From positions 3,636,217-3,700,216 of the forward strand of contig OX639992.1 of the NCBI GenBank assembly GCA_951828515.1: a DNA stretch of 64,000 nucleotides, read 5' to 3'. Origin of the DNA: an uncultured Poribacteria bacterium. Its GTDB lineage: Bacteria; Poribacteria; WGA-4E; WGA-3G. Under the pieces are notes generated by a model. It saw nothing but the letters and a program-made list of their open reading frames with translations, made no database searches and had not been told where the DNA came from. Shown here piece by piece: positions 1-64,000 of the stretch. The position numbers and the translations under genes are program-made. Each line of letters begins with the position of its first letter. Positions within the stretch are counted from its first letter, which is position 1.

Positions 1-2165
1 GCATCTTGTTTAGCGAGGCGCAGCCACTCGGACACCTCCGCTCTTGACAGTGGTGAACGCATTGAGGGGGCACCAGCAACATTTCCTAACGCATTACCAA
101 CCAGCACGAGATCCTGAACGTTAACGACCCCATCACCGTTTAGGTCTGCTTTATTCTCTCCAGACGCTCCGAAACTTCCCGCAATCAGCACTATATCCTG
201 GATATTGACGACCCCATCACCATTGATATCGGCGAGGACTTCTGCAGCATCTGCCAACATCGGAAATTTCCATAGGAGAACAGTACCATCAATACTGCCA
301 CTCGCAATCGTGTTGCCGTCTGGACTGACCGCGACGCTCGTTATGGGCCATGTATGCCCTTCAAACGCTTCCAACTGTTCTCCGGTGTCAGTGTCCCACA
401 AGCGGATCGTCGCGTCGGAACTTCCGCTAACGAGTACGCCGCCATCTGGACTGAAAACAGTACTGGTGGCATTTGCCGGACTCTCTGTCAGGGTATCCCC
501 TAACGCCTCCACTGCCTCGTCGGGATCGACAGGTTCAACGAAGGTATGCTGGAGTTCTCCTGTTGAAATATCCCACAGCGAAACCTTGTCTCTACCGCCA
601 CTTGCAAGTACCTTACCATCAGGACTAAAGGTAACCGTCCTGACATCGGCGTCATGCTCAGTGATAACATGTAGCACTTCACCTGCTTCGAGATCCCACA
701 AGCGAATAGTATCGTCCCGACTTCCGCTTGCAAGCAGATTGCCATCTGGACTGAACGCCAAGGTTTCAACCCCTGCCTCATGTTCCCATAGGGTTGCTAT
801 GTGTGCGCCTGTGGTCGCATCCCACAAACGGATGCTATCGTCCTCACTCCCACTGGCGAGCATACCACCGTCTGGACTGAACGCAAGGCTTATCAGGTAG
901 GAATGATGTCCTCTGAGCGTCTTAAGGTGTTCGCCAGTGACGGCATCCCATAAACGGACAGTATCGTCTTGGCTACCACTTGCAAGTGTCCGTCCATCGG
1001 GAGCGAATACAACAACATCAACATCGTCTTGGTGTCCGATAAGAACATGTCGAAGTTGGCCGGTAACAGCATCCCAGAGTCGAATGGTTTTGTCCCAGCT
1101 CCGAGTCGCAAGTGTCGTCCCATCAGCACTGAATATAATACTCTTGACAGAATCTGTATGTCCGGTGATGGCTTTTAGATGCTCACCTGTAGTAGGGTTC
1201 CATGAGCGGATTGAAGCATCCCATGCCCCACTGGTAAGTGTATTGCCATCAGGCGTGAAAGCGACTCTATAGACATCAGCGGTATGTCCAGTGAGCGTTT
1301 TGAGGTGGGTATTTGTAGTTGTATCCCACAAGCGGATGGTATCGTCCTCACTTGCGCTTGCGAGGAAACTGCCATCGGGACTGTAGACAACATGATAAAC
1401 GTGAGACGTATGCCCAGTGAATGTCTGCTTGATCGTCCATGTGGCGGTATCCCAGAGGTGGATAATAGCGTTCAAATCCCCGCTGGCGAGCGTAGTCCCA
1501 TCAGGGCTCAGCGCAACGGTAGCAACATCATCACGATGTCCTATCAGTGTTTGCTGTAGTTCACCTGTGGTGGCATCCCATATACCGATAGTATCGTCAC
1601 GGCTCCCGCTGATGAGCGTGTTGCCATCAGCAGTAAAAACCAAACTATTAACACCGTCCTCATGCCCTTCGAGTGTTTTCAGAAGTTCGCCTGTTTCAGG
1701 ATGCCACAGACGGATAGTAGAACCTCTACTACCACTTGCGAGTATAGACCCATCAGGACTGAAAACGAGGCTGCGAATGTCCCTTCTACGGTCCCTGAAA
1801 GTGTGCAGCAGCGCACCTGTAGTTGCATCCCACAAGTAGATGGTCCCGTCAGCACTGCCACCAGCGAGCATACGCCCATCAGGTGAGTACGCCATGCTCC
1901 ACAATCCAGACGTATATACAGCAAAATATCTGATTTCTTCATCGGTCGCTGTATCATAGATCCAAATGCCGATAGTACCCGCAACAGCAAGTTGACTCCC
2001 ATCAGGAGAATACTGAATCTCGGACAGCCAGCCTTTGCCGAGACGTGCTGTGGCACCTTCGGGCAAATGCCATTGTCGGAAATCTTGAGCGACACCGTGT
2101 GGCACATGCACCAGCATTGCAAACAACGGACAACATATAAAAATGTAGAAAAATAATTTCTTCAC
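1..2165 (-). CDS. Secreted WD40-repeat protein with dockerin-type repeats (3' part missing)
   Basis: The frame is open from a GTG at 2165 (AGGAG just upstream) to the left edge, so the C-terminus is missing. The product starts with MKKLFFYIFICC, a signal peptide ending near HGVAQ. About fourteen WD40 units follow, each with an SPDG turn and an LWD-x-x-TGE strand (for example IRLWDATTG, VRLWDAVTGE); that number would build two seven-bladed propellers. After the last blade come two duplicated calcium-loop units, DINGDGVVNIQDIVLIAGSFG-like and DLNGDGVVNVQDLVLVGN, with the D-x-N-x-D-G-x-x-N pattern of type I dockerin or EF-hand repeats. A role in extracellular protein-protein assembly is likely from domain types; the partner is unknown. 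The codon on the minus strand at the window edge still reads protein. Confidence 0.9.
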   Translation of the reverse strand, partial: MKKLFFYIFICCPLFAMLVHVPHGVAQDFRQWHLPEGATARLGKGWLSEIQYSPDGSQLAVAGTIGIWIYDTATDEEIRYFAVYTSGLWSMAYSPDGRMLAGGSADGTIYLWDATTGALLHTFRDRRRDIRSLVFSPDGSILASGSRGSTIRLWHPETGELLKTLEGHEDGVNSLVFTADGNTLISGSRDDTIGIWDATTGELQQTLIGHRDDVATVALSPDGTTLASGDLNAIIHLWDTATWTIKQTFTGHTSHVYHVVYSPDGSFLASASEDDTIRLWDTTTNTHLKTLTGHTADVYRVAFTPDGNTLTSGAWDASIRSWNPTTGEHLKAITGHTDSVKSIIFSADGTTLATRSWDKTIRLWDAVTGQLRHVLIGHQDDVDVVVFAPDGRTLASGSQDDTVRLWDAVTGEHLKTLRGHHSYLISLAFSPDGGMLASGSEDDSIRLWDATTGAHIATLWEHEAGVETLAFSPDGNLLASGSRDDTIRLWDLEAGEVLHVITEHDADVRTVTFSPDGKVLASGGRDKVSLWDISTGELQHTFVEPVDPDEAVEALGDTLTESPANATSTVFSPDGGVLVSGSSDATIRLWDTDTGEQLEAFEGHTWPITSVAVSPDGNTIASGSIDGTVLLWKFPMLADAAEVLADINGDGVVNIQDIVLIAGSFGASGENKADLNGDGVVNVQDLVLVGNALGNVAGAPSMRSPLSRAEVSEWLRLAKQD

Positions 2166-2937
2166 GAAAAAGTACTCCTTAAAGTAAAGTTGGAATGGAT
2201 GCCCTTTTGTCTTTTATCCCTCAACCTGAGGGAACATCCAAGCAATATCTATATCTACCACAGAAACAAAGTGTTTACTGAATTCAGTACAGACCTGACC
2301 AAAGTGTGGCAACCGAAACTATACCTGCAACTGTGGTTTTCAATAACTTCGTATCTGTTACATCAAACTCACGTTATAATTGTATTCTATGGTACGTGTA
2401 GGAGAAGAAATGTCAATATTACGCCGTTAAGTTTATCCTAAAAGTGGGAAGATGTCAATTTTCTCAGCGAATAGATATAACTGCGCGCAGCACTCCGGAA
2501 TTAATTTGATTAAAAAACCACTACGCATATATACTATGTGCTACCGTTTACTTTCACTGCGAGGCAATAGTGCTCCGCTGGCGCGCAGGGTCTTGACAAC
2601 ACGTTTTTCTGTAGACATGTTGAGGGAATACCGTTTTTGCTGGGCGTTTCTTAAGCAAAACCCTCGACTGGGTGGGAAAGTGTCTGAAAATCTTGTTGAA
2701 ATGTCCAGAATTTGTGAGTAGCAACTTGGGTCATAATAACAATAAAATAGCAGTATCGGAAAAAAAACTTGCATTTTAATGCAAAATATGTCAGAATATA
2801 TTTAACTCCTATTTCTAACGTTGCGCGGAACATCAGGCGATCAACATACGCCGATAGTTTGACAGACGGTGGAGTAATGCCACGAAACAGTCCGCGTTGC
2901 TGCGCGGCAAATCTCTAAAGAAAGTGAGAGGATTCAA
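2166..2937. other. Intergenic region without a supported gene
   Basis: 772 bases between two divergent genes. Open frames here are short, have no ribosome binding site and give unlikely compositions. The part next to the LamG gene (about 2840-2937) is richer in G+C and could be a leader, but no known riboswitch was recognised. Confidence 0.5.
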
Positions 2938-3714
2938 ATGAAATTTAACGCTTTAACATTTATCCTGTTTAGTTTAGGGCTGATGGTGATTAGTCTCGTT
3001 GCTGTGAACAACAGTAGTGCCGCAATTGACCCGAGTAGTGTTGTCGGTATTTGGCTGTTCGACGAAGCGGACGGAAGCGACGCGCTGGACTCCTCAGGAA
3101 ACAATAACCATGGAACGATTGTCAACGCTCCCATTTGGGTGGACGGACGATTCGGCAGTGCCTTAGCATTTGATGGCGTAGGCAACTGTGTCAATACAAA
3201 CAAAAAACTCCTCAACGGTGTGCGTGAGTTCACAGTTGTTGCGTGGGTGAAACCGGGAACTATCACTTCCAATCGCGTCGGATTGATAGGACAGAACGAT
3301 TCACCGGAATTCGGTTTTATTAATCCTGGCTCTGTTATGCTATGGACCCCGACTGCTGGTGGTAATGAGAACGCATACGAGCATCCACCCGGTGAATGGC
3401 ACCATGTTGCTGCTGTCGCTACCAAAGAATTCACGAAGGTTTACATCGATGGTAATCCCACAACGAAAGACGGGAATTGGCCCAATCACGGTAGATCCGA
3501 TTTTAACGTGAACATCGGCGGATGTGGCGTTTGGGACGGTACTGGCAATTGGTTCACAGGGGCAATGGACGAGGTCGGTCTCTTCCACTCACCTTTGACA
3601 GATGGCGATATTGCTGATGTTATGAACAATGGCTTGACCGCCTTAGGGGTTGCGGTGGAACCTACAGGGAAAATCGCAGTAACTTGGGGCACCCTCAAGC
3701 GGAAAGAATACTAA
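2938..3714 (+). CDS. Secreted LamG-domain protein with C-terminal WGxLK tail
   Basis: 258 aa. AGAGG lies 7 bases before the ATG. Residues 1-29 are a signal peptide (hydrophobic core FILFSLGLMVISLVAV, cleavage near SSA-A). Residues ~35-240 form a LamG/concanavalin A-like lectin domain: GIWLFDEADG, SGNNNHGT, EFTVVAWVKP, GEWHHVAAV, VYIDGNP and a closing MDEVGLFHSPLTDGDI. Such domains usually bind glycans or structure extracellular proteins; no catalytic residues are visible. The last residues, VEPTGKIAVTWGTLKRKEY, match the tail found on six other secreted proteins in this window. It stands alone and is followed by a hairpin terminator. Binding partner unknown. Confidence 0.88.
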   Translation: MKFNALTFILFSLGLMVISLVAVNNSSAAIDPSSVVGIWLFDEADGSDALDSSGNNNHGTIVNAPIWVDGRFGSALAFDGVGNCVNTNKKLLNGVREFTVVAWVKPGTITSNRVGLIGQNDSPEFGFINPGSVMLWTPTAGGNENAYEHPPGEWHHVAAVATKEFTKVYIDGNPTTKDGNWPNHGRSDFNVNIGGCGVWDGTGNWFTGAMDEVGLFHSPLTDGDIADVMNNGLTALGVAVEPTGKIAVTWGTLKRKEY

Positions 3715-3727
3715 GCAGTTTTAGCGG

Positions 3728-3775
3728 AGGACGGGCTGAGAGGACGGTGCATACGCTGTACCTCTAACCCGTCCT
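3728..3775 (+). terminator. Hairpin downstream of the LamG gene
   Basis: AGGACGGG (3728-3735) pairs perfectly with CCCGTCCT (3768-3775), and AGAGG/CCTCT extends the stem inside. Only a short T run follows (TTTG), so it may be a weak terminator or a repeat-type hairpin. Confidence 0.5.
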
Positions 3776-3961
3776 TTGTCAATTTAAACGGATAAACCCC
3801 AGTTCAAGACTCGTTTAGAAAAAACAAATCCCAAAACCGGGGCAAAATTTACCGGCGCAACAGGACGCAAAATAGTAATTGCCGTCCCATCGCGGCACTT
3901 CTTCAATCCAATTCCAACTGTCTATACAATTGGAACTGCCTTGAAATTATTACAAAACAGA

Positions 3962-4252
3962 CTACTCATTTCTGTCCGAATCGTCATACCGACGGGGCTC
4001 GCGGCGTTGCTCGCGAGGACGTGCGGGATTAACTTTTAGCGGACGTCCCATCATCTCTTGGCCATCCAATGCCTCTATCGCTCGCTCGCCATCCTCTTGG
4101 TTTTCCATCTCAACGAAGCCAAACCCTTTGGAGCGACCATCATACCTATCACGGATAATCGTAGCAGTAGCAACCGGACCATACTCTCCAAAGAGCTCTT
4201 CGAGGTCGGTTTCCGTAGCCGCATAAGGCACGTTGCCAACGTAGATATTCAT
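3962..4252 (-). CDS. RRM-domain RNA-binding protein
   Basis: 96 aa, a single RNA recognition motif followed by a short basic tail. RNP2 is IYVGNV (residues 3-8) and RNP1 is KGFGFVEM (about 42-49); both hold the aromatic residues that stack on RNA bases. The fold covers residues 1-75, and the tail is rich in R, E and D (REQRREPRRYDD). Bacterial proteins of this kind are small, often cold-induced RNA binders seen in cyanobacteria and several other phyla. AAGGAG lies 9 bases before the ATG. A consensus promoter sits about 360 bases upstream, giving an unusually long leader, which would suit post-transcriptional control. Confidence 0.93.
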   Translation of the reverse strand: MNIYVGNVPYAATETDLEELFGEYGPVATATIIRDRYDGRSKGFGFVEMENQEDGERAIEALDGQEMMGRPLKVNPARPREQRREPRRYDDSDRNE

Positions 4253-4614
4253 CTCGTTTCTCCTTTTAGAAATTATATGTTCCCTAACTCAGCATAGCGA
4301 AGACGACCGGTACATTCACGCGAACCGTGTCTCTCAAAAAACCAGTATAGGGAATAGAAATACGGGAAAATGAGAAAACTGAGCACTGTCAGCATTTTCA
4401 AAGGCAGAAATTTGGCAGCAAGCGTAGGCGGACATTGCACGCAATGCCCAAAATGCAAAGATTGGCAAAAATTAACTCTCATCAATCTCTTGTTGGAAGC
4501 CTCGTCACACTTACAATGAGCATGTTTCGGTTCCAAACCGTAAAACTGTCAAAACACTACTCGTAACTTTGCCAGCGGACATTATCCACATTTCCCTTAA
4601 TAAATTTACACTAA

Positions 4615-4643
4615 ATTATATCACAATTTATATCACTTGTCAA
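4615..4643 (-). promoter_or_regulatory. Consensus sigma-70-type promoter with a ~350-nt leader to the RRM gene
   Basis: Reading the minus strand: TTGACA (4643-4638), 17-base spacer, TATAAT (4620-4615); both hexamers match consensus. Transcription should start near 4608, leaving about 355 nt before the RRM start at 4252. The leader contains no well-supported gene; the longest frame in it (4273-4536) lacks a ribosome binding site and has an unnatural composition. Confidence 0.75.
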
Positions 4644-4713
4644 TATTAATTTTATTTATTGGATAATTTTATCAAAATCTACCTCGAAAAACCCTGAATT
4701 TCTCCGGAGTTTA

Positions 4714-7596
4714 TCACTTCGCTGTCATCCAATTATCTCCGATTCCTGCCTCTGTCCGAAGGGGTACCCGCAACGACATCGCTTTCTCCATCTCTTCACA
4801 AACAATTGCGGCGTGCTCTGCCGCGAGCACCTCTGGCGTTTCAAGCACCAACTCATCATGAATCTGTAGAAGCATTTTCATGGGGAGTCTGTCCTTATCA
4901 ATACGACGTTGGACGTAGACCATCGCTGCTTTCATTAAATCTGCCGCAGAACCTTGCACCACAGTATTGATGGCCAACCGTTCACCCAGGCTTCGACGAC
5001 TACGGTTAGTGGCATAAATTTCAGGGATTGCTCGTCGTCTGCCGGTGAGCGTGCTAACATATCCGTAATCCGATGCCTCCTGGACACATTGCTGTAGAAA
5101 ACGATCTATCCCCGGAAAACGCGTTTTATAATCATCAATAAGTGCCGCCGCTTCCTTTACACGCATCCCCTTAATCCGACGTGAGAGACCCGTTGGCGAG
5201 ACACCATAAATGATACCGAAATTGATGGTCTTCGCCTTATCACGAAGCTCACGCGTAACTGAGGCTGCCGGAACCTCAAACACTTGTGAAGCCACTGCTG
5301 TATGGATATCCAAATCTTGGGTGAATGTCTCGATTAAACTTTCATCTTCGCTAAAATGTGCGAGGATGCGTAGTTCAATCTGTGAATAATCTGCGCAGAT
5401 TAACTTATGTCCCTCTGGTGCCCTAAAGGCACGCCGTAACTGTCTGCCAATCTCAGTTCGGACAGGAATGTTCTGTAGGTTCGGGTGGTCAGACTTCAAA
5501 CGTCCTGTGGCTGTTGTTAACTGATAGAGATGCGTGTGAATCCGTTCTGTTTTTGGGTCAACAGCATTCTGGAGTTGCGCCAGATAAGTGCTTTGTAACT
5601 TCCGATACTGGCGGTACTCAATAATTAAACGCGGCACACTGGTTTTCGGATCATTGATGTCCTCTCTCAGAGAGAGTGCCTCTAACACAGTCACATCCGT
5701 GGAAATTTTGCCACCCCGCGTCCGTTTCACGGGTTTGAAACCGAGTTCCTCAAACAGCACTTGCGCGAGTTGTCTCGGTGAATCAATATTACATGGATAT
5801 CCGACGATTTCGTGAATTTCCTTTTGTCGAGCATCAACGAGTTCGCTAATCACAATGCTTTGACGTTTGAGTTCCTCCTTGTCGCAAACGATACCGTTAT
5901 ATTCCATTTCAGCGAGAATCGGTGCGAGTGGGGACTCTATGTCACGCGCTAATGCTGTGATACCCATCTCGGCGAGTTTTGGCGTAAGGAAATGATAGAG
6001 TCGGAGGGCAATATCAGCATCCTCTGCGGCGTAAATTGTGGCTTGTTCCAATGGCACTTCATCAATTGTTTTCTGCTGTTCTGCCTCCACCTCAAACAGT
6101 TCACCCAAGTCCATCGCTTCTTCAGCAGGTGTTGCATCGCTCGGATCTGCTGTTAGTTCCTGAAAAGAGATCATCTTATGCTCTAAATGGAGCAACGCCA
6201 ACGTATCAAGATTGTGGGAGGGGGTCCGCGCGTCAACTAATTGACTTGCAAGTAGTGTATCGAAAGCGGCTCCTTGGAGTTTAATACCGTTCCTGATAAG
6301 GATACCTGCATCAAACTTCAGATTATGTCCACATTTCGGTAGCGCAGGATCCTCCAGAATCGGCTTGAGTGCCGAAAGCACGGTATCTGTATCCAAGTGA
6401 TCTTCAGGTTGTGGCGAACGAACCGGCACATAAACACCTTGCTTCGGTTTCCATGAGAAACTCAACCCACACAACATTGCCTCGCGTTCCAAGCCATCCG
6501 TTTCGGTATCAAAACTGATAATCTCTTGGGTTTCCGATAGCGTCTTAACAATATCCTTCAGTTGGTCGAGCGTAACGATCGCCGAATAGTCTCCCGTTTC
6601 AGCCGTATCGTAGTCACCTTTGTCCAAGATGGCATCCGTTTTCTGTGCTAATTCCGCAACCCGTTCCTTACGCGTTGTAGGCGTAGGAGCAGCGAACGTA
6701 GGATCCCCGCCTGCAAGCTCCCTCACAACTTGCTCGTAACGCTTGAGTTCTAACTCTTGAAGTAGAGGGAGGATCTTCTGTAGGTCAAGCGGTTTGACGC
6801 GTGCTTTCTCTATGGAGAAGTCCAAAGTCGCATCCCGTTTCAAGGTTACAAGTTCTCGTGAAAGATCGAGTTGCGAGCGTGCCTTCTCCAAATTTTCGCG
6901 TCGTTTTCCCTTAATCTCGTCGATGTTGTCAAAAATCCCCTCAATGGAACCGTACTGCTGAATCAATTGCGCCGCTGTTTTCAAGCCGATTTTCTCGACC
7001 CCTGGGACGTTGTCTGAAGTATCGCCCATCAAGGCGAGGACATCAACAACTTCGGACGGTTTTATGCCTTTCGTCTCCAGCAGTGACCGCTCGTCGACAA
7101 TCTTATCGTTATGGAGGTCAAGCATGGTGACCCGATCGCCGATTAACAACTGTTCGAGGTCTTTGTCTTTAGAAATAATGCTGACATCGATATCACACGC
7201 CTCTGGATCGTCAAGGATTGCTTGTGTGACAGAGGCAATGATGTCGTCTGCCTCCAATTCAGGTCTACCGAGCGTCAAGATACCAAATGCCTCAAGCATC
7301 TCCAGAATGCGATGAATCTGTGTTACCAGATCATCAGGTGCCGGAGAGCGATTCGCCTTGTATTCCGAATAGAGTTCATTGCGAAACGTGCCACCCGGTG
7401 TATCAATCGCCGCGACGACATATTTTGCCTGAAGTTGCGTCAAGATCCTGATAAGGGTGCCAGTGAACCCGAATACAGCGTGTGTCGCCTCGCCAGTGAT
7501 ACTGCTCGTCAATCCGCTACGAATCGCATAATAAGCCCGAAATATTTCGGCGTGCGTATCAATAATATAGACAGTATCTTTTTGCTCGTTTTGCAT
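4714..7596 (-). CDS. polA: DNA polymerase I
   Basis: 960 aa, full length for the family, with all three domains. The 5'-3' exonuclease covers about residues 1-300 (VYIIDTHAEIFRAYYAI, GDTSDNVPGVEKIGLKTA). The 3'-5' proofreading domain follows at about 340-560 and keeps its acidic residues: DTETDG (Exo I), NLKFDAGIL (Exo II) and YAAEDADIAL (Exo III). The polymerase domain has motif A DYSQIELRILAHF, motif B RDKAKTINFGIIYG and motif C QIHDELVLE. It fills gaps in DNA repair and removes RNA primers. The AGGAGG site overlaps the stop codon of the upstream flavoprotein gene, so the two are probably cotranscribed. Spacing from that site to the ATG is somewhat long (14 bases). Confidence 0.98.
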   Translation of the reverse strand: MQNEQKDTVYIIDTHAEIFRAYYAIRSGLTSSITGEATHAVFGFTGTLIRILTQLQAKYVVAAIDTPGGTFRNELYSEYKANRSPAPDDLVTQIHRILEMLEAFGILTLGRPELEADDIIASVTQAILDDPEACDIDVSIISKDKDLEQLLIGDRVTMLDLHNDKIVDERSLLETKGIKPSEVVDVLALMGDTSDNVPGVEKIGLKTAAQLIQQYGSIEGIFDNIDEIKGKRRENLEKARSQLDLSRELVTLKRDATLDFSIEKARVKPLDLQKILPLLQELELKRYEQVVRELAGGDPTFAAPTPTTRKERVAELAQKTDAILDKGDYDTAETGDYSAIVTLDQLKDIVKTLSETQEIISFDTETDGLEREAMLCGLSFSWKPKQGVYVPVRSPQPEDHLDTDTVLSALKPILEDPALPKCGHNLKFDAGILIRNGIKLQGAAFDTLLASQLVDARTPSHNLDTLALLHLEHKMISFQELTADPSDATPAEEAMDLGELFEVEAEQQKTIDEVPLEQATIYAAEDADIALRLYHFLTPKLAEMGITALARDIESPLAPILAEMEYNGIVCDKEELKRQSIVISELVDARQKEIHEIVGYPCNIDSPRQLAQVLFEELGFKPVKRTRGGKISTDVTVLEALSLREDINDPKTSVPRLIIEYRQYRKLQSTYLAQLQNAVDPKTERIHTHLYQLTTATGRLKSDHPNLQNIPVRTEIGRQLRRAFRAPEGHKLICADYSQIELRILAHFSEDESLIETFTQDLDIHTAVASQVFEVPAASVTRELRDKAKTINFGIIYGVSPTGLSRRIKGMRVKEAAALIDDYKTRFPGIDRFLQQCVQEASDYGYVSTLTGRRRAIPEIYATNRSRRSLGERLAINTVVQGSAADLMKAAMVYVQRRIDKDRLPMKMLLQIHDELVLETPEVLAAEHAAIVCEEMEKAMSLRVPLRTEAGIGDNWMTAK

Positions 7597-7614
7597 TGTT
7601 CCTATGCCTGCCTC

Positions 7615-8685
7615 CTAATCTGGGAAATGCCATTGACGCAAGGAGTCTGATGCTGACAAGCCCGCCTCCTGTCCGAGTGCGAACGCAGTCGCGATCAGGT
7701 TTCGCTCGCCGGAGATGATGTCACCTGCAGCAAAGAGTCCGGGAATCGGCGCTCCGTTGCTGTCTAACATCTGCATATCCTCGTTTGCGACAATTAAGCC
7801 TTCCTCATCTTTCTGATAATCCCATCCGTCAAGAAACTTTGTATTCGGGATGAGTCCTTCATCAACGAGGAAACCGTGGAAAAACAATTCGCTCCCATCA
7901 ACCATCTCAAATCCCAAGAGATTCGTTTTTTCGCCAATATGCCGTTTAATCTTTGTCTCAATGATATTAATTTTACGTGCTTTCACCTGTTTCAACACAG
8001 ATGGCGACATGCCGTGCGGTCTGCCGTTTGTTAGAATTGTAATTTTATCCGTAAAATCTTGTGCCCCAATCGCTGCCTCATAAATGTAGTCACCAATACC
8101 GAGGAGCGCGAGATGCTCGTTGACGTGCAGATGTCCGTCACAACGGATACAGACGTGCCATCCTTTTCGATTGCCCGCATAGCGAAATACCGTCGCATAC
8201 TGCTTATATAAACGCTCAGCATTGGGATCAAATTCAATATCGGGCCACTTATCATCAAATCCAGCGGCAACGACGACGGTGCGGGATTTAAAAGATGCCA
8301 TCTCCGAAGATGTATTTTGTTTCAGTGTTTTTGTGGATGCTTCGAGTTCAAATAGGTCACCGTTTTTTATGATTTTCGCAACCATTCCATCGCGTATATC
8401 AATGCCTGTCTTGCGGTTCTCCGAACCCAGCATAAAATCGACGACAGGTCGGCTCTCCATCCATTTCATGAGTTCTTTCGCAAAGTGAGGTCCAATGATA
8501 CCCGGGAAGACCGGCGCGTCTTCAATTTCTACGGACTTCGACCAGTAAGCGCGCCCACGACTAAAACTCACCTTCCCTGAGTGCAGCACCAACACATGCC
8601 GCATTTGATGGCTCGCTGAAACCGCCGCTTGCACACCAGCAGGTCCCGCGCCAATCACCGCAACATCGTAAATTATTTCTTTCAT
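7615..8685 (-). CDS. Thioredoxin reductase-like FAD/NAD(P) flavoprotein
   Basis: 356 aa from the ATG at 8685, chosen because AGGAGAAGAACC directly precedes it; an earlier in-frame ATG at 8712 has no such site. The N-terminus has the dinucleotide-binding motif VAVIGAGPAGVQAA. A redox pair CIRCDG (around residue 190) matches the CATCDG active site of thioredoxin reductases. The C-terminal FAD contact GLFAAGDIISG-x-x-NLIATA is present. The body is otherwise divergent from classical TrxB, so the electron acceptor is uncertain. It lies 18 bases upstream of polA on the same strand. Confidence 0.85.
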   Translation of the reverse strand: MKEIIYDVAVIGAGPAGVQAAVSASHQMRHVLVLHSGKVSFSRGRAYWSKSVEIEDAPVFPGIIGPHFAKELMKWMESRPVVDFMLGSENRKTGIDIRDGMVAKIIKNGDLFELEASTKTLKQNTSSEMASFKSRTVVVAAGFDDKWPDIEFDPNAERLYKQYATVFRYAGNRKGWHVCIRCDGHLHVNEHLALLGIGDYIYEAAIGAQDFTDKITILTNGRPHGMSPSVLKQVKARKINIIETKIKRHIGEKTNLLGFEMVDGSELFFHGFLVDEGLIPNTKFLDGWDYQKDEEGLIVANEDMQMLDSNGAPIPGLFAAGDIISGERNLIATAFALGQEAGLSASDSLRQWHFPD

Positions 8686-8708
8686 GGTTCTTCTCCTGAC
8701 TTTTCTAT

Positions 8709-8783
8709 ACACATGTCGTCCCGCTGGGGCTTGATTGATATATTACACCTATTTCTACACACATATCGCCCCGCTGGGGCTAA
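8709..8783. repeat. Dimeric dispersed repeat, AGCCCCAGCGGGGCG family
   Basis: Two copies (about 8709-8731 and 8757-8781) of a motif reading, on the minus strand, AGCCCCAGCGGGGCGATATG; the first copy is slightly diverged. They lie about 50 bases apart. The same dimer with the same spacing occurs at 30792-30866. The core CCCC-AGC-GGGG is self-complementary. Confidence 0.75.
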
Positions 8784-8904
8784 AGAAACCATCCATACGC
8801 GCCAATTTAAGAAAGAAACATGTTGAGTTTGATCAAATATCGGGGTTCAAAGCGAAAAACCTGCACTGTTGTTGCAGGCTACCGTTTTTGATTATTTTCC
8901 GAAG

Positions 8905-8990
8905 TGTAGTCTGTAAGCGTAGCGGAGGACGGATTTAAGAAAAGGCAGTTCAAAGTTAAGTCCATGCTATTCCTCCGCAAGGAAAAATTA
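8905..8990. repeat. ~90-base structured dispersed repeat, copy 1
   Basis: Begins TGTAGTCTGTAAGCG and ends CTCCGCAAGGAAAAATTAAA. It aligns along its length with 60652-60742. A stem GCGGAGGA (8922-8929) pairs with TCCTCCGC (8971-8978). Its end reaches the stop codon of ubiD, so it may act as that gene's 3' hairpin. Confidence 0.55.
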
Positions 8991-10433
8991 AAAACCGTAT
9001 TTTTTCCACTTTTCATCGACTAAGGCAATCACCTCGTCAGACATTTGGATCTCCTGGGGCCACTCGCGTTGATACCCCTCCTCTGCCCATTTCGTTGTCG
9101 CGTCAATGCCCATCTTCGATCCTGCACCCATAAGCGGTGCCGCATGGTCCAGCACATCAACAGGTCCCTCAACAATCGTCACATCCCTTTTCGGATCGAC
9201 GTTGCTACCGACATAGAAAAGCACCTCTTCGACATTCTGAACGTCTACCTCTTTATCAACGACGATGATAATTTTGCTGAACATTAACTGCCCGAGCCCC
9301 CACAAGCTGTGCATAATCTTCTTTGCCTGGTACGGGTAGCGTTTGTCAATAGAAATCAGGGCAAAATTATGAAATACGCCAAACAAGGGTAGATTCATAT
9401 CGACGAGTTCTGGCAGTTGCGTTTTAATCAACGGCATGAATATCCGCTCAGTCGCCTTCCCCATATAACAATCCTCCATCGGTGGTTTACCGACGATGAT
9501 CGTTTGATAGATCGGATTTTTCCGATGCGTAATCGCTGTGATGTGAAGCAGTGGGTACTCGTCTGCCAAGGAATAAAATCCAGTATGGTCGCCGAAGGGT
9601 CCCTCTATACAGGTTTCATTCGGTTCAATGTACCCTTCAATCACGATGTCCGCATCCGCAGGCACAAGCATATCAATGGTTTTGGCAGGCACCATCTCCA
9701 CATTCGATTTTCGGAGAAACCCCGCGAATAGGAGTTCATCGATCCCAGAGGGAAGCGGTGCCGTACCGATATAAGACATCACAGGATCTCCACCGAGCGC
9801 GATTGCGACGGGCATCTGTTGCGCCGCTTGCCGATATTCTCGATGATGCGCGGCACCATCGTGGTGAATTTGCCAGTGCATCGCTAAGGCGTACGGCGTT
9901 ATTTTCTGTAAACGATAGGTACCAACGTTACGTTGACCCGTTTTGAGGCTATGTGTGAAAACTTGGGGGAGGGTGATGTATTTATCGGCATCAAGGGGCC
10001 AACATTTAATGAGCGGCAACACATCTAAGGATGCGTCCTCACCCGTAAGGACAATCTCTTGACACGCCCCTTTTTTTACCGTCTTCGGGGGAAAGTTCGT
10101 CAATTGCGACAGCAGTCGGAGAATTTTTATTTTATCAAGGAGGGAATCAGGGGGTCCCAACTTAATCATACTCTCAATTTCCGACGCGATCTCCCCAAGG
10201 TCGTCAACTCCCAGAGCCATCGCCATCCGTTGATAAGAGCCGTAGGTATTGATGAGGAGCGGCATTCGACTGCCTTCAACCTTCTCAAAGAGAAGCGCAG
10301 GACCGCCTGCTTTACTCACACGGTCGGTGATTTCAGCGATTTCCAAGTCCGGTGATACAGTTGTTTTAATCCGTTTGAGTTCACCTGCTCGATCCAAGGC
10401 TTTGACGAACTCTGCGAGACTGTTGTATGCCAT
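8988..10433 (-). CDS. ubiD: UbiD-family decarboxylase
   Basis: 481 aa, the usual length. UbiD enzymes decarboxylate aromatic or alpha,beta-unsaturated acids using prenylated FMN, classically 4-hydroxy-3-polyprenylbenzoate in quinone synthesis. The segment EGYIEP...CIEGPFGDHTGFY carries the conserved glutamates and the signature; AKTIDMLVPADADIVIEG precedes it. YGSYQRMAMALG near residue 65 is typical of the N-terminal domain. AAAGGA sits 6 bases before the ATG. No ubiX-type flavin prenyltransferase is in this window. The substrate cannot be read from sequence; quinone synthesis and degradation of an aromatic acid are both possible. Confidence 0.92.
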   Translation of the reverse strand: MAYNSLAEFVKALDRAGELKRIKTTVSPDLEIAEITDRVSKAGGPALLFEKVEGSRMPLLINTYGSYQRMAMALGVDDLGEIASEIESMIKLGPPDSLLDKIKILRLLSQLTNFPPKTVKKGACQEIVLTGEDASLDVLPLIKCWPLDADKYITLPQVFTHSLKTGQRNVGTYRLQKITPYALAMHWQIHHDGAAHHREYRQAAQQMPVAIALGGDPVMSYIGTAPLPSGIDELLFAGFLRKSNVEMVPAKTIDMLVPADADIVIEGYIEPNETCIEGPFGDHTGFYSLADEYPLLHITAITHRKNPIYQTIIVGKPPMEDCYMGKATERIFMPLIKTQLPELVDMNLPLFGVFHNFALISIDKRYPYQAKKIMHSLWGLGQLMFSKIIIVVDKEVDVQNVEEVLFYVGSNVDPKRDVTIVEGPVDVLDHAAPLMGAGSKMGIDATTKWAEEGYQREWPQEIQMSDEVIALVDEKWKKYGF

Positions 10434-10502
10434 GCGAATCCTTTCTTTGATCAGTGTTTATTAGATAATCAATTAATCTCCGCAACAACCGTTTAACGCC
10501 CT

Positions 10503-12044
10503 CTACCGACTCTCCAGAATCTGTCTGAGTCCTTGTTGATAGTTCCGATTTTCCGGTTCAAGTTCCAATGCTTTTCGGATTGCCTGCTCTGCCTGTGGAG
10601 AGTCGCCACGCCGAAAATCAATGAGTGCGAGCGTATTGTAATAACTCGCGACGTTCGGGTCCAAGCGGATAGCTTCTTGCGCATAACGACGCGCCGCTTC
10701 TAAATCCGCTTTCGCTTGACGCGCATAACATATACCCAAATTATGATATATCTCTGCAGTGTCAGGGGCTAATGCCGCGCTCGTCTTATATGTATCAATC
10801 GCTTCTGCATAACGTTTCTGTTTCAGCAAAATTGTTCCAATCTTTAGATGTGCCTCTAAAAATTGGGGTTCCAGTGCGGCTGCGCGTTGATAATGTTGCA
10901 GTGCGGATTCCGCTTCATCCTGACTGAAATACGCCAATCCGAGTCCAGCGTATGCCTTTGCGAAATTCGGTTGGAGTTCCAATGCTTTCTGCTGGGCAGT
11001 AACAGCTTCCGAGTGTTTGCCAAGCATCGTATAAGCGATACCCAAACCGTTATAAGCAAGCACAAGTTCGGGGTCCATGCCAAGTGCTTTCTGGTACTCC
11101 CAGACCGCTTTCTCGTAAAACCCGTTTTTGAGATAGAGCCTCGCGATGTTGGCGAGAATCCGGGCGCGTCCCGCTGTTCCCTGTTCCCGCTGTAAAGCAC
11201 CTCGCAATTCCTGGAGTGGCAGCAGTGCCGATTTTTGCCTCTCAAACAGTGCCATCTGCTCACGCGCCGCAGACGGATTTCCAGCGCGGAGGGATGCTTG
11301 TGCGAGATTGTAGAGTGCCTCAACTAACGTCTTATCGTGTGTGTATGCCGTCTGATACGACGTGATCGCGTCAGTCCACCGTTTTTCCTGTGCGTAGAGC
11401 AGCCCTAACTGATAATGTGCCGCTGCAAATTCCGGAGCAATCGCAACCGCGTGTTGCTGATGTTTTATCGCTGCGGAACGTTCGCCACGTTTGCTATAGA
11501 CATTCCCGAGTTGATGATGAATCATCTCATCGTTCGGATCCAACGCGATCGCCACTTTGTAAGCGTCGAGTGCTTCGGTGTAACGGTGCATGTTCGCGTA
11601 AGCACTCGCCAAAGCCGCGTGGGTATACGCCCAATCATAAACGGACGTAATAGCACGTTGATATGCAACTACGGCATCTTCAAATTTCTCAAGTCCGGCA
11701 TAAGCCAATCCCAAACCGTAGTAAGTGGCGGAAATATCTAAGTTGCGCCCAACTCCTTCGCTTCCGGGAACTGTATTTGCTTCCATTACCGCTATAATGC
11801 GATGATACTCATCAACTGCTTCCGTGTAAGCCTCAATTTGGAGGTATACTTTTGCGAGTTGCAGTCGAGTCTCAATCCGTGTACCATCAACCACCAGTTC
11901 TGCCTTATAAGCACGAATTCGCGTTGTGATGTCCACAGCATCTGACGTCTCCTGACAGAAAGCATCCAGAACCTGCCAAAAGGTCAGATGGCACCCGACG
12001 AGTGCCACCAACGCGACTGTGTAAGAGGAAAGTTTCCGTACCAC
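10503..12044 (-). CDS. Exported TPR-repeat protein
   Basis: 513 aa from a GTG start; an in-frame stop two codons upstream excludes a longer protein. Residues 1-30 are a signal sequence. LVGC at about 15-18 fits a lipobox, so it may be a lipoprotein, although hydrophobic residues continue after the cysteine. The rest is about ten tetratricopeptide repeats with the W-x-x-LG-x-x-Y-x-x-A-x-x-x-Y pattern (for example YYGLGLAYAGLEKFEDAVVA, AYNGLGIAYTMLGKHSEAV). TPR arrays are scaffolds for protein complexes. Ribosome binding site weak (GGGACGG). A 35-base gap separates it from the secreted protein gene upstream. Partner unknown. Confidence 0.88.
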   Translation of the reverse strand: MVRKLSSYTVALVALVGCHLTFWQVLDAFCQETSDAVDITTRIRAYKAELVVDGTRIETRLQLAKVYLQIEAYTEAVDEYHRIIAVMEANTVPGSEGVGRNLDISATYYGLGLAYAGLEKFEDAVVAYQRAITSVYDWAYTHAALASAYANMHRYTEALDAYKVAIALDPNDEMIHHQLGNVYSKRGERSAAIKHQQHAVAIAPEFAAAHYQLGLLYAQEKRWTDAITSYQTAYTHDKTLVEALYNLAQASLRAGNPSAAREQMALFERQKSALLPLQELRGALQREQGTAGRARILANIARLYLKNGFYEKAVWEYQKALGMDPELVLAYNGLGIAYTMLGKHSEAVTAQQKALELQPNFAKAYAGLGLAYFSQDEAESALQHYQRAAALEPQFLEAHLKIGTILLKQKRYAEAIDTYKTSAALAPDTAEIYHNLGICYARQAKADLEAARRYAQEAIRLDPNVASYYNTLALIDFRRGDSPQAEQAIRKALELEPENRNYQQGLRQILESR

Positions 12045-12079
12045 TTGCTACCGTCCCAGCGGTGAAATGGAAACACCAC

Positions 12080-12748
12080 CTAAAAACGTTGTTTGATACG
12101 TCCCCACGTGGTAGCCAATTTATTCTGCGGTTCCACTGAGGTAAGACCTGCAATAGCATCTCCGGATACCATGACATCATCGAAACTCGCGGCGGTTTCC
12201 CATGCCCAAACCCCAGCTTGCCCAGCGGGGTATCCAGCACCGGTTTCATCCTTGAGTTCACCCTGTTCTTCACCGTTAATCCAGAGTTTCATTGAATTGC
12301 CTTCCACAACGACCCGCATGTCAAACCATTCGTCGTTCGCGATGGTGACGTTAGATCCGGGGAGTTCGCCAATCTTGTCGCGAGCATCCCATGCCCCTAT
12401 CTTATGTCGCCAAAGTTCTGTCTTGTTATTCGGAACATTGAGATAGTAGACATAGTATTCCATCTCACTTTGGGCGCGATAAACAACACCCGCCCAGTTT
12501 CCTTCATCGAGTCGAACTTTCGCCTCAACAGTGTAATCTTCCCATTCAGCATCACCGACGAGGGAGTGCTCGGCTCTACCGCCCTTCGCGAGTTTATATA
12601 TGCCGTCCTCAACACTCCAAGAGCCGTTAGCGGGTGTCCACTCATCTGTTTCCAATTCAAAGGACCAAGTTTGCTCGCCTCCAAAAGCCACGGAGGCTAC
12701 GAGTACGAGAAAGCAACAACTGACAACAGTTGAAAAAAAATATTTCAT
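12080..12748 (-). CDS. Secreted DUF1080-like protein with WGxIK tail
   Basis: 222 aa. Signal peptide 1-23 (FLVLVASVAFG). The body resembles the concanavalin A-like beta-sandwich of DUF1080 and related sugar-binding or glycosidase domains: WSFELETDEWTPANGSW, YTVEAKVRL, GVVYRAQSEMEYYVYYLN, LWRHKIGAW, EWFDMRVVVEG, LWINGEEQG, GVWAWETAASFDDV. No clear catalytic pair is seen. The protein ends VEPQNKLATTWGRIKQRF, the tail shared by seven proteins here. It is about half identical by eye to the next gene upstream, so the pair arose by duplication. Glycan binding is plausible but not shown. Confidence 0.87.
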   Translation of the reverse strand: MKYFFSTVVSCCFLVLVASVAFGGEQTWSFELETDEWTPANGSWSVEDGIYKLAKGGRAEHSLVGDAEWEDYTVEAKVRLDEGNWAGVVYRAQSEMEYYVYYLNVPNNKTELWRHKIGAWDARDKIGELPGSNVTIANDEWFDMRVVVEGNSMKLWINGEEQGELKDETGAGYPAGQAGVWAWETAASFDDVMVSGDAIAGLTSVEPQNKLATTWGRIKQRF

Positions 12749-12808
12749 AAAATCTTTCCTATTGTAGTAAAATATACATTACCATTAACAGCGAGAAAAA
12801 CGGCGACC

Positions 12809-12833
12809 GTAGGGGCAGGTCTTGTACCTGCCC
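12809..12833. repeat. Dispersed hairpin, GTAGGGGCAGGT family, copy 1
   Basis: GGGCAGGT (12813-12820) and ACCTGCCC (12826-12833) form an 8-bp stem around CTTGT. It lies between the two duplicated secreted-protein genes. A nearly identical hairpin is at 16349-16373. Confidence 0.8.
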
Positions 12834-12856
12834 ACTGAAGTTGAATCACCCAAAAA

Positions 12857-13537
12857 TTAGTAGACCCGTTTGAGGCGACCCCAAGTTGTTGCGAGTTTGT
12901 GATTCGCATCAACGGCAAGGGTATCCACAATATTGTCACCGGTAACCGTAACGTCATCAAAACTCGCCTCGGTTTCCCATGCCCACACACCGATTTGACC
13001 GGTTTTGTAGGTATCGTCTTTATGCTCACCTTGAAGTTTACCGTTGAGATGAATCTCAAAGTCACCACCCTCAACGACTACCTTCATATCAATCCATTCC
13101 TCGTTCTTTATCTGGACCTTTTCCACAGCGGGAATTTGCGCGACGTTGTCGCGGGCAGCCCAGCCACCCTGTTTGTGTCGCCAGAGTTCCGTCTTGTTAT
13201 TCGGAACGTTGAGATAGTAGACATAGTACTCCATCTCGCTTTCTGCCCGAAAAACGATACCCGCCCAATTGCCAGCGTCTAACCGAACCTTCGCCTCAAT
13301 CGTGTAGTTATCCCAGTCCTCTTCACCAACAAGCGTGTGTTCAGCTTGTCCACCTCGGTCAACGTGATAGATACCACCTTTGATTTCCCAATCTCCGTTC
13401 GCGACTTTCCAGTCATCGTGCTTTTCTTCAAAATCCCACAATTGGGTCCCTGCGAAAACTGGCAGCGAAAGTGCCATACCGAAAAACACAATGAGACTTA
13501 AAGGAACTAACTTTGAGAATCTGATAGCCATTCTCAT
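12857..13537 (-). CDS. Secreted DUF1080-like protein with WGRLK tail (paralogue)
   Basis: 226 aa from the ATG at 13537, which has AGGAGGAGAAGAT directly before it; the ATG at 13561 has no site. Signal peptide MRMAIRF...SLPVFAG. The body shares whole strings with the downstream paralogue (YYVYYLNVPNNKTELWRHK, GVWAWET-x-ASFDDV). The protein ends VDANHKLATTWGRLKRVY, so the tail core is kept although the V-E part has changed. The two genes are separated by 108 bases containing a hairpin repeat. Likely extracellular or surface-located carbohydrate-binding proteins, by fold only. Confidence 0.87.
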   Translation of the reverse strand: MRMAIRFSKLVPLSLIVFFGMALSLPVFAGTQLWDFEEKHDDWKVANGDWEIKGGIYHVDRGGQAEHTLVGEEDWDNYTIEAKVRLDAGNWAGIVFRAESEMEYYVYYLNVPNNKTELWRHKQGGWAARDNVAQIPAVEKVQIKNEEWIDMKVVVEGGDFEIHLNGKLQGEHKDDTYKTGQIGVWAWETEASFDDVTVTGDNIVDTLAVDANHKLATTWGRLKRVY

Positions 13538-13685
13538 ATCTTCTCCTCCTATTTCCATCAATACAATTTAAACCTGCCAATACATTTCTGCCGTTGTAGT
13601 GATGGCAGAAATCCTACAAATAGAATAGCGTTAAAAATCAAAAAAGTCAACATTAACTTCAAGGACGTTAGAACCACAATAACAC

Positions 13686-13714
13686 TTGCATCTAACCCTA
13701 TTATCGTGTATCCT
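13686..13714 (+). promoter_or_regulatory. Possible promoter of the BMP-type importer genes
   Basis: TTGCAT (13686-13691), 17-base spacer, TATCCT (13709-13714), 66 bases before the TTG start of the binding-protein gene. Partial matches only. Confidence 0.4.
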
Positions 13715-13780
13715 AAATAGTATTCAGATACCCTTAGGTTCTATTCATCATCAAACTACGGAATAAGAAAGGAAATCACT

Positions 13781-14758
13781 TTGCGTATAAGGATTTTAAT
13801 CACAATTTTTATTGTATGCTTTGCTCTAATGGAGACAGCGTCCGCGGCACTGAAAGTCGGTCTCATCTATGATGTCACCGGACGCGGTGATCTCTCCTTC
13901 TGCGATGCCGCTTACGCAGGCGCGAAGAAAGCAGAGGATGAATGGGGATTTAAACTTACAGAGGTTACCCCAAGCCTCAGCACAGACACCGAGTTGACGC
14001 TCCGCAGGCTCGCGAAACTAAAATACGATCTCATCATTGGGGTCGGTTTCCTTTTTCAAGAGCCGATGAACCGTGTCGCAAGCGATTTTCCAGATACCAA
14101 GTTCGCGCTCATCGACGCAATCATAGAACAGCCCAACGTCGCGTCACTGACCTATCGGGCACACGAAGGCACGTTTCTCGCAGGTGTCATCTCAGCGTTG
14201 AAAACGGAGACAAAGCAGATAGGTTTCATCGGAGGGATGAAGGTACCGTTGGTTGAGGCTTTCGAGATCGGCTATCGCGCCGGTATAAAGGCAACAAACC
14301 CCGATCTTGAACTCGTGGCGGATTACGTAGGCGTTACACCGCAAGCGTTCAACGATCCAGCAAAAGCGAAGGAACTCGCCCTTTCGCAATACAACCGTGG
14401 AATAGATATTATCCTTGCGGCTGCGGGGGCAAGCGGTCTGGGGGTCCTTGAAGCCGCAAAGGCGACGGAAAAATCTATTATTTGGGTCGATTCTAACGGC
14501 AACAACCTCGCCCCAGGCTTAGTGCTCACGAGTGTCATCAAAGGCGTAGAAATATCGGTGTATGAGACGATAAAGAGCGTCCAAGAGGGGAATTTCTCTG
14601 GCGGTTTGAAAAATTACGGGCTTAAAGAGGGTGGCGTTGAGTACATCATCGATGATGTCAACCGTGACCTTCTCTCGGACGAGATTCTGGAACAGGTCGA
14701 GGCATTCAAGGCGAAAATTATCGCGGGCGATATCGTCGTTCCGCACGAACGGCAGTAA
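13781..14758 (+). CDS. BMP-family (PnrA/Med-like) ABC importer substrate-binding protein
   Basis: 325 aa from a TTG start preceded by AAAGGAAA. The signal peptide ends near TASA-ALKVG; there is no lipobox cysteine, unlike many family members. The periplasmic-binding fold follows: LKVGLIYDVTGRGDLSF, KLKYDLIIGVGFLFQEPM, DTKFALIDAI, QIGFIGGMKVPLVEAFEIGYRAGIKATNP, DIILAAAGASGLGVLEA. Members bind purine nucleosides or related compounds. The ATPase gene starts 2 bases after the stop. Two permeases of the same importer type lie 43 kb away in this window (59432-61573) rather than next to it. Confidence 0.93.
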   Translation: MRIRILITIFIVCFALMETASAALKVGLIYDVTGRGDLSFCDAAYAGAKKAEDEWGFKLTEVTPSLSTDTELTLRRLAKLKYDLIIGVGFLFQEPMNRVASDFPDTKFALIDAIIEQPNVASLTYRAHEGTFLAGVISALKTETKQIGFIGGMKVPLVEAFEIGYRAGIKATNPDLELVADYVGVTPQAFNDPAKAKELALSQYNRGIDIILAAAGASGLGVLEAAKATEKSIIWVDSNGNNLAPGLVLTSVIKGVEISVYETIKSVQEGNFSGGLKNYGLKEGGVEYIIDDVNRDLLSDEILEQVEAFKAKIIAGDIVVPHERQ

Positions 14759-14760
14759 CG

Positions 14761-16290
14761 ATGGCACACCCACCAATCATCGAAATGCATAGCATCAGCA
14801 AACATTTTGGACAAGTGCAGGCAAACGATGCTGTGAATTTTACGCTCCATCGGGGTGAGATCCACGCGATTGTTGGCGAAAACGGGGCAGGTAAGTCTAC
14901 CCTGATGAAAATTCTCTACGGTCTGTATCAACCCGATGCAGGCGAGATTTTCGTCGATGGGCGCGCTGTGACCATATCTTCGCCACGGCGCGCAATGCGG
15001 CTCGGTTTAGGAATGGTCCAGCAACACTTCACGCTTATTCCCGTCTTCACAGTTCTCCAAAACATCGTCCTTGCCAAAGAACCTCGCAAATTCGGCGCAC
15101 TCCTTGATTACCAACAAGCAAGAAAACAGATTGCCGCACTTGCCGCACAACTCGGTTTCGATGTGCCGTTGAACACGCCTGTCGAATCCTTGCCAATTGG
15201 GACACAGCAACACACCGAAATTCTGAAAGTTCTCTACCATGGTGCAGGCATCCTCATTATGGATGAACCGACAGCCGTGCTCGCGCCGCAAGAGGTTGAA
15301 GGACTGTTTAATTGTATGCGCAACCTCAAAAGTGAGGGAAAAAGCCTCGTTATCATCACACATAAACTCGATGAAGTGATGGCAATCGCTGACCGTGTTA
15401 CAGTCATGAGACGCGGGCAAGCCGTCGATTCCTGCCCGATTGAAGACACCGATCCGACTACGTTGGCGGAGATGATGCTCGGTGAACCTGTTATCCCTAC
15501 TTCTGTGACGCGGGAGCAGACGACGGGCACAACACCGCTGCTCCGTTTGGAAAACGTCACGCTTTCGGGGAACTCTGATACCACAAGAAGGCACAGATGG
15601 AAAAAAGTACTGACAAATAGCGCGTCCAACAAACGACATCTTAACGAAGTGAACCTTGAAGTCTTCCCCGGTGAAATTGTTGGCATAGCAGGTGTGGAGG
15701 GAAACGGACAGTCAGAACTCGTTCAGGTCCTGACGGGGTTACGACAGATGGATAGCGGTACGCTCACGCTAAACGGAGAACGCATGGCACACATCCCTGC
15801 TGATAGACATCGACACGGTATTAGTCTAAACGACCGAATTGACGATAACTTCATCATCGGACATCATAAACACAGCCGGTTCTGCCACTACGAGCTGCTT
15901 CAACGAAAATCAATTCAACGGTATGCGCTGAATGCCCTCGACAAATACCAGATTCGTGTTGGAGATATCGCGGACCCAATTCGGACCCTTTCCGGCGGGA
16001 ACCAGCAGAAGGTCGTCGTCGCTCGCGAGTTAGAGGCGAGTCCTGAAGTTATCATTGCGGCGCACCCGACACGAGGCTTAGACATCCATGCCGCGGAATT
16101 TGTCCACACACGGCTTATGCATGCCCGGAACCGCGCCAAAGCCGTTTTACTCGTCTCCTCTGAATTGGACGAGTTACTTCACCTAAGCGACAGGATCGCA
16201 GTGATGTATGATGGCAAAATCGTCGGTGTTGTGAAACCCGCAGAAACAAACAAGCAAGAATTGGGTGCCTTGATGCTGGGCTTAAATTAA
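14761..16290 (+). CDS. Nucleoside-type ABC importer ATPase (two fused NBDs)
   Basis: 509 aa with two nucleotide-binding domains, as in the RbsA/YufO/NupO group. Domain 1 has Walker A GENGAGKST, an altered signature LPIGTQQHTEILK (usually LSVGxQQ) and Walker B ILIMDEPTAVLAP. Domain 2 has the degenerate Walker A GVEGNGQSE, the signature LSGGNQQK and AAHPTRGLD, where AAQPTRGLD is usual. Degeneration at one site is normal in this family. It energises import together with the preceding binding protein; matching permeases are at 59432-61573. A short stretch near residues 270-290 (TTRRHRWKKVLTNSASNKR) looks like an insertion between the two domains. Confidence 0.95.
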   Translation: MAHPPIIEMHSISKHFGQVQANDAVNFTLHRGEIHAIVGENGAGKSTLMKILYGLYQPDAGEIFVDGRAVTISSPRRAMRLGLGMVQQHFTLIPVFTVLQNIVLAKEPRKFGALLDYQQARKQIAALAAQLGFDVPLNTPVESLPIGTQQHTEILKVLYHGAGILIMDEPTAVLAPQEVEGLFNCMRNLKSEGKSLVIITHKLDEVMAIADRVTVMRRGQAVDSCPIEDTDPTTLAEMMLGEPVIPTSVTREQTTGTTPLLRLENVTLSGNSDTTRRHRWKKVLTNSASNKRHLNEVNLEVFPGEIVGIAGVEGNGQSELVQVLTGLRQMDSGTLTLNGERMAHIPADRHRHGISLNDRIDDNFIIGHHKHSRFCHYELLQRKSIQRYALNALDKYQIRVGDIADPIRTLSGGNQQKVVVARELEASPEVIIAAHPTRGLDIHAAEFVHTRLMHARNRAKAVLLVSSELDELLHLSDRIAVMYDGKIVGVVKPAETNKQELGALMLGLN

Positions 16291-16348
16291 GCGAGGTTGA
16301 ATGAAGTTTAAGAAAATATCTCGGTAATATTATTCCTCAAGAAACATC

Positions 16349-16373
16349 GTAGGGGCAGGTCTTGTGCCTGCCC
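16349..16373. repeat. Dispersed hairpin, GTAGGGGCAGGT family, copy 2
   Basis: Same as 12809-12833 apart from one base; GGGCAGG (16353-16359) pairs with CCTGCCC (16367-16373). It lies between the ATPase gene and the amidohydrolase gene, 25 bases before the latter's start. Confidence 0.8.
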
Positions 16374-16397
16374 ACCCATTACCATCAGGAGAAAAAT

Positions 16398-17246
16398 ATG
16401 ATAATTGATTCACATACCCACGCATGGCCCCGGTGGCCCTATCAACCCCCCGTTCCGGATGACGAAAGTCGCGGCAGAGTTGAACAACTGCTCCACGAAA
16501 TGGATCTACACGATGTCGACAAAGCTGTGCTTGTCTGTGCACGCATTGATCGGAACCCCGAAAATAACGATTACGTTGCCGCGTGTGTCAAACGCTATCC
16601 TGAGCGACTCATCCAATTCGCCGATGTGGATTGCTCATGGACGGATACGTATCACACGGATGGTGCCGCTGATCGGTTGAAAACTGCCGCGGAAGCGTAT
16701 GATCTCAAAGGCTATACGCACTACCTCAGAGGCGATGACGATGGGAGTTGGTTCTTTTCAGCGGAAGGACAACGTTTCTTCCAAACAACAGCTGATCTCG
16801 GACTCATCGCCAGCATCGCTATGGGAAGCCATCACCACGAGCCGCTCCGAAAACTCGCCGTACAGTTCCCGACTGTGCCATTTTTGTGCCATCACATGGG
16901 CGGTGCGCGAGCCGGTGAAGAGCATCCGTATCCGCAACTCAAGCAGGTCCTCGCCTCGGGGGATGTGCCGAACATTCATATCAAGATGTCGGGGTTCGCT
17001 TACGTCTCACAGGTCCCATGGGATTATCCGCAATCAGACACACACTGGATTGTGCGCGCCCTCTATGAACACTTCGGTCCCGGTCGTCTCTGTTGGGGAT
17101 CCGATTATCCGGTGGTCCGCAACTTTATGACCTACCAACATGCCCTTGAGGCCTTCCGAACGTATTGTTCGTTTATCCCAGAAGCAGACAAGGCGGAGAT
17201 CTTAGGCGGGACGCTGCATCGTCTGTTAGCGGATGCCGGGAAATAG
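16398..17246 (+). CDS. Amidohydrolase-family metal-dependent hydrolase
   Basis: 282 aa from the ATG at 16398, with AGGAG 8 bases upstream; an earlier in-frame ATG lies inside the hairpin repeat and has no site. TIM-barrel amidohydrolase 2 type: the metal site starts at DSHTHAW (residues 4-10), followed by FLCHHMGGARAGEEHPYPQ and LCWGSDYPVVRNF, which hold the later histidine and aspartate ligands. Relatives hydrolyse or decarboxylate small ring compounds and lactones. The substrate is unknown. It sits just downstream of the importer ATPase and could process the imported compound; the repeat between them makes one shared transcript uncertain. Confidence 0.88.
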   Translation: MIIDSHTHAWPRWPYQPPVPDDESRGRVEQLLHEMDLHDVDKAVLVCARIDRNPENNDYVAACVKRYPERLIQFADVDCSWTDTYHTDGAADRLKTAAEAYDLKGYTHYLRGDDDGSWFFSAEGQRFFQTTADLGLIASIAMGSHHHEPLRKLAVQFPTVPFLCHHMGGARAGEEHPYPQLKQVLASGDVPNIHIKMSGFAYVSQVPWDYPQSDTHWIVRALYEHFGPGRLCWGSDYPVVRNFMTYQHALEAFRTYCSFIPEADKAEILGGTLHRLLADAGK

Positions 17247-17273
17247 CAGGACCTCAGTCTCCAGTCCAAGGTA

Positions 17274-17295
17274 GGTGCGGTTTCCGAACCGCACC
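17274..17295. repeat. GGTGCGG hairpin repeat
   Basis: GGTGCGGTT (17274-17282) and AACCGCACC (17287-17295) form a perfect 9-bp stem with a TCCG loop. Related arms occur at 34779-34840 and 37063-37104. Confidence 0.75.
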
Positions 17296-17343
17296 ATGGG
17301 TGTCAATTTTAGCAAAAACAACTGTCGCAGACCAAGACCGGTA

Positions 17344-17365
17344 GGTTCGGTTTCCTAACCGAACC
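17344..17365. repeat. GGTTCGG hairpin repeat
   Basis: GGTTCGGTT (17344-17352) pairs with AACCGAACC (17357-17365) around TCCT. It differs from the neighbouring GGTGCGG hairpin by one paired position changed on both arms, as expected if the stem is maintained. Confidence 0.75.
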
Positions 17366-17544
17366 GGATTTTACACAAAAACCTTCAAGACTCCAAAAAC
17401 CTCTTGAATCCCGTAGGGATGGTATCTCTGTAGAAAAACTCACGAGAAGATGGATGATGGAAAGGTATGCAGCCAACGAACGCCAGAGATACTAATAATT
17501 TCGATCTTCAACTGGGGAATTGCCCTGATAAATTTGACAAAAAG

Positions 17545-17573
17545 TTGCTTTTTTAATTAATTTAAGGTATAAT
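17545..17573 (+). promoter_or_regulatory. Promoter of the DUF1326 gene
   Basis: TTGCTT (17545-17550), 17-base spacer, TATAAT (17568-17573), 77 bases before the ATG at 17651. Confidence 0.6.
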
Positions 17574-17650
17574 AACGGTTAAAGTAAAATGGTATAGTGT
17601 TACGATTGCGTTTAATAAGGTGAATCTCTAAATAAAACGGAGAAATCAAG

Positions 17651-18304
17651 ATGAGAAATATCTTTGTTTTGACGACGCTCGCGCTGACCTTCATAGCGGG
17701 TTTCGCTTTTGCGACTCAAGCCCCGACTGTGCAAGGCGAGTACATTGAAGCCCGTTCCGCGAGTGTTTATGTTGGTGCATGCCACTATGGTTCCGAATTT
17801 GTGGAAGGTGGCAGAGAGGCAACCGCCGTCTGGAACATCCAGAGTGGAAGTTGGAACGACGTTTCGCTGGAGAACTTAACCGTCGTCGCCGTCATCAGTG
17901 CAAAAAACAACTTGGCAATTGAGACCAAGACCCGTAAGAGTGTCCTGTACATGGATCCAAGCACTACGGCAGAGCAGCGTGCCGCGCTTAGCGACATGCT
18001 CGCGACAAAATACGCCGATGTTTTAGGCGGTGTCGTCGCGACCCAAACCGCTCCCATTGAATTCACGAAAGAAGGCACCAAATATGATGTAACCGTTGGC
18101 AAAGTCCTCAAACTTTCTGCCAACCGCTATCCGTGTGCCGGATGCACACAACCCCATCAGATTTGGTACACACCGCTGACAACGATTCAGAACGCCATTG
18201 TTGGTAAATCTGATGTCTATCGCTATAAAGACACACACCTCCCGGTGACGTGGCAGCAAAGTGGCACAGAGAACAACGTCTTTGTCGGCGGCTTCTCGAT
18301 TTAA
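17651..18304 (+). CDS. Exported DUF1326-family protein
   Basis: 217 aa. Signal peptide 1-21 (FVLTTLALTFIAGFAFA). The mature protein matches the DUF1326 pattern: GEYIEARSASVYVGACHYGSE near the N-terminus, GREATAVWNI, SLENLTVVAVISA, SVLYMDPSTTAEQRAAL and a later CAGCTQPHQIWY. Conserved cysteines (ACHY and CAGC) suggest metal binding or a disulfide, but no biochemical role is established for the family. It has its own promoter and is followed by a strong hairpin, so it is probably monocistronic. Confidence 0.85.
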   Translation: MRNIFVLTTLALTFIAGFAFATQAPTVQGEYIEARSASVYVGACHYGSEFVEGGREATAVWNIQSGSWNDVSLENLTVVAVISAKNNLAIETKTRKSVLYMDPSTTAEQRAALSDMLATKYADVLGGVVATQTAPIEFTKEGTKYDVTVGKVLKLSANRYPCAGCTQPHQIWYTPLTTIQNAIVGKSDVYRYKDTHLPVTWQQSGTENNVFVGGFSI

Positions 18305-18314
18305 TGCAGTGAAG

Positions 18315-18345
18315 GTCTGTAGTTACCTGTCGGGTAGCTACAGAC
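18315..18345 (+). terminator. Terminator after the DUF1326 gene
   Basis: GTCTGTAG (18315-18322) pairs with CTACAGAC (18338-18345), followed by TTCCC. The stem starts 10 bases after the stop codon. Confidence 0.65.
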
Positions 18346-18475
18346 TTCCCTCCAATTCACTATCGAGGTCCGACTGTTGATGGTTGATAACCGTTCGCCA
18401 AAAAGTTTAATTGAATAAATCAGAGAAAAATCTGTTTAATAGTTTAATACTAAAGTTTGGACAATATTATGATTT

Positions 18476-19306
18476 TCAAGCGGCCTTGTCAAAAGGCAGC
18501 GTGGTATCTTGTTGAACATGGGTGGTAATATTGTGTGAGTTTGTATTTTCAGTGGAACTCGTAGAAAATCGGTGGTCTGTGATTTGTGCTTTCAGATAAG
18601 CGACGCGAAGGCCTTGTGTGAGTTTCCGGGGGTGATACCAATGAATGCCGAGTTTCTCACAAACCTCCTGAGGACTTATCGGTTTCTGTGTTGGGTGTGG
18701 CATTTCGAAGATGAGTTTCGTCAGACTTGCTGCGATGAAACTCAGTTGCACGAAGCGATTGATGCTTTTTCGAGATTTCACGCGATACGCGCTGAATCCA
18801 AACTCCTGTTTGAGGTCTCGAAAAGCGGTTTCAATGTGCCATCGGTGCTGATAGTATTCAACGATCTGGGGTATTTCCAGGGTCAAGTCGGTTGTAAAGA
18901 CGCGGAAATACCGATACGGTTTTGAAGGTTTCGGGCGGGTGCGTATAACGACGAGTCGGACATCGACAGGACACATCTTTGTCCGCACGAGGTGTGAAGT
19001 GATCTGATAGTCTCTGTTTCCGATTGACATCGCTTTATACCGGAGTCGCCGGATATTCAAGCGGTCTCCATATTTCTTGGGACGTCCGGGTTTGGGGTGT
19101 TTCGGGGGGTTGGGTAAACGATAGAACACCGCATTTGACTTGGCGCGACACAAGAGGTGATGTCCGAATCCGAGTAACATTTCAAAGACCTTTCGACGAG
19201 CGAAGGCGCGATCAAAGAGAATCAGTCCGTGAGGGATCTTTGAACAGATACGTTTGAGAATAGCATCGCCTTTATCGCCAACCGTCTGCGGGACGATAAG
19301 TTTCAC
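18476..19306 (-). CDS. IS transposase, C-terminal part (second D and E of DDE)
   Basis: 276 aa in this frame from a GTG that overlaps the TGA stop of the upstream part (GTGA). LILFDRAFARRKV carries the second catalytic aspartate. The IS4 signature Y-(2)-R-(3)-E-(6)-K is seen as YYQHRWHIETAFRDLKQEFG. The frame continues upstream of the GTG as WLLFPVWVKL, in the -1 frame relative to the first part, so the two parts belong to one ancestral protein. It needs the first part for a full active site. Confidence 0.88.
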   Translation of the reverse strand: MKLIVPQTVGDKGDAILKRICSKIPHGLILFDRAFARRKVFEMLLGFGHHLLCRAKSNAVFYRLPNPPKHPKPGRPKKYGDRLNIRRLRYKAMSIGNRDYQITSHLVRTKMCPVDVRLVVIRTRPKPSKPYRYFRVFTTDLTLEIPQIVEYYQHRWHIETAFRDLKQEFGFSAYRVKSRKSINRFVQLSFIAASLTKLIFEMPHPTQKPISPQEVCEKLGIHWYHPRKLTQGLRVAYLKAQITDHRFSTSSTENTNSHNITTHVQQDTTLPFDKAA

Positions 19307-19755
19307 CCAAACGGGAAAAAGCAGCCATTGGGTAGGGGTGGCACATAAGAGTCCGAGGGAACCCCAAACTCATGTCCATAGTGGAACTTTGATTGATTGA
19401 CGCGATGCTTTTGATAACTGAAGTTGCGAAAAAAGTGAAGTCCCCATTGCGAGGTACCCGTTTTCAAGGCTTGGGTCTGATCATAAACGTAGACCCACTG
19501 TGGAAATATGGCTTGAAGATATTTCATGAGATGTCCAGCCACCGCATCGGGGTCCCATTTCCCTCGGGAAAGGAACTTGGGGAAAGACCAATATCGCGTC
19601 TGTGAGGCACTCGATTGGTAAAGCTGTGTCAAGGTGCCCTCGCGGGTGTGGGTAATAAACCCATAGATGAATGCTTGGAAAAGCGCAAAGTTTTGGGAGT
19701 TGAACATAAATCGAAAATCCGATAGAATACTTTCTAAGTGGAGAAGCAGGTTCAT
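19303..19755 (-). CDS. IS transposase, N-terminal part (first D of DDE)
   Basis: 150 aa. It contains WVYVYDQTQALKTG, whose aspartate is in the position of the first catalytic residue of IS4-type transposases, and ends in a frame-shifted tail after HYGHEFGV. The next part lies in the -1 frame. Either a frameshift mutation inactivated the transposase or a -1 ribosomal slip or GTGA coupling joins the two. No canonical slippery heptamer is in register in the overlap, so mutation is somewhat more likely. A GAAAGGAAGAAAAAA run precedes the ATG. Confidence 0.85.
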   Translation of the reverse strand: MNLLLHLESILSDFRFMFNSQNFALFQAFIYGFITHTREGTLTQLYQSSASQTRYWSFPKFLSRGKWDPDAVAGHLMKYLQAIFPQWVYVYDQTQALKTGTSQWGLHFFRNFSYQKHRVNQSKFHYGHEFGVPSDSYVPPLPNGCFFPFG

Positions 19756-20072
19756 TTTTTTCTTCCTTTCAAAACACGGATATGTTTATGAAAGGATACC
19801 TGCTTTTCTGCTTTCCCACACCTTAATTCTTAATATTGTCCAAACTTTAGTAGTTTAATAATAGAGACACATGTAAACAATCACAGTAAACTCTTGCTTG
19901 CGAATTGCACCAAAAATGCCGTGTTTACGGTATATTAGAATTTAATCCATTGATGATACTTTGGCAGTTGCTCACGATAAACTTTCTAACATTGACCAAA
20001 AGGATTGAGTGGAAATCAGTTTTCCAACACAACGGCGAAAAGCACTTCATCTTGAATACTCGGTATATCCCC

Positions 20073-21578
20073 ATGGCAACACTTTGGCTTGTTATTCAAC
20101 GAGAATTCCTTTCAAATGTATTGACATCCCGATTCATAATCGGTTTTATCATCTGTCTCATGTCAACTGCTGCCGCAGTTTTTGTGCAGGTTGAAGATTA
20201 TGAGAAACGCTTAGCAGCATATCACACCGCCGTTCAGGAACATCAAGAAACAGCCCGGACATGGGATCTCTACAGCCAAATTAATCCCAAGGCACACAGA
20301 AAGCCTAACTCGTTGAGTATCTTTAACGTCGGTATGGAAAAATCCGGTGCCGATATGGTGAGTATTCAACTCGCAACACCTATCTGGGAGAAAGCCGCAC
20401 AGAAACACGGATCCGATAATCCGTTCCTCTCCATTTTTCTTGCCATTGACGCTATCTTTATCTTCAAAATCATCCTAAGTGCCTTGGCGATCCTCTTCGC
20501 TTACAATACGATTTCAGGGGAACACGAGGATGGCACCCTAAAATTAGTGTTGTCCAATCCGATTCCCAGGGACACCCTCGTGATAGGGAAATACCTCGGC
20601 GGCATGTTATCTCTGTTCCCAATGGTGGTTATCAGCTTTATCATCGGAATCCTTATCGCTTACGCTTCTCCTGCGACCGATTTCAATGGCGCTGATCTGT
20701 TCCGGCTCGTTGCCGTGCTCATTCTTTCCCTATTGTACGTGTCAACGTGTTACCTTTTAGGGATGCTTCTATCCGTATGGACAAAGGAAGCAACCACCAC
20801 GCTCATCCTTTCAATGTTCATTTGGGGAATCCTAACAATCCTACATTCCAATATGGCAACTTTCGCAGTCATGAAATTCCCGCCTTATCAACCACAAGCT
20901 GAAAAGGAGATTCTGCAGCATATTCAGCAGAGATGGGAAGATTTTAGGGAAGAACGGGATGCTTACGTCCTCAAGAAGTGGCGATACGAACATCCAGCTA
21001 GCGCGATTACTCCGATAAGCGATGGGAATTTTTTAGTAGCGATGTACACGAGTTCACCAGAGGAAATCGGGTATAGTGAGTTCTATTATATCAAACAGAT
21101 CCACATCGTGGATGTCTCCAAATTTCAGGAAGTATTGAACTACCAAGAACCCCTACGTATCGACTACGCAAATCAAGCAGAGGCACTCCTCAAACGGAAA
21201 GAACAGGTTGAAGAAAGGAACAGACAGTTCGTCAAAGGTATCTCCCGGTTTTCCTTCGCAGACGCATACCGATTTGCCGTTGGCGCGATAACCGATACAG
21301 ACAGGGAAAGTTACCAAGACTTTATTAGACGAGCAAGGCGTTATAAACGTCAAGTTGTCGACTATCTCAGCGGTAAAAACGCTTTTTCCGCGAGAGCATG
21401 GTTTTCCAGCGATCAAGGAGGGGCGGAACTTATAGATCTCCCGATCTTTCAGCACCCACATAATTCTTTCCCTGAAAGTCTTTCGCGCGCATCAGCCGAT
21501 ATTTTTATTTTGTTGGTGTGGAATATCGTCCTATTTATAGCCGCGTATGTGTCGTTCCTTCGCTATGAAATAAGCTAA
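20073..21578 (+). CDS. ABC-2 type transporter permease
   Basis: 501 aa from the ATG at 20073; this start aligns with that of the next permease, while a longer frame from 19905 adds an unlikely 56 residues. First TM segment at about 20-40, then a large non-cytoplasmic domain, then ISGEHEDGTLKLVLSNPIPRDTLVIGKYLGG, the hallmark of ABC-2 permeases, followed by several TM segments, a second soluble domain and a final TM helix. No strong ribosome binding site. The IS element ends 220 bases upstream and may have separated the gene from its promoter or from an ATPase gene. Substrate unknown. Confidence 0.88.
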   Translation: MATLWLVIQREFLSNVLTSRFIIGFIICLMSTAAAVFVQVEDYEKRLAAYHTAVQEHQETARTWDLYSQINPKAHRKPNSLSIFNVGMEKSGADMVSIQLATPIWEKAAQKHGSDNPFLSIFLAIDAIFIFKIILSALAILFAYNTISGEHEDGTLKLVLSNPIPRDTLVIGKYLGGMLSLFPMVVISFIIGILIAYASPATDFNGADLFRLVAVLILSLLYVSTCYLLGMLLSVWTKEATTTLILSMFIWGILTILHSNMATFAVMKFPPYQPQAEKEILQHIQQRWEDFREERDAYVLKKWRYEHPASAITPISDGNFLVAMYTSSPEEIGYSEFYYIKQIHIVDVSKFQEVLNYQEPLRIDYANQAEALLKRKEQVEERNRQFVKGISRFSFADAYRFAVGAITDTDRESYQDFIRRARRYKRQVVDYLSGKNAFSARAWFSSDQGGAELIDLPIFQHPHNSFPESLSRASADIFILLVWNIVLFIAAYVSFLRYEIS

Positions 21579-21633
21579 ACAATAACCCAACAACCTAACT
21601 ATCAATAGGTGCTTGTGAGGCAAACAGACGAAT

Positions 21634-23091
21634 ATGATTTGGCACATCGCAAAAAAAGAAATATACTACAATCTGATGACCCTACGGTTCGTCTTGATGA
21701 TAATTCTGTTGCCCATCTTGATGATCGCCAATGCCCTAATATATGGCTTCGGGGATAATGGGTATACAGCGGAAATACGAGATTATAACCGTAAAGTAAA
21801 CCAAGGACGCTCTCATATTGAAAAATATGCTGCCAGGGGTTTAGGGGAGTTAGCGATGGTCGGTCCAGCAGAGATACCCAAGCGCCCGCCCCAGTTGAAA
21901 TTCTGTGCCGATGGAATTGATGCCCTCATACCCCAATCTATTACGATCGCACATCGCATAAATTGGGAACGGCCTGAATACGAGGACTTGGTTGAAAGCT
22001 ATAGTTGGCGGGAGTTGTGGTCCTTAGAATATCTACCTTCAAATCATGGTGATGACGCAACTACGCTCATCAAAATTGACTGGGTATTTATCGGTGTCTT
22101 CATAAGTTTTTTTGTTATTTTATTTACTTTCGATGCTATCGCCGGGGAACGCGTTCGGGGAACACTCAGTCTCATGATGTCCAACCCAATCTCTCATGGA
22201 CAGGTATTATTAGCAAAATACTTAGGAACCTTTTTTACCCTCATCATCCCACTCCTGATTGGAATCCTCATGAACCTGCTCATCATCTACCTATCAGGGA
22301 ACATCCCCTTCGATTCAGGCAGTTGGCTTCGGATTTTAGGAATGATCGGACTTTTCGCGTTGCATATTTCTATCTTCATTTTTTTGGGACTGTTTTTCTC
22401 AAGTCGCGTCTCAAATGCCATCACCAGTTTAGTGTGGCTATTGCTAACTTGGGTCTGTTTAGCATTTATCTTCCCGAGTCTACTTGGACTATTCGTCGGA
22501 ACCCTTGATCCAATCCCATCAATGGAAAGAATATCCGCGGAAAAACGCTTGCAATTAGCGAACATAGAGGATGAATTTCGCCCAGCAGCACTGGTGGAAG
22601 CAACAAAACTCAGTGAAGCCCCTTCCGTTGACAATCCATCAGCAACGCGTCTATGGGCGACCTACTTCAGGGAAAGGTCTGAAGTGCAAACTCGCATAGC
22701 AGATGCGCGTGTAGATCAGCAATTGAGACAGGTGCAACTCGCCTGCGAACTCACCCAGATCTCTCCGACGGCCTGTTTCCAATACACCATAGAAGGACTC
22801 GCGAATACCGGAATAGTCAGTTATATCAGTTTTGTTAAACAAGTACGCCGCTATAGAAATACATTCATAGATTTCATCAAAACGGAGGATAAGAGTGATC
22901 CCCATAGTCTCCATATCTACCCCGTGAGAGAGGGCTTATCTCAGAAACCCGTGGATCCAGAGACCGTACCCATATTTAAAGAACGCATCTCGCATCAAAA
23001 CGCGATTTTTCCACTTGGACTGCTGATCCTTTACAATGCCCTGTTCTTTATCGCCGCACAATTATCATTCCTCAAATGTGACTTAAAATAG
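21634..23091 (+). CDS. ABC-2 type transporter permease (paralogue)
   Basis: 485 aa, 55 bases after the first permease and probably cotranscribed. Same layout: TM at about 15-36 (FVLMIILLPILMIANALIYG), a soluble domain to ~150, the AGERVRGTLSLMMSNPISHGQVLLAKYLG motif, several TM segments, a second soluble domain and a C-terminal TM (NAIFPLGLLILYNALFFIAAQLS). The two would form a heterodimeric membrane unit. Their ATPase is not found within 15 kb on either side, so it must be encoded elsewhere or was lost when the IS inserted. Confidence 0.88.
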   Translation: MIWHIAKKEIYYNLMTLRFVLMIILLPILMIANALIYGFGDNGYTAEIRDYNRKVNQGRSHIEKYAARGLGELAMVGPAEIPKRPPQLKFCADGIDALIPQSITIAHRINWERPEYEDLVESYSWRELWSLEYLPSNHGDDATTLIKIDWVFIGVFISFFVILFTFDAIAGERVRGTLSLMMSNPISHGQVLLAKYLGTFFTLIIPLLIGILMNLLIIYLSGNIPFDSGSWLRILGMIGLFALHISIFIFLGLFFSSRVSNAITSLVWLLLTWVCLAFIFPSLLGLFVGTLDPIPSMERISAEKRLQLANIEDEFRPAALVEATKLSEAPSVDNPSATRLWATYFRERSEVQTRIADARVDQQLRQVQLACELTQISPTACFQYTIEGLANTGIVSYISFVKQVRRYRNTFIDFIKTEDKSDPHSLHIYPVREGLSQKPVDPETVPIFKERISHQNAIFPLGLLILYNALFFIAAQLSFLKCDLK

Positions 23092-23222
23092 ATGATAACC
23101 ATTTATCAGGTGGGTCGCTCATTGTAAAATGAACTAATGCCTTTTTCTACTAACCCTTTCAATCTATCTTCTTTAGAGGATTTTTTCGGAATTAGTCGTT
23201 TTGGACTTGAGAAAAAATAAAT

Positions 23223-23251
23223 TTGACAAAAAATACAAAAAATTGCATAAT
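23223..23251 (+). promoter_or_regulatory. Strong promoter in front of the 84-bp tandem repeat
   Basis: TTGACA (23223-23228), 17-base spacer, CATAAT (23246-23251). Transcription would start near 23258, at the first base of the repeat. No protein-coding gene follows within 700 bases. Confidence 0.6.
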
Positions 23252-23260
23252 ATTTAAAAT

Positions 23261-23428
23261 GCCATTTGGTAGCGAATTTCATCTGTTTCGTTTGAGGCAG
23301 TCGCTACATCTGCCGAGTGGGATCGGAATGGCGTTTTCAAGAACGCCATTTAGTAGCGAATTCCACCTGCCTCGTTTGAGGCAGTCGCTATTATCGCGCT
23401 GAGTGGAATCGGAATGGCGTCTTCATCC
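23261..23428 (+). repeat. Two tandem 84-bp units with strong hairpins; candidate non-coding RNA
   Basis: Unit 1 is 23261-23344 and unit 2 is 23345-23428, each beginning GCCATTT-x-GTAGCGAATT. In unit 2, CTGCCTC pairs with GAGGCAG around GTTT, and TAGCGA pairs with TCGCTA outside it; unit 1 keeps most of this (CTGTTTC/GAGGCAG with G-U pairs). GGCGTT/AACGCC forms another stem across the junction. With the promoter directly upstream this could be a transcribed structured RNA, or a repeat that happened to land there. Confidence 0.6.
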
Positions 23429-23940
23429 CAAACCTGATGAGTTTTGAAAAGGTTTCAATGCCGGTAGTTATTTTCCAAAAACTCCTTGAAACTAACCCAC
23501 AATCGGAAGCGGATTTCTCTTTTATAAACTCATCTTTCTCGGTCTCCCATTGGGGCTGTCATAAGATCTCCTTTTCACAAAAAATCATAGAAATCAGCAC
23601 CGCCCTTAAATAGGTTATTTTTGGTGCTGTATAGTTAATTGGTAAACTTCCCTGTGAGTCCTGGCTGTACCAATCGGATAGGGGCGGCACCTCTAATTCT
23701 TTCTGTAGTTGAATGCCAATGTCAACACTAGATTTCCTATTAGTGTGGACCTTGTTGCCTGCCAGTTGATGGTACATAGTGGTATTTATCCTGACTATCG
23801 TTTCCCATCTTTGAACCTTGCAATTGCGCTCCGTTCGGCTAACACTGCCTTCGTATAATGCGCTGGAATCAGTGAGGATTTCCAGAGTACGCGCAGTATG
23901 CATATAGACAACAATCGCACCGGCTTTGTTTTTGGTGTGA
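23429..23940. other. Intergenic region without a supported gene
   Basis: No frame with both a ribosome binding site and a natural composition. AAACCT (23432) and AGGTTT (23452) could form a weak hairpin after the tandem repeat. Confidence 0.45.
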
Positions 23941-23947
23941 ATTCTGC

Positions 23948-23953
23948 TATAAT
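23948..23953 (+). promoter_or_regulatory. Extended -10 element of the MNT/HEPN operon
   Basis: TGC-TATAAT, an extended -10, 54 bases before the nucleotidyltransferase start; the -35 match (TTGTTT, 16-base spacer) is weak. Confidence 0.45.
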
Positions 23954-24006
23954 CACAGGAAGGACGTTTTGAGTTTTCTAAAAAACATGGATAAACGGAG
24001 CGGGCA

Positions 24007-24321
24007 ATGAACAACGAATTTATCTCAATTATGACAGATCGAATTGTACAAGGCTTTGATCCCTTGCAGATTATCCTCTTCGGCTCACAGGCACGTGGGG
24101 ACGCAGATCAGCAAAGCGACATAGATCTGCTCGTCATTTTTGCCGAAGGCACCGATAAACGGAAAACTGCCGTAGACATCCGAGTCGCCTTAGCGGATTT
24201 GCCTGTGGCGAAAGACATCGTTGTCTCGACGCCTGAAGAACTCGAACGCCACCGTACACGGATTGGATCGGTCCTACGTTTTGCGCAACGCGAGGGGAAA
24301 GTCCTCTATGCAAGCGACTGA
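24007..24321 (+). CDS. Minimal nucleotidyltransferase (MNT), MntA-like antitoxin
   Basis: 104 aa. The MNT signature is complete: ILFGSQARGDADQQSDIDLLVIF (GS-x-x-RG and D-x-D). CGGAG lies 7 bases before the ATG. The stop overlaps the start of the HEPN gene by 14 bases, which points to translational coupling. MNT proteins paired with HEPN proteins often act as antitoxins, some by adding AMP to the HEPN partner. A kanamycin-nucleotidyltransferase-like role is not supported at this length. Confidence 0.92.
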   Translation: MNNEFISIMTDRIVQGFDPLQIILFGSQARGDADQQSDIDLLVIFAEGTDKRKTAVDIRVALADLPVAKDIVVSTPEELERHRTRIGSVLRFAQREGKVLYASD

Positions 24322-24730
24322 TCGACACATAGACACCGCCTGTTGGCTGCGCTATGCCAAAGAAGACTTGGTAACTGCTGAAATCCTTCTCAGAGAATCC
24401 GATGTTCCACCTCGCCAAGCGTGTTGGTGTGCACAACAATCTGCTGAGAAGGCACTTAAGGCAGTATTAATCTTCTTAGAGATTGATTTTCCAAGAACAC
24501 ATGACTTGAATACTCTGCGGAGTTTGGTGCCTGAGAGTTGGCAACTCAAAATCACGCATCCAGCCTTGGCATCCTTAACCGGATGGGCAGTCGAAGCCAG
24601 ATACCCGGGTGAAATGCCAGAAGCCACGAACGCAGATGCATCCGAGGCTGTTGAACAGGCACGAGTTATCTGGACATCTGTGTCTACTGCACTCTCAGAA
24701 CACGGTTATCGTATAGGGCAAGATTTGTGA
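24308..24730 (+). CDS. HEPN-domain protein, partner of the MNT protein
   Basis: 140 aa from the ATG at 24308, preceded by GAGGGGAAAG. HEPN features: WLRYAKEDLVTAEILL, QACWCAQQSAEKALKAVLIFLEIDFPRTHDLNTLRSLVP, and later EARYPGE. This is the common four-helix HEPN type encoded next to MNT genes. The R-x(4-6)-H RNase motif of toxic HEPN proteins is not visible, so it may lack RNase activity or use another site. Together the pair is a toxin-antitoxin-like module; activity is inference. Confidence 0.9.
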   Translation: MQATDRHIDTACWLRYAKEDLVTAEILLRESDVPPRQACWCAQQSAEKALKAVLIFLEIDFPRTHDLNTLRSLVPESWQLKITHPALASLTGWAVEARYPGEMPEATNADASEAVEQARVIWTSVSTALSEHGYRIGQDL

Positions 24731-24824
24731 TTACGTTCGTTGAGCATGTACTGCCACCGGAAATTAGGGCCACCCTCTAAACCAAGAGTGTGATAGAATA
24801 CACTCTCACAGAAAGGAGCATCCG

Positions 24825-25160
24825 ATGGCGAAACGAAAACGAAGACACTTTACCCCCGAGTTTAAAGCCGAAGTTGTTCTTGAGGCCCTCCGCGGTGAAA
24901 GTTCCCAAGCGGAGTTGTGTCGCCGCCATAACCTCAGCGAAGACCAACTCTCCACATGGAAGCGTCAACTCCTTGAAAACGCGACATCTCTCTTTAAGTC
25001 AAGGGATAAGTCGTCCAAGGCGGCGACGGAGCGAATCGCGCAACTGGAGCAACACGTTGGGAGATTGGCCGTGGCACTGGACATCCAAAAGAAAGCCTTA
25101 AATTGGGTGAGCGAAAAGGCGGATCCGGACGATCAGGACGGAAAAGGTTCCCCTGAATGA
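24825..25160 (+). CDS. IS3-family transposase OrfA
   Basis: 111 aa. Helix-turn-helix of the HTH_Tnp_1 type: RRHFTPEFKAEVVLEALRGE, AELCRRHNLSEDQLSTWKRQLL, then a leucine-zipper-like segment ERIAQLEQHVGRLAVALDIQKK. GAAAGGAG lies before the ATG. The OrfB that should follow is almost wholly deleted (see next entry), so the element cannot transpose by itself. Confidence 0.9.
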   Translation: MAKRKRRHFTPEFKAEVVLEALRGESSQAELCRRHNLSEDQLSTWKRQLLENATSLFKSRDKSSKAATERIAQLEQHVGRLAVALDIQKKALNWVSEKADPDDQDGKGSPE

Positions 25161-25290
25161 CGCTGAGGATAGGATGGCGGCGAGAGCGTGCATCGGGCAT
25201 TTTGTCCTACAGGTGTATTCCCACAAACGCCCTCACTCAGCGTTAGGGTATTTGACACCCGTTGAATGTGAGCAACATCACTCGTCTTAA
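25147..25290 (+). pseudogene. Remnant of IS3-family OrfB (C-terminal end only)
   Basis: In the +1 frame relative to OrfA the sequence reads PLNDAEDRMAARACIGHF, then VYSHKRPHSALGYLTPVE and a TAA at 25288. YNxxRPHSALGxxTP is the standard end of IS3 OrfB. The catalytic core (D, D, E) is gone; OrfA runs straight into this tail, showing an internal deletion of about 0.7-0.8 kb. Confidence 0.88.
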
Positions 25291-25382
25291 CTTTACTGAT
25301 TTTTGGCGTAAATAAACGTTGGCACTTCAAGCCGCAGAGCTTAGGTCCTACTTAAAAGGATACACCCCTGAAAAGGAGCAAA

Positions 25383-25616
25383 ATGGCATATCAAGAATTA
25401 CGAGCGCATAAACAAGATATCCTGAATGAGATCGGTTCGGAGTGGGTCCGAAAAGAGAAAGCAATGTTAGTTTCTTATGGCATTGTCAATTGGGGTATGT
25501 CAAGAAAAGAGGCATCGGATATGGCAGAGCTTACTGTGGAAGAGATGCTGACCGATGCTGTGAAACGTAAGGCGAAGGGTTTGCCGTGGAAGATGCTTTT
25601 TCAACCTCAGACTTAA
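25383..25616 (+). CDS. Small hypothetical protein
   Basis: 77 aa, AAAAGGAG 5 bases before the ATG. Charged and helical with no signal peptide or TM: MAYQELRAHKQDILNEI at the N-terminus and KEASDMAELTVEEMLTDAVKRKAKG later. The strong ribosome binding site and natural composition support a real gene. It lies just after the IS3 remnant, so it could be a small accessory gene. Family not recognised. Confidence 0.6.
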   Translation: MAYQELRAHKQDILNEIGSEWVRKEKAMLVSYGIVNWGMSRKEASDMAELTVEEMLTDAVKRKAKGLPWKMLFQPQT

Positions 25617-25821
25617 CTTGGAGACAAGCAACTGCTACGAGGCGGATTCTATTTTCGGAAAAAAGAGACAATGGGGACTTCAGACTGATAAAGTAGGCAG
25701 GAGAAAAATTATCACCAGTATTGTCAGCGGGGTTTCCTGTGCAGCAATCGCAAACGCAAGAAGTATATCAGAAAGCATACGGGAAATCAAAGAATTCGGG
25801 TTAGCCTTATTCTCGGAAACC

Positions 25822-26349
25822 TCACCGCTCCGCCTCTATATGAGACGCAATAATAGCGATACCTCCCGTTAGGGTCATACAACCGAAAAGAGAGCCCGCA
25901 GCAACTGATTTCATTTGATACGATCGCATCCTCGCCTCATAGGCATCGGCGTAAAATTTGACATACTCCGGCGATTTTCCGATCAATCTCTCAGGTGGTG
26001 GATTCGGTGGACGGAGATAATATCGAAGCAGCAGACTGAAGGCCCCCGCGGCACTCATTGAAGCCGTCAAGTAAAAAAGATCGTCCTGTCCCTGTCCGAG
26101 CGTTGCGTCAGCAATGAATCCCGTCATCAGACCACACATCCCTGCGGCGAAAGTCGCACTCATGCCTGCTCCAAAAGAAGCCAGCACCTCCACATCGCGT
26201 TTGGTATCCGCCGCCGCTGCTGCTTTTGCCTGAAGACGTATCGAGTCCTGCACCGCAAGTGGCAGCTGCGCAGAATGTTTAGCACCGCAGCCTGTAAGTG
26301 CAAGGATCCACACACTTGACAAACACCCTAAACATCGTAAGAATTTCAC
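25822..26349 (-). CDS. Putative lipoprotein with membrane segments
   Basis: 175 aa from a GTG start with AAGGA 8 bases upstream. Lipobox LTGC at residues 18-21. Two glycine/alanine-rich hydrophobic stretches follow (GAGMSATFAAGMCGLMTGFIA, ASMSAAGAFSLLLRYYL) and a third near the end (GSLFGCMTLTGGIAIIA). The combination of a lipobox and later hydrophobic helices is unusual. It starts 20 bases after the polysaccharide deacetylase gene and is probably cotranscribed with it. Function unknown. Confidence 0.75.
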   Translation of the reverse strand: MKFLRCLGCLSSVWILALTGCGAKHSAQLPLAVQDSIRLQAKAAAAADTKRDVEVLASFGAGMSATFAAGMCGLMTGFIADATLGQGQDDLFYLTASMSAAGAFSLLLRYYLRPPNPPPERLIGKSPEYVKFYADAYEARMRSYQMKSVAAGSLFGCMTLTGGIAIIASHIEAER

Positions 26350-26369
26350 AAGAGATTTCCTTATCCCTT

Positions 26370-27062
26370 TTAATGGCGCACGTCCGATAACCGCACAAAC
26401 GTGTATCCGTCTCGTTTAAGCGCAGTAATGGTCCTGTCTGTTGCCGCTATGGTTCCCAGACGGGTAGCGTTCCCATAGACGCCTTTTCCATCGTGGAAGA
26501 TGACAATGGAACCCGGCTTTACTTTCCGCAACACCGTTTTGGTAATTTTGTCCGGGTTCTGTGTTGTCCAATCCCAACTCCATACATTACCGCTCACATG
26601 TGCGCGGTCCCGCTTCGCGAGCACCCACGCCACCGGCAGAAATCTTGTTAAGATAGGTGCCCGAAACACAATCTCACCCTTTACACCGATGTGGCGAAGC
26701 AGGGCATCCGTCCGCTCAATTTCCCGCCGGACAGAGGCGGGCGGCAGCAACCCCAAGACAGGATGGCTATAGGAATGGTTACCGACCTGGTGTCCTTCGG
26801 CGATAACGCGGCGTACCGTTTCAGGATACCGTTCAACCCGATTCCCGATCATAAAAAACGTGGCTTTGACATCATGTTTGGCGAGGACATCCAGCAACTG
26901 ATGGGTATAAGGCGGACTCGGTCCATCATCAAAGGTGAGCGCGACAATCCGTTGATGTGTGTTCAGGTGAACAATATTCTCTCCGAAGGGCGGTCTGAAG
27001 AAAACCCACAACAATGCGACCCCTGACACAGCAGCGATTATTAATTTCATGTTTCTATCCAT
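26370..27062 (-). CDS. Polysaccharide deacetylase (NodB homology domain)
   Basis: 230 aa. One N-terminal TM or signal anchor (LIIAAVSGVALLWVFF), then the NodB domain: ALTFDDGPSPPYT (metal-binding and catalytic Asp), FFMIGNRVERYPE, GNHSYSHPVLG (His-x3-His metal site), VFRAPIL, WDWTTQNP and SIVIFHDGKG. All five family motifs are present, so it should be an active de-N-acetylase of an envelope polymer such as peptidoglycan or an exopolysaccharide. Either ATG (27062 or 27050) could be the start; neither has a strong ribosome binding site. Confidence 0.93.
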   Translation of the reverse strand: MDRNMKLIIAAVSGVALLWVFFRPPFGENIVHLNTHQRIVALTFDDGPSPPYTHQLLDVLAKHDVKATFFMIGNRVERYPETVRRVIAEGHQVGNHSYSHPVLGLLPPASVRREIERTDALLRHIGVKGEIVFRAPILTRFLPVAWVLAKRDRAHVSGNVWSWDWTTQNPDKITKTVLRKVKPGSIVIFHDGKGVYGNATRLGTIAATDRTITALKRDGYTFVRLSDVRH

Positions 27063-27278
27063 TGGTTCACAGAGTTATTTAACTTTACAGTGTTAATTAT
27101 ATCGGGTATTTTTATTTTTGTCAAGTAATTTTTCCGCGTGACTTTGATGCGGAGAGGTTTTCGCGCCGGGTTGAACGTGTTGACCGAGTTTCGCCTGCGA
27201 AATTCTGTGTCTCCTTCTCATTGGGTGCGGTGTCCTCACGGGTGTCCAGTTCAGTGTTTCCGTCGGTTTCCGGTGGCT

Positions 27279-27659
27279 TTAGAACTCGTCTTCCTGCTCC
27301 CATGGGTCTGTCTGATAGTAAGCATCTGCCGTTCTGCGGTCGAGGTCTTGTGCGCGTGTGATGTCATGCAAGTTCTGTTTGAGTGCGTCAGGGGCGTCTT
27401 CTGGGAGCAAGATTTCCGTTTGATCTGAAGCCCTGTTGATCCCTTCCACCCATCGGATTTCCACCTCGACCTTCAACGCCCGGCACTGTTCGAGAAACCG
27501 ATAGGTTCCGGGTGCCGCATTATGCTTGATCTCGAAGTACTGTTGGATAGCCGCTTCGCCTTTCTTCGCGATGACGGCGGGCGGGCACCAAGCGATTCTG
27601 AAAGCACCAGTCAATACACCTTGGACGAATTCAAATTGAGCGGTCAATATTTTTCTCAC
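27279..27659 (-). CDS. Hypothetical protein
   Basis: 126 aa from a GTG at 27659 with GGAGGT 10 bases upstream; the frame is open further upstream to 27923 but that part has an unnatural composition. The product is soluble and charged: a core VQGVLTGAFRIAWCPPAVIAKKG, EIRWVEGIN, and an acidic C-terminus DPWEQEDEF. No signal peptide. Family not recognised; the ribosome binding site and composition are the only support. Confidence 0.55.
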   Translation of the reverse strand: MRKILTAQFEFVQGVLTGAFRIAWCPPAVIAKKGEAAIQQYFEIKHNAAPGTYRFLEQCRALKVEVEIRWVEGINRASDQTEILLPEDAPDALKQNLHDITRAQDLDRRTADAYYQTDPWEQEDEF

Positions 27660-28175
27660 GATTTTTCGCACCTCCGCGATATGCGTGAAGTTATCGGTTT
27701 TGGGACTCTGATCAGAAAGACAACCCCGAAACCTGTTAGATAATTCGGTATTCCTGTGCCGAGACGCAGCCGACACTTCTGGGGACCACGTATCCTGCTG
27801 CGTATACCGTTTCGGTGTGGCGGTCGCCTCTTTATAACTTAAGGACACAGTTTTAGCAGAAAAAAGTGCAGAAATCGTAAAAAAACTTTCGTCCAAGTTT
27901 TCGTTTACCTCTAAGAATACCACGAAAAACGGTTATCTCCCAACCAAATACCCAATAACAACGTTCCCACATATAGTGATTGCGATACCGCGAAGCTGTG
28001 ATGACGGTTGCCCTTTCGTCGTGTTCTAAGACATCTGTTTCGGGTGTTAGGGTGCGGTAAGACCCTAAAGGAGGCAACGCTCTTATTCAAAACTATCGCA
28101 CGCCTCGACCGAAAATCTGTGTAATCCGTATTCAGACGATAAACCCCGAAGTTTTGGGCAACTGCTGTTGTGCTT
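27660..28175. other. Intergenic region without a supported gene
   Basis: Short frames only. A segment near 27980-28015 (GCGATACCGCGAAGCTGTG...GGTTGCCCTTTCG) resembles one near 37167-37195 and may be a decayed dispersed repeat. Confidence 0.4.
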
Positions 28176-28202
28176 GATATTTTTCGATTGCTGAAAAATA
28201 TC
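28176..28202. terminator. A+T-rich hairpin upstream of lgt
   Basis: GATATTTTTC (28176-28185) pairs with GAAAAATATC (28193-28202) around a 7-base loop. It may end transcription entering from the left. Confidence 0.4.
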
Positions 28203-28223
28203 GTTAATCTCACAGAAAAGTGG

Positions 28224-28229
28224 TATAAT
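28224..28229 (+). promoter_or_regulatory. Extended -10 element of lgt
   Basis: TGG-TATAAT, 108 bases before the lgt start; the -35 region is weak. Confidence 0.45.
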
Positions 28230-28337
28230 ATGCATTGAGAATTCCTTTTGTGAAGGTTTGGTTTACCTCATGCTACCAAAGTAGTTCTCTTTCTACCATA
28301 CTTTGATTATCAAACTCAAATTGGAGAATAGATATTA

Positions 28338-29123
28338 ATGTATCCAACAATTGTTGATTTCGGTTTCGTCGGCATCCACTCCTTCGGGTTGATGTTATTC
28401 ACTGCGTTTATTACATCTGGTATTGTGATACAATCCGAATTGAAGCGACGCGGTTTCGCCCCGGAACTCGCCTCAGCTATCGTCATGGCTGCGGCAATCG
28501 GTGGTATTGTGGGTGCGAAACTCTATTCTGCCCTTCTTGATGGTCAGATCACTTTTCAAGAGCTCTTTTCAACGAGCGGGATAGTCTGGTATGGCGGGTT
28601 CATCGGTGGGTGTCTCGCTGTTATTATTGTGATCGTTCGCTCTTCAAATCCATTCCTACCGACAATCGACATCGTCGGTCCGACGGTTATCCTCGGATAC
28701 GGCATCGGTAGGATCGGGTGTTTGCTCGCGGGCGACGGTGACTATGGACCGCCCTCCGACCTCCCGTGGGCGCTGGCGTTTCCTAACGGTACTGTCCCAA
28801 CCGATGTCCCTGTCCATCCGACCCCTATATACGAGACGCTTCTGTCATGGGCATTTTTTGGCATCCTCTGGTCTCAGCGTCGTAAGTTTGAGGGTGCTCC
28901 GGGTGTCGTGTTCGGTGCGAGTCTTGTATTGTTAGGCGTGGAACGGTTTATCGCAGAGTTTTGGCGAATCACGCCGCGCGTGCTGGGATGGATGTCAGCA
29001 GCACAACTTTTCAGTATTGCGGCGTTTATTTTCGGGATCGTGCTCATTCTCTGGATGTTCACCCATCCCCGTGCAGTGGAAGGCAAGGTAGGGGAACCTC
29101 GCCAGCGAGACAGAGGCGCGTGA
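28338..29123 (+). CDS. lgt: Prolipoprotein diacylglyceryl transferase
   Basis: 261 aa, seven or so TM segments. Lgt transfers diacylglycerol from phosphatidylglycerol to the lipobox cysteine of prolipoproteins in the inner membrane. Landmarks: YPTIVDFGFVGIHSFGLML at the start, WYGGFIGG in place of the HGG-x-IG motif, GYGIGRIGCLLAGDGDYG in place of RIGNF-x-NGE, HPTPIYE and VERFIAEFWR near the end. The histidine and asparagine of the E. coli enzyme are replaced by Y and C, a variant seen in the Lgt relatives with a GR-x-GC motif. GGAGAATAGATATTA precedes the ATG. It serves the several lipoproteins in this window. Confidence 0.93.
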   Translation: MYPTIVDFGFVGIHSFGLMLFTAFITSGIVIQSELKRRGFAPELASAIVMAAAIGGIVGAKLYSALLDGQITFQELFSTSGIVWYGGFIGGCLAVIIVIVRSSNPFLPTIDIVGPTVILGYGIGRIGCLLAGDGDYGPPSDLPWALAFPNGTVPTDVPVHPTPIYETLLSWAFFGILWSQRRKFEGAPGVVFGASLVLLGVERFIAEFWRITPRVLGWMSAAQLFSIAAFIFGIVLILWMFTHPRAVEGKVGEPRQRDRGA

Positions 29124-29176
29124 AAAACCACGCTAGCATAACATCCGATGGACCCATCTGCAACAATAGGATCACA

Positions 29177-29515
29177 TCAGTCAGGAGTGGTGACCGTATA
29201 GGTTAGCCACTTAGATCCGTAAACCCACTCAACCGTCAGGGTCAGCGGTCCCGGGGTGAACGGACCTAAGACGAATACCTTATGACCCGAATACTCGACA
29301 ACACCCGCATTTACCCTGACGTCTCCTGGATCGCTATCGAAGATAAGTGTGATAATCGCATTCGGCGCAATCTCTGAATCACTTGGCGGATTTGCCAAGA
29401 TGAAAGACGTCGGCACCACCGGCTCAAGATCTTCAGTGCTCCCACAACCGGCAACAACAAAGACGATAATAAAGTTTGTCAGTGATAATGCTATGGTTGA
29501 AAATGATTTTCTCAT
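29177..29515 (-). CDS. Small lipoprotein with Ig-like body
   Basis: 112 aa. Lipobox VAGC at residues 21-24. The mature part, SFILANPPSDSEIAPNAIIT, LIFDSDPGDVRVNAGVVEY, PLTLTVEWVYG, has the short alternating beta-strand pattern of bacterial Ig-like domains. No strong ribosome binding site before the ATG. Probably outer-membrane anchored; function unknown. Confidence 0.75.
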   Translation of the reverse strand: MRKSFSTIALSLTNFIIVFVVAGCGSTEDLEPVVPTSFILANPPSDSEIAPNAIITLIFDSDPGDVRVNAGVVEYSGHKVFVLGPFTPGPLTLTVEWVYGSKWLTYTVTTPD

Positions 29516-29605
29516 GGGAGTTTTAATTCAAGCGGATATGAAAAACGGCTCAAACCAAGTTATTACTGGATTCAAGCCGATTTAGAAAATGTCTGATATT
29601 TGTGC

Positions 29606-30310
29606 TTATCGGACGCTTTTGATGCGTCCCCATGTGGTTGTGAGTTTGGCTGTAGGCTCTACCGGAAAACTATCATCGCCGAAGTACTCAATTTCGCCAA
29701 TTTGAAAGTACGCCCCAGCCGGGTTCGATGCGGTGTCAAAAGTAACATGCCGAAAAAACCGATATCCGGTCTTTTGAACGTCGTAATCTTCCCCTGCCTC
29801 AAAAAGGACGACTTGCAGTCGCTGCTCCCAAAAGCTCTTCCCATCGTGAGAATAGATGGTCGTAAAATCTTCGCCGTCGTTCGATCCCTGAACCTCCCAC
29901 ACTGTAGGGTCCCTCGGAGGAACATCGTTCGCTGAAGATACGGTGAAATGTGTCAACGCGTACTGCTCCTCAAACTCAGCTGTCACGTGTAGACCTTCCT
30001 TCGGAATGCCGCCCCCACGTCCGCAGCACCATTTGTCATTGCTGGGACCAAGGCGGTTATCGAAGACGTTAAACGCAGATTCCCCGCCCCCGAATCCGGG
30101 TTCATCGTTGGCTGAGAAAATGGCGTTGTAACCGTCATCTGATTCAGGTTCACCATCGTCTTCTGGGTCGGTTAGGTCGCCTCCAAGCAGTGAATCCGTT
30201 CCTTCTCCCAAGACTTCCTCCGCCTGTGCCATGTCGCTCGTGCTGATAACAAAACAGGCCATCATCAACACAAATCCTGCTAATACCGACATAATTTTCA
30301 TGCTATTCAA
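29606..30310 (-). CDS. Secreted discoidin-like protein with WGRIK tail
   Basis: 234 aa; AGGAG lies 5 bases before the ATG at 30310. Signal peptide 1-30 ending near DMAQA-EE, then an acidic linker (DPEDDGEPESDDGYN). The body resembles an F5/8 type C (discoidin) domain: AFNVFDNRLGPSNDKWCC, ALTHFTVSSANDVPPRDPTVWEVQGSNDGEDFTTIY, FEAGEDYDVQKTGYRFFRHVTFD, QIGEIEYFGDD. Such domains bind carbohydrates. It ends VEPTAKLTTTWGRIKSVR, so the shared tail occurs here on a fold unrelated to LamG. Confidence 0.87.
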   Translation of the reverse strand: MNSMKIMSVLAGFVLMMACFVISTSDMAQAEEVLGEGTDSLLGGDLTDPEDDGEPESDDGYNAIFSANDEPGFGGGESAFNVFDNRLGPSNDKWCCGRGGGIPKEGLHVTAEFEEQYALTHFTVSSANDVPPRDPTVWEVQGSNDGEDFTTIYSHDGKSFWEQRLQVVLFEAGEDYDVQKTGYRFFRHVTFDTASNPAGAYFQIGEIEYFGDDSFPVEPTAKLTTTWGRIKSVR

Positions 30311-30671
30311 TCTCCTATGGAAATGAATCTCACTTTTACGTGAGTTTCCACTTCTTATATAACTCTAACGTGAGTTTGATAATAAAATGCGAGTTCGCTT
30401 TAATCACTTTTCATTTGTAAAAAAGGTGGATTATTGTAGCATAAGCTGTTAGTTTGTACCGTTTTTTTCCAAAACTGACTGAGGACGCTACGGGTAATTT
30501 TTTTTAACTCACATCAACTCTAAAACATACTGATAGAATAACACATACACAACCTCATTTTCAAGAAAATGAACAGAATCTTTCAAGACATCGCACATCT
30601 AACACCGTTGAACATCATCCATAACCAAAAGCGGGTGTGAAAGCCTATTTATAACACCACCTATATAATAG

Positions 30672-30893
30672 ACTAAAGTTTGGACAATTCGGGTTGCGTG
30701 TGAGTTGAGTTCTCAAGGATTCCCTTATTTTTTCAGCGTTTGCTACAGCCACCTCACTCTGAGAAAAAGACAGAAAGGTGCCAAAAAGCGCAGCCCCAGC
30801 GGGGCGAAATGTGTGTAGAACCGCCATATCCCTCCAAGGTCTAAGCCTCAGCGGGGCGAAATGTGTATCTCTAAAAATTGTCCAAAACTTAGT
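30672..30893. mobile_element. MITE-like element with the ends of the 18.4-kb IS
   Basis: 222 bp with no gene. The left end ACTAAAGTTTGGACAAT (30672-30688) equals the IS terminus, and the right end, ATTGTCCAAAACTTAGT (30877-30893), is its complement with two changes. Flanks ATATAATAG and ATATAGAGA are similar but not identical, so a decayed target duplication is possible. It contains the dimeric AGCCCCAGCGGGGCG repeat (30792-30814 and 30844-30866). The rest of 30311-31029 holds no supported gene. Confidence 0.75.
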
Positions 30894-31029
30894 ATATAGA
30901 GATATTACCAGAGAAGAAATTGTTTGAATACATAGGGAATCCTATTGTATACTAAGGAGTAGAGTCTACAGCGTATACAACTCAACCAAGGAAACTGCTT
31001 ATTGCAAACATTTATTGAGAGGAGAATGA

Positions 31030-31878
31030 ATGGATACAAACACAATTCCCGAAGAACGGAATTTTGGACTGACGCCTGAAGAACGATCCTCTTGGGATGA
31101 GAACGGATACTTTATCCGTTACGACGTTTTCTCAAAAGAAGAAAACGACGTTTTAGCGCAAATCGCTGATGACATCACTCTCGGAAAACGCTCCTTCCCA
31201 GACTATCATATCTTTCAAAACGCTTTAGTCAGAGACGGTAAGATTAAAGCACAAGGTGTCCACGCGATGCACAATATCCAATATGTGAGTTGTAATTGTC
31301 CAGAATTCCTCGCACACACGCGCGATTCCCGGCTCACCGATCCCGTTGTTGACATACTCGGTCCAGATCTCCTCGGTCTTAACAACCTCTATATTTGGAA
31401 ACCGCCCAAAATTGGTATCGGTTTCCCGTGGCATCAAGATAAATGGTATTTTAACCATCAGTATAAAACAGGAACGACTGTCGCAACATGGGGCGCTATT
31501 GATGACGCAGATGAAGACAACGGATGTCTCCATGTTATCCCGGGTAGCCACAAGTATGGAGTTCGTGACCACGTTGAACTTGAAGGTTCACAACAAGGGG
31601 AGTTTAAACAGGCACAAGGGGCTTGTGATGAAGATGGTGTTGCGGTAGAAGTTCCTGCTGGGGCGGTCATCTGGTTTAATAGTCAAGTCCTCCATAAAAG
31701 CACGGATAACCACAGTGAGCGTTTCAGACGCGCAAACATCGCACATTATATCAGTGCCAAAGCAGAATGGACATGTCCCGAAGCTGTAAATAAAAAACGC
31801 CCTCCTATGTGGATTCGGGGGGAAACCTATCCCGGTATGGCGGATGAAGTTCAATGGGACGTAATATCAATTCTATAA
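31030..31878 (+). CDS. Phytanoyl-CoA dioxygenase (PhyH) family protein
   Basis: 282 aa; AGGAGAATGA precedes the ATG. A Fe(II)/2-oxoglutarate oxygenase: WHQDKWYF supplies the His-x-Asp metal ligands, VLHKSTDN the distal histidine and HSERFRRANIAHY the arginine that would bind 2-oxoglutarate. WDENGYFIRYDVFSKEEND is the usual N-terminal helix, and GCLHVIPGSHKYG is a family hallmark. The substrate is unknown; such genes are numerous in Poribacteria. A pectate lyase gene starts 31 bases after its stop. Confidence 0.93.
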   Translation: MDTNTIPEERNFGLTPEERSSWDENGYFIRYDVFSKEENDVLAQIADDITLGKRSFPDYHIFQNALVRDGKIKAQGVHAMHNIQYVSCNCPEFLAHTRDSRLTDPVVDILGPDLLGLNNLYIWKPPKIGIGFPWHQDKWYFNHQYKTGTTVATWGAIDDADEDNGCLHVIPGSHKYGVRDHVELEGSQQGEFKQAQGACDEDGVAVEVPAGAVIWFNSQVLHKSTDNHSERFRRANIAHYISAKAEWTCPEAVNKKRPPMWIRGETYPGMADEVQWDVISIL

Positions 31879-31909
31879 TCCGATTGACTACTAACGAAAG
31901 GGCACTATC

Positions 31910-32956
31910 ATGAAACTACGACTGACTACCATTTATGTCTTGCTTCTTTTGTTTCTATCATCTTCCGATGCAACCGTTCCTTCCAAATACGCGAAGCAAT
32001 CCCTTGAATGGTTCCAGAGCGAGGAAGGTCGCCGTATTGCCGACAACGTCCTCACTTGGCAGACACCGCACGGCGGGTGGCCCAAGAATAGAGACACGGC
32101 ATCTGAGCCGTTTGATGGTAAAAGTGAGGATCTACACGCAACGTTCGACAACGGTGCGACCACTAACGAACTACGGTTTCTTGCCCGTGTGTTTCGTGCG
32201 ACAAACGAGCCGCGCTACCAACAAGCATTTCGCAAAGGTCTTTCTCATATCCTTGAAGCGCAATACCCAAATGGCGGGTGGCCCCAGTTTTATCCACTAA
32301 GCAAAGGTTACCATCGTCACATCACGTTCAATGACAATGTTATGGTCCGCATTCTCGAACTTCTCCGAGATGTCTCTGAATCTTCCGACTATCGGTTCCT
32401 GAAAATGGAGGACCGCACGAAGGCTGAAGCTGCTGTAACCAAGGGCATTGACTGCATCCTGCGCACGCAAATCGAGCAGAATGGCAAACGCACCGTCTGG
32501 TGCGCCCAGCATGACGAGAAAACGCTTGAGCCTGCGTGGGCACGTTCCTATGAGCCACCATCGTTCTCAGGTGCCGAAAGCGTCGGTGTCGTGCGATTCC
32601 TGATGTCAGTCGAAGAACCTACGCCAGGGATCATCGCCGCTGTCGAAGGATCCATCGAGTGGTTCAAGAGCGTCGCTATCCACGGTATGCGTCTTGACAA
32701 GTTCACCGACGCAGAGGGGCAGGACGATAAGCGGATCGTAGCGGATCCCGACGCGGACGCGCTCTGGGCGCGTTTCTACGAAATCGGCAGCAACCGTCCA
32801 ATCTTTCTCGACCGCGACTCGTTTGTCCGCGACTCGTTTTCCGAGATCGGGCAGGAACGCCGCACCGGATACGCCTACTACGGTGGCTGGGCCGCCAGAC
32901 TCCTCGCAGATGAGTACCCGCGGTGGAGAGAGAAGCACAAGTTCCCAAAGGAATGA
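31910..32956 (+). CDS. Pectate lyase, PL10-type
   Basis: 348 aa with a signal peptide (LTTIYVLLLLFLSSSDA). Family landmarks of PL10 pectate lyases: WQTPHGGWPKN, TFDNGATTNELRFLARVFRAT, AQYPNGGWPQFYP and ITFNDNVMVRILELL, with ENGKRTVWCAQHDEKTLEPAWARSYE-like residues for the catalytic arginine region. It cleaves polygalacturonate by beta-elimination outside the cytoplasm. AAGGG precedes the ATG. It sits between a PhyH oxygenase and a metallophosphoesterase with short gaps, so they may be cotranscribed. Confidence 0.93.
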   Translation: MKLRLTTIYVLLLLFLSSSDATVPSKYAKQSLEWFQSEEGRRIADNVLTWQTPHGGWPKNRDTASEPFDGKSEDLHATFDNGATTNELRFLARVFRATNEPRYQQAFRKGLSHILEAQYPNGGWPQFYPLSKGYHRHITFNDNVMVRILELLRDVSESSDYRFLKMEDRTKAEAAVTKGIDCILRTQIEQNGKRTVWCAQHDEKTLEPAWARSYEPPSFSGAESVGVVRFLMSVEEPTPGIIAAVEGSIEWFKSVAIHGMRLDKFTDAEGQDDKRIVADPDADALWARFYEIGSNRPIFLDRDSFVRDSFSEIGQERRTGYAYYGGWAARLLADEYPRWREKHKFPKE

Positions 32957-33003
32957 CCGATTATGGAATATACTTCACAATTCACGCACCCAAGGAGAAT
33001 GAC

Positions 33004-34761
33004 ATGCCCAAGTTCAATTGCTTACTGAAAATTATAGTGATTCCTGCTATATGTCTCGCCTTAATTGCCACAGTCGTCGCTCAAACACCCAACTTCCCTG
33101 AACGAATGCCTATCGTTGAACGTCCTTTCTCAGACGACCCCGACAAATTCACTTTCGCTATTATCGGTGATAAGACAGGCGGAGGTTACGACAAGTGGCC
33201 AGTGTTCGACCGCGCAATAGACGAAATCAATGTCCTGAAACCCGACTTTGCCATTATGGTGGGGGATTTGATACAAGGGTATACAAGTGACGCGGCGCAG
33301 GTCGAAACGGAATGGAAAGAGTTCTGGCAACATCAGTCGGATTTGATAATCCCATTTCTACCATTGCCCGGTAACCACGACATTACAAATCCGATGATGT
33401 ACGACTATTGGCAAAAACACCTCGGACGCACCTATTCGGCATTTACCTATAAAGACTGTCTGTTTCTCCTACTCAACACTGAGGAAAAACACAGTCTACC
33501 TGAAGGCAGTGAGGGCTGGATAGAAACATGGTTTGGCGATGCCCAAGTCGCATATATAACTGACGAGTTGGCGCTGCACAAGGATGTACGCCATACCTTC
33601 GTCATGCTACATAAACCGGCATGGCTACATGAAGATTCCGGCTGGTCTCAAATTGAAGAGCGACTCTCCGATCGAGCGTATACCGTGTTCGCTGGACACT
33701 ACCATAATTTGACCTTACACACACGTAATGACCGGCGATACTTCGTACTCGGCGCAACAGGTGGTGGCTTCACAACTCGCGAGGTACGGGAATACGGGGC
33801 CTTTGATCACTACAGTATCGTGACGGTAGATGGAAACGAAATTAATGTCGCGATCGTTGAACCCGGGCACATCTATCCTGCTGACCTATCGACTGCCGAA
33901 TTCAAAGCACAGCTCCGAGAGTTAGTTACAATTCAGTCCCACCTTCAGGTCAAGAGGGAACACGCCTCATCTGGTGGAAAACTTGAAATCGCGTTGAAAA
34001 ATAATCTGAAAAAGAAAGTCGATGTTGATCTCGTTTTCCATGAAAGTGAGAATTGGCAAACAGCGCCGCATCAGCTTGCGTTCACACTCAAACCCGGTCA
34101 AGAGGCAACAGGCAGTGTTGTGTTTTCCGCACTAACGGAGGCACTGCTGCCCTTACCGATCTATGACTATTCCGTTTTATACGGTGGTGAGCAACTGTAC
34201 CGGCGAACCGAAATGGTTTATCCAGTCGAACCCTCGGCGATGCAGCAGATCGCTGATTGGATGCTGCTTGGTACCTTCAGGCTTGATGTTCCAGAGGAAC
34301 TGGCGGCGTTGAATATCGTTCCGTCAGATTTCAGTGCTGACACTCCGCCCACATACGACAAATCTGCTAATGAAACCTACCAAGGGAAGCATGGAGACAT
34401 CCAGTGGCAAGAGCATCACGTTGATTCGGGATCCGTTAACTTGGATGGGATATTCAATAAACCTGAGTGGGCATCCGCTTACGGCGTGACCCACATCAAG
34501 AGTCCTGACGCACGCAAGGTTTTTGCTGAAATTCGCTGGGGAAGTAACCTCGGCAGACTTTTCGTTAACGGTGTCGAGTTAGCGACCGCAGCGAGACCTG
34601 GAGAGCATCTGTTTTACGGTAGGGTCTATGTTGAATTACCACTAAAAGTTGGATGGAATACCATAACTGTCCATTCAGGGGACTACACAGGTGGATGGAG
34701 TTACCAGATGGCGGTTGACAACACGAAAAACGCCCTCCAATTCAGTGCCACCCCAGATTAA
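33004..34761 (+). CDS. Exported metallophosphoesterase with C-terminal beta domain
   Basis: 585 aa from the ATG at 33004 (AAGGAG 8 bases upstream); a longer frame from 32923 overlaps the pectate lyase gene. Signal peptide 1-26 ends near TVVAQ. The calcineurin-like phosphoesterase domain spans about 45-290: FAIIGDKTGG, MVGDLIQG, PLPGNHDITN, FVMLHKPAW and VFAGHYHN give the dinuclear metal ligands. The C-terminal half resembles a carrier or sugar-binding beta-sandwich (FAEIRWGSNLGRLFVNGVEL, GWNTITVHSGDYTGGWSYQM). A phosphodiesterase or phosphatase acting on an extracellular phosphorylated compound is likely. Confidence 0.9.
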   Translation: MPKFNCLLKIIVIPAICLALIATVVAQTPNFPERMPIVERPFSDDPDKFTFAIIGDKTGGGYDKWPVFDRAIDEINVLKPDFAIMVGDLIQGYTSDAAQVETEWKEFWQHQSDLIIPFLPLPGNHDITNPMMYDYWQKHLGRTYSAFTYKDCLFLLLNTEEKHSLPEGSEGWIETWFGDAQVAYITDELALHKDVRHTFVMLHKPAWLHEDSGWSQIEERLSDRAYTVFAGHYHNLTLHTRNDRRYFVLGATGGGFTTREVREYGAFDHYSIVTVDGNEINVAIVEPGHIYPADLSTAEFKAQLRELVTIQSHLQVKREHASSGGKLEIALKNNLKKKVDVDLVFHESENWQTAPHQLAFTLKPGQEATGSVVFSALTEALLPLPIYDYSVLYGGEQLYRRTEMVYPVEPSAMQQIADWMLLGTFRLDVPEELAALNIVPSDFSADTPPTYDKSANETYQGKHGDIQWQEHHVDSGSVNLDGIFNKPEWASAYGVTHIKSPDARKVFAEIRWGSNLGRLFVNGVELATAARPGEHLFYGRVYVELPLKVGWNTITVHSGDYTGGWSYQMAVDNTKNALQFSATPD

Positions 34762-34778
34762 ATCTCTCAATCCATTTT

Positions 34779-34840
34779 GGTGCGGACTCTGAATCCCTTA
34801 GGGTGTCATACGCGCACTCCTTTTCGATCGGATCCGCACC
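34779..34840. repeat. GGTGCGG inverted repeat, long-loop copy
   Basis: GGTGCGGA (34779-34786) and TCCGCACC (34833-34840) are perfect arms 46 bases apart, downstream of the phosphoesterase gene. Related to 17274-17295 and 37063-37104. Confidence 0.55.
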
Positions 34841-34853
34841 TAACCCCTGAAAT

Positions 34854-34882
34854 TTGACAAAAGATTTCCGCTGCGCTATACT
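34854..34882 (+). promoter_or_regulatory. Near-consensus promoter of the PhyH-HD-hydrolase operon
   Basis: TTGACA (34854-34859), 17-base spacer, TATACT (34877-34882), 36 bases before the ATG at 34918; AAGGAAGAGGG is the ribosome binding site. Confidence 0.8.
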
Positions 34883-34917
34883 GACAAACAACAAGAGTAT
34901 TCGTAAGGAAGAGGGTT

Positions 34918-35703
34918 ATGTCTTACCTTAATTCCGAACGCCACCGAGATTGGAAAACCAACGGCTACTTGAAAATCCCCGGCTTTTTCTCCGCCGAAGA
35001 GGTGAACGATCTACAGGCGTGGGTCTCTGACATCTCGGGTTGGGAACCGACACCGGATAAGTGGATGCACCATTATGAATCCACGCCAGCTGGACCACGA
35101 CTCTCTCGCTCAGAAAATTTCGTGCCCTACCACACCGATATGGAAACCACCGTGACAGATGGCAAAGTATTAGATGTTGTCTCCGGTGTGATGGAAGAAC
35201 CGGCAGTTCTCTACAAAGAGAAAATCAACTACAAATATCCTGGCGGCGGTGGTTACGCGGCACATCAGGACGCACCCGCTTATGAATTCATCAAATTCCA
35301 TATCACCTGTTTAATTTCGGTTGATTCAGCGACTCCTGAAAGTGGATGTCTCTATTTCGCGCCCGGTAGGCACAACGAAGGATTCATCGCGTTGGACGAA
35401 AAGGGATGTGTCGCCCCCGAAACCGCTTCAGCGATGGAGTGGGTCGCTGTACCTACAGATCCGGGTGACATTCTTCTCTTCGGCTCTTACATCCCACACA
35501 AGAGTCCGAGCAACCGTTCAGATCGACCAAGACGCATTATCTATCTCACTTACAATGCCAGTTCCGAAGGCGATTGGCGCGAGCAGTATTATGAAGACAA
35601 GCGGCAGGCTTTCTCGCAATACGCAACGGACGGCTCAAACCGAGATAAACAAATTAGTAAAATCGCACATTTTCAAGGGAAATCAGTGAACCATGACTTT
35701 TGA
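34918..35703 (+). CDS. PhyH-family 2-oxoglutarate oxygenase, PhnY-like by context
   Basis: 261 aa. HRDWKTNGYLKIPGFFSAEEV opens the fold; YAAHQDAPAYEF gives the His-x-Asp ligands, YIPHKSPSNRS the distal histidine and RPRRIIYLTYNA the 2-oxoglutarate-binding arginine. GCLYFAPGRHNEG is the family hallmark. Its last 11 bases overlap the following HD-domain oxygenase gene. In known systems a PhyH-type enzyme next to a PhnZ-type HD oxygenase hydroxylates a phosphonate at the alpha carbon (PhnY, TmpA), and the HD enzyme then cleaves the C-P bond. That role here is inference from context. Confidence 0.9.
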   Translation: MSYLNSERHRDWKTNGYLKIPGFFSAEEVNDLQAWVSDISGWEPTPDKWMHHYESTPAGPRLSRSENFVPYHTDMETTVTDGKVLDVVSGVMEEPAVLYKEKINYKYPGGGGYAAHQDAPAYEFIKFHITCLISVDSATPESGCLYFAPGRHNEGFIALDEKGCVAPETASAMEWVAVPTDPGDILLFGSYIPHKSPSNRSDRPRRIIYLTYNASSEGDWREQYYEDKRQAFSQYATDGSNRDKQISKIAHFQGKSVNHDF

Positions 35704-36325
35704 TAGAAAATCTCAGCTTTCAAGCGATATTGAAAAGTATATTGATCCAAGTCTCGCCCAAAAAATGAAAGACGGAACAGCAGAGCAAAAGGTTGCCATA
35801 CTGTTCAGTTATATGGAAAAACGTGGACAGTCGTTCTACGATGAAGTTGTGACGCAACTGGAGCATGCCCTCCAATGTGCCGCCCTCGCGCAACAGAACG
35901 GCGCAAGTGCCACGCTGATTACGGGCGCATTACTCCACGACGTCGGACATATCATCTTAGATGAACACAATGCCGATAAAGCGTTCCTGGATACAGACCT
36001 GACGCACGAAGAGGTCGGCGCGCAGTATATGGAACCGTTTTTCCCAGATGCAGTTACGACACCGATCCGGCTGCATGTTCCCGCAAAAAGGTATCTCTGT
36101 ACAACCGATACCTCTTATCATGACGGGCTATCTGAGGCATCGAAAAAGAGTTTCATCGTTCAGGGAGGCGTCATGTCAGACGAGGAGCGGGAGGCGTTTG
36201 AACAGATTCCGCATTTCCAAGAGGGGGTCACTCTACGGCGGTGGGACGATCTCGCAAAAGTGAAAGGACTGGAGACTGCTGAATTAGAAACCTATCGAGA
36301 CATCGTGCAGCAGTGCTTAATATAG
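35693..36325 (+). CDS. HD-domain oxygenase, PhnZ/TmpB-like
   Basis: 210 aa; AAGGGA inside the preceding gene serves as ribosome binding site. QLEHALQCAALAQQNGASATLITGALLHDVGHI contains the first metal histidine and the HD pair; DLTHEEVGAQYM and IRLHVPAKRYL supply further histidines, and RRWDDLAKV a late aspartate. This ligand set matches the mixed-valence diiron HD oxygenases of the PhnZ group rather than HD phosphohydrolases. SFYDEVVTQLEH retains a glutamate where PhnZ has a substrate-gating residue; the paired tyrosine may be shifted by one. It probably oxidises the product of the preceding PhyH enzyme. Confidence 0.88.
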   Translation: MTFDRKSQLSSDIEKYIDPSLAQKMKDGTAEQKVAILFSYMEKRGQSFYDEVVTQLEHALQCAALAQQNGASATLITGALLHDVGHIILDEHNADKAFLDTDLTHEEVGAQYMEPFFPDAVTTPIRLHVPAKRYLCTTDTSYHDGLSEASKKSFIVQGGVMSDEEREAFEQIPHFQEGVTLRRWDDLAKVKGLETAELETYRDIVQQCLI

Positions 36326-36356
36326 AATTCAAGAAGAAAGAAAACTTGAGGTAAAA

Positions 36357-37034
36357 ATGAACTACGAAGCAATCGAATCAAAATTCATCGCAACACCAGA
36401 AAAAGGCGAAGTCTCCTCAATACTGATACGTCCAGACGACGCGAAGTGGTTGTTGGTGCTCGGACACGGTGCCAGTACGACTATGAGACATTCAACGCTT
36501 CAAATGATCGCTGAACGGTTAGCAGATATCGGCATCGCCACATTCCGGTATCAGTTCCCTTACATGGAACGTGGTGGGGGTGGACGCGAATCGCAAGCGG
36601 TGGCTCTGGCAACCGTGCGATCTGCTGTTGCAGCCGCACACGAGGCTGCCGGTGATGTATCAATTCTCGTTGGAGGGCATTCCTATAGCGGACGTATGTC
36701 TTCGCTCACAGCAGCAGAAGCACCGATCGAACACGTCCAAGGTCTCGTATTCTTCGCGTTCCCACTGCATCCTTCTGGAAAAGAGGGAACAGAACGTGCC
36801 GAGCACCTTGATGACGTTACTGTGCCAATGCTATTTTTATCTGGCACCCGTGATAAGTTGGCGGTACTTGACCTGTTGGGACCGGTCTGTGAGAAACTCG
36901 GCGACAAGGCGACTTTGCATCTCTTGGACACAGCAGATCACGGGTTCAAAGTGCTGAAACGCCGTAAAACCGAAGAAGATGTTTTCGTAGAGATGGCGCG
37001 GGTACTCAGTGAATGGATTGAAACACTGGATTAA
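36357..37034 (+). CDS. Alpha/beta-hydrolase (KANL3/Tex30-like or dienelactone hydrolase type)
   Basis: 225 aa; TGAGGTAAAA precedes the ATG, 31 bases after the HD gene. LLVLGHGAS forms the oxyanion-hole strand, GGHSYSGRM the nucleophile elbow with the catalytic serine, FLSGTRDKLA the aspartate and DTADHGFKV the histidine. No signal peptide. The lid seen in many esterases is short. It shares the operon with the two oxygenases and could hydrolyse an ester or release a product, but the substrate is not readable. Confidence 0.88.
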   Translation: MNYEAIESKFIATPEKGEVSSILIRPDDAKWLLVLGHGASTTMRHSTLQMIAERLADIGIATFRYQFPYMERGGGGRESQAVALATVRSAVAAAHEAAGDVSILVGGHSYSGRMSSLTAAEAPIEHVQGLVFFAFPLHPSGKEGTERAEHLDDVTVPMLFLSGTRDKLAVLDLLGPVCEKLGDKATLHLLDTADHGFKVLKRRKTEEDVFVEMARVLSEWIETLD

Positions 37035-37062
37035 TAAACCCACCACAAACCATACATCGGGA

Positions 37063-37104
37063 GGTGCGGTGTTTTTGATAGGGTGTTTCCCTCGTAACCG
37101 CACC
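37063..37104. repeat. GGTGCGG inverted repeat, third copy
   Basis: GGTGCGGT (37063-37070) and ACCGCACC (37097-37104) with a 26-base loop that itself folds (GGGTGTTTCCC). It lies 28 bases after the hydrolase gene. The rest, 37105-37506, has no supported gene; TTGACA at 37447 may be part of the next gene's promoter. Confidence 0.6.
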
Positions 37105-37506
37105 GAATATCACAATCCGGTTATTTTTATCTCGGAAGTGCACTGATAACATACCATAGAAGCGTTGCGATACCGCTATGTTGATTGCCCTTCGATCGCT
37201 GAGTTCTATAGTGAATGCTACCGTGCCGACATCCCATCGCGTTGTAGAGTGCTGTCTTTTTCACGCTTACCAGTTTTACGACACTTTCCCTTGTCAATTT
37301 CGACATTTCAAACACCTCTAAACACTTCCAATTTATAAGAATCTAACGTAAAAAAATGCGCGTTCGGTACAAATAATGAATCCTTAGACTGAATTCATGA
37401 AAAAAGGCTTAAAAAAAATGAATTTGCAATATAATGGTAATGTAATTGACATACAATGATGTCTACATATTTTGATAATTCACTATAATTCCCATTGGAT
37501 AGAAAA

Positions 37507-38649
37507 ATGCCTACAACCTCTTTCAAAATCGTCACCGTTGAAAGTGAACTTTACGAGTGGGACAAACCGCCGATTTGGAACGGCATGCACGTCTACGATA
37601 AAGGTAGGCTCCATCTGGTTAAGGTTACCGCCCGAAATGGGAGTGATGCGTTCGTCGGATACGGCTTCAATGGCGGAACCGCCGCGACCCGTCCGCTCCA
37701 TCTGTTCCCAATGTTTGTAGATTTGTTCCGTCCTACTTTGATTGGGCGCGATGTAACAGATACCGCTTACGTCTCGCGGTTAGCCGAGAACTACAAAATC
37801 TATGGACCCGGCGGCTATCATACACAGGTTTTGGCGGCAATAAACCAAGCATGCTGGGATATCCGCGGAAAGATAGAAGGAAAATCCGTTCATACCCTAC
37901 TTGGAGGCACACAAGGACGTATCCGCACATACATTGCCGGTGGCTATTATGGCAGAGGTAAGGGGTTTGATGAACTGCGCGAAGAAATGGCGCGCAACAT
38001 AAACGAATTCAATGCCACCGCAGTCAAGATGAAAATTGGAGATCCAGCGGCTGGACTTGAGACAGACATCAAACGGATCGAGGCAGTCCGCGAAACTGTC
38101 GGTCCCGATACAACCCTAATGGTAGACGCGAATTGTGCATGGTCGGTTGAAAAGGCGTGCGAATGCCTCCCAGCACTTCAGGCGAACGACATCTTCTGGT
38201 TTGAAGAACCGATCCACAGCCACGACTACAGAGGACACAAGGCACTGCACGAAATAGCGAAAGATTATGGAATCCAGATTGCCACCGGAGAAAACGGATA
38301 CGGTTTACACTATTTCCAAACACTCATTGATTGTGAAGGCGCGGACGTTTTCAATCTGGATGTCGCCATCCTTCCGGGGTACGAACCGGCATTGCAGGTA
38401 GTAGAAGAAGCATTAGTAGCCAAAAAGTTAGTTGCCCCGCACGGGGCACAAGAATTGCAAATCCATATCGCTGCCAGTCGAGACAACGGCTTGATGTTAG
38501 AGTATTACCCACCCGCCGTTGATCCATTACGCGGTGAGATGTTCTTACCAACGATGGTTTTAGAATCCGACGGACATGTCACAGTTCCGTCTCGACCCGG
38601 TATCGGCTTTGTTCCAAACTGGGAATTGCTAAAACATCACCGTGTGTGA
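37507..38649 (+). CDS. Mandelate racemase/muconate lactonizing enzyme family (enolase superfamily)
   Basis: 380 aa from the ATG at 37507; a TTG 12 bases earlier (37495) is possible. The capping domain is at 1-120 and the barrel afterwards. Active-site residues of the mandelate racemase group are visible: AVKMKIGDP (the K-x-K base), LMVDANCAW (metal Asp), FEEPI (metal Glu), IATGENGYG (third metal Glu) and LVAPHGAQE (His base). LGGTQGRIRTYIAGGYY ends the cap-barrel junction. Both bases are present, so it could racemise or dehydrate a sugar acid; the substrate is unknown. Monocistronic by spacing. Confidence 0.93.
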   Translation: MPTTSFKIVTVESELYEWDKPPIWNGMHVYDKGRLHLVKVTARNGSDAFVGYGFNGGTAATRPLHLFPMFVDLFRPTLIGRDVTDTAYVSRLAENYKIYGPGGYHTQVLAAINQACWDIRGKIEGKSVHTLLGGTQGRIRTYIAGGYYGRGKGFDELREEMARNINEFNATAVKMKIGDPAAGLETDIKRIEAVRETVGPDTTLMVDANCAWSVEKACECLPALQANDIFWFEEPIHSHDYRGHKALHEIAKDYGIQIATGENGYGLHYFQTLIDCEGADVFNLDVAILPGYEPALQVVEEALVAKKLVAPHGAQELQIHIAASRDNGLMLEYYPPAVDPLRGEMFLPTMVLESDGHVTVPSRPGIGFVPNWELLKHHRV

Positions 38650-38824
38650 CAGCGAATCGATAGAAACTATTCCTCCCTCAATTTCTCCTCCACTCAGCAA
38701 AAGAAAAAATCTGTTACCTCATTCCCAATTCTTTCGTTACCTAATAACATATTAAACCTATGTGATTTCACACAAGGTACCTACTACTGTTAACGGAATG
38801 CATTCCCGAAAGGAGATCCATATA

Positions 38825-39355
38825 ATGGATAGGACAGCCGCAGACTACCAGAAAGACCTGCTCTGGCAGACAGCACTTGAAACCTTCTACCGCGTCGCTT
38901 ACACCGAAAGTCTCATGACCTCAGCACTGCAAATGTGGAGACCGGTAGACGGAGTTATCAAAAGCACGGTGACTCTCGCCACTATCGCCTCAGTCATGGT
39001 CGGATGGATGGCATGGGGAACACCAGCAGGAAAAGTAGCATGGCTACTCATCGCAGGCGGTGCCGCATTTTTAGCACTTCTGCATGTCATTCTTAAGATT
39101 TCGGACCGCGTCTCTGATTTGAGCCATAATGAGCAGTATTTCAAGAGTTTACGCCTCAATATGGAGCGGTTTATCTACGAAATGGAAGCCAACCCGGACT
39201 TCCCATTAGAGCAATTCAAAGTGACATTTGAACATTACCGAGAATGGCTGTTGGTCGGTTCACAAATGCTAAAGGACGACTTTCTTTTGACGCGTAGACA
39301 CCGCCAAAAAGTTCAAGAAAAGTTGAACCAACAGATGGGAGATATGATTGTATGA
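38825..39355 (+). CDS. Two-TM protein with cytoplasmic helices (SLATT-like layout)
   Basis: 176 aa from the ATG at 38825 with AAGGAG 9 bases upstream. Residues 1-45 are a helix (YQKDLLWQTALETFYRVAYTE), then two TM segments at about 50-70 (TVTLATIASVMVGWMAWG) and 75-95 (VAWLLIAGGAAFLALLHVI), then a long charged helical region (HNEQYFKSLRLNMERFIYEME, FKVTFEHYREWLLVGSQML). The layout is that of SLATT-type membrane effectors, but no sensor gene of those systems is adjacent. ATGA overlap with the next gene implies coupling. Function unproven. Confidence 0.75.
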   Translation: MDRTAADYQKDLLWQTALETFYRVAYTESLMTSALQMWRPVDGVIKSTVTLATIASVMVGWMAWGTPAGKVAWLLIAGGAAFLALLHVILKISDRVSDLSHNEQYFKSLRLNMERFIYEMEANPDFPLEQFKVTFEHYREWLLVGSQMLKDDFLLTRRHRQKVQEKLNQQMGDMIV

Positions 39356-39627
39356 AAGAGCAACCTGTTGAAAACAGAGAACATGTCCTTGGGCATTCAA
39401 TAGGTCAACGCCCAATACATACGACTTATGAACCACCAGGACCGCTGCCACAGTTTCGGCCCCGTCCGAAGTTAAGTCCAGTATCATCGCAACCGCAACC
39501 AGTGCCAAAACGACTTCTACATGTGGCATCGGCTGTGAAATCAACACAGAGGGCTCCATCAGAACAGAGGGCTCCATCAGAGGTATCTTCTGAACCAGCA
39601 GCCACACCTGCCCCGAAGGAAAAGTAG
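39352..39627 (+). CDS. Small proline-rich protein coupled to the two-TM protein
   Basis: 91 aa. The start overlaps the previous stop (ATGA). Rich in P, Q and S with PRPKLSPVSSQPQPVPK and an in-frame duplication APSEQRAPSE (from a repeated 15-18 base stretch). No TM or fold is visible, so it is probably disordered. It would be dismissed by size, but the ATGA overlap and shared strand support it as a partner gene. Confidence 0.65.
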   Translation: MKEQPVENREHVLGHSIGQRPIHTTYEPPGPLPQFRPRPKLSPVSSQPQPVPKRLLHVASAVKSTQRAPSEQRAPSEVSSEPAATPAPKEK

Positions 39628-39656
39628 TTGACTTAATTTATGATTTCTGCTACAAT
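39628..39656 (+). promoter_or_regulatory. Promoter of the LamG gene at 39.7 kb
   Basis: TTGACT (39628-39633), 17-base spacer, TACAAT (39651-39656); the gene starts 36 bases later. Confidence 0.7.
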
Positions 39657-39692
39657 CCTCTCAAAATTTGAACAGTGGGAGGGTAAAATGTC

Positions 39693-40487
39693 ATGAGACA
39701 GATTTACTTGGTTCTATTTATCAGTATATTTGTCATCACCTCTGCATCCGCCGGAATCCCAGACGATGAGGATTTGCTTCTGTGGATTGGCGAAGGCAGC
39801 GGAAATAAAGCTGTTGACGGCACCGGAAACGGAAACGATGGAACGTTCAGCGGCGCAGCAAAATGGGTCGCTGGCCAGGGCAAATATGCTGCTGGAATTT
39901 CACTCAGAGGTGCAGAATCCTTCATGGAAGTCCCCAACGTTATCACAGAGGCAGGAAGTCTGTTGTTCTGGTTCAAGCCGGATTGGGATGGCAAGGATGG
40001 CAAAGATTATCGCATTTTTGATGCAAGTCTCGGACCTATCTATTTCTTCGTCTCGAAGGGTGCGAATCACGCCGATATCAACCCCGAAGATTTCGGTTTC
40101 TACTTTGAAGCCGCAGATGATGCCGACTGGCAAGATATTGAATTCGACCCCGCAGGTGTCATCAAAAAAGATGAATGGTTCCATTGCGCCGTTACCTGGG
40201 ACTTCGCAGGTGAGCCCCCGTTCATCTACATCGACGGTAAAGAGGCAGCGACCAGCCGTAAAATTACTGGTGGCTTCCCCGCACTTCACGAAAAACCGCG
40301 ATTCGGTTGGGAAACAATCCAATATGTCGCAATCACGAACGGGGCAGAGGGAATCATTGATGAAATCTCATTTTGGCAACGCGCACTTGAAGAAAATGAG
40401 ATTCAGGAGATGATGGATATCAGTCTGGATGTCGAAGCAGCGGGAAAACTGGCCGTCACATGGGGTGAACTGAAAGTACGGCAATAA
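39693..40487 (+). CDS. Secreted LamG-domain protein with WGELK tail
   Basis: 264 aa; GGGAGGGT lies 10 bases before the ATG, while an ATG 5 bases earlier meets an immediate stop. Signal peptide 1-20 (IYLVLFISIFVITSASA). LamG features: LLLWIGEGSGNKAVDGTGNGNDGT, AGSLLFWFKPDWDG, DEWFHCAVTWDFAG, FIYIDGKEA, IIDEISFWQRALEENEIQ. It ends VEAAGKLAVTWGELKVRQ, the shared tail. Its own promoter and terminator make it a single-gene unit. Extracellular ligand unknown. Confidence 0.88.
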   Translation: MRQIYLVLFISIFVITSASAGIPDDEDLLLWIGEGSGNKAVDGTGNGNDGTFSGAAKWVAGQGKYAAGISLRGAESFMEVPNVITEAGSLLFWFKPDWDGKDGKDYRIFDASLGPIYFFVSKGANHADINPEDFGFYFEAADDADWQDIEFDPAGVIKKDEWFHCAVTWDFAGEPPFIYIDGKEAATSRKITGGFPALHEKPRFGWETIQYVAITNGAEGIIDEISFWQRALEENEIQEMMDISLDVEAAGKLAVTWGELKVRQ

Positions 40488-40558
40488 CGACGTGACGAAA
40501 TCAGCTGTATTGCTGAATGCCGGTGTTTAAACTATATTGTTACAGCACAACGTTAGAT

Positions 40559-40585
40559 AAGTCTGGTGATTCCATCGCCAGACTT
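40559..40585 (+). terminator. Terminator after the LamG gene
   Basis: AAGTCTGG (40559-40566) pairs with CCAGACTT (40578-40585), followed by ATTTATTTT. GAT/ATC can add pairs inside. The remaining bases to 40798 show no gene. Confidence 0.8.
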
Positions 40586-40798
40586 ATTTATTTTAACTCG
40601 TGTGCAAAAAACGTGTTATGGGACTGAAATCTTTTAGAAGGCGGTGCTGTGGTTGCCCAAATTATAAGTAGACAAATATCATGGCGTGTGTCTTAACAAA
40701 CATCGCGATAACGTACAAATTCCCAATGCAGGTTGAGAATTAACCAGAAACCTGCCTGAAATATAATCGAAGGCAGATCGGAAGCCATAAATTAAAAA

Positions 40799-42085
40799 TC
40801 ATAAAAGCGATTGGGAGGTTTTGCCAAGAAACCGCGGTAGCCACAAACTCAACTCTGGAACATACGTCACCAATACAAGTGCTACCAGCAGCAATGCAAT
40901 GAACAATAGCACAGAGCGGTAAAGCAGCAGGACAGATCGATCAAACTTCATACTTGAGATGAAAAGATTCATTCCCACAGGTGGTGTCAAATAACCAATT
41001 TCAAGGTTCGTTAAGACAATAATACCAAGATGCGCCTTGTCGATTCCAAATTGTTCGGCAATCGGGAGCAGCAACGGCACAACAATAATCACCGCCGAAA
41101 AAATGTCCATCAGACACCCGACAATCAGCAGGAAAATATTGAGACCAATAAGCGTGATAACACGGCTTTCCGTTGTTGATTGAATCCAATCAAGGACAGC
41201 CGTAGGTACCTCAAGTGTGATGAGATAGTTTGTCAATCCTAAAGCGATACCGAGAATGATGAGGATAGCACCTACAAGCACCGTGCTCTCCTTGACAATA
41301 CGGGGCAATACTCTCAACGAAATAGAACGGTGGATTCCAACCTCAATGATACAGGCATAGATAGCTGTTAGTGCTGCCGCTTCGTCCAGCGTAACGATAC
41401 CGGACAAGATTCCTCCCAACACAATGAACGGCAGGAGCAGTTCCCACTTCGCTTCCCAGAGCGTTCGCAGAAAGACCCTCCAATCAAACGGAGTAGTCTC
41501 AGTTCGTTTGAAGAAACTCCATCCGCAACTGTAAAGGCTCAGTATAGCCAGAATCAGGATCCCAGGGAGAATACCAGCAAGGAACATCCTGTCGATACGG
41601 ACTTGGGCGATAATCGCATAAAGAATAAGGGGGACACTCGGAGGAAACAACAGCCCGATACTCCCAGAAGCCGTCACCAAGCCAAGCGAAAACTTTTCGT
41701 TATACGTCTGCCGTAGGATTGGATAGAGCAATCCACCGAGGGCGATAATCGTTATGCCGGAGGCACCTGTGAAAGTTGTAAAGAACGCACAGGTAAAGAG
41801 CACGACGACAGCAATACCGCCCGGTAGCCAACCAACGCTCGCTCGCGCAAACGCCACCAATCGTTGTGGTGCCTTCCCTTCAGCGATTATATACCCCGCA
41901 AAAGTGAAGAGTGGAATAATCAGAATCGTTGAGTTCCGTGTGAGTCGATTGAAATCGATCAGAATCGCTGAAATCGGTTCGCCTGCCATAGCGTATCCGA
42001 TAATCGAGGCACCACCAAGTAAGGCGAAAAGTGCACCACCGAAAAGCGCGAATCCAACCAATCCAATGCCGATTATTAAGCCCAT
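40799..42085 (-). CDS. dctM: TRAP transporter large permease
   Basis: 428 aa, about twelve TM segments. Family landmarks: ALLGGASIIGYAM, FAGYIIAEGKAPQRLVAFA, FTTFTGASGITIIALGGLLYPIL, LGLVTASGSIGLLFPPSVPLILYA, and ITLIGLNIFLLIVGCLMDI. DctM is the ion-coupled transport subunit for dicarboxylates or other organic acids. The start is joined to the end of the small permease gene as TGATG. The periplasmic binding subunit (DctP) is not encoded nearby. The adjacent LarA-like enzyme suggests a 2-hydroxy acid as substrate. Confidence 0.95.
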   Translation of the reverse strand: MGLIIGIGLVGFALFGGALFALLGGASIIGYAMAGEPISAILIDFNRLTRNSTILIIPLFTFAGYIIAEGKAPQRLVAFARASVGWLPGGIAVVVLFTCAFFTTFTGASGITIIALGGLLYPILRQTYNEKFSLGLVTASGSIGLLFPPSVPLILYAIIAQVRIDRMFLAGILPGILILAILSLYSCGWSFFKRTETTPFDWRVFLRTLWEAKWELLLPFIVLGGILSGIVTLDEAAALTAIYACIIEVGIHRSISLRVLPRIVKESTVLVGAILIILGIALGLTNYLITLEVPTAVLDWIQSTTESRVITLIGLNIFLLIVGCLMDIFSAVIIVVPLLLPIAEQFGIDKAHLGIIVLTNLEIGYLTPPVGMNLFISSMKFDRSVLLLYRSVLLFIALLLVALVLVTYVPELSLWLPRFLGKTSQSLL

Positions 42086-42615
42086 CAGTCTGATTCTCCT
42101 TCGACAGTACTCGGAGTCGTCTGTTCACCACCCGTTAAATGGATGCCAATTTGAAGGAGTATATGGATGCCGATGAGGACAAAACCGTAGGGGATAATCG
42201 CCTTCGCCCACCATAGAGGAACACTTCCAATTAATACAGCCTCGCTCAATTGTTCATCGTGTAGAAAGATAAAGCCGTAATGTGCCAGAATCCCAACGAC
42301 AATTAAGGCGAGGCAGTCAACGACAAGGTTGCTCCAGCGCGTGATTCTTTTGGGTAATATCCGACTGAGCACATCAATGCTGATGTGTCTTCTTTCGCAA
42401 GTCGCGAGTGACGCACCCAAGAGGCAGAGCCAAAGGGTTAAATGCTGGAGCATTATATCGCTCCACAAGAGGCTCGCGCTGAACACGTAGCGCATGACGA
42501 TTTTGAGGATCGCGAGTCCTAACATCATCGCGATAATAAGACACAGCAAACCGGTTTCGATCTTACCTAAGGAGGTATTAATGTTCTGGAAGAAAGTTTC
42601 TAATTTATGATTCAT
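42085..42615 (-). CDS. dctQ: TRAP transporter small permease
   Basis: 176 aa from the ATG at 42615; longer starts run into larA. Four TM segments (IETGLLCLIIAMMLGLAILKIVMRYVF; LQHLTLWLCLLGASLAT; VDCLALIVVGILAHYGFIFL; IIPYGFVLIGIHILLQIGI), with the SLLWSDIMLQHL and ERRHISIDVL motifs of DctQ. It overlaps larA upstream by 11 bases and abuts dctM downstream, so translation is coupled. Ribosome binding site weak, as expected for a coupled gene. Confidence 0.93.
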   Translation of the reverse strand: MNHKLETFFQNINTSLGKIETGLLCLIIAMMLGLAILKIVMRYVFSASLLWSDIMLQHLTLWLCLLGASLATCERRHISIDVLSRILPKRITRWSNLVVDCLALIVVGILAHYGFIFLHDEQLSEAVLIGSVPLWWAKAIIPYGFVLIGIHILLQIGIHLTGGEQTTPSTVEGESD

Positions 42616-43867
42616 TCGCGAGTACTTGGATTCCAGCCGCTGGTAGGACAGCAACCTTCGCCTGTGCTGGGAGTTTTTCTGCGAACAGAGCAATCAACTG
42701 ATCCAGATCTCGGAAAAGCAGCGCGCCGGGATGCTTCTTGTAAAAATCGTCTACCAAAAAGTGTTCCGACCAGACGTGCAGTTGATCTTGAGTTCCGAGT
42801 TGTGGTGCAGGTAGTTCAGATTCTGTCCTTTCTGCCTTCTCTTGGACGAAACGGACATAATCAATCTGCTCGAACAACCCGTGGTAGCAGATGCCGTCGC
42901 TTGCCGGATTGAGTGCCATACTATACACCTTCTCAAAATGGGATAATGCCCACAAAGCCTTGCCCGTTTGAATCGGATCGCTGTCAAGCGGGTAACAGTT
43001 AAGCACAACCAGATCCGTCTCTTTTCGACTCGTTTCCGGTATCACCGTGCCGTAAGTGTCCAAAGCGAAGTGTGCTCCCTTGCGATGTGCCTGCACAAAA
43101 TCACCCACAAACAGTCCACAAATTTCCCGGCGACTATTGAGCACAACATTAGCGATTACATCAAGACCGAGAACAGCAGCGACCGCCTCAGAGAAATCGC
43201 GATGATCGGGTTCGCTCCCTTTTCTTTCTATCACAGCGTGTCCACGCCCCGGCGAAAAGGTATGGAAATAGAACATCGTCGCGAAACCAGCAATCCCCGG
43301 TACAACTAACTTCGCACCGCCGCCGAAACCGACAGAGCCATGAGGATAGATGCCTCCCAAACATATCTTGAAATCCGCATCTGCAACGACACGGTCCAGA
43401 TAGATAGGCATACCGTTATCGAGGTTCCCCAAGGCGCGTAAATCACCCCCCATAAAGTTGTGGTTTGTCGCCTCATATTCGGCAGCAATATCCGCGCCGA
43501 TCTTCTTTGCAACTTCTTCATCAGTGATCGGGCGATGTGAACCGCCACCAACGACAAATCGGATCTCGGATTTCGGGACACCTGCCGCAGATAGCTCACG
43601 CAGGAGAAATGGAATCACTTTCGCCGCAGGCGTCGGACGGCTCAAGTCGTCTACGACGATAGCGGCACTCTTTTTGCCTTTCGCCAGTTCCGAAATTCTG
43701 GGTGTGCCGATCGGTTTGGCAAATGCCCGTTCAATTTGGGCATCTGAAAGCGCGGGAGCATCTTTCGGACCCAACGTTTCTACTTCCCAGCCGGTCGGAA
43801 AATTCAGTGTTAGTTCCTCGTCTCCGTACCAAGCACGGGAGTGCACCGTAGCAGTATTTTTCATCAT
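42605..43867 (-). CDS. LarA-family nickel-pincer enzyme (lactate racemase-like)
   Basis: 420 aa, DUF2088 type. IVVDDLSRPTPAAKVIPFLL, VVGGGSHRPITDEE and NHNFMGGDLRALG belong to the N-terminal domain; ICLGGIYPHGSVGFGGGAKLVVPGIAG holds the histidine and the lysine to which the nickel-pincer cofactor is attached in LarA. LarA relatives racemise or epimerise 2-hydroxy acids. The start ATGATG overlaps the pyrG stop. Cofactor genes larB, larC and larE are not in this window. Its neighbours dctQ-dctM would import the substrate. Confidence 0.9.
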   Translation of the reverse strand: MMKNTATVHSRAWYGDEELTLNFPTGWEVETLGPKDAPALSDAQIERAFAKPIGTPRISELAKGKKSAAIVVDDLSRPTPAAKVIPFLLRELSAAGVPKSEIRFVVGGGSHRPITDEEVAKKIGADIAAEYEATNHNFMGGDLRALGNLDNGMPIYLDRVVADADFKICLGGIYPHGSVGFGGGAKLVVPGIAGFATMFYFHTFSPGRGHAVIERKGSEPDHRDFSEAVAAVLGLDVIANVVLNSRREICGLFVGDFVQAHRKGAHFALDTYGTVIPETSRKETDLVVLNCYPLDSDPIQTGKALWALSHFEKVYSMALNPASDGICYHGLFEQIDYVRFVQEKAERTESELPAPQLGTQDQLHVWSEHFLVDDFYKKHPGALLFRDLDQLIALFAEKLPAQAKVAVLPAAGIQVLANES

Positions 43868-45495
43868 TTTTCTTCCTCTTCCGAGTTATTAACTTTGCAT
43901 TGGTGGGAGAGGACCGTCGAGATGAAATCTCGGAAAAGTGGATGTGGGGCAAGCGGTTTCGATTGAAATTCAGGGTGAAATTGAGAACCTACCATCCACG
44001 GGTGTTCAGTCACTTCAGCAATTTCGACGAGACTCTCATCCGGCGACAGACCGCTAAAACAGAGACCCACTGACTCTAATTGTGAGCGGTACTGGTTATT
44101 CAATTCATAGCGATGACGGTGCCGCTCTACGATAATAGGTTGTTGATAGGCGGCATAACTTTTGGTGTTTTCTTTAAGGACGCACGGATAATGTCCAAGT
44201 CGCATTGTGGCACCGAGATCAGCCACAGCGCGTTGGTCATACATTAAATCTATAACAGGATGAGGCGTTTCTTCATCTACTTCCGTACTATTTGCGTTTT
44301 TTAGTTTCGCAACGTGTCGAGCATATTCAATCACCAGACACTGCATTCCAAGACACAATCCCAAATACGGGATCTTATTTTCACGTGCGTATCGTGCGGC
44401 AACCAGCATCCCTTCAATCCCGCGATAGCCGAATCCGCCCGGAATCAGGATCCCATCGGCGTTCTGAAAAACACTATCAAGGTCTGGATGTTCTGTGAGC
44501 GATTCAGCTTCTATCCACTCAATTTCAACAGACGCATCGTTAGCGATCCCGCCATGTTTGAGTGCTTCCTGTACGCTAATATACGCATCGCTGCCGGTTG
44601 TGTATTTTCCAACGATGGCGACTCTGGCTTGCCGATTCGGATTTTTGAGTTTTTCAACCATTGCTGCCCATTCAGCATCCATCGGTGGGCGCGCTTCAAG
44701 TCCGAGTCTTTTTAAAACGAGATGTCCCATACCTTGTCGTTCAAAATTGAGGGGGATTTCATCTACACATTTTGTGTCCAATCCCTCGAAAATATAGTCT
44801 GCACTAATGCCACAGAGGAGTGCTATTTTCTGCCGAAATGCCTCCTCCAGCGATTGGCTGGTACGACATAACAATAAATCCGGTTGGACACCGAGTTCTT
44901 GGAGTTTTCGGATACTATGTTGTGTCGGTTTGCTCTTGCTTTCGCCATTGGGTAACGTATAAATGAGAGAGACATGAAGGAACATTGTGTTCTCACGCCC
45001 TACCTCAACTGCCATCTGACGGATGGCTTCAACGAAAGGAGGCATCTCAAAGTCGCCAATCGTGCCGCCTATCTCTGTAATGACGATTTCAGCTTCGTTA
45101 TCCTTGCCAATCTGATAGATACGGCGTTTGATTTCATCTGTAATATGTGGGATCAGTTGCACGGTTTGACCGAGGTAGTCCCCTCGCCGCTCTTTTGCAA
45201 TCACTTCGCTATAGACAGAACCCGTAGTAAAGTTGGAATATTGATTCAGATCGATGCCGAGAAACCGTTCATAGTTCCCTATATCAAGATCCGTTTCTGC
45301 GCCATCATGGGTGACGAAAACCTCGCCATGTTGGAATGGGTTCATCACACCTGCATCTACATTGAGATATGGGTCAATCTTGACAACAATCACCTTAAAC
45401 CCGCGGTTGATGAGTAATCTACCGAGGGAGGCAGTTGTGATTCCTTTGCCGATACCTGAGATAACTCCGCCTGTCACGAAAATGTATTTTGTCAT
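43864..45495 (-). CDS. pyrG: CTP synthase
   Basis: 543 aa, the normal length. The N-terminal synthetase domain begins KYIFVTGGVISGIGKGITTASLGRLL with the P-loop, then KIDPYLNVDAGVMNPFQHGEVFV and EIGGTIGDFEMPPFVEAIRQ. The glutaminase domain has GFGYRGIEGML, LGLCLGMQCLVIEYAR with the nucleophile cysteine, and HPEFQSKP with the histidine. It converts UTP to CTP with glutamine as nitrogen donor. Ends in an acidic tail EEEEK, which overlaps larA by ATGA. It lies 10 bases after kdsB, whose product uses CTP. Confidence 0.98.
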   Translation of the reverse strand: MTKYIFVTGGVISGIGKGITTASLGRLLINRGFKVIVVKIDPYLNVDAGVMNPFQHGEVFVTHDGAETDLDIGNYERFLGIDLNQYSNFTTGSVYSEVIAKERRGDYLGQTVQLIPHITDEIKRRIYQIGKDNEAEIVITEIGGTIGDFEMPPFVEAIRQMAVEVGRENTMFLHVSLIYTLPNGESKSKPTQHSIRKLQELGVQPDLLLCRTSQSLEEAFRQKIALLCGISADYIFEGLDTKCVDEIPLNFERQGMGHLVLKRLGLEARPPMDAEWAAMVEKLKNPNRQARVAIVGKYTTGSDAYISVQEALKHGGIANDASVEIEWIEAESLTEHPDLDSVFQNADGILIPGGFGYRGIEGMLVAARYARENKIPYLGLCLGMQCLVIEYARHVAKLKNANSTEVDEETPHPVIDLMYDQRAVADLGATMRLGHYPCVLKENTKSYAAYQQPIIVERHRHRYELNNQYRSQLESVGLCFSGLSPDESLVEIAEVTEHPWMVGSQFHPEFQSKPLAPHPLFRDFISTVLSHQCKVNNSEEEEK

Positions 45496-45505
45496 GAAAT
45501 TTTCC

Positions 45506-46237
45506 TTATGAAGCCGCCAAAATCTGTTTCACCCGCTCCAAGTCGGCAGGAACATCAACCCCAATAAGCGGGATATCCGTTTCAACGACATAAATGGGGA
45601 TACCATGCTCTAAAAAGCGCAATTGTTCTAACCCTTCTGCGAGTTCGTAAGGTGTACTGCTCCACCTCGTGAACGCGAGAAGTTGCTCTCGACGGTAAGC
45701 GTACAAACCGACATGCCGATACACAGGGAACTGATGTAACTCTGCCTCGCCGACATTCCCGGGCATAGGTGCGCGTGAAAAGTACAACGCATCACCCTGA
45801 AGATCCGTAACGACTTTAACGACGTTAACGTCCCGATAATCTACGGCAGTTTCAACCCGCTGTTTTAGCGTGCAAACTTGCACCGCCGGTCTGTCAATAA
45901 AAGGCTGCAGCATCATGTCTATCTGGGCAGGTTCAAGTAACGGTTCGTCTCCTTGGATATTGGCAACAATATCACACGTCAAACGTTCTGCGACAACGGC
46001 GACTCGTTCAGTACCTGTTGCGCATTCACCGGTCATCTGTACATTTCCACCGAAGCGTGTTACGGCATCATAAATCCGTTGGTCATCCGTAGCGACAATA
46101 ACTTCATCTAATGTTTTTGCGCGACACGCGCTTTCATAAACATGCTGCACCATCGGCTTCCCGAGCAGATTCGCCAACGGTTTGCCTTCAAAACGGCTTG
46201 AGGCATAGCGTGCTGGAATAATGCCTACACTTTGCAA
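45506..46237 (-). CDS. kdsB: 3-deoxy-manno-octulosonate cytidylyltransferase
   Basis: About 243 aa. The TTG at 46237 is chosen because AGGGAG lies 6 bases upstream and the product then begins MQSVGIIPARYASSRFEGKPLA like other KdsB; a GTG at 46252 would add five residues. Motifs: PARYASSRFEGKPL (nucleotide-binding loop), CATGTERVAVVAE, IVANIQGDEPL, LYFSRAPMPG and HVGLYAYRREQLL. The enzyme makes CMP-Kdo for lipopolysaccharide, which indicates an outer membrane. It leads the run kdsB-pyrG-larA-dctQ-dctM. Confidence 0.95.
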   Translation of the reverse strand: MQSVGIIPARYASSRFEGKPLANLLGKPMVQHVYESACRAKTLDEVIVATDDQRIYDAVTRFGGNVQMTGECATGTERVAVVAERLTCDIVANIQGDEPLLEPAQIDMMLQPFIDRPAVQVCTLKQRVETAVDYRDVNVVKVVTDLQGDALYFSRAPMPGNVGEAELHQFPVYRHVGLYAYRREQLLAFTRWSSTPYELAEGLEQLRFLEHGIPIYVVETDIPLIGVDVPADLERVKQILAAS

Positions 46238-46343
46238 CCTTCGCTCCCTCACAAAACCCTAAATTTCTGTATTTTTCCTAATCGTATTCCAAATCAGTTT
46301 AACCTAAAGCGGAGTTAAAATCAAGATTTTTTTTCGTTTTTGG

Positions 46344-46373
46344 TTGCAGACCCGAATGAAAAAATGGTACACT
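46344..46373 (+). promoter_or_regulatory. Promoter of the tandem LamG genes
   Basis: TTGCAG (46344-46349), 18-base spacer, TACACT (46368-46373), 67 bases before the first LamG start. Confidence 0.5.
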
Positions 46374-46440
46374 TTAAGATAAATGAATCGCTTTGTAAAT
46401 AAAGTGAAAGAATGGTTATCTAAAGGAGAATCTCAAAAAA

Positions 46441-47277
46441 ATGAAACGGAACCTAATATTTACAACACTGACTTATAAGTTAATACCTTATCTTGTCTGT
46501 CTACTTCTGATAGGCACTCTCTGTGTACCTACGGCAGAAGTTTTTTCAGCTGATGTTTTAGACCCGGATTTGGTGCTGTACTTCGATTACGAGGATTTCA
46601 ACGGTGGCACCGTCGCTGAAAAATCTGGACGCGGTTACGACGGCAAGATTAATGGCAAAGTCACACAATCCAATGATGGGAAATTCGGCAAAGCCGGCCA
46701 TTTCGCAGCCGGTAGTTTTTTGGATTTAGATGGACCCAACGTTAAGCCTGAAAACATCCCTACCGAGGGTATGAGTATCGTCGCTTGGATTAACGTTGAA
46801 GCCGTATCGGATATGGCGATTTTCAATGCCCGTGCAGGTGATAATACATGGCTTGTCCATCCAGAGGCACGCGGCAATGGAAATTATCGTTGGCTCAATC
46901 GGAGCCAAGGTGGAACGACTATCTTTGACATTCGCGCTGGAGATAACAAGGCAAATCAATGGCAGCATTACGCTGGCACGTTCAGCCGCGCCGACGGGTT
47001 AGCTGTACTTTACATCAATGGAAAAAATGTCGGTGAAGAAAAAGCGCGCGCCGGTACGCCTATCGCAGGAGACTGGGACCAGGGCGCACGTGTCGGTTTT
47101 AATATCGATAGCAAACGTCCTTTCACCGGATTGATGGATGACCTCAACGTCTGGAAACGTGGGTTGACAGAGGAGGAAGTCAATGGCATTATGAATGATG
47201 GTGTCGACGCATTTCTTGCTGTGGAAGCACACGGTAAACTGGCGACTGCTTGGGGAAAACTTAAGGCATCAAAGTAA
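46441..47277 (+). CDS. Secreted LamG-domain protein with WGKLK tail, first of a tandem pair
   Basis: 278 aa; AAAGGAG precedes the ATG. Signal peptide about 1-36, ending EVFSA. LamG body: DLVLYFDYEDFNGGTVAEKSG, GYDGKING, GMSIVAWINVEAVSDMAIFNAR, NQWQHYAGTFSRADGLAVLYING, RPFTGLMDDLNVWKRGLTEEEVNGIM. It ends VEAHGKLATAWGKLKASK. The following gene is a close copy with the same upstream TCTAAAGGAG leader, so both arose by tandem duplication. Glycan binding outside the cell is the likely role from the fold. Confidence 0.9.
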   Translation: MKRNLIFTTLTYKLIPYLVCLLLIGTLCVPTAEVFSADVLDPDLVLYFDYEDFNGGTVAEKSGRGYDGKINGKVTQSNDGKFGKAGHFAAGSFLDLDGPNVKPENIPTEGMSIVAWINVEAVSDMAIFNARAGDNTWLVHPEARGNGNYRWLNRSQGGTTIFDIRAGDNKANQWQHYAGTFSRADGLAVLYINGKNVGEEKARAGTPIAGDWDQGARVGFNIDSKRPFTGLMDDLNVWKRGLTEEEVNGIMNDGVDAFLAVEAHGKLATAWGKLKASK

Positions 47278-47351
47278 GACGAAACCTGTGAAAATGGCTA
47301 CATGCTATAAAACGGTAGAAAGATGGTTCATCTAAAGGAGGATTTCAAAGG

Positions 47352-48170
47352 ATGAAACGAAACTTTACACTAACCCCTTATCTGATGTGTCTACTTCTGA
47401 TAGGCACTTTCTGTGTACCTACGGTAGAAGTTTTTTCAGCCGATGTTTTAGACCCGGATTTGGTGCTGTACTTCGACTATGAAGACTTCGACGGAGATAC
47501 CGTCGTTGAAAAATCTGGAAATAGTTACGATGGCAAGATCGATGGAGATGTCACACAATCCGATGACGGAAAGTTCGGGAAAGCCGGCAAATTCGCAGCC
47601 GGCGGTTTTCTGGATTTAGATGGATCCACTGTTAAGGCTGAGGACATCCCTACCGAAGGCATGAGTATTGTGGCGTGGCTCAACGTTGAATCTGTCGCGG
47701 ATATGGCGATTTTCAACGCCCGTGCAAGTGATAATACATGGCTTGTACACCCCGAAGCACGCGGCGATGGAAACTATCGTTGGCTCAATCGGAGTCCAGG
47801 TGGCACAACGATATTCGACATCCGAGCTGGCGAAAACAAAGCCGATGAATGGATACACTACGCTGGCACGTTCAGCCGCGCCGACGGGTTAGCTGTACTA
47901 TACATCAACGGTGAGAATGTCGGTGAAGAGAAGGCACGGGTTGGCACACCTATCGCAGGAGACTGGGGGCAGGGGGCAAGAGTCGGTCGTAACATCGACG
48001 ACAATCGTCCTTTCACCGGACTGATGGATGACCTTAACATCTGGAAACGTGGGTTGACAGAGGAAGAGGTCAATGATATTATGAACAACGGTCTTGGAGC
48101 ATCGCTCACAGCAGTAGAAGCACGAGGCAAACTCGCAACGACCTGGAGTAGACTTAAGACCTCAAGGTAA
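47352..48170 (+). CDS. Secreted LamG-domain protein with WSRLK tail, second of a tandem pair
   Basis: 272 aa; TCTAAAGGAGG precedes the ATG. Roughly three quarters identical by eye to the preceding protein, with the same signal peptide core (LLLIGTFCVPTVEVFSA) and the same LamG strings. It ends VEARGKLATTWSRLKTSR; here the tail glycine is replaced by serine, the only such change among seven. 74 bases separate the two genes, and no terminator is seen between them, so they are probably cotranscribed. Confidence 0.9.
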   Translation: MKRNFTLTPYLMCLLLIGTFCVPTVEVFSADVLDPDLVLYFDYEDFDGDTVVEKSGNSYDGKIDGDVTQSDDGKFGKAGKFAAGGFLDLDGSTVKAEDIPTEGMSIVAWLNVESVADMAIFNARASDNTWLVHPEARGDGNYRWLNRSPGGTTIFDIRAGENKADEWIHYAGTFSRADGLAVLYINGENVGEEKARVGTPIAGDWGQGARVGRNIDDNRPFTGLMDDLNIWKRGLTEEEVNDIMNNGLGASLTAVEARGKLATTWSRLKTSR

Positions 48171-48212
48171 CGCAAACTTACAAAACTGGGAAGGATTTGA
48201 ACGATCTTCCAA

Positions 48213-48237
48213 CAGGCGCGCTTCATCGGTGCGCCTG
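48213..48237 (+). terminator. G+C-rich hairpin after the tandem LamG genes
   Basis: CAGGCGC (48213-48219) pairs with GCGCCTG (48231-48237) around 11 bases. No T run follows, so it could also work for the converging HTH gene. Confidence 0.45.
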
Positions 48238-48291
48238 CACAATTTGCGTAAGCTTTGAAGAGAAAGGGATACTTGGAGATGCCGGAACGAG

Positions 48292-48582
48292 TTATGGATC
48301 GGATGGCGTGGACGGTGGATCCTCTTCCGATGCGTCAGGCTCCGTGGTAGTCTCTGAAGATGAACATGTACTTAATGCTTTGGCAAGATAGTTCTCTTCG
48401 GAAAGTAGGTCTTTATTGGCACGGAGACTCGCTTCATGGAACCGATAGTTATCTTCACCGAGTCGATAGTAATACTGGAGGTGTCCAGCACTAACCGCCT
48501 GTTTGAGATCTACGGGTGAGATATTTAACATCGCTGCTGCTTCTTTTAGGTTATATTCAACCACGACATTGCGTATTTGCAT
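48292..48582 (-). CDS. Small MerR/excisionase-like helix-turn-helix protein
   Basis: 96 aa; GGAGATAAGAAG precedes the ATG. VVEYNLKEAAAMLNISPVDLKQAVSAGHLQYYYRLGEDNYRF has the layout of a MerR/AlpA-type winged helix that selects a helix-turn-helix followed by a Y-x-x-G-x-x-x-YRF wing. The C-terminal third is acidic and low-complexity (SSSETTTEPDASEEDPPSTPSDP). It may be a small DNA-binding regulator. Target unknown. Confidence 0.75.
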   Translation of the reverse strand: MQIRNVVVEYNLKEAAAMLNISPVDLKQAVSAGHLQYYYRLGEDNYRFHEASLRANKDLLSEENYLAKALSTCSSSETTTEPDASEEDPPSTPSDP

Positions 48583-48783
48583 CTTCTTATCTCCATTTTC
48601 AGCAGTGTGACATGCGTCTGGCTTAAGCGTATACTAAACACCGAAGAACAGCGTAACCTCAGCAGCGGGGAAATCTTATCTGTGTAGAAGGAAAAGTGCG
48701 GTTGTTAATTCTGCCTACCCATGAGTCCAATGTAATTGTAGATTTTACCATAAAATTGTGGAAGATACAACATAATATAATAG

Positions 48784-49419
48784 ATGGAGTCAGATTGTTC
48801 GATGCAGTATCGGTGTACAATTTACACACTCTCAAAATCTCTTAAATCGGCACTTATATGTGCCATGTTTTTCTGCACTCTTATAACGGGATTTGAAGCG
48901 AATGCCGAAAACTTTCTATCGACATGGGACCAGACCCTCTTTGATCGTATCTATGATGCGCCGCCACACCGAGAACCGATGTGGACACTCATGGAAGGGA
49001 TAACAGAATTTGGGCATTATCGGGCAGTTATGGGACTTTCTATTCTCCTCATGGCTTACGGTGATGAAGCACATCAGGAAACTGGAAGGCTTTTGTCTTC
49101 CGCATTCCTCGGGACTGGGTTGGTAACGTTTGGTATGAAAAGGTTAATTGGTCGGAAACGTCCGCTTGATGAGAGTTTGGGGAATCCGGCTTTTCCGTCT
49201 GGACATACATCCTTGGCGTTCAGTTCAGCAACGATTTTAGGGTATCGGTATCCGAAATGGCGAATTCCGCTCTACATTGGGGCAGGGCTTGTCGGTTTTT
49301 CGCGTATCTATCTCGGACGGCATTACACGTCAGATGTGATAGCCGGAGCAGCACTTGGTACAGCAATGGGAATGCTGGTCTGGCATCAGCGCGTCACGTT
49401 ATTGAAATGGGAATTTTAG
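48784..49419 (+). CDS. PAP2-family membrane phosphatase
   Basis: 211 aa from ATG 48784; the ATG at 48802, with GGAG 12 bases upstream, is an alternative. N-terminal signal or TM (ALICAMFFCTLITGFEANA). The three PAP2 motifs are complete: KRLIGRKRP, PAFPSGHTS and SRIYLGRHYTSDVIAG. TM segments flank them. Enzymes of this type dephosphorylate undecaprenyl pyrophosphate or phosphatidylglycerol phosphate at the outer face of the inner membrane. The exact lipid substrate is not readable. Confidence 0.92.
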   Translation: MESDCSMQYRCTIYTLSKSLKSALICAMFFCTLITGFEANAENFLSTWDQTLFDRIYDAPPHREPMWTLMEGITEFGHYRAVMGLSILLMAYGDEAHQETGRLLSSAFLGTGLVTFGMKRLIGRKRPLDESLGNPAFPSGHTSLAFSSATILGYRYPKWRIPLYIGAGLVGFSRIYLGRHYTSDVIAGAALGTAMGMLVWHQRVTLLKWEF

Positions 49420-49472
49420 GGGTTTCAAAACGCTGTTTAGCGTAACTGAACTATTACCAACAATTAAAACCT

Positions 49473-49501
49473 TTGACAATAAAACGCACGCGACGTAAAA
49501 T
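49473..49501 (+). promoter_or_regulatory. Promoter of the lipoprotein gene at 49.5 kb
   Basis: TTGACA (49473-49478), 17-base spacer, TAAAAT (49496-49501), 25 bases before the start codon. Confidence 0.65.
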
Positions 49502-49526
49502 ATAATAATATAGGAGGGTAAGACTG

Positions 49527-50300
49527 ATGAGCCATACCAAAGATCGCATACATTTCCGGTATCAGATTATAGGCAAAATCGGTATGCTTCTCTTAATAGG
49601 AGTGTTATCAGCAGGATGTGCTGTCCCACCGCAACCTTCAGTTGATGTCTATATGGAACCCATCGTGGGACGTTTTGACGCACAGATTGATCCAGAAACT
49701 GGGGCAGCGACCGTCGAAAAAAAGGGAATTGCCGTCACTATAAAACCGTTTGATGAGGTAGAACTGTTCGCACTCACCGAAGATCCGGGAGTGAATCCGT
49801 ATCTCTTGGTTGAGAAGAGTGGTGCTGTTGAACCTATCTATACGGTATTCGACATTATAGTCCATAACCGAGATAACCGACGCGTCTTAGTTGGCGATAC
49901 AGCCATCCTCATTGATAGAAACGGCGGGCAATACGCCAATCTATCCAACGATTATTTCGACGCACTCTATGACAACGTAGATCTTTCAGAGGGGAACACT
50001 TGGGAGGGAGGTTACCCTTATATGCCTACGTCTTACGGTTACTATCCCTACCACGGTTACTACCAATCTTACATAGATGCCGAGGCACTTGAGTTGGGGC
50101 GTATTGTGATAGAGGATCACATCTTTGAAGGCGCGAAGTTGTTCTCCGGTGCGAAACGGAGCGGTTTCTTAATCTTCGATCGACTTGAGAGTGCCGCCAC
50201 AGATATTCGTATCGTTGTCCCTCAAGTTCGGATAGTCCATCCGGACGGTAAAGAGGACAAATTGGAATTTAAGATTGACTTTAGACAGGTCCTGCCATAA
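49527..50300 (+). CDS. Lipoprotein of unknown function
   Basis: 257 aa; TAGGAGGGT precedes the ATG. Lipobox LSAGC near residue 31, after a longer than usual N-terminal region. The mature part is mostly beta (GIAVTIKPFDEVELFAL, YTVFDIIVHNRDNRRVLVGDTAILIDRNGGQY) with a tyrosine-rich insert YPYMPTSYGYYPYHGYYQSY. IFDRLESAATDIRIVVPQVRI near the end is like the surface-exposed beta domains of outer-membrane lipoproteins. No family recognised. It precedes the livKHM genes on the same strand by 78 bases. Confidence 0.85.
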   Translation: MSHTKDRIHFRYQIIGKIGMLLLIGVLSAGCAVPPQPSVDVYMEPIVGRFDAQIDPETGAATVEKKGIAVTIKPFDEVELFALTEDPGVNPYLLVEKSGAVEPIYTVFDIIVHNRDNRRVLVGDTAILIDRNGGQYANLSNDYFDALYDNVDLSEGNTWEGGYPYMPTSYGYYPYHGYYQSYIDAEALELGRIVIEDHIFEGAKLFSGAKRSGFLIFDRLESAATDIRIVVPQVRIVHPDGKEDKLEFKIDFRQVLP

Positions 50301-50378
50301 AATAACGATAATCTCAATGGCTTAATACAGGTTAACAACGCAGAACTTGCCATTGTAATGAAGGGAGTACATAATAAA

Positions 50379-51566
50379 ATGAGGAATTGTATTATAACAT
50401 TGTTGATAGTCGGATTTGTATCTATTTGGGGATGCCAACCTGCGAGCCAAGACAAGCAGGAAACCCAGAGAGAACTCAAAGTTGCTGTAGCAGGCCCCTT
50501 TACAGGGAACGCAGCAGCATTTGGGGAAATGATTAAACGTGGTGCTGAACTCCGAGAAAAAGAGATTAATGACACTGGTGGAATCAATGGTATGAAACTG
50601 GACCTCGACTTTGGAGATGATGCCGGTACAGAAAGGGAAGCGAAACTTGTCGCTACACGTTTTGCTACAGATAGGCGGATCCTCGCTGTCGTTGGGCATT
50701 TTAACAGCGCATGTTCTTTAGCTGGTAAAGGTATCTACGCCGATAATGGCGTCGTTGAGTTGTCCCCGGGTTCAACAAATGTAAGTGTCTGTGAAGGTAG
50801 TGATTGGACTTTTAGGAATTTGTATCGAGATGATTTCCAAGGTCAATTTATTGCCAAATATATTAAAAACATCTTGACGGAATATCAGTCCGTCGGTGTC
50901 CTTTTTGATAACGACGACTACGGTAGAGGTCTTAGAGATGCCTTCGTTGCAGAAGCCGAGAAGATTGAACTCAACATCGTCGCCTCCGAAGCGTATGACC
51001 GTGATAACACGGATTTCAAAGCGCAACTTACGAGTATTAAGGCGAAGAATCCAGATATTATTTTCATTTCTGGTCTTTATGGACAAGCCGGTCTAATTGT
51101 GAAGCAGGCTCGTGAATCAGGAATCACCGCGCAGTTTTTCGGCGCGGATGGTGTGGATTCCCCTGATTTTCTCACAATCGCAGGTCCCGCCGCAGAGGGC
51201 ACTTACCTCACAACACCCTTTACATTTGGTGGAGGTGGGGAAGAAGCAGCACGAGTCGCAGAAGCATTTGAAACCGAGTTTGGAGTTCCCCCAGATACGT
51301 GGGCGGCGTTAACGTACGACGCGATGGGCATGATTGCTGAAGCGATTGAAAAAACCTATAATAAGGATGCTACCCTCGCCGAAAATCGAAAAGCCATTCG
51401 CGATCATTTGGCATCCTTAGATACACCAGAAGAAGGATATAGGGGGATTACTGGGTTAACCTATTTTGACAAAAATGGGGACACTGTCAATAAGCCCGCC
51501 TACGTCAAAATCGTTAAAGACGGGGAATTTACGACTGCTTCTCAGCAGATGCTCAACCTTGAATAA
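50379..51566 (+). CDS. Branched-chain amino acid ABC importer binding lipoprotein (LivK-like)
   Basis: 395 aa from the ATG at 50379, with AAGGGAG 11 bases upstream; an ATG at 50358 has none. Lipobox WGC near residue 19. The type I periplasmic-binding fold is clear: LKVAVAGPFTGNAAAFGEMIKRGAELREKEINDTGGINGMKL, AVVGHFNSACSLAGKGIYADNGVVELSPGST, VGVLFDNDDYGRGLRDAF, DIIFISGLYGQAGLIVKQARE, FGADGVDSPDF and TWAALTYDAMGMIAEAI. It binds leucine/isoleucine/valine or other amides; the ligand is not readable. livH and livM follow. Confidence 0.93.
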   Translation: MRNCIITLLIVGFVSIWGCQPASQDKQETQRELKVAVAGPFTGNAAAFGEMIKRGAELREKEINDTGGINGMKLDLDFGDDAGTEREAKLVATRFATDRRILAVVGHFNSACSLAGKGIYADNGVVELSPGSTNVSVCEGSDWTFRNLYRDDFQGQFIAKYIKNILTEYQSVGVLFDNDDYGRGLRDAFVAEAEKIELNIVASEAYDRDNTDFKAQLTSIKAKNPDIIFISGLYGQAGLIVKQARESGITAQFFGADGVDSPDFLTIAGPAAEGTYLTTPFTFGGGGEEAARVAEAFETEFGVPPDTWAALTYDAMGMIAEAIEKTYNKDATLAENRKAIRDHLASLDTPEEGYRGITGLTYFDKNGDTVNKPAYVKIVKDGEFTTASQQMLNLE

Positions 51567-51670
51567 CGATGTATTCTAATTCCAAAGCGTCTGGAATGTG
51601 GAAGAAAATATGAAAATTAAAAATTTTCGTAAATTTTTCCAAAGGGACAAATAGTAGGGATTCAAGTATT

Positions 51671-52624
51671 ATGGAGCAATTTTCACAACAATTGATTAAC
51701 GCCCTGGTCCTTGGCGGTATTTATGCTCTTATTGCTGTCGGCTACACGATGGTTTATGGCATTATCCAATTGATTAACTTCGCACACGGCGAAATTTTCA
51801 TGTTTGGCGCGTATTTCGCTTTTACCTTGATCACAGTTTTTAACCTACCATTTTGGGTTGCACTTCCTATCAGTATGCTTCTCTGTGCTGGAATTGGAGT
51901 GTTGATGGACCTGGTTGCCTATCGACCACTACGCAACGCAGCACGTCTCTCAGCACTAATTACAGCGATCGGTGTTTCAATCGGTCTGCAAAACCTCGCT
52001 CGAATCATCTGGGGTGCAAGACAACGCCCTTTTCCATCAGAGACGCTACCGGCATTTTTAAGGCAAGGCATCCCGCCGATCGAGGCTCTACCAGCATTTA
52101 CCTTGACCGAGACCGCGATTGCACTCCCCGGTGGTGCTTACTTACCTTACCGGGACTTATCCATCATCCTCCTCGCTTTAATTCTAATGATTGCTTTAAA
52201 TCGATTAGTCTCCTTAACTAAGATCGGGAAAGCGATGCGGGCTTGTGCCCAAGATCGGGTTGCTGCCAATTTGATGGGGATCAATACGAACAAAGTCATT
52301 GCTATAACATTTGCTATTGGTTCCGCTTTAGGAGCGGTTGCGGGCGTGATGGTTGGCGTGCGCGAAATTATTGAACCAACGATGGGATACTATAAGGGAG
52401 TCGCCGCGTTTGCCGCGGCTGTCCTCGGCGGAATCGGAAATATTACTGGGGCAATGCTCGGAGGACTTCTCATAGGATTCGCTGAAGTCTTTGGAGCTGG
52501 CTATATTCCGTACGGCTACGGTTCTGGATATCGGGTAGCTATTGCCTATATTGTCATGATTATTGTTATTATCATCCGTCCTACTGGGATGTTTGGGAAA
52601 TCAACGACTGGAACTCGCGCCTAA
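51671..52624 (+). CDS. livH: Branched-chain amino acid ABC importer permease (LivH-like)
   Basis: 317 aa with eight or so TM segments. Landmarks: LINALVLGGIYALIAVGYTMVYGIIQLINFAHGEIFMFGAY, RPLRNAARLSALITAIGVSIGLQN, GKAMRACAQDRVAANLMGINTNKVIAITFAIGSALGAVAGV and GGIGNITGAMLGGLLIGFAE. The EAA-type loop (ACAQDRVAANLMGI) contacts the ATPase. A 104-base gap separates it from livK. The ATPase genes livG and livF are absent from the window. Confidence 0.96.
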   Translation: MEQFSQQLINALVLGGIYALIAVGYTMVYGIIQLINFAHGEIFMFGAYFAFTLITVFNLPFWVALPISMLLCAGIGVLMDLVAYRPLRNAARLSALITAIGVSIGLQNLARIIWGARQRPFPSETLPAFLRQGIPPIEALPAFTLTETAIALPGGAYLPYRDLSIILLALILMIALNRLVSLTKIGKAMRACAQDRVAANLMGINTNKVIAITFAIGSALGAVAGVMVGVREIIEPTMGYYKGVAAFAAAVLGGIGNITGAMLGGLLIGFAEVFGAGYIPYGYGSGYRVAIAYIVMIIVIIIRPTGMFGKSTTGTRA

Positions 52625-52637
52625 ATTGGGGTCCAGG

Positions 52638-53666
52638 GTGAACTTACCTGAACGATACGAGAAAACCATGCAAGATAAGTTAACAGCAAAAAATATAATT
52701 TTTGGTCTCCTCATCTGTTTCTTTCCACTGCTTATGTATGCAGTGGATTACATTAGTTTGTTGCTATCCTATCGAGATATCTATCTCCCAACGCCGAGTG
52801 GAGATTATATTCTCTACAGTGTTGTTCAGATCGGGCTCTATACACTTCTCGCGGTGGGTCTAAACATCGTTTGTGGATTTACAGGATTGTTAGACCTCGG
52901 CTATGTTGGATTCTATCTCGTCGGAGGATACACCGCCGGACTCTTGATGGTGAGGTTTGGGTTTAGTTATTGGATGGTCCTGCCGTTAGCTGTCCTCAAT
53001 GGCGCGCTTTGGGGATTGTTACGCGGTGCCCCTACTCTACGACTCACCGGCGATTACTTCGCTATTGTTACCTTTGGGTTTGCTGAATTACTCTTCCGTA
53101 TCGTGAAAAACGAAATATGGCTGATCGGGGATATCAATGGATTTGTAAAGAACATTCCACGTGCCACGATTTTTGGAATGGAGCTTGATCAAAATTGGCA
53201 CCACTATTATCATATTCTTATCTTACTCGCTTTGGTTATATTCGTTACGTACCGATTACAGCATTCTCGTGTCGGAAGAGCATGGGTGGCTATCCGGGAG
53301 GATGAACAAGCAGCAGCATCTATGGGGATCGATATCAGCCGATACAAATCGCTCGCTTTTGCTGTCAGTGCTGCTATTGGCGCGCTCGGTGGGGCTTTTT
53401 TAGCTCCCTGGTCCAGCATCATTAGTGCTCGATCCTTTGAATTCTGGGAATCTATTCTCGTCCTCTGTATGGTAATCCTCGGTGGCAAGGGAAGCATTAA
53501 GGGATCCGTTATAGGCGCAATCATCCTCGGTTCCTTAAGTGAGATTCTGCGAGAAGTTCTCTCCAATTTTCCTCAATTTGGAGGCGCCCGCTATCTGATG
53601 TTTGGGGTCATCTTGGTTGTATTGATGCGTTATCGTCCAGATGGTTTGATTTTCAAAAAAGTATGA
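52638..53666 (+). CDS. livM: Branched-chain amino acid ABC importer permease (LivM-like)
   Basis: 342 aa if it starts at the GTG at 52638 (GGGG upstream); an ATG at 52668 (MQDKLTAKN) is equally possible. LivM landmarks: VGLNIVCGFTGLLDLGYVGFYLVGGYTAGLL, RLTGDYFAIVTFGFAELLFRI, RVGRAWVAIREDEQAAASMGIDISRYKSLAFAVSAAIGALGGAF, and MVILGGKGSIKGSVIGAIILG. About nine TM segments. It completes the membrane part of the importer. No livG/livF follow: the next gene is convergent. Confidence 0.95.
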   Translation: MNLPERYEKTMQDKLTAKNIIFGLLICFFPLLMYAVDYISLLLSYRDIYLPTPSGDYILYSVVQIGLYTLLAVGLNIVCGFTGLLDLGYVGFYLVGGYTAGLLMVRFGFSYWMVLPLAVLNGALWGLLRGAPTLRLTGDYFAIVTFGFAELLFRIVKNEIWLIGDINGFVKNIPRATIFGMELDQNWHHYYHILILLALVIFVTYRLQHSRVGRAWVAIREDEQAAASMGIDISRYKSLAFAVSAAIGALGGAFLAPWSSIISARSFEFWESILVLCMVILGGKGSIKGSVIGAIILGSLSEILREVLSNFPQFGGARYLMFGVILVVLMRYRPDGLIFKKV

Positions 53667-53717
53667 TACCATCGCATCGGTGGGAGATTCCAAGATCCAT
53701 AATACAGGTTTGTTTTT

Positions 53718-54740
53718 CTACGGACGCGCTTTGCGAGCCCATATCGTAAAGTGAAGTAACTCACAGATAAGCAGAATTAACGCCCCAACCACGAATAATT
53801 GGAACCGATCCTGATACTCACCCTCTGAACGGATCCTGAACTTCTGTTTTTCGAGCTGTGCTAAGTCCACCGTTAACCGGACAATCCCCGCATTCGCGTG
53901 GTAATAACTGCCATTCCCCGCTTCGGCAATTTCTTTCAGTCGAGTTTCATCTAACGTTGTTAGCACGAGTTGACCGCTGGCATCGCGCTTGTATGGAGCG
54001 GTTTCCACAGCAGTCTCTCGCGGGAGCGGAATAGGTACAGGTTGGACAGGGTTACCAATACCGACGCAATAGATATGTACTCCCTGCTGAGCCGCAGTTC
54101 TTGCCGCTTCAATCGCCTCTTCACCGTGGTCCTCCCCGTCTGTAAAGAGAATCAGTACCTTCTGCCCTCCGAAATCGGTATCTATTGCTGTCCTATCGTC
54201 CTGATTTGAACTCAGTCGAGCGATAGCGGTCTCAATAGCATCACCGATACGGGTTCCGCTATGGGTAAGTGTTTCGGCGGTTATCGCCGCCAAGAATTCT
54301 CTTAGGGTGGCAGTGTCGTGCGTCAACGGACATACCACGAAACTCGCTTCAGCAAAGTAGAGTAATCCGATTCTGTCGCCTTCAAGTTCCTCTAATAGTG
54401 AAAATATAGCCTCTTTCGCATACGTCAGTCGTCGAAGGGATTTTTCATCTTCCGCGAGCATACTGGTCGAAATATCCAATGCGATCATGACATCTAACTG
54501 TTCCGCAACGGGTTCAGGCTTGGCACCCCACTGTGGACGCGCAATTGCAAGCGTTAGAAGGAAATAACTCAGCAACAACAATCCCGCTTGAACCTTGTGT
54601 CGCTGCAGGTGTGCCGGATCCACATTGCTATAGAATCGCAGTAGTGCTTTCCGTTTCTGTTGTAATCCAAAGAGGAGCAACAGTGCTAAGGGTGGCACAA
54701 TCCATAATAAATGGAGGAATTCAGGATGGGCAAAACGCAT
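53718..54740 (-). CDS. VWA-domain membrane protein (BatA/BatB-like)
   Basis: 340 aa. Two TM segments near the N-terminus (LLWIVPPLALLLLFGL; AGLLLLSYFLLTLAIARPQW), then a von Willebrand A domain with the MIDAS motif ALDISTSM and ILFTDGEDHGE, and a C-terminal TM (LFVVGALILLICELLHF). This layout is BatA/BatB of the aerotolerance cluster, which normally sits next to MoxR and DUF58 genes; those are not here, though they could lie elsewhere. No strong ribosome binding site. Confidence 0.9.
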   Translation of the reverse strand: MRFAHPEFLHLLWIVPPLALLLLFGLQQKRKALLRFYSNVDPAHLQRHKVQAGLLLLSYFLLTLAIARPQWGAKPEPVAEQLDVMIALDISTSMLAEDEKSLRRLTYAKEAIFSLLEELEGDRIGLLYFAEASFVVCPLTHDTATLREFLAAITAETLTHSGTRIGDAIETAIARLSSNQDDRTAIDTDFGGQKVLILFTDGEDHGEEAIEAARTAAQQGVHIYCVGIGNPVQPVPIPLPRETAVETAPYKRDASGQLVLTTLDETRLKEIAEAGNGSYYHANAGIVRLTVDLAQLEKQKFRIRSEGEYQDRFQLFVVGALILLICELLHFTIWARKARP

Positions 54741-54744
54741 TTTT

Positions 54745-54845
54745 TATTGGCTTTCGGCTGTCAGCCATCGGCTTTCGGCGTATTTGCTTTCGGCTGTCAG
54801 GAAGGAGAGTCTCTTTCTGACAGCTGATTGCTGATTGCTGACTGC
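54745..54845. repeat. Low-complexity CGGCTGTCAG/CTGATTGCTGA repeat
   Basis: Copies of GGCTTTCGGCTGTCAG and of CTGACAGCTGATTGCTGA with arms that can pair. Similar GTCAGC-rich runs are at 55857-55895 and 61580-61605. No gene. Confidence 0.55.
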
Positions 54846-54853
54846 TATTTGGA

Positions 54854-55846
54854 TTATGAAGATAGGATGGAGTTACGGACGCGTTCAAAAATCTCGATTG
54901 CATACTCAAGATGGGCTTTGGAAGCGATGTTAAAAGAGATACCGAAATTCTTAACTGTGACGTTAGGCAAATTGGCTCTACACTCAACAATATGGAGCGG
55001 TGTGAAGTCGCCGTGAACATCAACTCGAAAATGGGTTGCTCTCCTTGAGGGATACATATCGAGCCACCAGTGTCCCCCAAAAGTCATCCTGAGTTTCGCG
55101 ATCCGGGGTCGAAGCGTCGCGCCGCACGTCTCAATATACTCCAAAAATTCATGGGCAATTTGTGAAAGTTCCTCGTTCTCCTGTAGGATCTCAATGAACA
55201 ACTCAAGGGTCATAAATCGCTGTGTGGTGTGCCCATAACTGCGTTCTTCCTCTTTGACAAGTGTCCCACCCAGCACAGTCTCGGTTGCAACTAAAATTTC
55301 ATCAGGAGCATGATAGGAAAAATAAGAGATGTAAGTCAGATCGAGTCCCAGAGCCCGTAGATATTCTGCGACCTCTAAGACGCGCGCGTCTACGCCCTCG
55401 GAAACAAGCACCAACCGTTGTTTTTGATTGAACGCCGATTTCCGAATATCACCGGGTTCATAGCCGAAGAATTCGCTATGTAGCGCAGTCAAGGACGAAA
55501 ACTCTTTACCCTGTTGTTGACACCAGCGATACGCGAGGGTCTCTAACTCTGTAAAAGAGAGTTGAGAAATCCCGGCGGCATATTCTAAAATCTGTGTAAT
55601 TGCCGTCCGAGAGGGCTTTCCCCGTTTGAGTTCAATAATCACGCAATTGCCCTGTCGGTCAAGCGCGAGCAGGTCGATCTTTTGTTTAGACGTGCTAAGA
55701 GGGGGTTGCCTACTGATAACGCAGAGCGGTTCACCGAGGACCAGCGTGGCATCCTTTTCGAGCAGATCCTCGAAGTCGCGTTCCTCGCCAAAACGCAAAG
55801 GTTCAAGTTTCCCAAATTTCCTGTCTTCCCAACGATAAACTTCCAT
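54854..55846 (-). CDS. NucS/DUF91-like PD-(D/E)XK endonuclease
   Basis: 330 aa. The N-terminal half is a PD-(D/E)XK nuclease: EERDFEDLLEKDATLVLGEPL, KQKIDLLALDRQGNCVIIELKRGKPSRTAITQILEYAAGI, which supplies the D, the E-x-K pair and the following glutamine. The C-terminal half (about 190-330) has no recognised domain and includes GGHWWLDMYPSRRATHFRVDV. NucS-type enzymes cut DNA at mismatches or branched structures; others are in mobile defence loci. No methylase or helicase is adjacent. Function inferred from the nuclease motif only. Confidence 0.82.
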   Translation of the reverse strand: MEVYRWEDRKFGKLEPLRFGEERDFEDLLEKDATLVLGEPLCVISRQPPLSTSKQKIDLLALDRQGNCVIIELKRGKPSRTAITQILEYAAGISQLSFTELETLAYRWCQQQGKEFSSLTALHSEFFGYEPGDIRKSAFNQKQRLVLVSEGVDARVLEVAEYLRALGLDLTYISYFSYHAPDEILVATETVLGGTLVKEEERSYGHTTQRFMTLELFIEILQENEELSQIAHEFLEYIETCGATLRPRIAKLRMTFGGHWWLDMYPSRRATHFRVDVHGDFTPLHIVECRANLPNVTVKNFGISFNIASKAHLEYAIEIFERVRNSILSS

Positions 55847-56050
55847 TTTTTTTATAGTTATCAGTTGTCAGCCGTCGGTTGTCAGTCACAAGAGGGTGTT
55901 TTTGCTTGGGTGTTTCCCTTATTAAACGAAAACCTCTTAACTTTAACCATCAACTCGACTCCGGTATGAGTGTTAAAGTGCGAGTTGATGGTTAAAACTG
56001 GCAACTGAAGGGATTTTCATCAGAAAAAATCCGAACTGAAAACCATTCCT

Positions 56051-57757
56051 CTATAGATTAAAATTTAACCAACGGATACGTTCCCGATATGCCTCGACCT
56101 CTGCAGCGATTTTGGTATCGTTCCAATTATTTTTCTCGCCTAAAAATTGCGCGATCTTCGGTGCTATATCAACACCTTGGCCCCGAGTCCAACCGATCCG
56201 TGTGCGCCGCCAGAGGAGGTCTTCAAGCGTGATCGCCATTTCACCCCAACAGGCATAGAGAAGTTCCGCTTTCGTGAATGGAAGCGAGGGTGTTACTGGC
56301 TCCGCAAGTGTCGCATCCTCGGTAATGAACTTTTGGATCGTGCTATACCCTTCGCCATATCGCTTAACGAGACGCTCCGCATCTGCCCCCGATGCTTCGC
56401 CGACCGCGTTCGGCAATGGATAAGTGGCAGTGTGGCAGACGCGTGGGACGTTTAGAAATTCGGCAAGGCAGTTCACTGTCTCTTCCGCCATCTGACGGTG
56501 TGTAGTAAGCTTCCCACCATAGAGATACATTATCCCACTTGGACTCTCTGTAATTAAATGTTCCCTTGAGACAAAACCGGTTTTTGCGAATCCGTGGGCG
56601 TGCCGCTTCGCCGCGATGAGGGGTCGGATGCCGGCATAGGCAGCAATGATAGCGTCTTGATTGAGCGTCTTTTCCGGGAAAATTCGCTGTGCTTCCGAGA
56701 GTAGATACGTCACCTCATTTGCCGATGGGCGGACTGATGCCAAGTCCTCTTCCGGTGTTGTTTCAGTGGTACCAACGATGGAGGTATTGTGGGTACCGGG
56801 CAGAATAAAAATAACTCGCGGATTACGTCTCCGTTGTTTTGCCACCTGTGTAAAGGCTATCAGACCGTAAGCACCAGCGTCGTCCGCTTTCCCACAGCGT
56901 GGCAAGACGAGATGGATACCTTTCGCGTTTTCTGTCAACAGTCGCGGTGTCCCGTCGTAACTCGGATCTTTACGCCGTACATGATCGCTCCAGGGTCCCG
57001 TTGCAGATACAATTTTCCGTGCCGATATCTCAAAGCGTTGTCCAGAAATAACGTCTTCAGCGACTACCCTATATATTCGGTTCTCGGCATTGACAGTTTT
57101 CGGTTGACCGATGAAATCAAGGAAACGGACATAATTTGCGACAATAGCCTCGTGTTGATGGGCATCCTTGAGTGTTGCAAGCGTCAACCGGGCATCGTCA
57201 ACCGTGCTATCCCATAACAGGACACACCCCTTTAAAGCATTTGTAGCAATCGGTCCGACAAGATGCTGTATCTTTCGGACATCGCGAATCGCTCTTGACT
57301 TCTCCGTTTCATCCGTTTTAGAGAGACGATTGTAGTAATGTGCAGCGAGTTGAATGCCTGTCAACGGATATGGATCACCTTTGTAGCAAAGAAGTGCTAA
57401 TGGAATCGGCTTGACCAGATTCGGCGCGATCCGACGGAGGATTTCACGTTCCCTACGTGAAGTTTTGACGAGTTCAATGTCACGCTTAAGCAGATAGCGA
57501 AATCCACCGTGGACGAGTTGTGACGTGGCACTACTTGTTCCACTTGCAAAATCGCCTTGTTCAATTAAACCCGCTTTTATGCCACCGTTGCGCGCGATGT
57601 CCCGAATTAAACCCGCACCGACGATGCCACCACCGATAACTAAAACATCCAACAGTTCAGTCTTGAAGGTTTCTATATTCTGGGCGCGAGTTCGAGCTGA
57701 GAATTCCGTTTCTTTAATTAGGGTGCCTCCTAAGCGATCTTCAACATTAACATTCAA
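56051..57757 (-). CDS. glpD: FAD-dependent glycerol-3-phosphate dehydrogenase
   Basis: 568 aa if from the TTG at 57757, which lacks a ribosome binding site. A perfect AGGAGG (57726-57731) lies 7 bases before an in-frame ATT at 57718, so initiation there (555 aa) is possible. Landmarks: LLDVLVIGGGIVGAGLIRDIARNGG (FAD), FASGTSSATSQLVHGGFRYL, SATGPWSDHVR, YAGIRPLIAAKRHAHGF and YLYGGKLTTHRQMAEE. It oxidises glycerol 3-phosphate to dihydroxyacetone phosphate at the inner membrane and passes electrons to quinone. No glpK or glpF is adjacent. Confidence 0.95.
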   Translation of the reverse strand: MNVNVEDRLGGTLIKETEFSARTRAQNIETFKTELLDVLVIGGGIVGAGLIRDIARNGGIKAGLIEQGDFASGTSSATSQLVHGGFRYLLKRDIELVKTSRREREILRRIAPNLVKPIPLALLCYKGDPYPLTGIQLAAHYYNRLSKTDETEKSRAIRDVRKIQHLVGPIATNALKGCVLLWDSTVDDARLTLATLKDAHQHEAIVANYVRFLDFIGQPKTVNAENRIYRVVAEDVISGQRFEISARKIVSATGPWSDHVRRKDPSYDGTPRLLTENAKGIHLVLPRCGKADDAGAYGLIAFTQVAKQRRRNPRVIFILPGTHNTSIVGTTETTPEEDLASVRPSANEVTYLLSEAQRIFPEKTLNQDAIIAAYAGIRPLIAAKRHAHGFAKTGFVSREHLITESPSGIMYLYGGKLTTHRQMAEETVNCLAEFLNVPRVCHTATYPLPNAVGEASGADAERLVKRYGEGYSTIQKFITEDATLAEPVTPSLPFTKAELLYACWGEMAITLEDLLWRRTRIGWTRGQGVDIAPKIAQFLGEKNNWNDTKIAAEVEAYRERIRWLNFNL

Positions 57758-57867
57758 GTTTTGAAGTTAGGAAGTGTGCGAAAGTTGGAAAGTCATCACA
57801 ACTTCGCGACTTTACGGACTTTGAAACTCCGCAACTTTACACGTAACCTCTGGCAACTGAAAACCGA

Positions 57868-59286
57868 CTACTGACTATCATTTATCAAATGACTGTGTGA
57901 AGATACCTTGCGAATAGCATCCAAAATTCCTGACACGGCACCTGCTACAGGTTCTGTCAATAACGGTAAAAATATAAGCTGCGAACAAGTCTGTTCAGTC
58001 ACAGGCAAATCCCCTGGAGCATAAGTTTCAAACTCTCCACCCATATCGTTGGTGCAGAGGACACCGCGACCGTCCATGTACATATCAAGTCCGTGTGTGA
58101 AGAGCGGTAAGGTATGTAGCAGCGGATACGGATTGCTATTCGTCGGCATGCTCCCTGAGAATACAGGTACGCCATCCCCAACAACAAGCGGATACGGATT
58201 ATTGTTTGCCAAAACCCCTTCTTTTCTGAGTGCCTCGGCAAATACTGGTGCTGGTAGCCCGTGCATCTCTTCCTCGTGGTAGTGGATGGGAAATCCAAAG
58301 AATCCGGCTGGCTCAGCACCTGGATATGTTTCAATAGGAGAAACACCGGAAATCTCCCGTAACCCGTCGGAGATTTCTTGGATATAGGCGCGGCGGTTTG
58401 CATTGAGTTTATCAAGTTTCTTCAGTTGCACCGAAGCAATACCAACAGCGAGCGGATGTGCGCGAAATTTAACACCAAGCCCCATCGGTGGGAGATGCGT
58501 ATAGCGTAGCCCTTCCACTGTTTCTCCGGCAGCGTTGGTAGGGCGATTGACTTGCCCGAGCAGACAAGCCCTTTCAAAAATTGCGACAGCGTTGGTAGCA
58601 AGCATTCCACCTTCACCGCCGCTAATTGGTTTACTGCCTTGCAAACTCCACGCGCCTGCCTGTCCGATACTGCCACAGGGTACACCCTTGTAAGAGGCAC
58701 CGTGTGCGTGAGAACAATCCTCTATGACCGGCACGCCCGTTTCTGCGCTGAGTGCCATGAGTGCATCCATGTCACACACATTGCCCCACAGATGCACCGC
58801 CACAATCGCCTTGGTCCTGGAGGTAATACGCCGTCGAACATCAGTAACATCAATTAACAAGGTCCTCGGATCTACTTCACAGAAAACAGGCTTTGCCATC
58901 AACGTCAATGCTGGCGTAATTGATCCCATCCACGTGTAGGTCGGACAGATGACTTCATCACCCGGACCGACCCCGAGTCCAAACATTGCGCTGTGTAGTG
59001 CCGCTGTGCCGTTGGTAAGGCTCAATGCAAATCGGGTCTGATGGCGTTCACGCCAAGTTCGCTCAAATTCCTGAACAGTCGGAGATACACCGGAGAGTTC
59101 GTTCCGAAGCGTCATCTCGTAAACAACTTGAGCCTCTTCTTCTGTCATCTGGCTCCACTGTTCCAACTTCGGATAGGGCGCGTCAGATGTCTTTTCAAAG
59201 ACAGGTGTTCCACCCAAAACAGCAGGAAGATCGATTCGGGCATTTTCGCTTTCAAGATGTGGGAGGTTCGCTCTTTCTTTCTTCAT
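57868..59286 (-). CDS. DegT/DnrJ/EryC1/StrS-family aminotransferase
   Basis: 472 aa. PLP-dependent fold type I: SLTNGTAALHSAMFGLGVGPGDEVICPTYTW, VIEDCSHAHGASYKG (aspartate to PLP), and SLQGSKPISGGEGGMLAT with the Schiff-base lysine. Members transaminate keto-sugars or make amino groups of AHBA-type precursors. An insert near residues 340-390 with two NPYPL units (NNPYPLVVGDG, NSNPYPLLHTL) is an internal near-repeat not usual in the family. No partner sugar-nucleotide enzymes are adjacent, so the substrate cannot be inferred. Confidence 0.92.
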   Translation of the reverse strand: MKKERANLPHLESENARIDLPAVLGGTPVFEKTSDAPYPKLEQWSQMTEEEAQVVYEMTLRNELSGVSPTVQEFERTWRERHQTRFALSLTNGTAALHSAMFGLGVGPGDEVICPTYTWMGSITPALTLMAKPVFCEVDPRTLLIDVTDVRRRITSRTKAIVAVHLWGNVCDMDALMALSAETGVPVIEDCSHAHGASYKGVPCGSIGQAGAWSLQGSKPISGGEGGMLATNAVAIFERACLLGQVNRPTNAAGETVEGLRYTHLPPMGLGVKFRAHPLAVGIASVQLKKLDKLNANRRAYIQEISDGLREISGVSPIETYPGAEPAGFFGFPIHYHEEEMHGLPAPVFAEALRKEGVLANNNPYPLVVGDGVPVFSGSMPTNSNPYPLLHTLPLFTHGLDMYMDGRGVLCTNDMGGEFETYAPGDLPVTEQTCSQLIFLPLLTEPVAGAVSGILDAIRKVSSHSHLINDSQ

Positions 59287-59431
59287 GAGGACGCATCGCT
59301 GCCTTTCTTTTAACCGTTGTCCCGCAAGCCTCTATCGGCTTGCGATTGTTTTAATCCGACATCTGTGCTACATTAATGAGTATATTGCTGGTAGACTTAA
59401 TATCACGTATGATAACACGTTTTGAGTCCTT

Positions 59432-60580
59432 TTGTCAAATTTCAGCAGAGACATTGAGAAAACCTTGAATATCCAAAAAGTGTTTGCTACGCTGTCGCGG
59501 AACAGGGCATCCCAAGCCAAACATTTGTTCGTTAATTTAATACCGCCCCTCCTTGCGCTTGCTGGGTTTTTTCTTTTATGTGGGCTTGTGCTTCAGATAC
59601 GCGGACAGGATCCACTGGAGTTCTATACTATTATCCTTGTCAGCGGGTTTGCAAGTCTTGATGATATCGGCTATGTACTGTTTAACGCAACTCCGCTTAT
59701 ATTTACAGGGCTTGCTGTCGCTATCGGCTACAAAAGCGGATTGTTCAATATAGGGTGCGAAGGGCAACTCTATATTGCGGCGTTCGCTGCCGCATGGATA
59801 GGCATACACCTGAACCTTCCTCCTTTTCTATTGATCCCTTTCTGTATAGGTGGCGCAATGATCGCTGGTGCCGGATGGGGTGCGATCCCGGGTCTCTTAA
59901 AGGCGAGATACGGCGCGCATGAAGTTATCAACACCATTATGATGAACTTCATCGCATTCGCTCTCATGAACTACCTTGTTACGTCCGTCTACCAAGAACC
60001 GGGTCAGATGATTCCACAAACGCAACAGATTCAGGAAGCGGCACGGCTCCCAAGATTAGCGTTTTTGCTCCCCGTTCTCCCACAAAGCAACCCGCTAAAC
60101 ATGAGTTTCTTCCTCGCTTGTGGGTGTGCTGTCTGTTGTTATATCTTTTTAACATATACACGTTGGGGATATGAACTACGCTTGGTAGGGAATGCGCGAG
60201 ATGCTGCAGCTTACGGCGGGATAAATCCGAGCACAGTGACGATATGGGTGATGGCATTGAGCGGTGCGGTTGCGGGGTTAGCAGGGGTCGCTGAGGTTAT
60301 GGGATACCGCTATCGGTTTTTGGATAATTTCTCGTCAGGATGGGGTTTCACTGGGATTGCGGTTGCACTTTTGGGCAGAAACAATCCTTTCGGCATTTTG
60401 GCGGCGGCTATCCTGTTCGGGTTGCTGAACAAGGTCGCCTTAGATATTGAAATTTTGCTGGAGGTCCCACGCGGTTTATTTCACGCAGGTCAAGGCATGC
60501 TAATTATCTGGTTAGTCAGCATAGAAAGCATCTCACAAAAATTATTTAATTATTCGCGAGGTGTTAAACAAGGCGATTGA
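59432..60580 (+). CDS. Nucleoside-type ABC importer permease 1 (YufP/NupP-like)
   Basis: 382 aa from a TTG; a later start (TTG 59465) is possible, and no ribosome binding site is strong. About ten TM segments. Landmarks: TPLIFTGLAVAIGYKSGLFNIGCEGQLYIAAFAAAW, GAIPGLLKARYGAHEVINTIMMNFIA, YELRLVGNARDAAAYGGINPSTVTIWVMALSGAVAGLAGVAEVMG and GFTGIAVALLGRNNPFGILAAA. This permease type works with BMP-family binding proteins; the matching binding protein and ATPase are at 13781-16290 rather than here. Confidence 0.94.
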   Translation: MSNFSRDIEKTLNIQKVFATLSRNRASQAKHLFVNLIPPLLALAGFFLLCGLVLQIRGQDPLEFYTIILVSGFASLDDIGYVLFNATPLIFTGLAVAIGYKSGLFNIGCEGQLYIAAFAAAWIGIHLNLPPFLLIPFCIGGAMIAGAGWGAIPGLLKARYGAHEVINTIMMNFIAFALMNYLVTSVYQEPGQMIPQTQQIQEAARLPRLAFLLPVLPQSNPLNMSFFLACGCAVCCYIFLTYTRWGYELRLVGNARDAAAYGGINPSTVTIWVMALSGAVAGLAGVAEVMGYRYRFLDNFSSGWGFTGIAVALLGRNNPFGILAAAILFGLLNKVALDIEILLEVPRGLFHAGQGMLIIWLVSIESISQKLFNYSRGVKQGD

Positions 60581-60651
60581 TTTGTTGGCATTTTTCTCTC
60601 ATATCTGCTTGTGTCGTTGTTGCGAGCTGCTGTCATAAGCTAATTTTCGTA

Positions 60652-60742
60652 ACTGTAGTCCGTAATGAAATGGAGGGCGGATAGGTAGAACGCACATAAT
60701 AGTTCAAACGTCCTTCATTACTCCGCAAGGTATAATTAAAAA
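60652..60742. repeat. ~90-base structured dispersed repeat, copy 2
   Basis: Begins TGTAGTCCGTAATGAA and ends CTCCGCAAGGTATAATTAAA, aligned with 8905-8990. Its stem is GTAATGAA (60662-60669) with TTCATTAC (60714-60721), different bases from copy 1 but again paired. It makes up the whole gap upstream of the second permease start. Confidence 0.55.
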
Positions 60743-61573
60743 ATGATTCCAAGTACTTTACGAATGGCGACACCACTGGGATTTGCTGCTCTCGGCGGGA
60801 TTTATTCGGAACGCGCCGGGATCATTAATCTTGCGCTTGAAGGTATGATGCTCATGGGAGCTTTTGGTTATGTGGTCGGGACGCAGGCTTCGGGTTCAGT
60901 ATGGATCGGATTGCTTGTAGGGACAGGCTTTGGGTTAGCATTGGCACTGCTACACGCTGTCGCAACGGTTACTTTCCACGCAGAACAAATTGTCACAGGT
61001 GTCGGTATCAACATCTTAGCATTAGGAATTACAGAGTACCTCTTACCGACCACCGAACAGGTAGGAGGACTTCCACACTGGAAGGTACCGTTTATGGGTT
61101 CTTACAGTTTTGTTGTCTACTTGCTACCAGTATTGATGGTGGCAAGTCACATCCTCCTGTTTAAAACCCCATGGGGTCTTCGATTACGCGCAGCGGGTGA
61201 ATCGACAGAAGCACTCGCAACACTTAGCCTGAGTCGGGCGAAATGGCAATACATCGGGGTCGCGCTAAGCGGGATCTTGGCAGGAATCGGCGGCTGTTTT
61301 TTAGCATCTGAAGTGCACTATTTCACAAAAGGGATGACAGCAGGACGAGGCTATCTCGCACTCGCGGCTATCATCTTCGGGAATTGGCGGCCATTGAGCG
61401 GCATCGCCGCATGCTTCCTCTTCGGATTCGCCACCGCTTTAGAACTCGCGAACCGATGGAACATTCCGGTCCAATTGTTAAACAGTTTGCCGTATATCCT
61501 AACAATGGTTGTTCTTGCGGGGTTGGTAGGAACATCACGTCCGCCTGCGAATTTGGGAAAGATGAAATCGTAG
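60743..61573 (+). CDS. Nucleoside-type ABC importer permease 2 (YufQ/NupQ-like)
   Basis: 276 aa, about eight TM segments. STLRMATPLGFAALGGIYSERAGIINLALEGMMLMGAFGYVV is the family start; TFHAEQIVTGVGINILALGITEYLL, WGLRLRAAGESTEALATLSLSRAKWQYIGVALSGILAGIGGCFLA and GRGYLALAAIIFGNWRPLSG follow. It pairs with the preceding permease. The 162-base gap is filled by a structured repeat whose CAAGG, 14 bases before the ATG, is the only candidate ribosome binding site. Confidence 0.94.
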   Translation: MIPSTLRMATPLGFAALGGIYSERAGIINLALEGMMLMGAFGYVVGTQASGSVWIGLLVGTGFGLALALLHAVATVTFHAEQIVTGVGINILALGITEYLLPTTEQVGGLPHWKVPFMGSYSFVVYLLPVLMVASHILLFKTPWGLRLRAAGESTEALATLSLSRAKWQYIGVALSGILAGIGGCFLASEVHYFTKGMTAGRGYLALAAIIFGNWRPLSGIAACFLFGFATALELANRWNIPVQLLNSLPYILTMVVLAGLVGTSRPPANLGKMKS

Positions 61574-61705
61574 GATAACAGTCAGCAGTCAGCGATCAGC
61601 AAGAGATTGGAAGGATGGAAGAAGGGAAGGATGGGCTTCCAACCTTCCAGTTTCCTTCCAATCTTCCAGCCAAAGGCTAAAGGTGGCTGAGAGCCGATAG
61701 CATTC
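61574..61705. repeat. Low-complexity GGAAGGATGG / CCTTCCA and GTCAGCAG repeats
   Basis: CAGTCAGCAGTCAGCGATCAGC, then purine-rich TTGGAAGGATGGAAG paired with CTTCCAACCTTCCAG and TTCCTTCCAA across about 60 bases, forming a possible hairpin between converging genes. No gene. Confidence 0.5.
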
Positions 61706-64000
61706 TTAGGTCTCGTCTTCCTCATCCACAAGCCCATAGTAGCTGCCGTGGCGACTGTAATAACCGTAGGACTTGGCGTGCTTCGGATTGATCATATTAC
61801 AAAGTACACCGATGCCTTTCATCGGGAAGGCTTCTGTCAAATGTCGGATGCCAGTAAGGATATCAAATCGTCGGGTCTTCGTAATGTCAAACACATAGAC
61901 AATAGCATCAACGATGTTTGCCAAAATCATCGGATCCGCAACAGCACGGACCGGTGGCGAGTCGATCACAATCACATCATACTCCGATTTCGCGAGTTCC
62001 AACCAATCTGTCATCATTTCCGAGTTCAGAAGTTCAATTGGATTGGGTGGCACAGTGCCACTCGGCACAAGATGCAAATTAGGAATATCAGTTTGCTTGA
62101 CCGTTGTTTGGAGGATATCGTCGCCATTTTCTGGGTTTAAATGGATAAGGGCTTCACTTAATCCGGGTTTACGAGCGTCAACACGTGCGATAGGAAATTC
62201 AGCGTCAGATGTCCCCGTTGCGTCTTCCGCCTGAGACAGTTGTTCTCCCGGAAAAGTGTTGTGTTGAGAGGGACGGCGCATATCGGCATCAATTAATAAG
62301 ACTTTACTTCCCCTTTGCGCAAGCGCGACAGCGAGATTCGAGGAGATTGTACTTTTCCCTTCGCCTCGAGTCGCACTTGTAACAAGAATGGTTCTCACGG
62401 GTGCTCCTGGATTTAAAAACGGCAGTTTCGCTTGTAGGACGCGAAACGCCTCAGCAGACCGTGATTGCGGAGCATCGTGAACAATTAGCGGCAGTCGATA
62501 CGCATTACGCTTTTTGATGGATGGAAGTACCCCAAGGAAACTTGGCGATTCGGGCAAGGCATCCAATTGACGCACCGCATCTTCTAAGCGGAGATATGTA
62601 TCTTTGAAGTAACTTTTCGCTACAGCGAATGTAAAGCCCAGCAGCATACCTGCCATTGCTCCCAAAGCGAGATTCAGTTTTAAGCGAGGTTTCAACGGTT
62701 CTTCGGGAGCACGCGCTTGATCTAACACTTTGATACTCTCTGTGCGTGCCTGTGCGAAAATCTCTGCCTCTCGCAACTTCGCTTCTAAAGCCAATGCTTG
62801 TGCGGTATAGATTTCAACATCCCGCTTGAGTCGATAAAACTGCAATTGCGTCGGAGACCAGCTCCCCAACTTCTCAAGATGGGCAGCGATTTTGGCTGCG
62901 GCCTCGTCTTTCTGTTTCTTAAGACTGATAATAGCCGCCTCCGCCTCATTCACCTTCTCTGTGAGTGCCTGATGAAGCGGATTGTAAGCAGAAGTTGTAC
63001 TTTTTATATCTTTTTCTTCTGTATCCAGTCGTGTTCTCGTCTCTCTAATTTTCTGATCAATCGCTGTAACTTCAGGATGTGTTTCATCATACTTGCCAAG
63101 GAGTTCCGCTCTTTCAATTTCATATTGGTGTAAGTTATCTTGTAACTTGGAATGCGAAGGGTTCCGCATAATTGTTTCTGAAACGAGGTTCTCTGATAAG
63201 TTCTCCAACTCTGCCTGATAGGTCCCGAGCCTAAATTCAGCGCTTACCAGGAGATCTATCAATTCATTTTCTTTCACTTGAAGTGCCAAAATGATTTGCG
63301 CTTGTGTGCCGCCTTCTGCGTTCAAGGTAATCTCCGGGTACTCTTGCTGAAATTTAAAGAACGCCTCCTCAGCTTTTGTGAGGTTATCCCTTGTCTGATC
63401 CAACATTGTCTGTGGGAGCGGCTTTTCCCACCACTCCATTTTTTCAGCCGTTTCCGCTTCGACTGCCGCCTGAAACACAGCCGCTATCCTATTGGCTATA
63501 TTCTCTGCCCGTTCCGATGTCCGCTGTGTCACAGCAACAGTAATTACGCTTCCGTCGGGTGTTTCTTCAACCTTTAACGCCTCGTCAATAAGCGTTTTAA
63601 CGAAAAAGTCTTCCCACTCAGTGAGGGTAAATTCACCCTGTTCCGTCGCATCCTGAGCAAGTGTAATATTTAACAAATCCGCAAGCCACACCATGACCCG
63701 TCCACGATGAACAGGCAAGGGATCCAGTAATCCCTCTTCTCTGAGTTGACGGATAGCTGGCGCAATCACGAGGTCTCTCGATTGTATTTGTGCGGCATAA
63801 GCACCCGAAGATGAACCCCCCAATAACCCAGATAGTGGCAATTGTGAAAGTAGCGAAGAGGTGGGTTGACCGTCTAAGACTCGAAGCGTTGTTTCAGATT
63901 GATAAACCGGCTGAGTGAGGTCGGTTATGAGAAAGGCCACAAAAACGGAAAGCAAGAAAATGAGAAGGACACTCCATTTATTCCGAAAGAGGATCCAAAA
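61706..64000 (-). CDS. Wzc-like polysaccharide co-polymerase/tyrosine kinase (5' end missing)
   Basis: At least 764 aa; the frame is open past the right edge (FRNKWSVLLIFLLSVFVAFLI), so the start is outside. Order: first TM and Wzz periplasmic domain, long coiled-coil region (KLQDNLHQYEIERAELLGKYDETHPEV and following), second TM (LNLALGAMAGMLLGFTFAVA), then a BY-kinase: Walker A SATRGEGKSTISSNLAVALA, Walker A' LLIDADMRRPSQH, Walker B VIVIDSPPV, and a tyrosine-rich end YGYYSRHGSYYG. It controls chain length and export of an envelope or exopolysaccharide through autophosphorylation. Confidence 0.95.
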   Translation of the reverse strand, partial: FWILFRNKWSVLLIFLLSVFVAFLITDLTQPVYQSETTLRVLDGQPTSSLLSQLPLSGLLGGSSSGAYAAQIQSRDLVIAPAIRQLREEGLLDPLPVHRGRVMVWLADLLNITLAQDATEQGEFTLTEWEDFFVKTLIDEALKVEETPDGSVITVAVTQRTSERAENIANRIAAVFQAAVEAETAEKMEWWEKPLPQTMLDQTRDNLTKAEEAFFKFQQEYPEITLNAEGGTQAQIILALQVKENELIDLLVSAEFRLGTYQAELENLSENLVSETIMRNPSHSKLQDNLHQYEIERAELLGKYDETHPEVTAIDQKIRETRTRLDTEEKDIKSTTSAYNPLHQALTEKVNEAEAAIISLKKQKDEAAAKIAAHLEKLGSWSPTQLQFYRLKRDVEIYTAQALALEAKLREAEIFAQARTESIKVLDQARAPEEPLKPRLKLNLALGAMAGMLLGFTFAVAKSYFKDTYLRLEDAVRQLDALPESPSFLGVLPSIKKRNAYRLPLIVHDAPQSRSAEAFRVLQAKLPFLNPGAPVRTILVTSATRGEGKSTISSNLAVALAQRGSKVLLIDADMRRPSQHNTFPGEQLSQAEDATGTSDAEFPIARVDARKPGLSEALIHLNPENGDDILQTTVKQTDIPNLHLVPSGTVPPNPIELLNSEMMTDWLELAKSEYDVIVIDSPPVRAVADPMILANIVDAIVYVFDITKTRRFDILTGIRHLTEAFPMKGIGVLCNMINPKHAKSYGYYSRHGSYYGLVDEEDET

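What the first reader, a model, noticed from the sequence alone, without database searches (positions are those of the whole stretch)
34918..37034. PhyH oxygenase overlapping a PhnZ-like HD oxygenase, plus a hydrolase
The 2-oxoglutarate oxygenase gene overlaps by 11 bases an HD protein whose ligand pattern (QLEHALQ, LLHDVGH, THEE, RLHVP, WDD) matches diiron oxygenases. In PhnY/PhnZ and TmpA/TmpB such a pair breaks a C-P bond in two oxidations. A third gene, an alpha/beta hydrolase, follows in the same operon behind one near-consensus promoter. The substrate may be a phosphonate or a new compound class.
Basis: partly seen in the sequence, partly recalled or inferred. Interest (0 to 1): 0.6.

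Follow-up and report, generated by a model that had tools for sequence, protein, structure and literature searches.

The report
Poribacterial oxygenase pair splitting phosphonates
Two overlapping genes in a sponge-symbiont bacterium encode a pair of iron enzymes that most likely cut the tough carbon-phosphorus bond of methylphosphonate, giving phosphate and formate instead of methane; the pair belongs to a known kind of pathway, already noticed in these bacteria in 2014 but then assigned to another substrate.

Summary
A PhyH-type 2-oxoglutarate oxygenase (34918-35703) overlaps by 11 bp an HD protein (35693-36325) behind a conserved TTGACA-17-TATACT promoter, in a Candidatus Poribacteria genome. 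The HD protein is a PhnZ-type diiron oxygenase, not a phosphohydrolase: all six iron ligands are kept, its model matches PhnZ and TmpB (Z about 26; next MIOX 11), and it joins the clade of Gimesia-type PhnZ1 (99/98 support). TmpB grouping is rejected (p 7e-6), PhnZ grouping weakly (p 0.033). The PhyH protein joins Gimesia-type PhnY* (98/99). The short gate loop (GQSFYDE) matches that clade; PhnZ and TmpB have YxxE. Best reading: methylphosphonate to hydroxymethylphosphonate to formate plus phosphate. The substrate is inferred; both proteins fall below the curated equivalog cut-offs. The pair is near-universal in this genus (37 of 38 genomes) and was reported in two Poribacteria in 2014 as a 2-aminoethylphosphonate pathway; my evidence moves the likely substrate. 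The alpha/beta hydrolase is only loosely linked. A single-copy metallophosphoesterase lies next to the pair in 30 of 40 genomes holding both, which suggests, but does not show, that the phosphonate arrives as an ester.

The parts
34854..34882 (+). sigma-70-like promoter TTGACA-17-TATACT
   Evidence: 11 of 12 matches; conserved position and hexamers in most relatives compared, with diverged surroundings
34918..35703 (+). PhnY*-like Fe(II)/2-oxoglutarate oxygenase (PhyH family); ligands H116, D118, H194, 2OG arginine R205 or R206
   Evidence: Pfam PhyH; best NCBIfam hit NF052437 methylphosphonate hydroxylase 359.8 bits, below its cut-off of 500; 51-53% identical to Gimesia-type PhnY*, clade 98/99; H116, D118, H194, R205 and R206 invariant in 12 sequences
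35693..36325 (+). PhnZ1-like HD diiron oxygenase; ligands H58, H82, D83, H105, H128, D185
   Evidence: NCBIfam NF052439 262 bits (cut-off 300); PDB PhnZ/TmpB; fold; tree; ligands in all 47 rows
35831..35851 (+). substrate-gate loop SFYDEVV (residues 47-53), Y49-x-E51
   Evidence: same short YxE loop in Gimesia-type PhnZ1, planctomycete and actinobacterial PhyH partners; YxxE in PhnZ and TmpB
35693..35703 (+). 11-bp gene overlap (translational coupling likely)
   Evidence: overlap of -8, -11 or -17 bp in 46 of 51 relatives
36357..37034 (+). alpha/beta hydrolase (Abhydrolase_11), loosely linked neighbour
   Evidence: 16-1335 bp downstream in 40 of 51 loci
32923..34761 (+). calcineurin-like metallophosphoesterase with an N-terminal signal-like segment; syntenic upstream neighbour, own transcript likely
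   Evidence: PF00149; single copy in the genome; next to the pair in 30 of 40 genomes holding both

Best explanation
The overlapping genes encode a two-enzyme oxidative phosphonate pathway of the PhnY*/PhnZ1 type. Step 1 (inferred): the PhyH enzyme uses Fe(II), 2-oxoglutarate and O2 to hydroxylate the carbon next to phosphorus, most likely methylphosphonate to hydroxymethylphosphonate. Step 2 (inferred): the HD enzyme binds the hydroxyphosphonate on a mixed-valent diiron centre, which displaces the gate tyrosine (Y49), lets O2 bind, and cleaves the C-P bond to formate and phosphate. Shown here: gene order and overlap, conserved promoter, intact metal ligands and conserved columns that match the PhnZ phosphonate contacts, fold, and phylogenetic place of both proteins. 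Not shown: activity and substrate.
For: Best family hits are the methylphosphonate hydroxylase and hydroxymethylphosphonate dioxygenase models. Eight Planctomycetia genomes exceed the curated PhnY* cut-off and carry the same gene pair; window proteins are 51-53% (PhyH) and 52-55% (HD) identical to theirs. Both trees place the window with them: HD clade 99/98, PhyH clade 98/99. AU test rejects grouping with TmpB (p 7e-6) and weakly with PhnZ (p 0.033). Iron ligands are invariant in 47 of 47 rows and the gate loop matches Gimesia. Model: PhnZ/TmpB Z 24-26, MIOX 10-11, others 9.3 or below. A related pair lies inside a C-P lyase cluster with a PhnD (L099). The genome shows no PhnJ and no PhnX above cut-off. 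Literature: PMC10574752 and PMC6581173 describe Gimesia and Prochlorococcus methylphosphonate oxidation to formate.
Against: Neither protein reaches the equivalog cut-off (359.8 vs 500; 262 vs 300), and TIGR03276 is missed narrowly (209.4 vs 214.6). The window PhyH is nearer to planctomycete pairs of untested substrate (57-60%) than to Gimesia. No dedicated phosphonate transporter: the one PF12974 hit is a TAXI/NMT1-type receptor, and the DUF5690 protein next to the Gimesia pair is absent here. No AEP-type PhnY sequence was available for the PhyH tree. Published GmPhnZ also accepts (R)-hydroxy-AEP (PMC10574752).
Confidence: 0.68

Rival explanations
1. Same chemistry, different substrate: the pair oxidises 2-aminoethylphosphonate (AEP) to glycine and phosphate, as proposed for Poribacteria in 2014.
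For: Kamke et al. 2014 (PMC3909097) reported adjacent phnY and phnZ homologues in two Poribacteria, 40% identical to the AEP enzyme; AEP is common in sponge lipids according to that paper; published GmPhnZ accepts hydroxy-AEP.
Against: Closer to Gimesia PhnY* (51-53%), described as specific for methylphosphonate, than the 40% reported to AEP-type PhnY. HD clade excludes PhnZ (AU p 0.033); gate loop is YxE, not YxxE.
Confidence: 0.15
2. Same chemistry on another or broader phosphonate (hydroxyethyl-, ethyl- or a sponge-specific phosphonate), with the metallophosphoesterase and/or the hydrolase trimming an ester first.
For: Sequence below equivalog cut-offs; phosphoesterase neighbour in 30 of 40 genomes; marine polysaccharides carry phosphonate esters (PMC5649143).
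Against: The stretch around the PhyH iron site is nearly identical to Gimesia-type PhnY* (KEKINYKYPGGGGYAAHQDAPAYEFI), which argues against a changed pocket; neighbours vary between families.
Confidence: 0.12
3. The HD protein is an ordinary HD phosphohydrolase and the PhyH gene an unrelated neighbour.
For: HD domain hit alone is generic; PhyH genes are very abundant in this genome (42 hits).
Against: Pair adjacent in 31 of 31 phylum loci first examined and across Planctomycetes; phosphohydrolase structures match far worse than PhnZ; this PhyH scores 359 bits against 69 for the next copy in the genome.
Confidence: 0.02

Closest known systems
PhnY*/PhnZ1 of Gimesia maris (methylphosphonate to formate and phosphate)
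   Same: PhyH plus HD order, short overlap, both proteins in one well-supported clade, gate loop GQS(F/Y)YDE, all ligands
   Different: 51-55% identity; below NCBIfam equivalog cut-offs; no DUF5690 neighbour.
PhnY/PhnZ of HF130_AEPn_1 (2-aminoethylphosphonate)
   Same: Same two-step chemistry and fold (PDB 4MLM); same ligands
   Different: Separate HD clade, YxxE gate loop, 38% identity
TmpA/TmpB (2-trimethylaminoethylphosphonate)
   Same: HD oxygenase with the same ligands and fold (6NPA)
   Different: Partner is a gamma-butyrobetaine-hydroxylase-like oxygenase (assigned from my own knowledge), not PhyH; TmpB grouping rejected
Poribacterial phyH/HD pair of Kamke et al. 2014 (PMC3909097)
   Same: Very probably the same genes in two single-cell genomes; a further predicted hydrolase downstream is also mentioned
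   Different: Assigned there to AEP at 40% identity, before the methylphosphonate pair was known
PhnY/PhnZ of Prochlorococcus MIT9301 (PMC6581173)
   Same: PhnY/PhnZ oxidation of methyl- and hydroxymethylphosphonate to formate, no growth on AEP
   Different: Sequences not available here to compare

Membership tests
HD-domain diiron oxygenases (PhnZ/TmpB group) | H...HD...H...H...D ligand set | tested here: met
   H58, H82, D83, H105, H128, D185 aligned with PhnZ and TmpB and invariant in 47 rows
HD-domain diiron oxygenases (PhnZ/TmpB group) | groups by sequence and fold with PhnZ/TmpB and not with phosphohydrolases | tested here: met
   Foldseek E 1e-10 to 1e-12 to PhnZ/TmpB, others at 0.15 or worse; Z 24-26 against 11 (MIOX) and about 8 or less for phosphohydrolases
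HD-domain diiron oxygenases (PhnZ/TmpB group) | mobile Tyr...Glu gate loop | tested here: met
   Y49 and E51 invariant; loop one residue shorter than in PhnZ/TmpB; mobility itself not tested
HD-domain diiron oxygenases (PhnZ/TmpB group) | mixed-valent Fe(II)/Fe(III) cofactor and O2-dependent C-P cleavage | not testable with these tools
   needs purified protein
Gimesia-type methylphosphonate pathway (PhnY*/PhnZ1) | score above the curated NCBIfam equivalog cut-offs | tested here: not met
   359.8 vs 500 and 262 vs 300 bits; only 8 of 398 Planctomycetia genomes pass the PhnY* cut-off
Gimesia-type methylphosphonate pathway (PhnY*/PhnZ1) | both proteins in the clade of PhnY* and PhnZ1 | tested here: met
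   98/99, 99/98
Gimesia-type methylphosphonate pathway (PhnY*/PhnZ1) | oxidises methylphosphonate and hydroxymethylphosphonate | not testable with these tools
   enzyme assay needed
AEP pathway PhnY/PhnZ | HD protein in the PhnZ clade with YxxE loop | tested here: not met
   separate clade, AU p 0.033, YxE loop
TmpA/TmpB | BBOX-like partner and TmpB clade | tested here: not met
   partner is PhyH; AU p 7e-6
HD phosphohydrolases | closest solved structures are phosphohydrolases | tested here: not met

The most novel reading that the evidence does not exclude
The signal-peptide-bearing metallophosphoesterase and the oxygenase pair form a phosphonate-ester utilisation module: the phosphoesterase frees methylphosphonate from polysaccharide or lipid esters filtered or made by the sponge, and the pair turns it into phosphate and formate, making Poribacteria a methane-free methylphosphonate sink in sponges.
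Probability: 0.15. Interest if true: 0.55.

Novelty: new member of a known kind. Interest (0 to 1): 0.33.

Why it matters
If the substrate is methylphosphonate, one of the commonest sponge symbionts takes this compound to formate and phosphate, whereas a published study of methane in sponges considered only C-P lyase, which releases methane (PMC9999580). The pair is near-universal in the genus, so it is a core trait, and the 2014 annotation as an AEP pathway should be rechecked. The short gate loop offers a sequence marker to test.

Tried and rejected
HD phosphohydrolase reading: rejected by fold and tree. TmpB-type reading: rejected. Phosphonate ABC transporter in this genome: the only PF12974 hit (33 bits) turned out to be a TAXI/NMT1-type receptor. 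C-P lyase: no PhnJ. Phosphonate biosynthesis: PEP mutase hits only below cut-off. PhnX: only weak hits of the kind seen in all controls. DUF5690, the neighbour of the pair in Gimesia-like genomes: absent in this genome and its whole family. Viral contigs: no relative found by the single-protein query. An AEP-type PhnY for the PhyH tree was sought through PhnZ-like plasmid genes, but those have no PhyH neighbour. The primary PhnZ and TmpA/B structure papers were not held, so roles of single residues beyond the reviews rest on my own knowledge.

Full report
Setting. The window lies in a single-contig 5.85 Mb genome whose nearest named relatives are Candidatus Poribacteria; the best named locus has a 98% identical HD protein. 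The three genes and the 11-bp overlap are as described. The promoter TTGACA-17-TATACT at 34854-34882 is conserved in most relatives compared while the DNA around it has diverged, so it is very likely real.

What the two proteins are. Pfam gives only PhyH and HD. NCBIfam ranks the Gimesia methylphosphonate hydroxylase model first for the PhyH protein (359.8 bits, cut-off 500) and the hydroxymethylphosphonate dioxygenase model first for the HD protein (262 bits, cut-off 300), ahead of TIGR03276 (209.4, cut-off 214.6) and TmpB (159). Both lie below the equivalog cut-offs, so I do not file them as proven equivalogs. Sequence search of solved structures finds only TmpB and PhnZ for the HD protein at meaningful E-values.

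Tests of the HD protein. An alignment of 47 proteins with PhnZ (4MLM) and TmpB (6NPA) shows the ligand columns H58, H82, D83, H105, H128, D185 and the columns K132, S147, S150, Q157, R182 unchanged in every row; the role of the latter as phosphonate contacts is from my own knowledge of PhnZ. An AlphaFold2 model (mean pLDDT 89.4) matches PhnZ and TmpB with Z 24-26 and rmsd 1.6-2.3, then myo-inositol oxygenase at 11.4 and 10.5; a putative phosphohydrolase reaches 8.2 (Foldseek). The tree puts the window HD with Gimesia-type PhnZ1 and planctomycete relatives in a clade with 99/98 support, apart from the TmpB clade (99/98) and the PhnZ clade (100/100). Forcing the poribacterial rows with TmpB is rejected (p 7e-6) and with PhnZ weakly (p 0.033).

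The gate loop. PhnZ and TmpB carry a YxxE loop whose tyrosine plugs the iron until substrate arrives (PMC8177086). The window has Y49-D-E51, one residue shorter. This short form occurs in the Gimesia-type, planctomycete, poribacterial and actinobacterial HD proteins that I examined with a PhyH partner, and in the orphan PhnZ1-like ones; PhnZ, the Rhodobacteraceae TmpB group and the HD proteins beside PhnX, PhnW or FAD oxidoreductases have YxxE. Two further rows (L092, L093) are also short, so the loop is a marker, not a proof.

Tests of the PhyH protein. The ligands H116, D118, H194 and arginines 205 and 206 are invariant in 12 orthologues. The window PhyH is 51-53% identical to them, in a clade of 98/99 support, while the seven best-scoring other PhyH copies of its own genome are 20-27% identical. 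The genome has 42 PhyH hits; this one scores 359 bits, the next 69. The core KEKINYKYPGGGGYAAHQDAPAYEFI is shared with the Gimesia-type proteins almost letter by letter.

Distribution. A PhnZ1-type HD gene is found in 56 of 85 genomes of the phylum (59 with more distant paralogues) and in 37 of 38 of the genus. It is adjacent to the PhyH gene in 31 of 31 loci first examined. Outside the phylum, pairs occur in Planctomycetes (PhyH and HD identities 62 and 54%, 58 and 53%) and at about 41-51% in other bacteria; one actinobacterial pair stands in a C-P lyase cluster with a PhnD (gene names there are my reading of the sequences), which ties this kind of pair to phosphonates. Some relatives (Latescibacterota, Gemmatimonadota, a Mariniblastus, one deep-branching Poribacterium) have the HD gene with no PhnY*-like gene in the genome searched.

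Neighbours. The alpha/beta hydrolase follows in 40 of 51 loci at 16-1335 bp, so a pathway role is unproven. The upstream gene 32923-34761, a calcineurin-like phosphoesterase with a signal-like N-terminus, is single-copy in the genome, and in 30 of 40 genomes that hold both it lies within about 0.4-1.6 kb of the HD gene, across three families. It also occurs in genomes without the pair. Marine polysaccharides carry phosphonate esters (PMC5649143), so a role in freeing the substrate is a fair hypothesis. A different metallophosphoesterase also lies divergently beside the HD gene in the Latescibacterota and Gemmatimonadota loci, which may be one event.

What is known. Four versions of the two-step oxidative route are described, including Gimesia methylphosphonate to formate (PMC10574752); Prochlorococcus MIT9301 grows on methyl- and hydroxymethylphosphonate and not on AEP (PMC6581173). 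Kamke et al. 2014 (PMC3909097) reported adjacent phyH and HD genes in two Poribacteria, 40% identical to the AEP enzyme, and proposed AEP use. The pair is therefore not a new discovery in the phylum; what is added here is its clade, its conservation, its promoter, and a likelier substrate.

Conclusion. That the pair is a PhnY*/PhnZ-type C-P cleaving system is close to certain for a sequence-based claim (about 0.95). That methylphosphonate is the main substrate is likely (about 0.68). The genome shows no PhnJ, no PhnX above cut-off and no recognised PhnD; how the substrate enters is unknown.

Noticed in passing
L081:968-1561, L082:6001-6594, L083:5992-6582: PhnZ1-type HD genes without any PhnY*-like gene in the genome searched; they may use hydroxymethylphosphonate directly or another hydroxylase.
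   Followed up: partly
L054, L055-L059 (e.g. L054:7470-8117): In one poribacterial genus a second HD oxygenase (gate loop YEGGE) sits in a conserved cluster with a PhyH oxygenase, a Gfo/Idh/MocA oxidoreductase, a histidine kinase, a gamma-glutamyl cyclotransferase and an M42 peptidase; its substrate is unknown and it may be a new type.
   Followed up: partly
L156:9303-10658, L158:2699-3982, L084:3542-4930: A DUF5690 membrane protein (Pfam-confirmed in L156) lies beside PhnY*/PhnZ1 in Gimesia-type genomes, with similar-looking proteins near two other planctomycete pairs; a candidate phosphonate transporter.
   Followed up: partly
window 31030-31878 and 31910-32956: A second PhyH oxygenase next to a pectic acid lyase; relatives carry two to four PhyH copies in tandem there. 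Part of the large PhyH expansion of Poribacteria.
   Followed up: no
L165:4983-5543: An HD oxygenase gene inside a C-P lyase operon of a Nostoc plasmid, next to PhnJ.
   Followed up: no
L106, L108: HD oxygenases next to PhnX-, PhnW- or FAD-oxidoreductase-like genes in Planctomycetes, probably AEP-derived pathways.
   Followed up: no
L163, L164: Rhodococcus and Dietzia plasmids share a cassette of PhyH, HD, a second 2OG oxygenase, a methionine-synthase-like protein and a YaaH transporter; possibly a phosphonate pathway with a further substrate.
   Followed up: no
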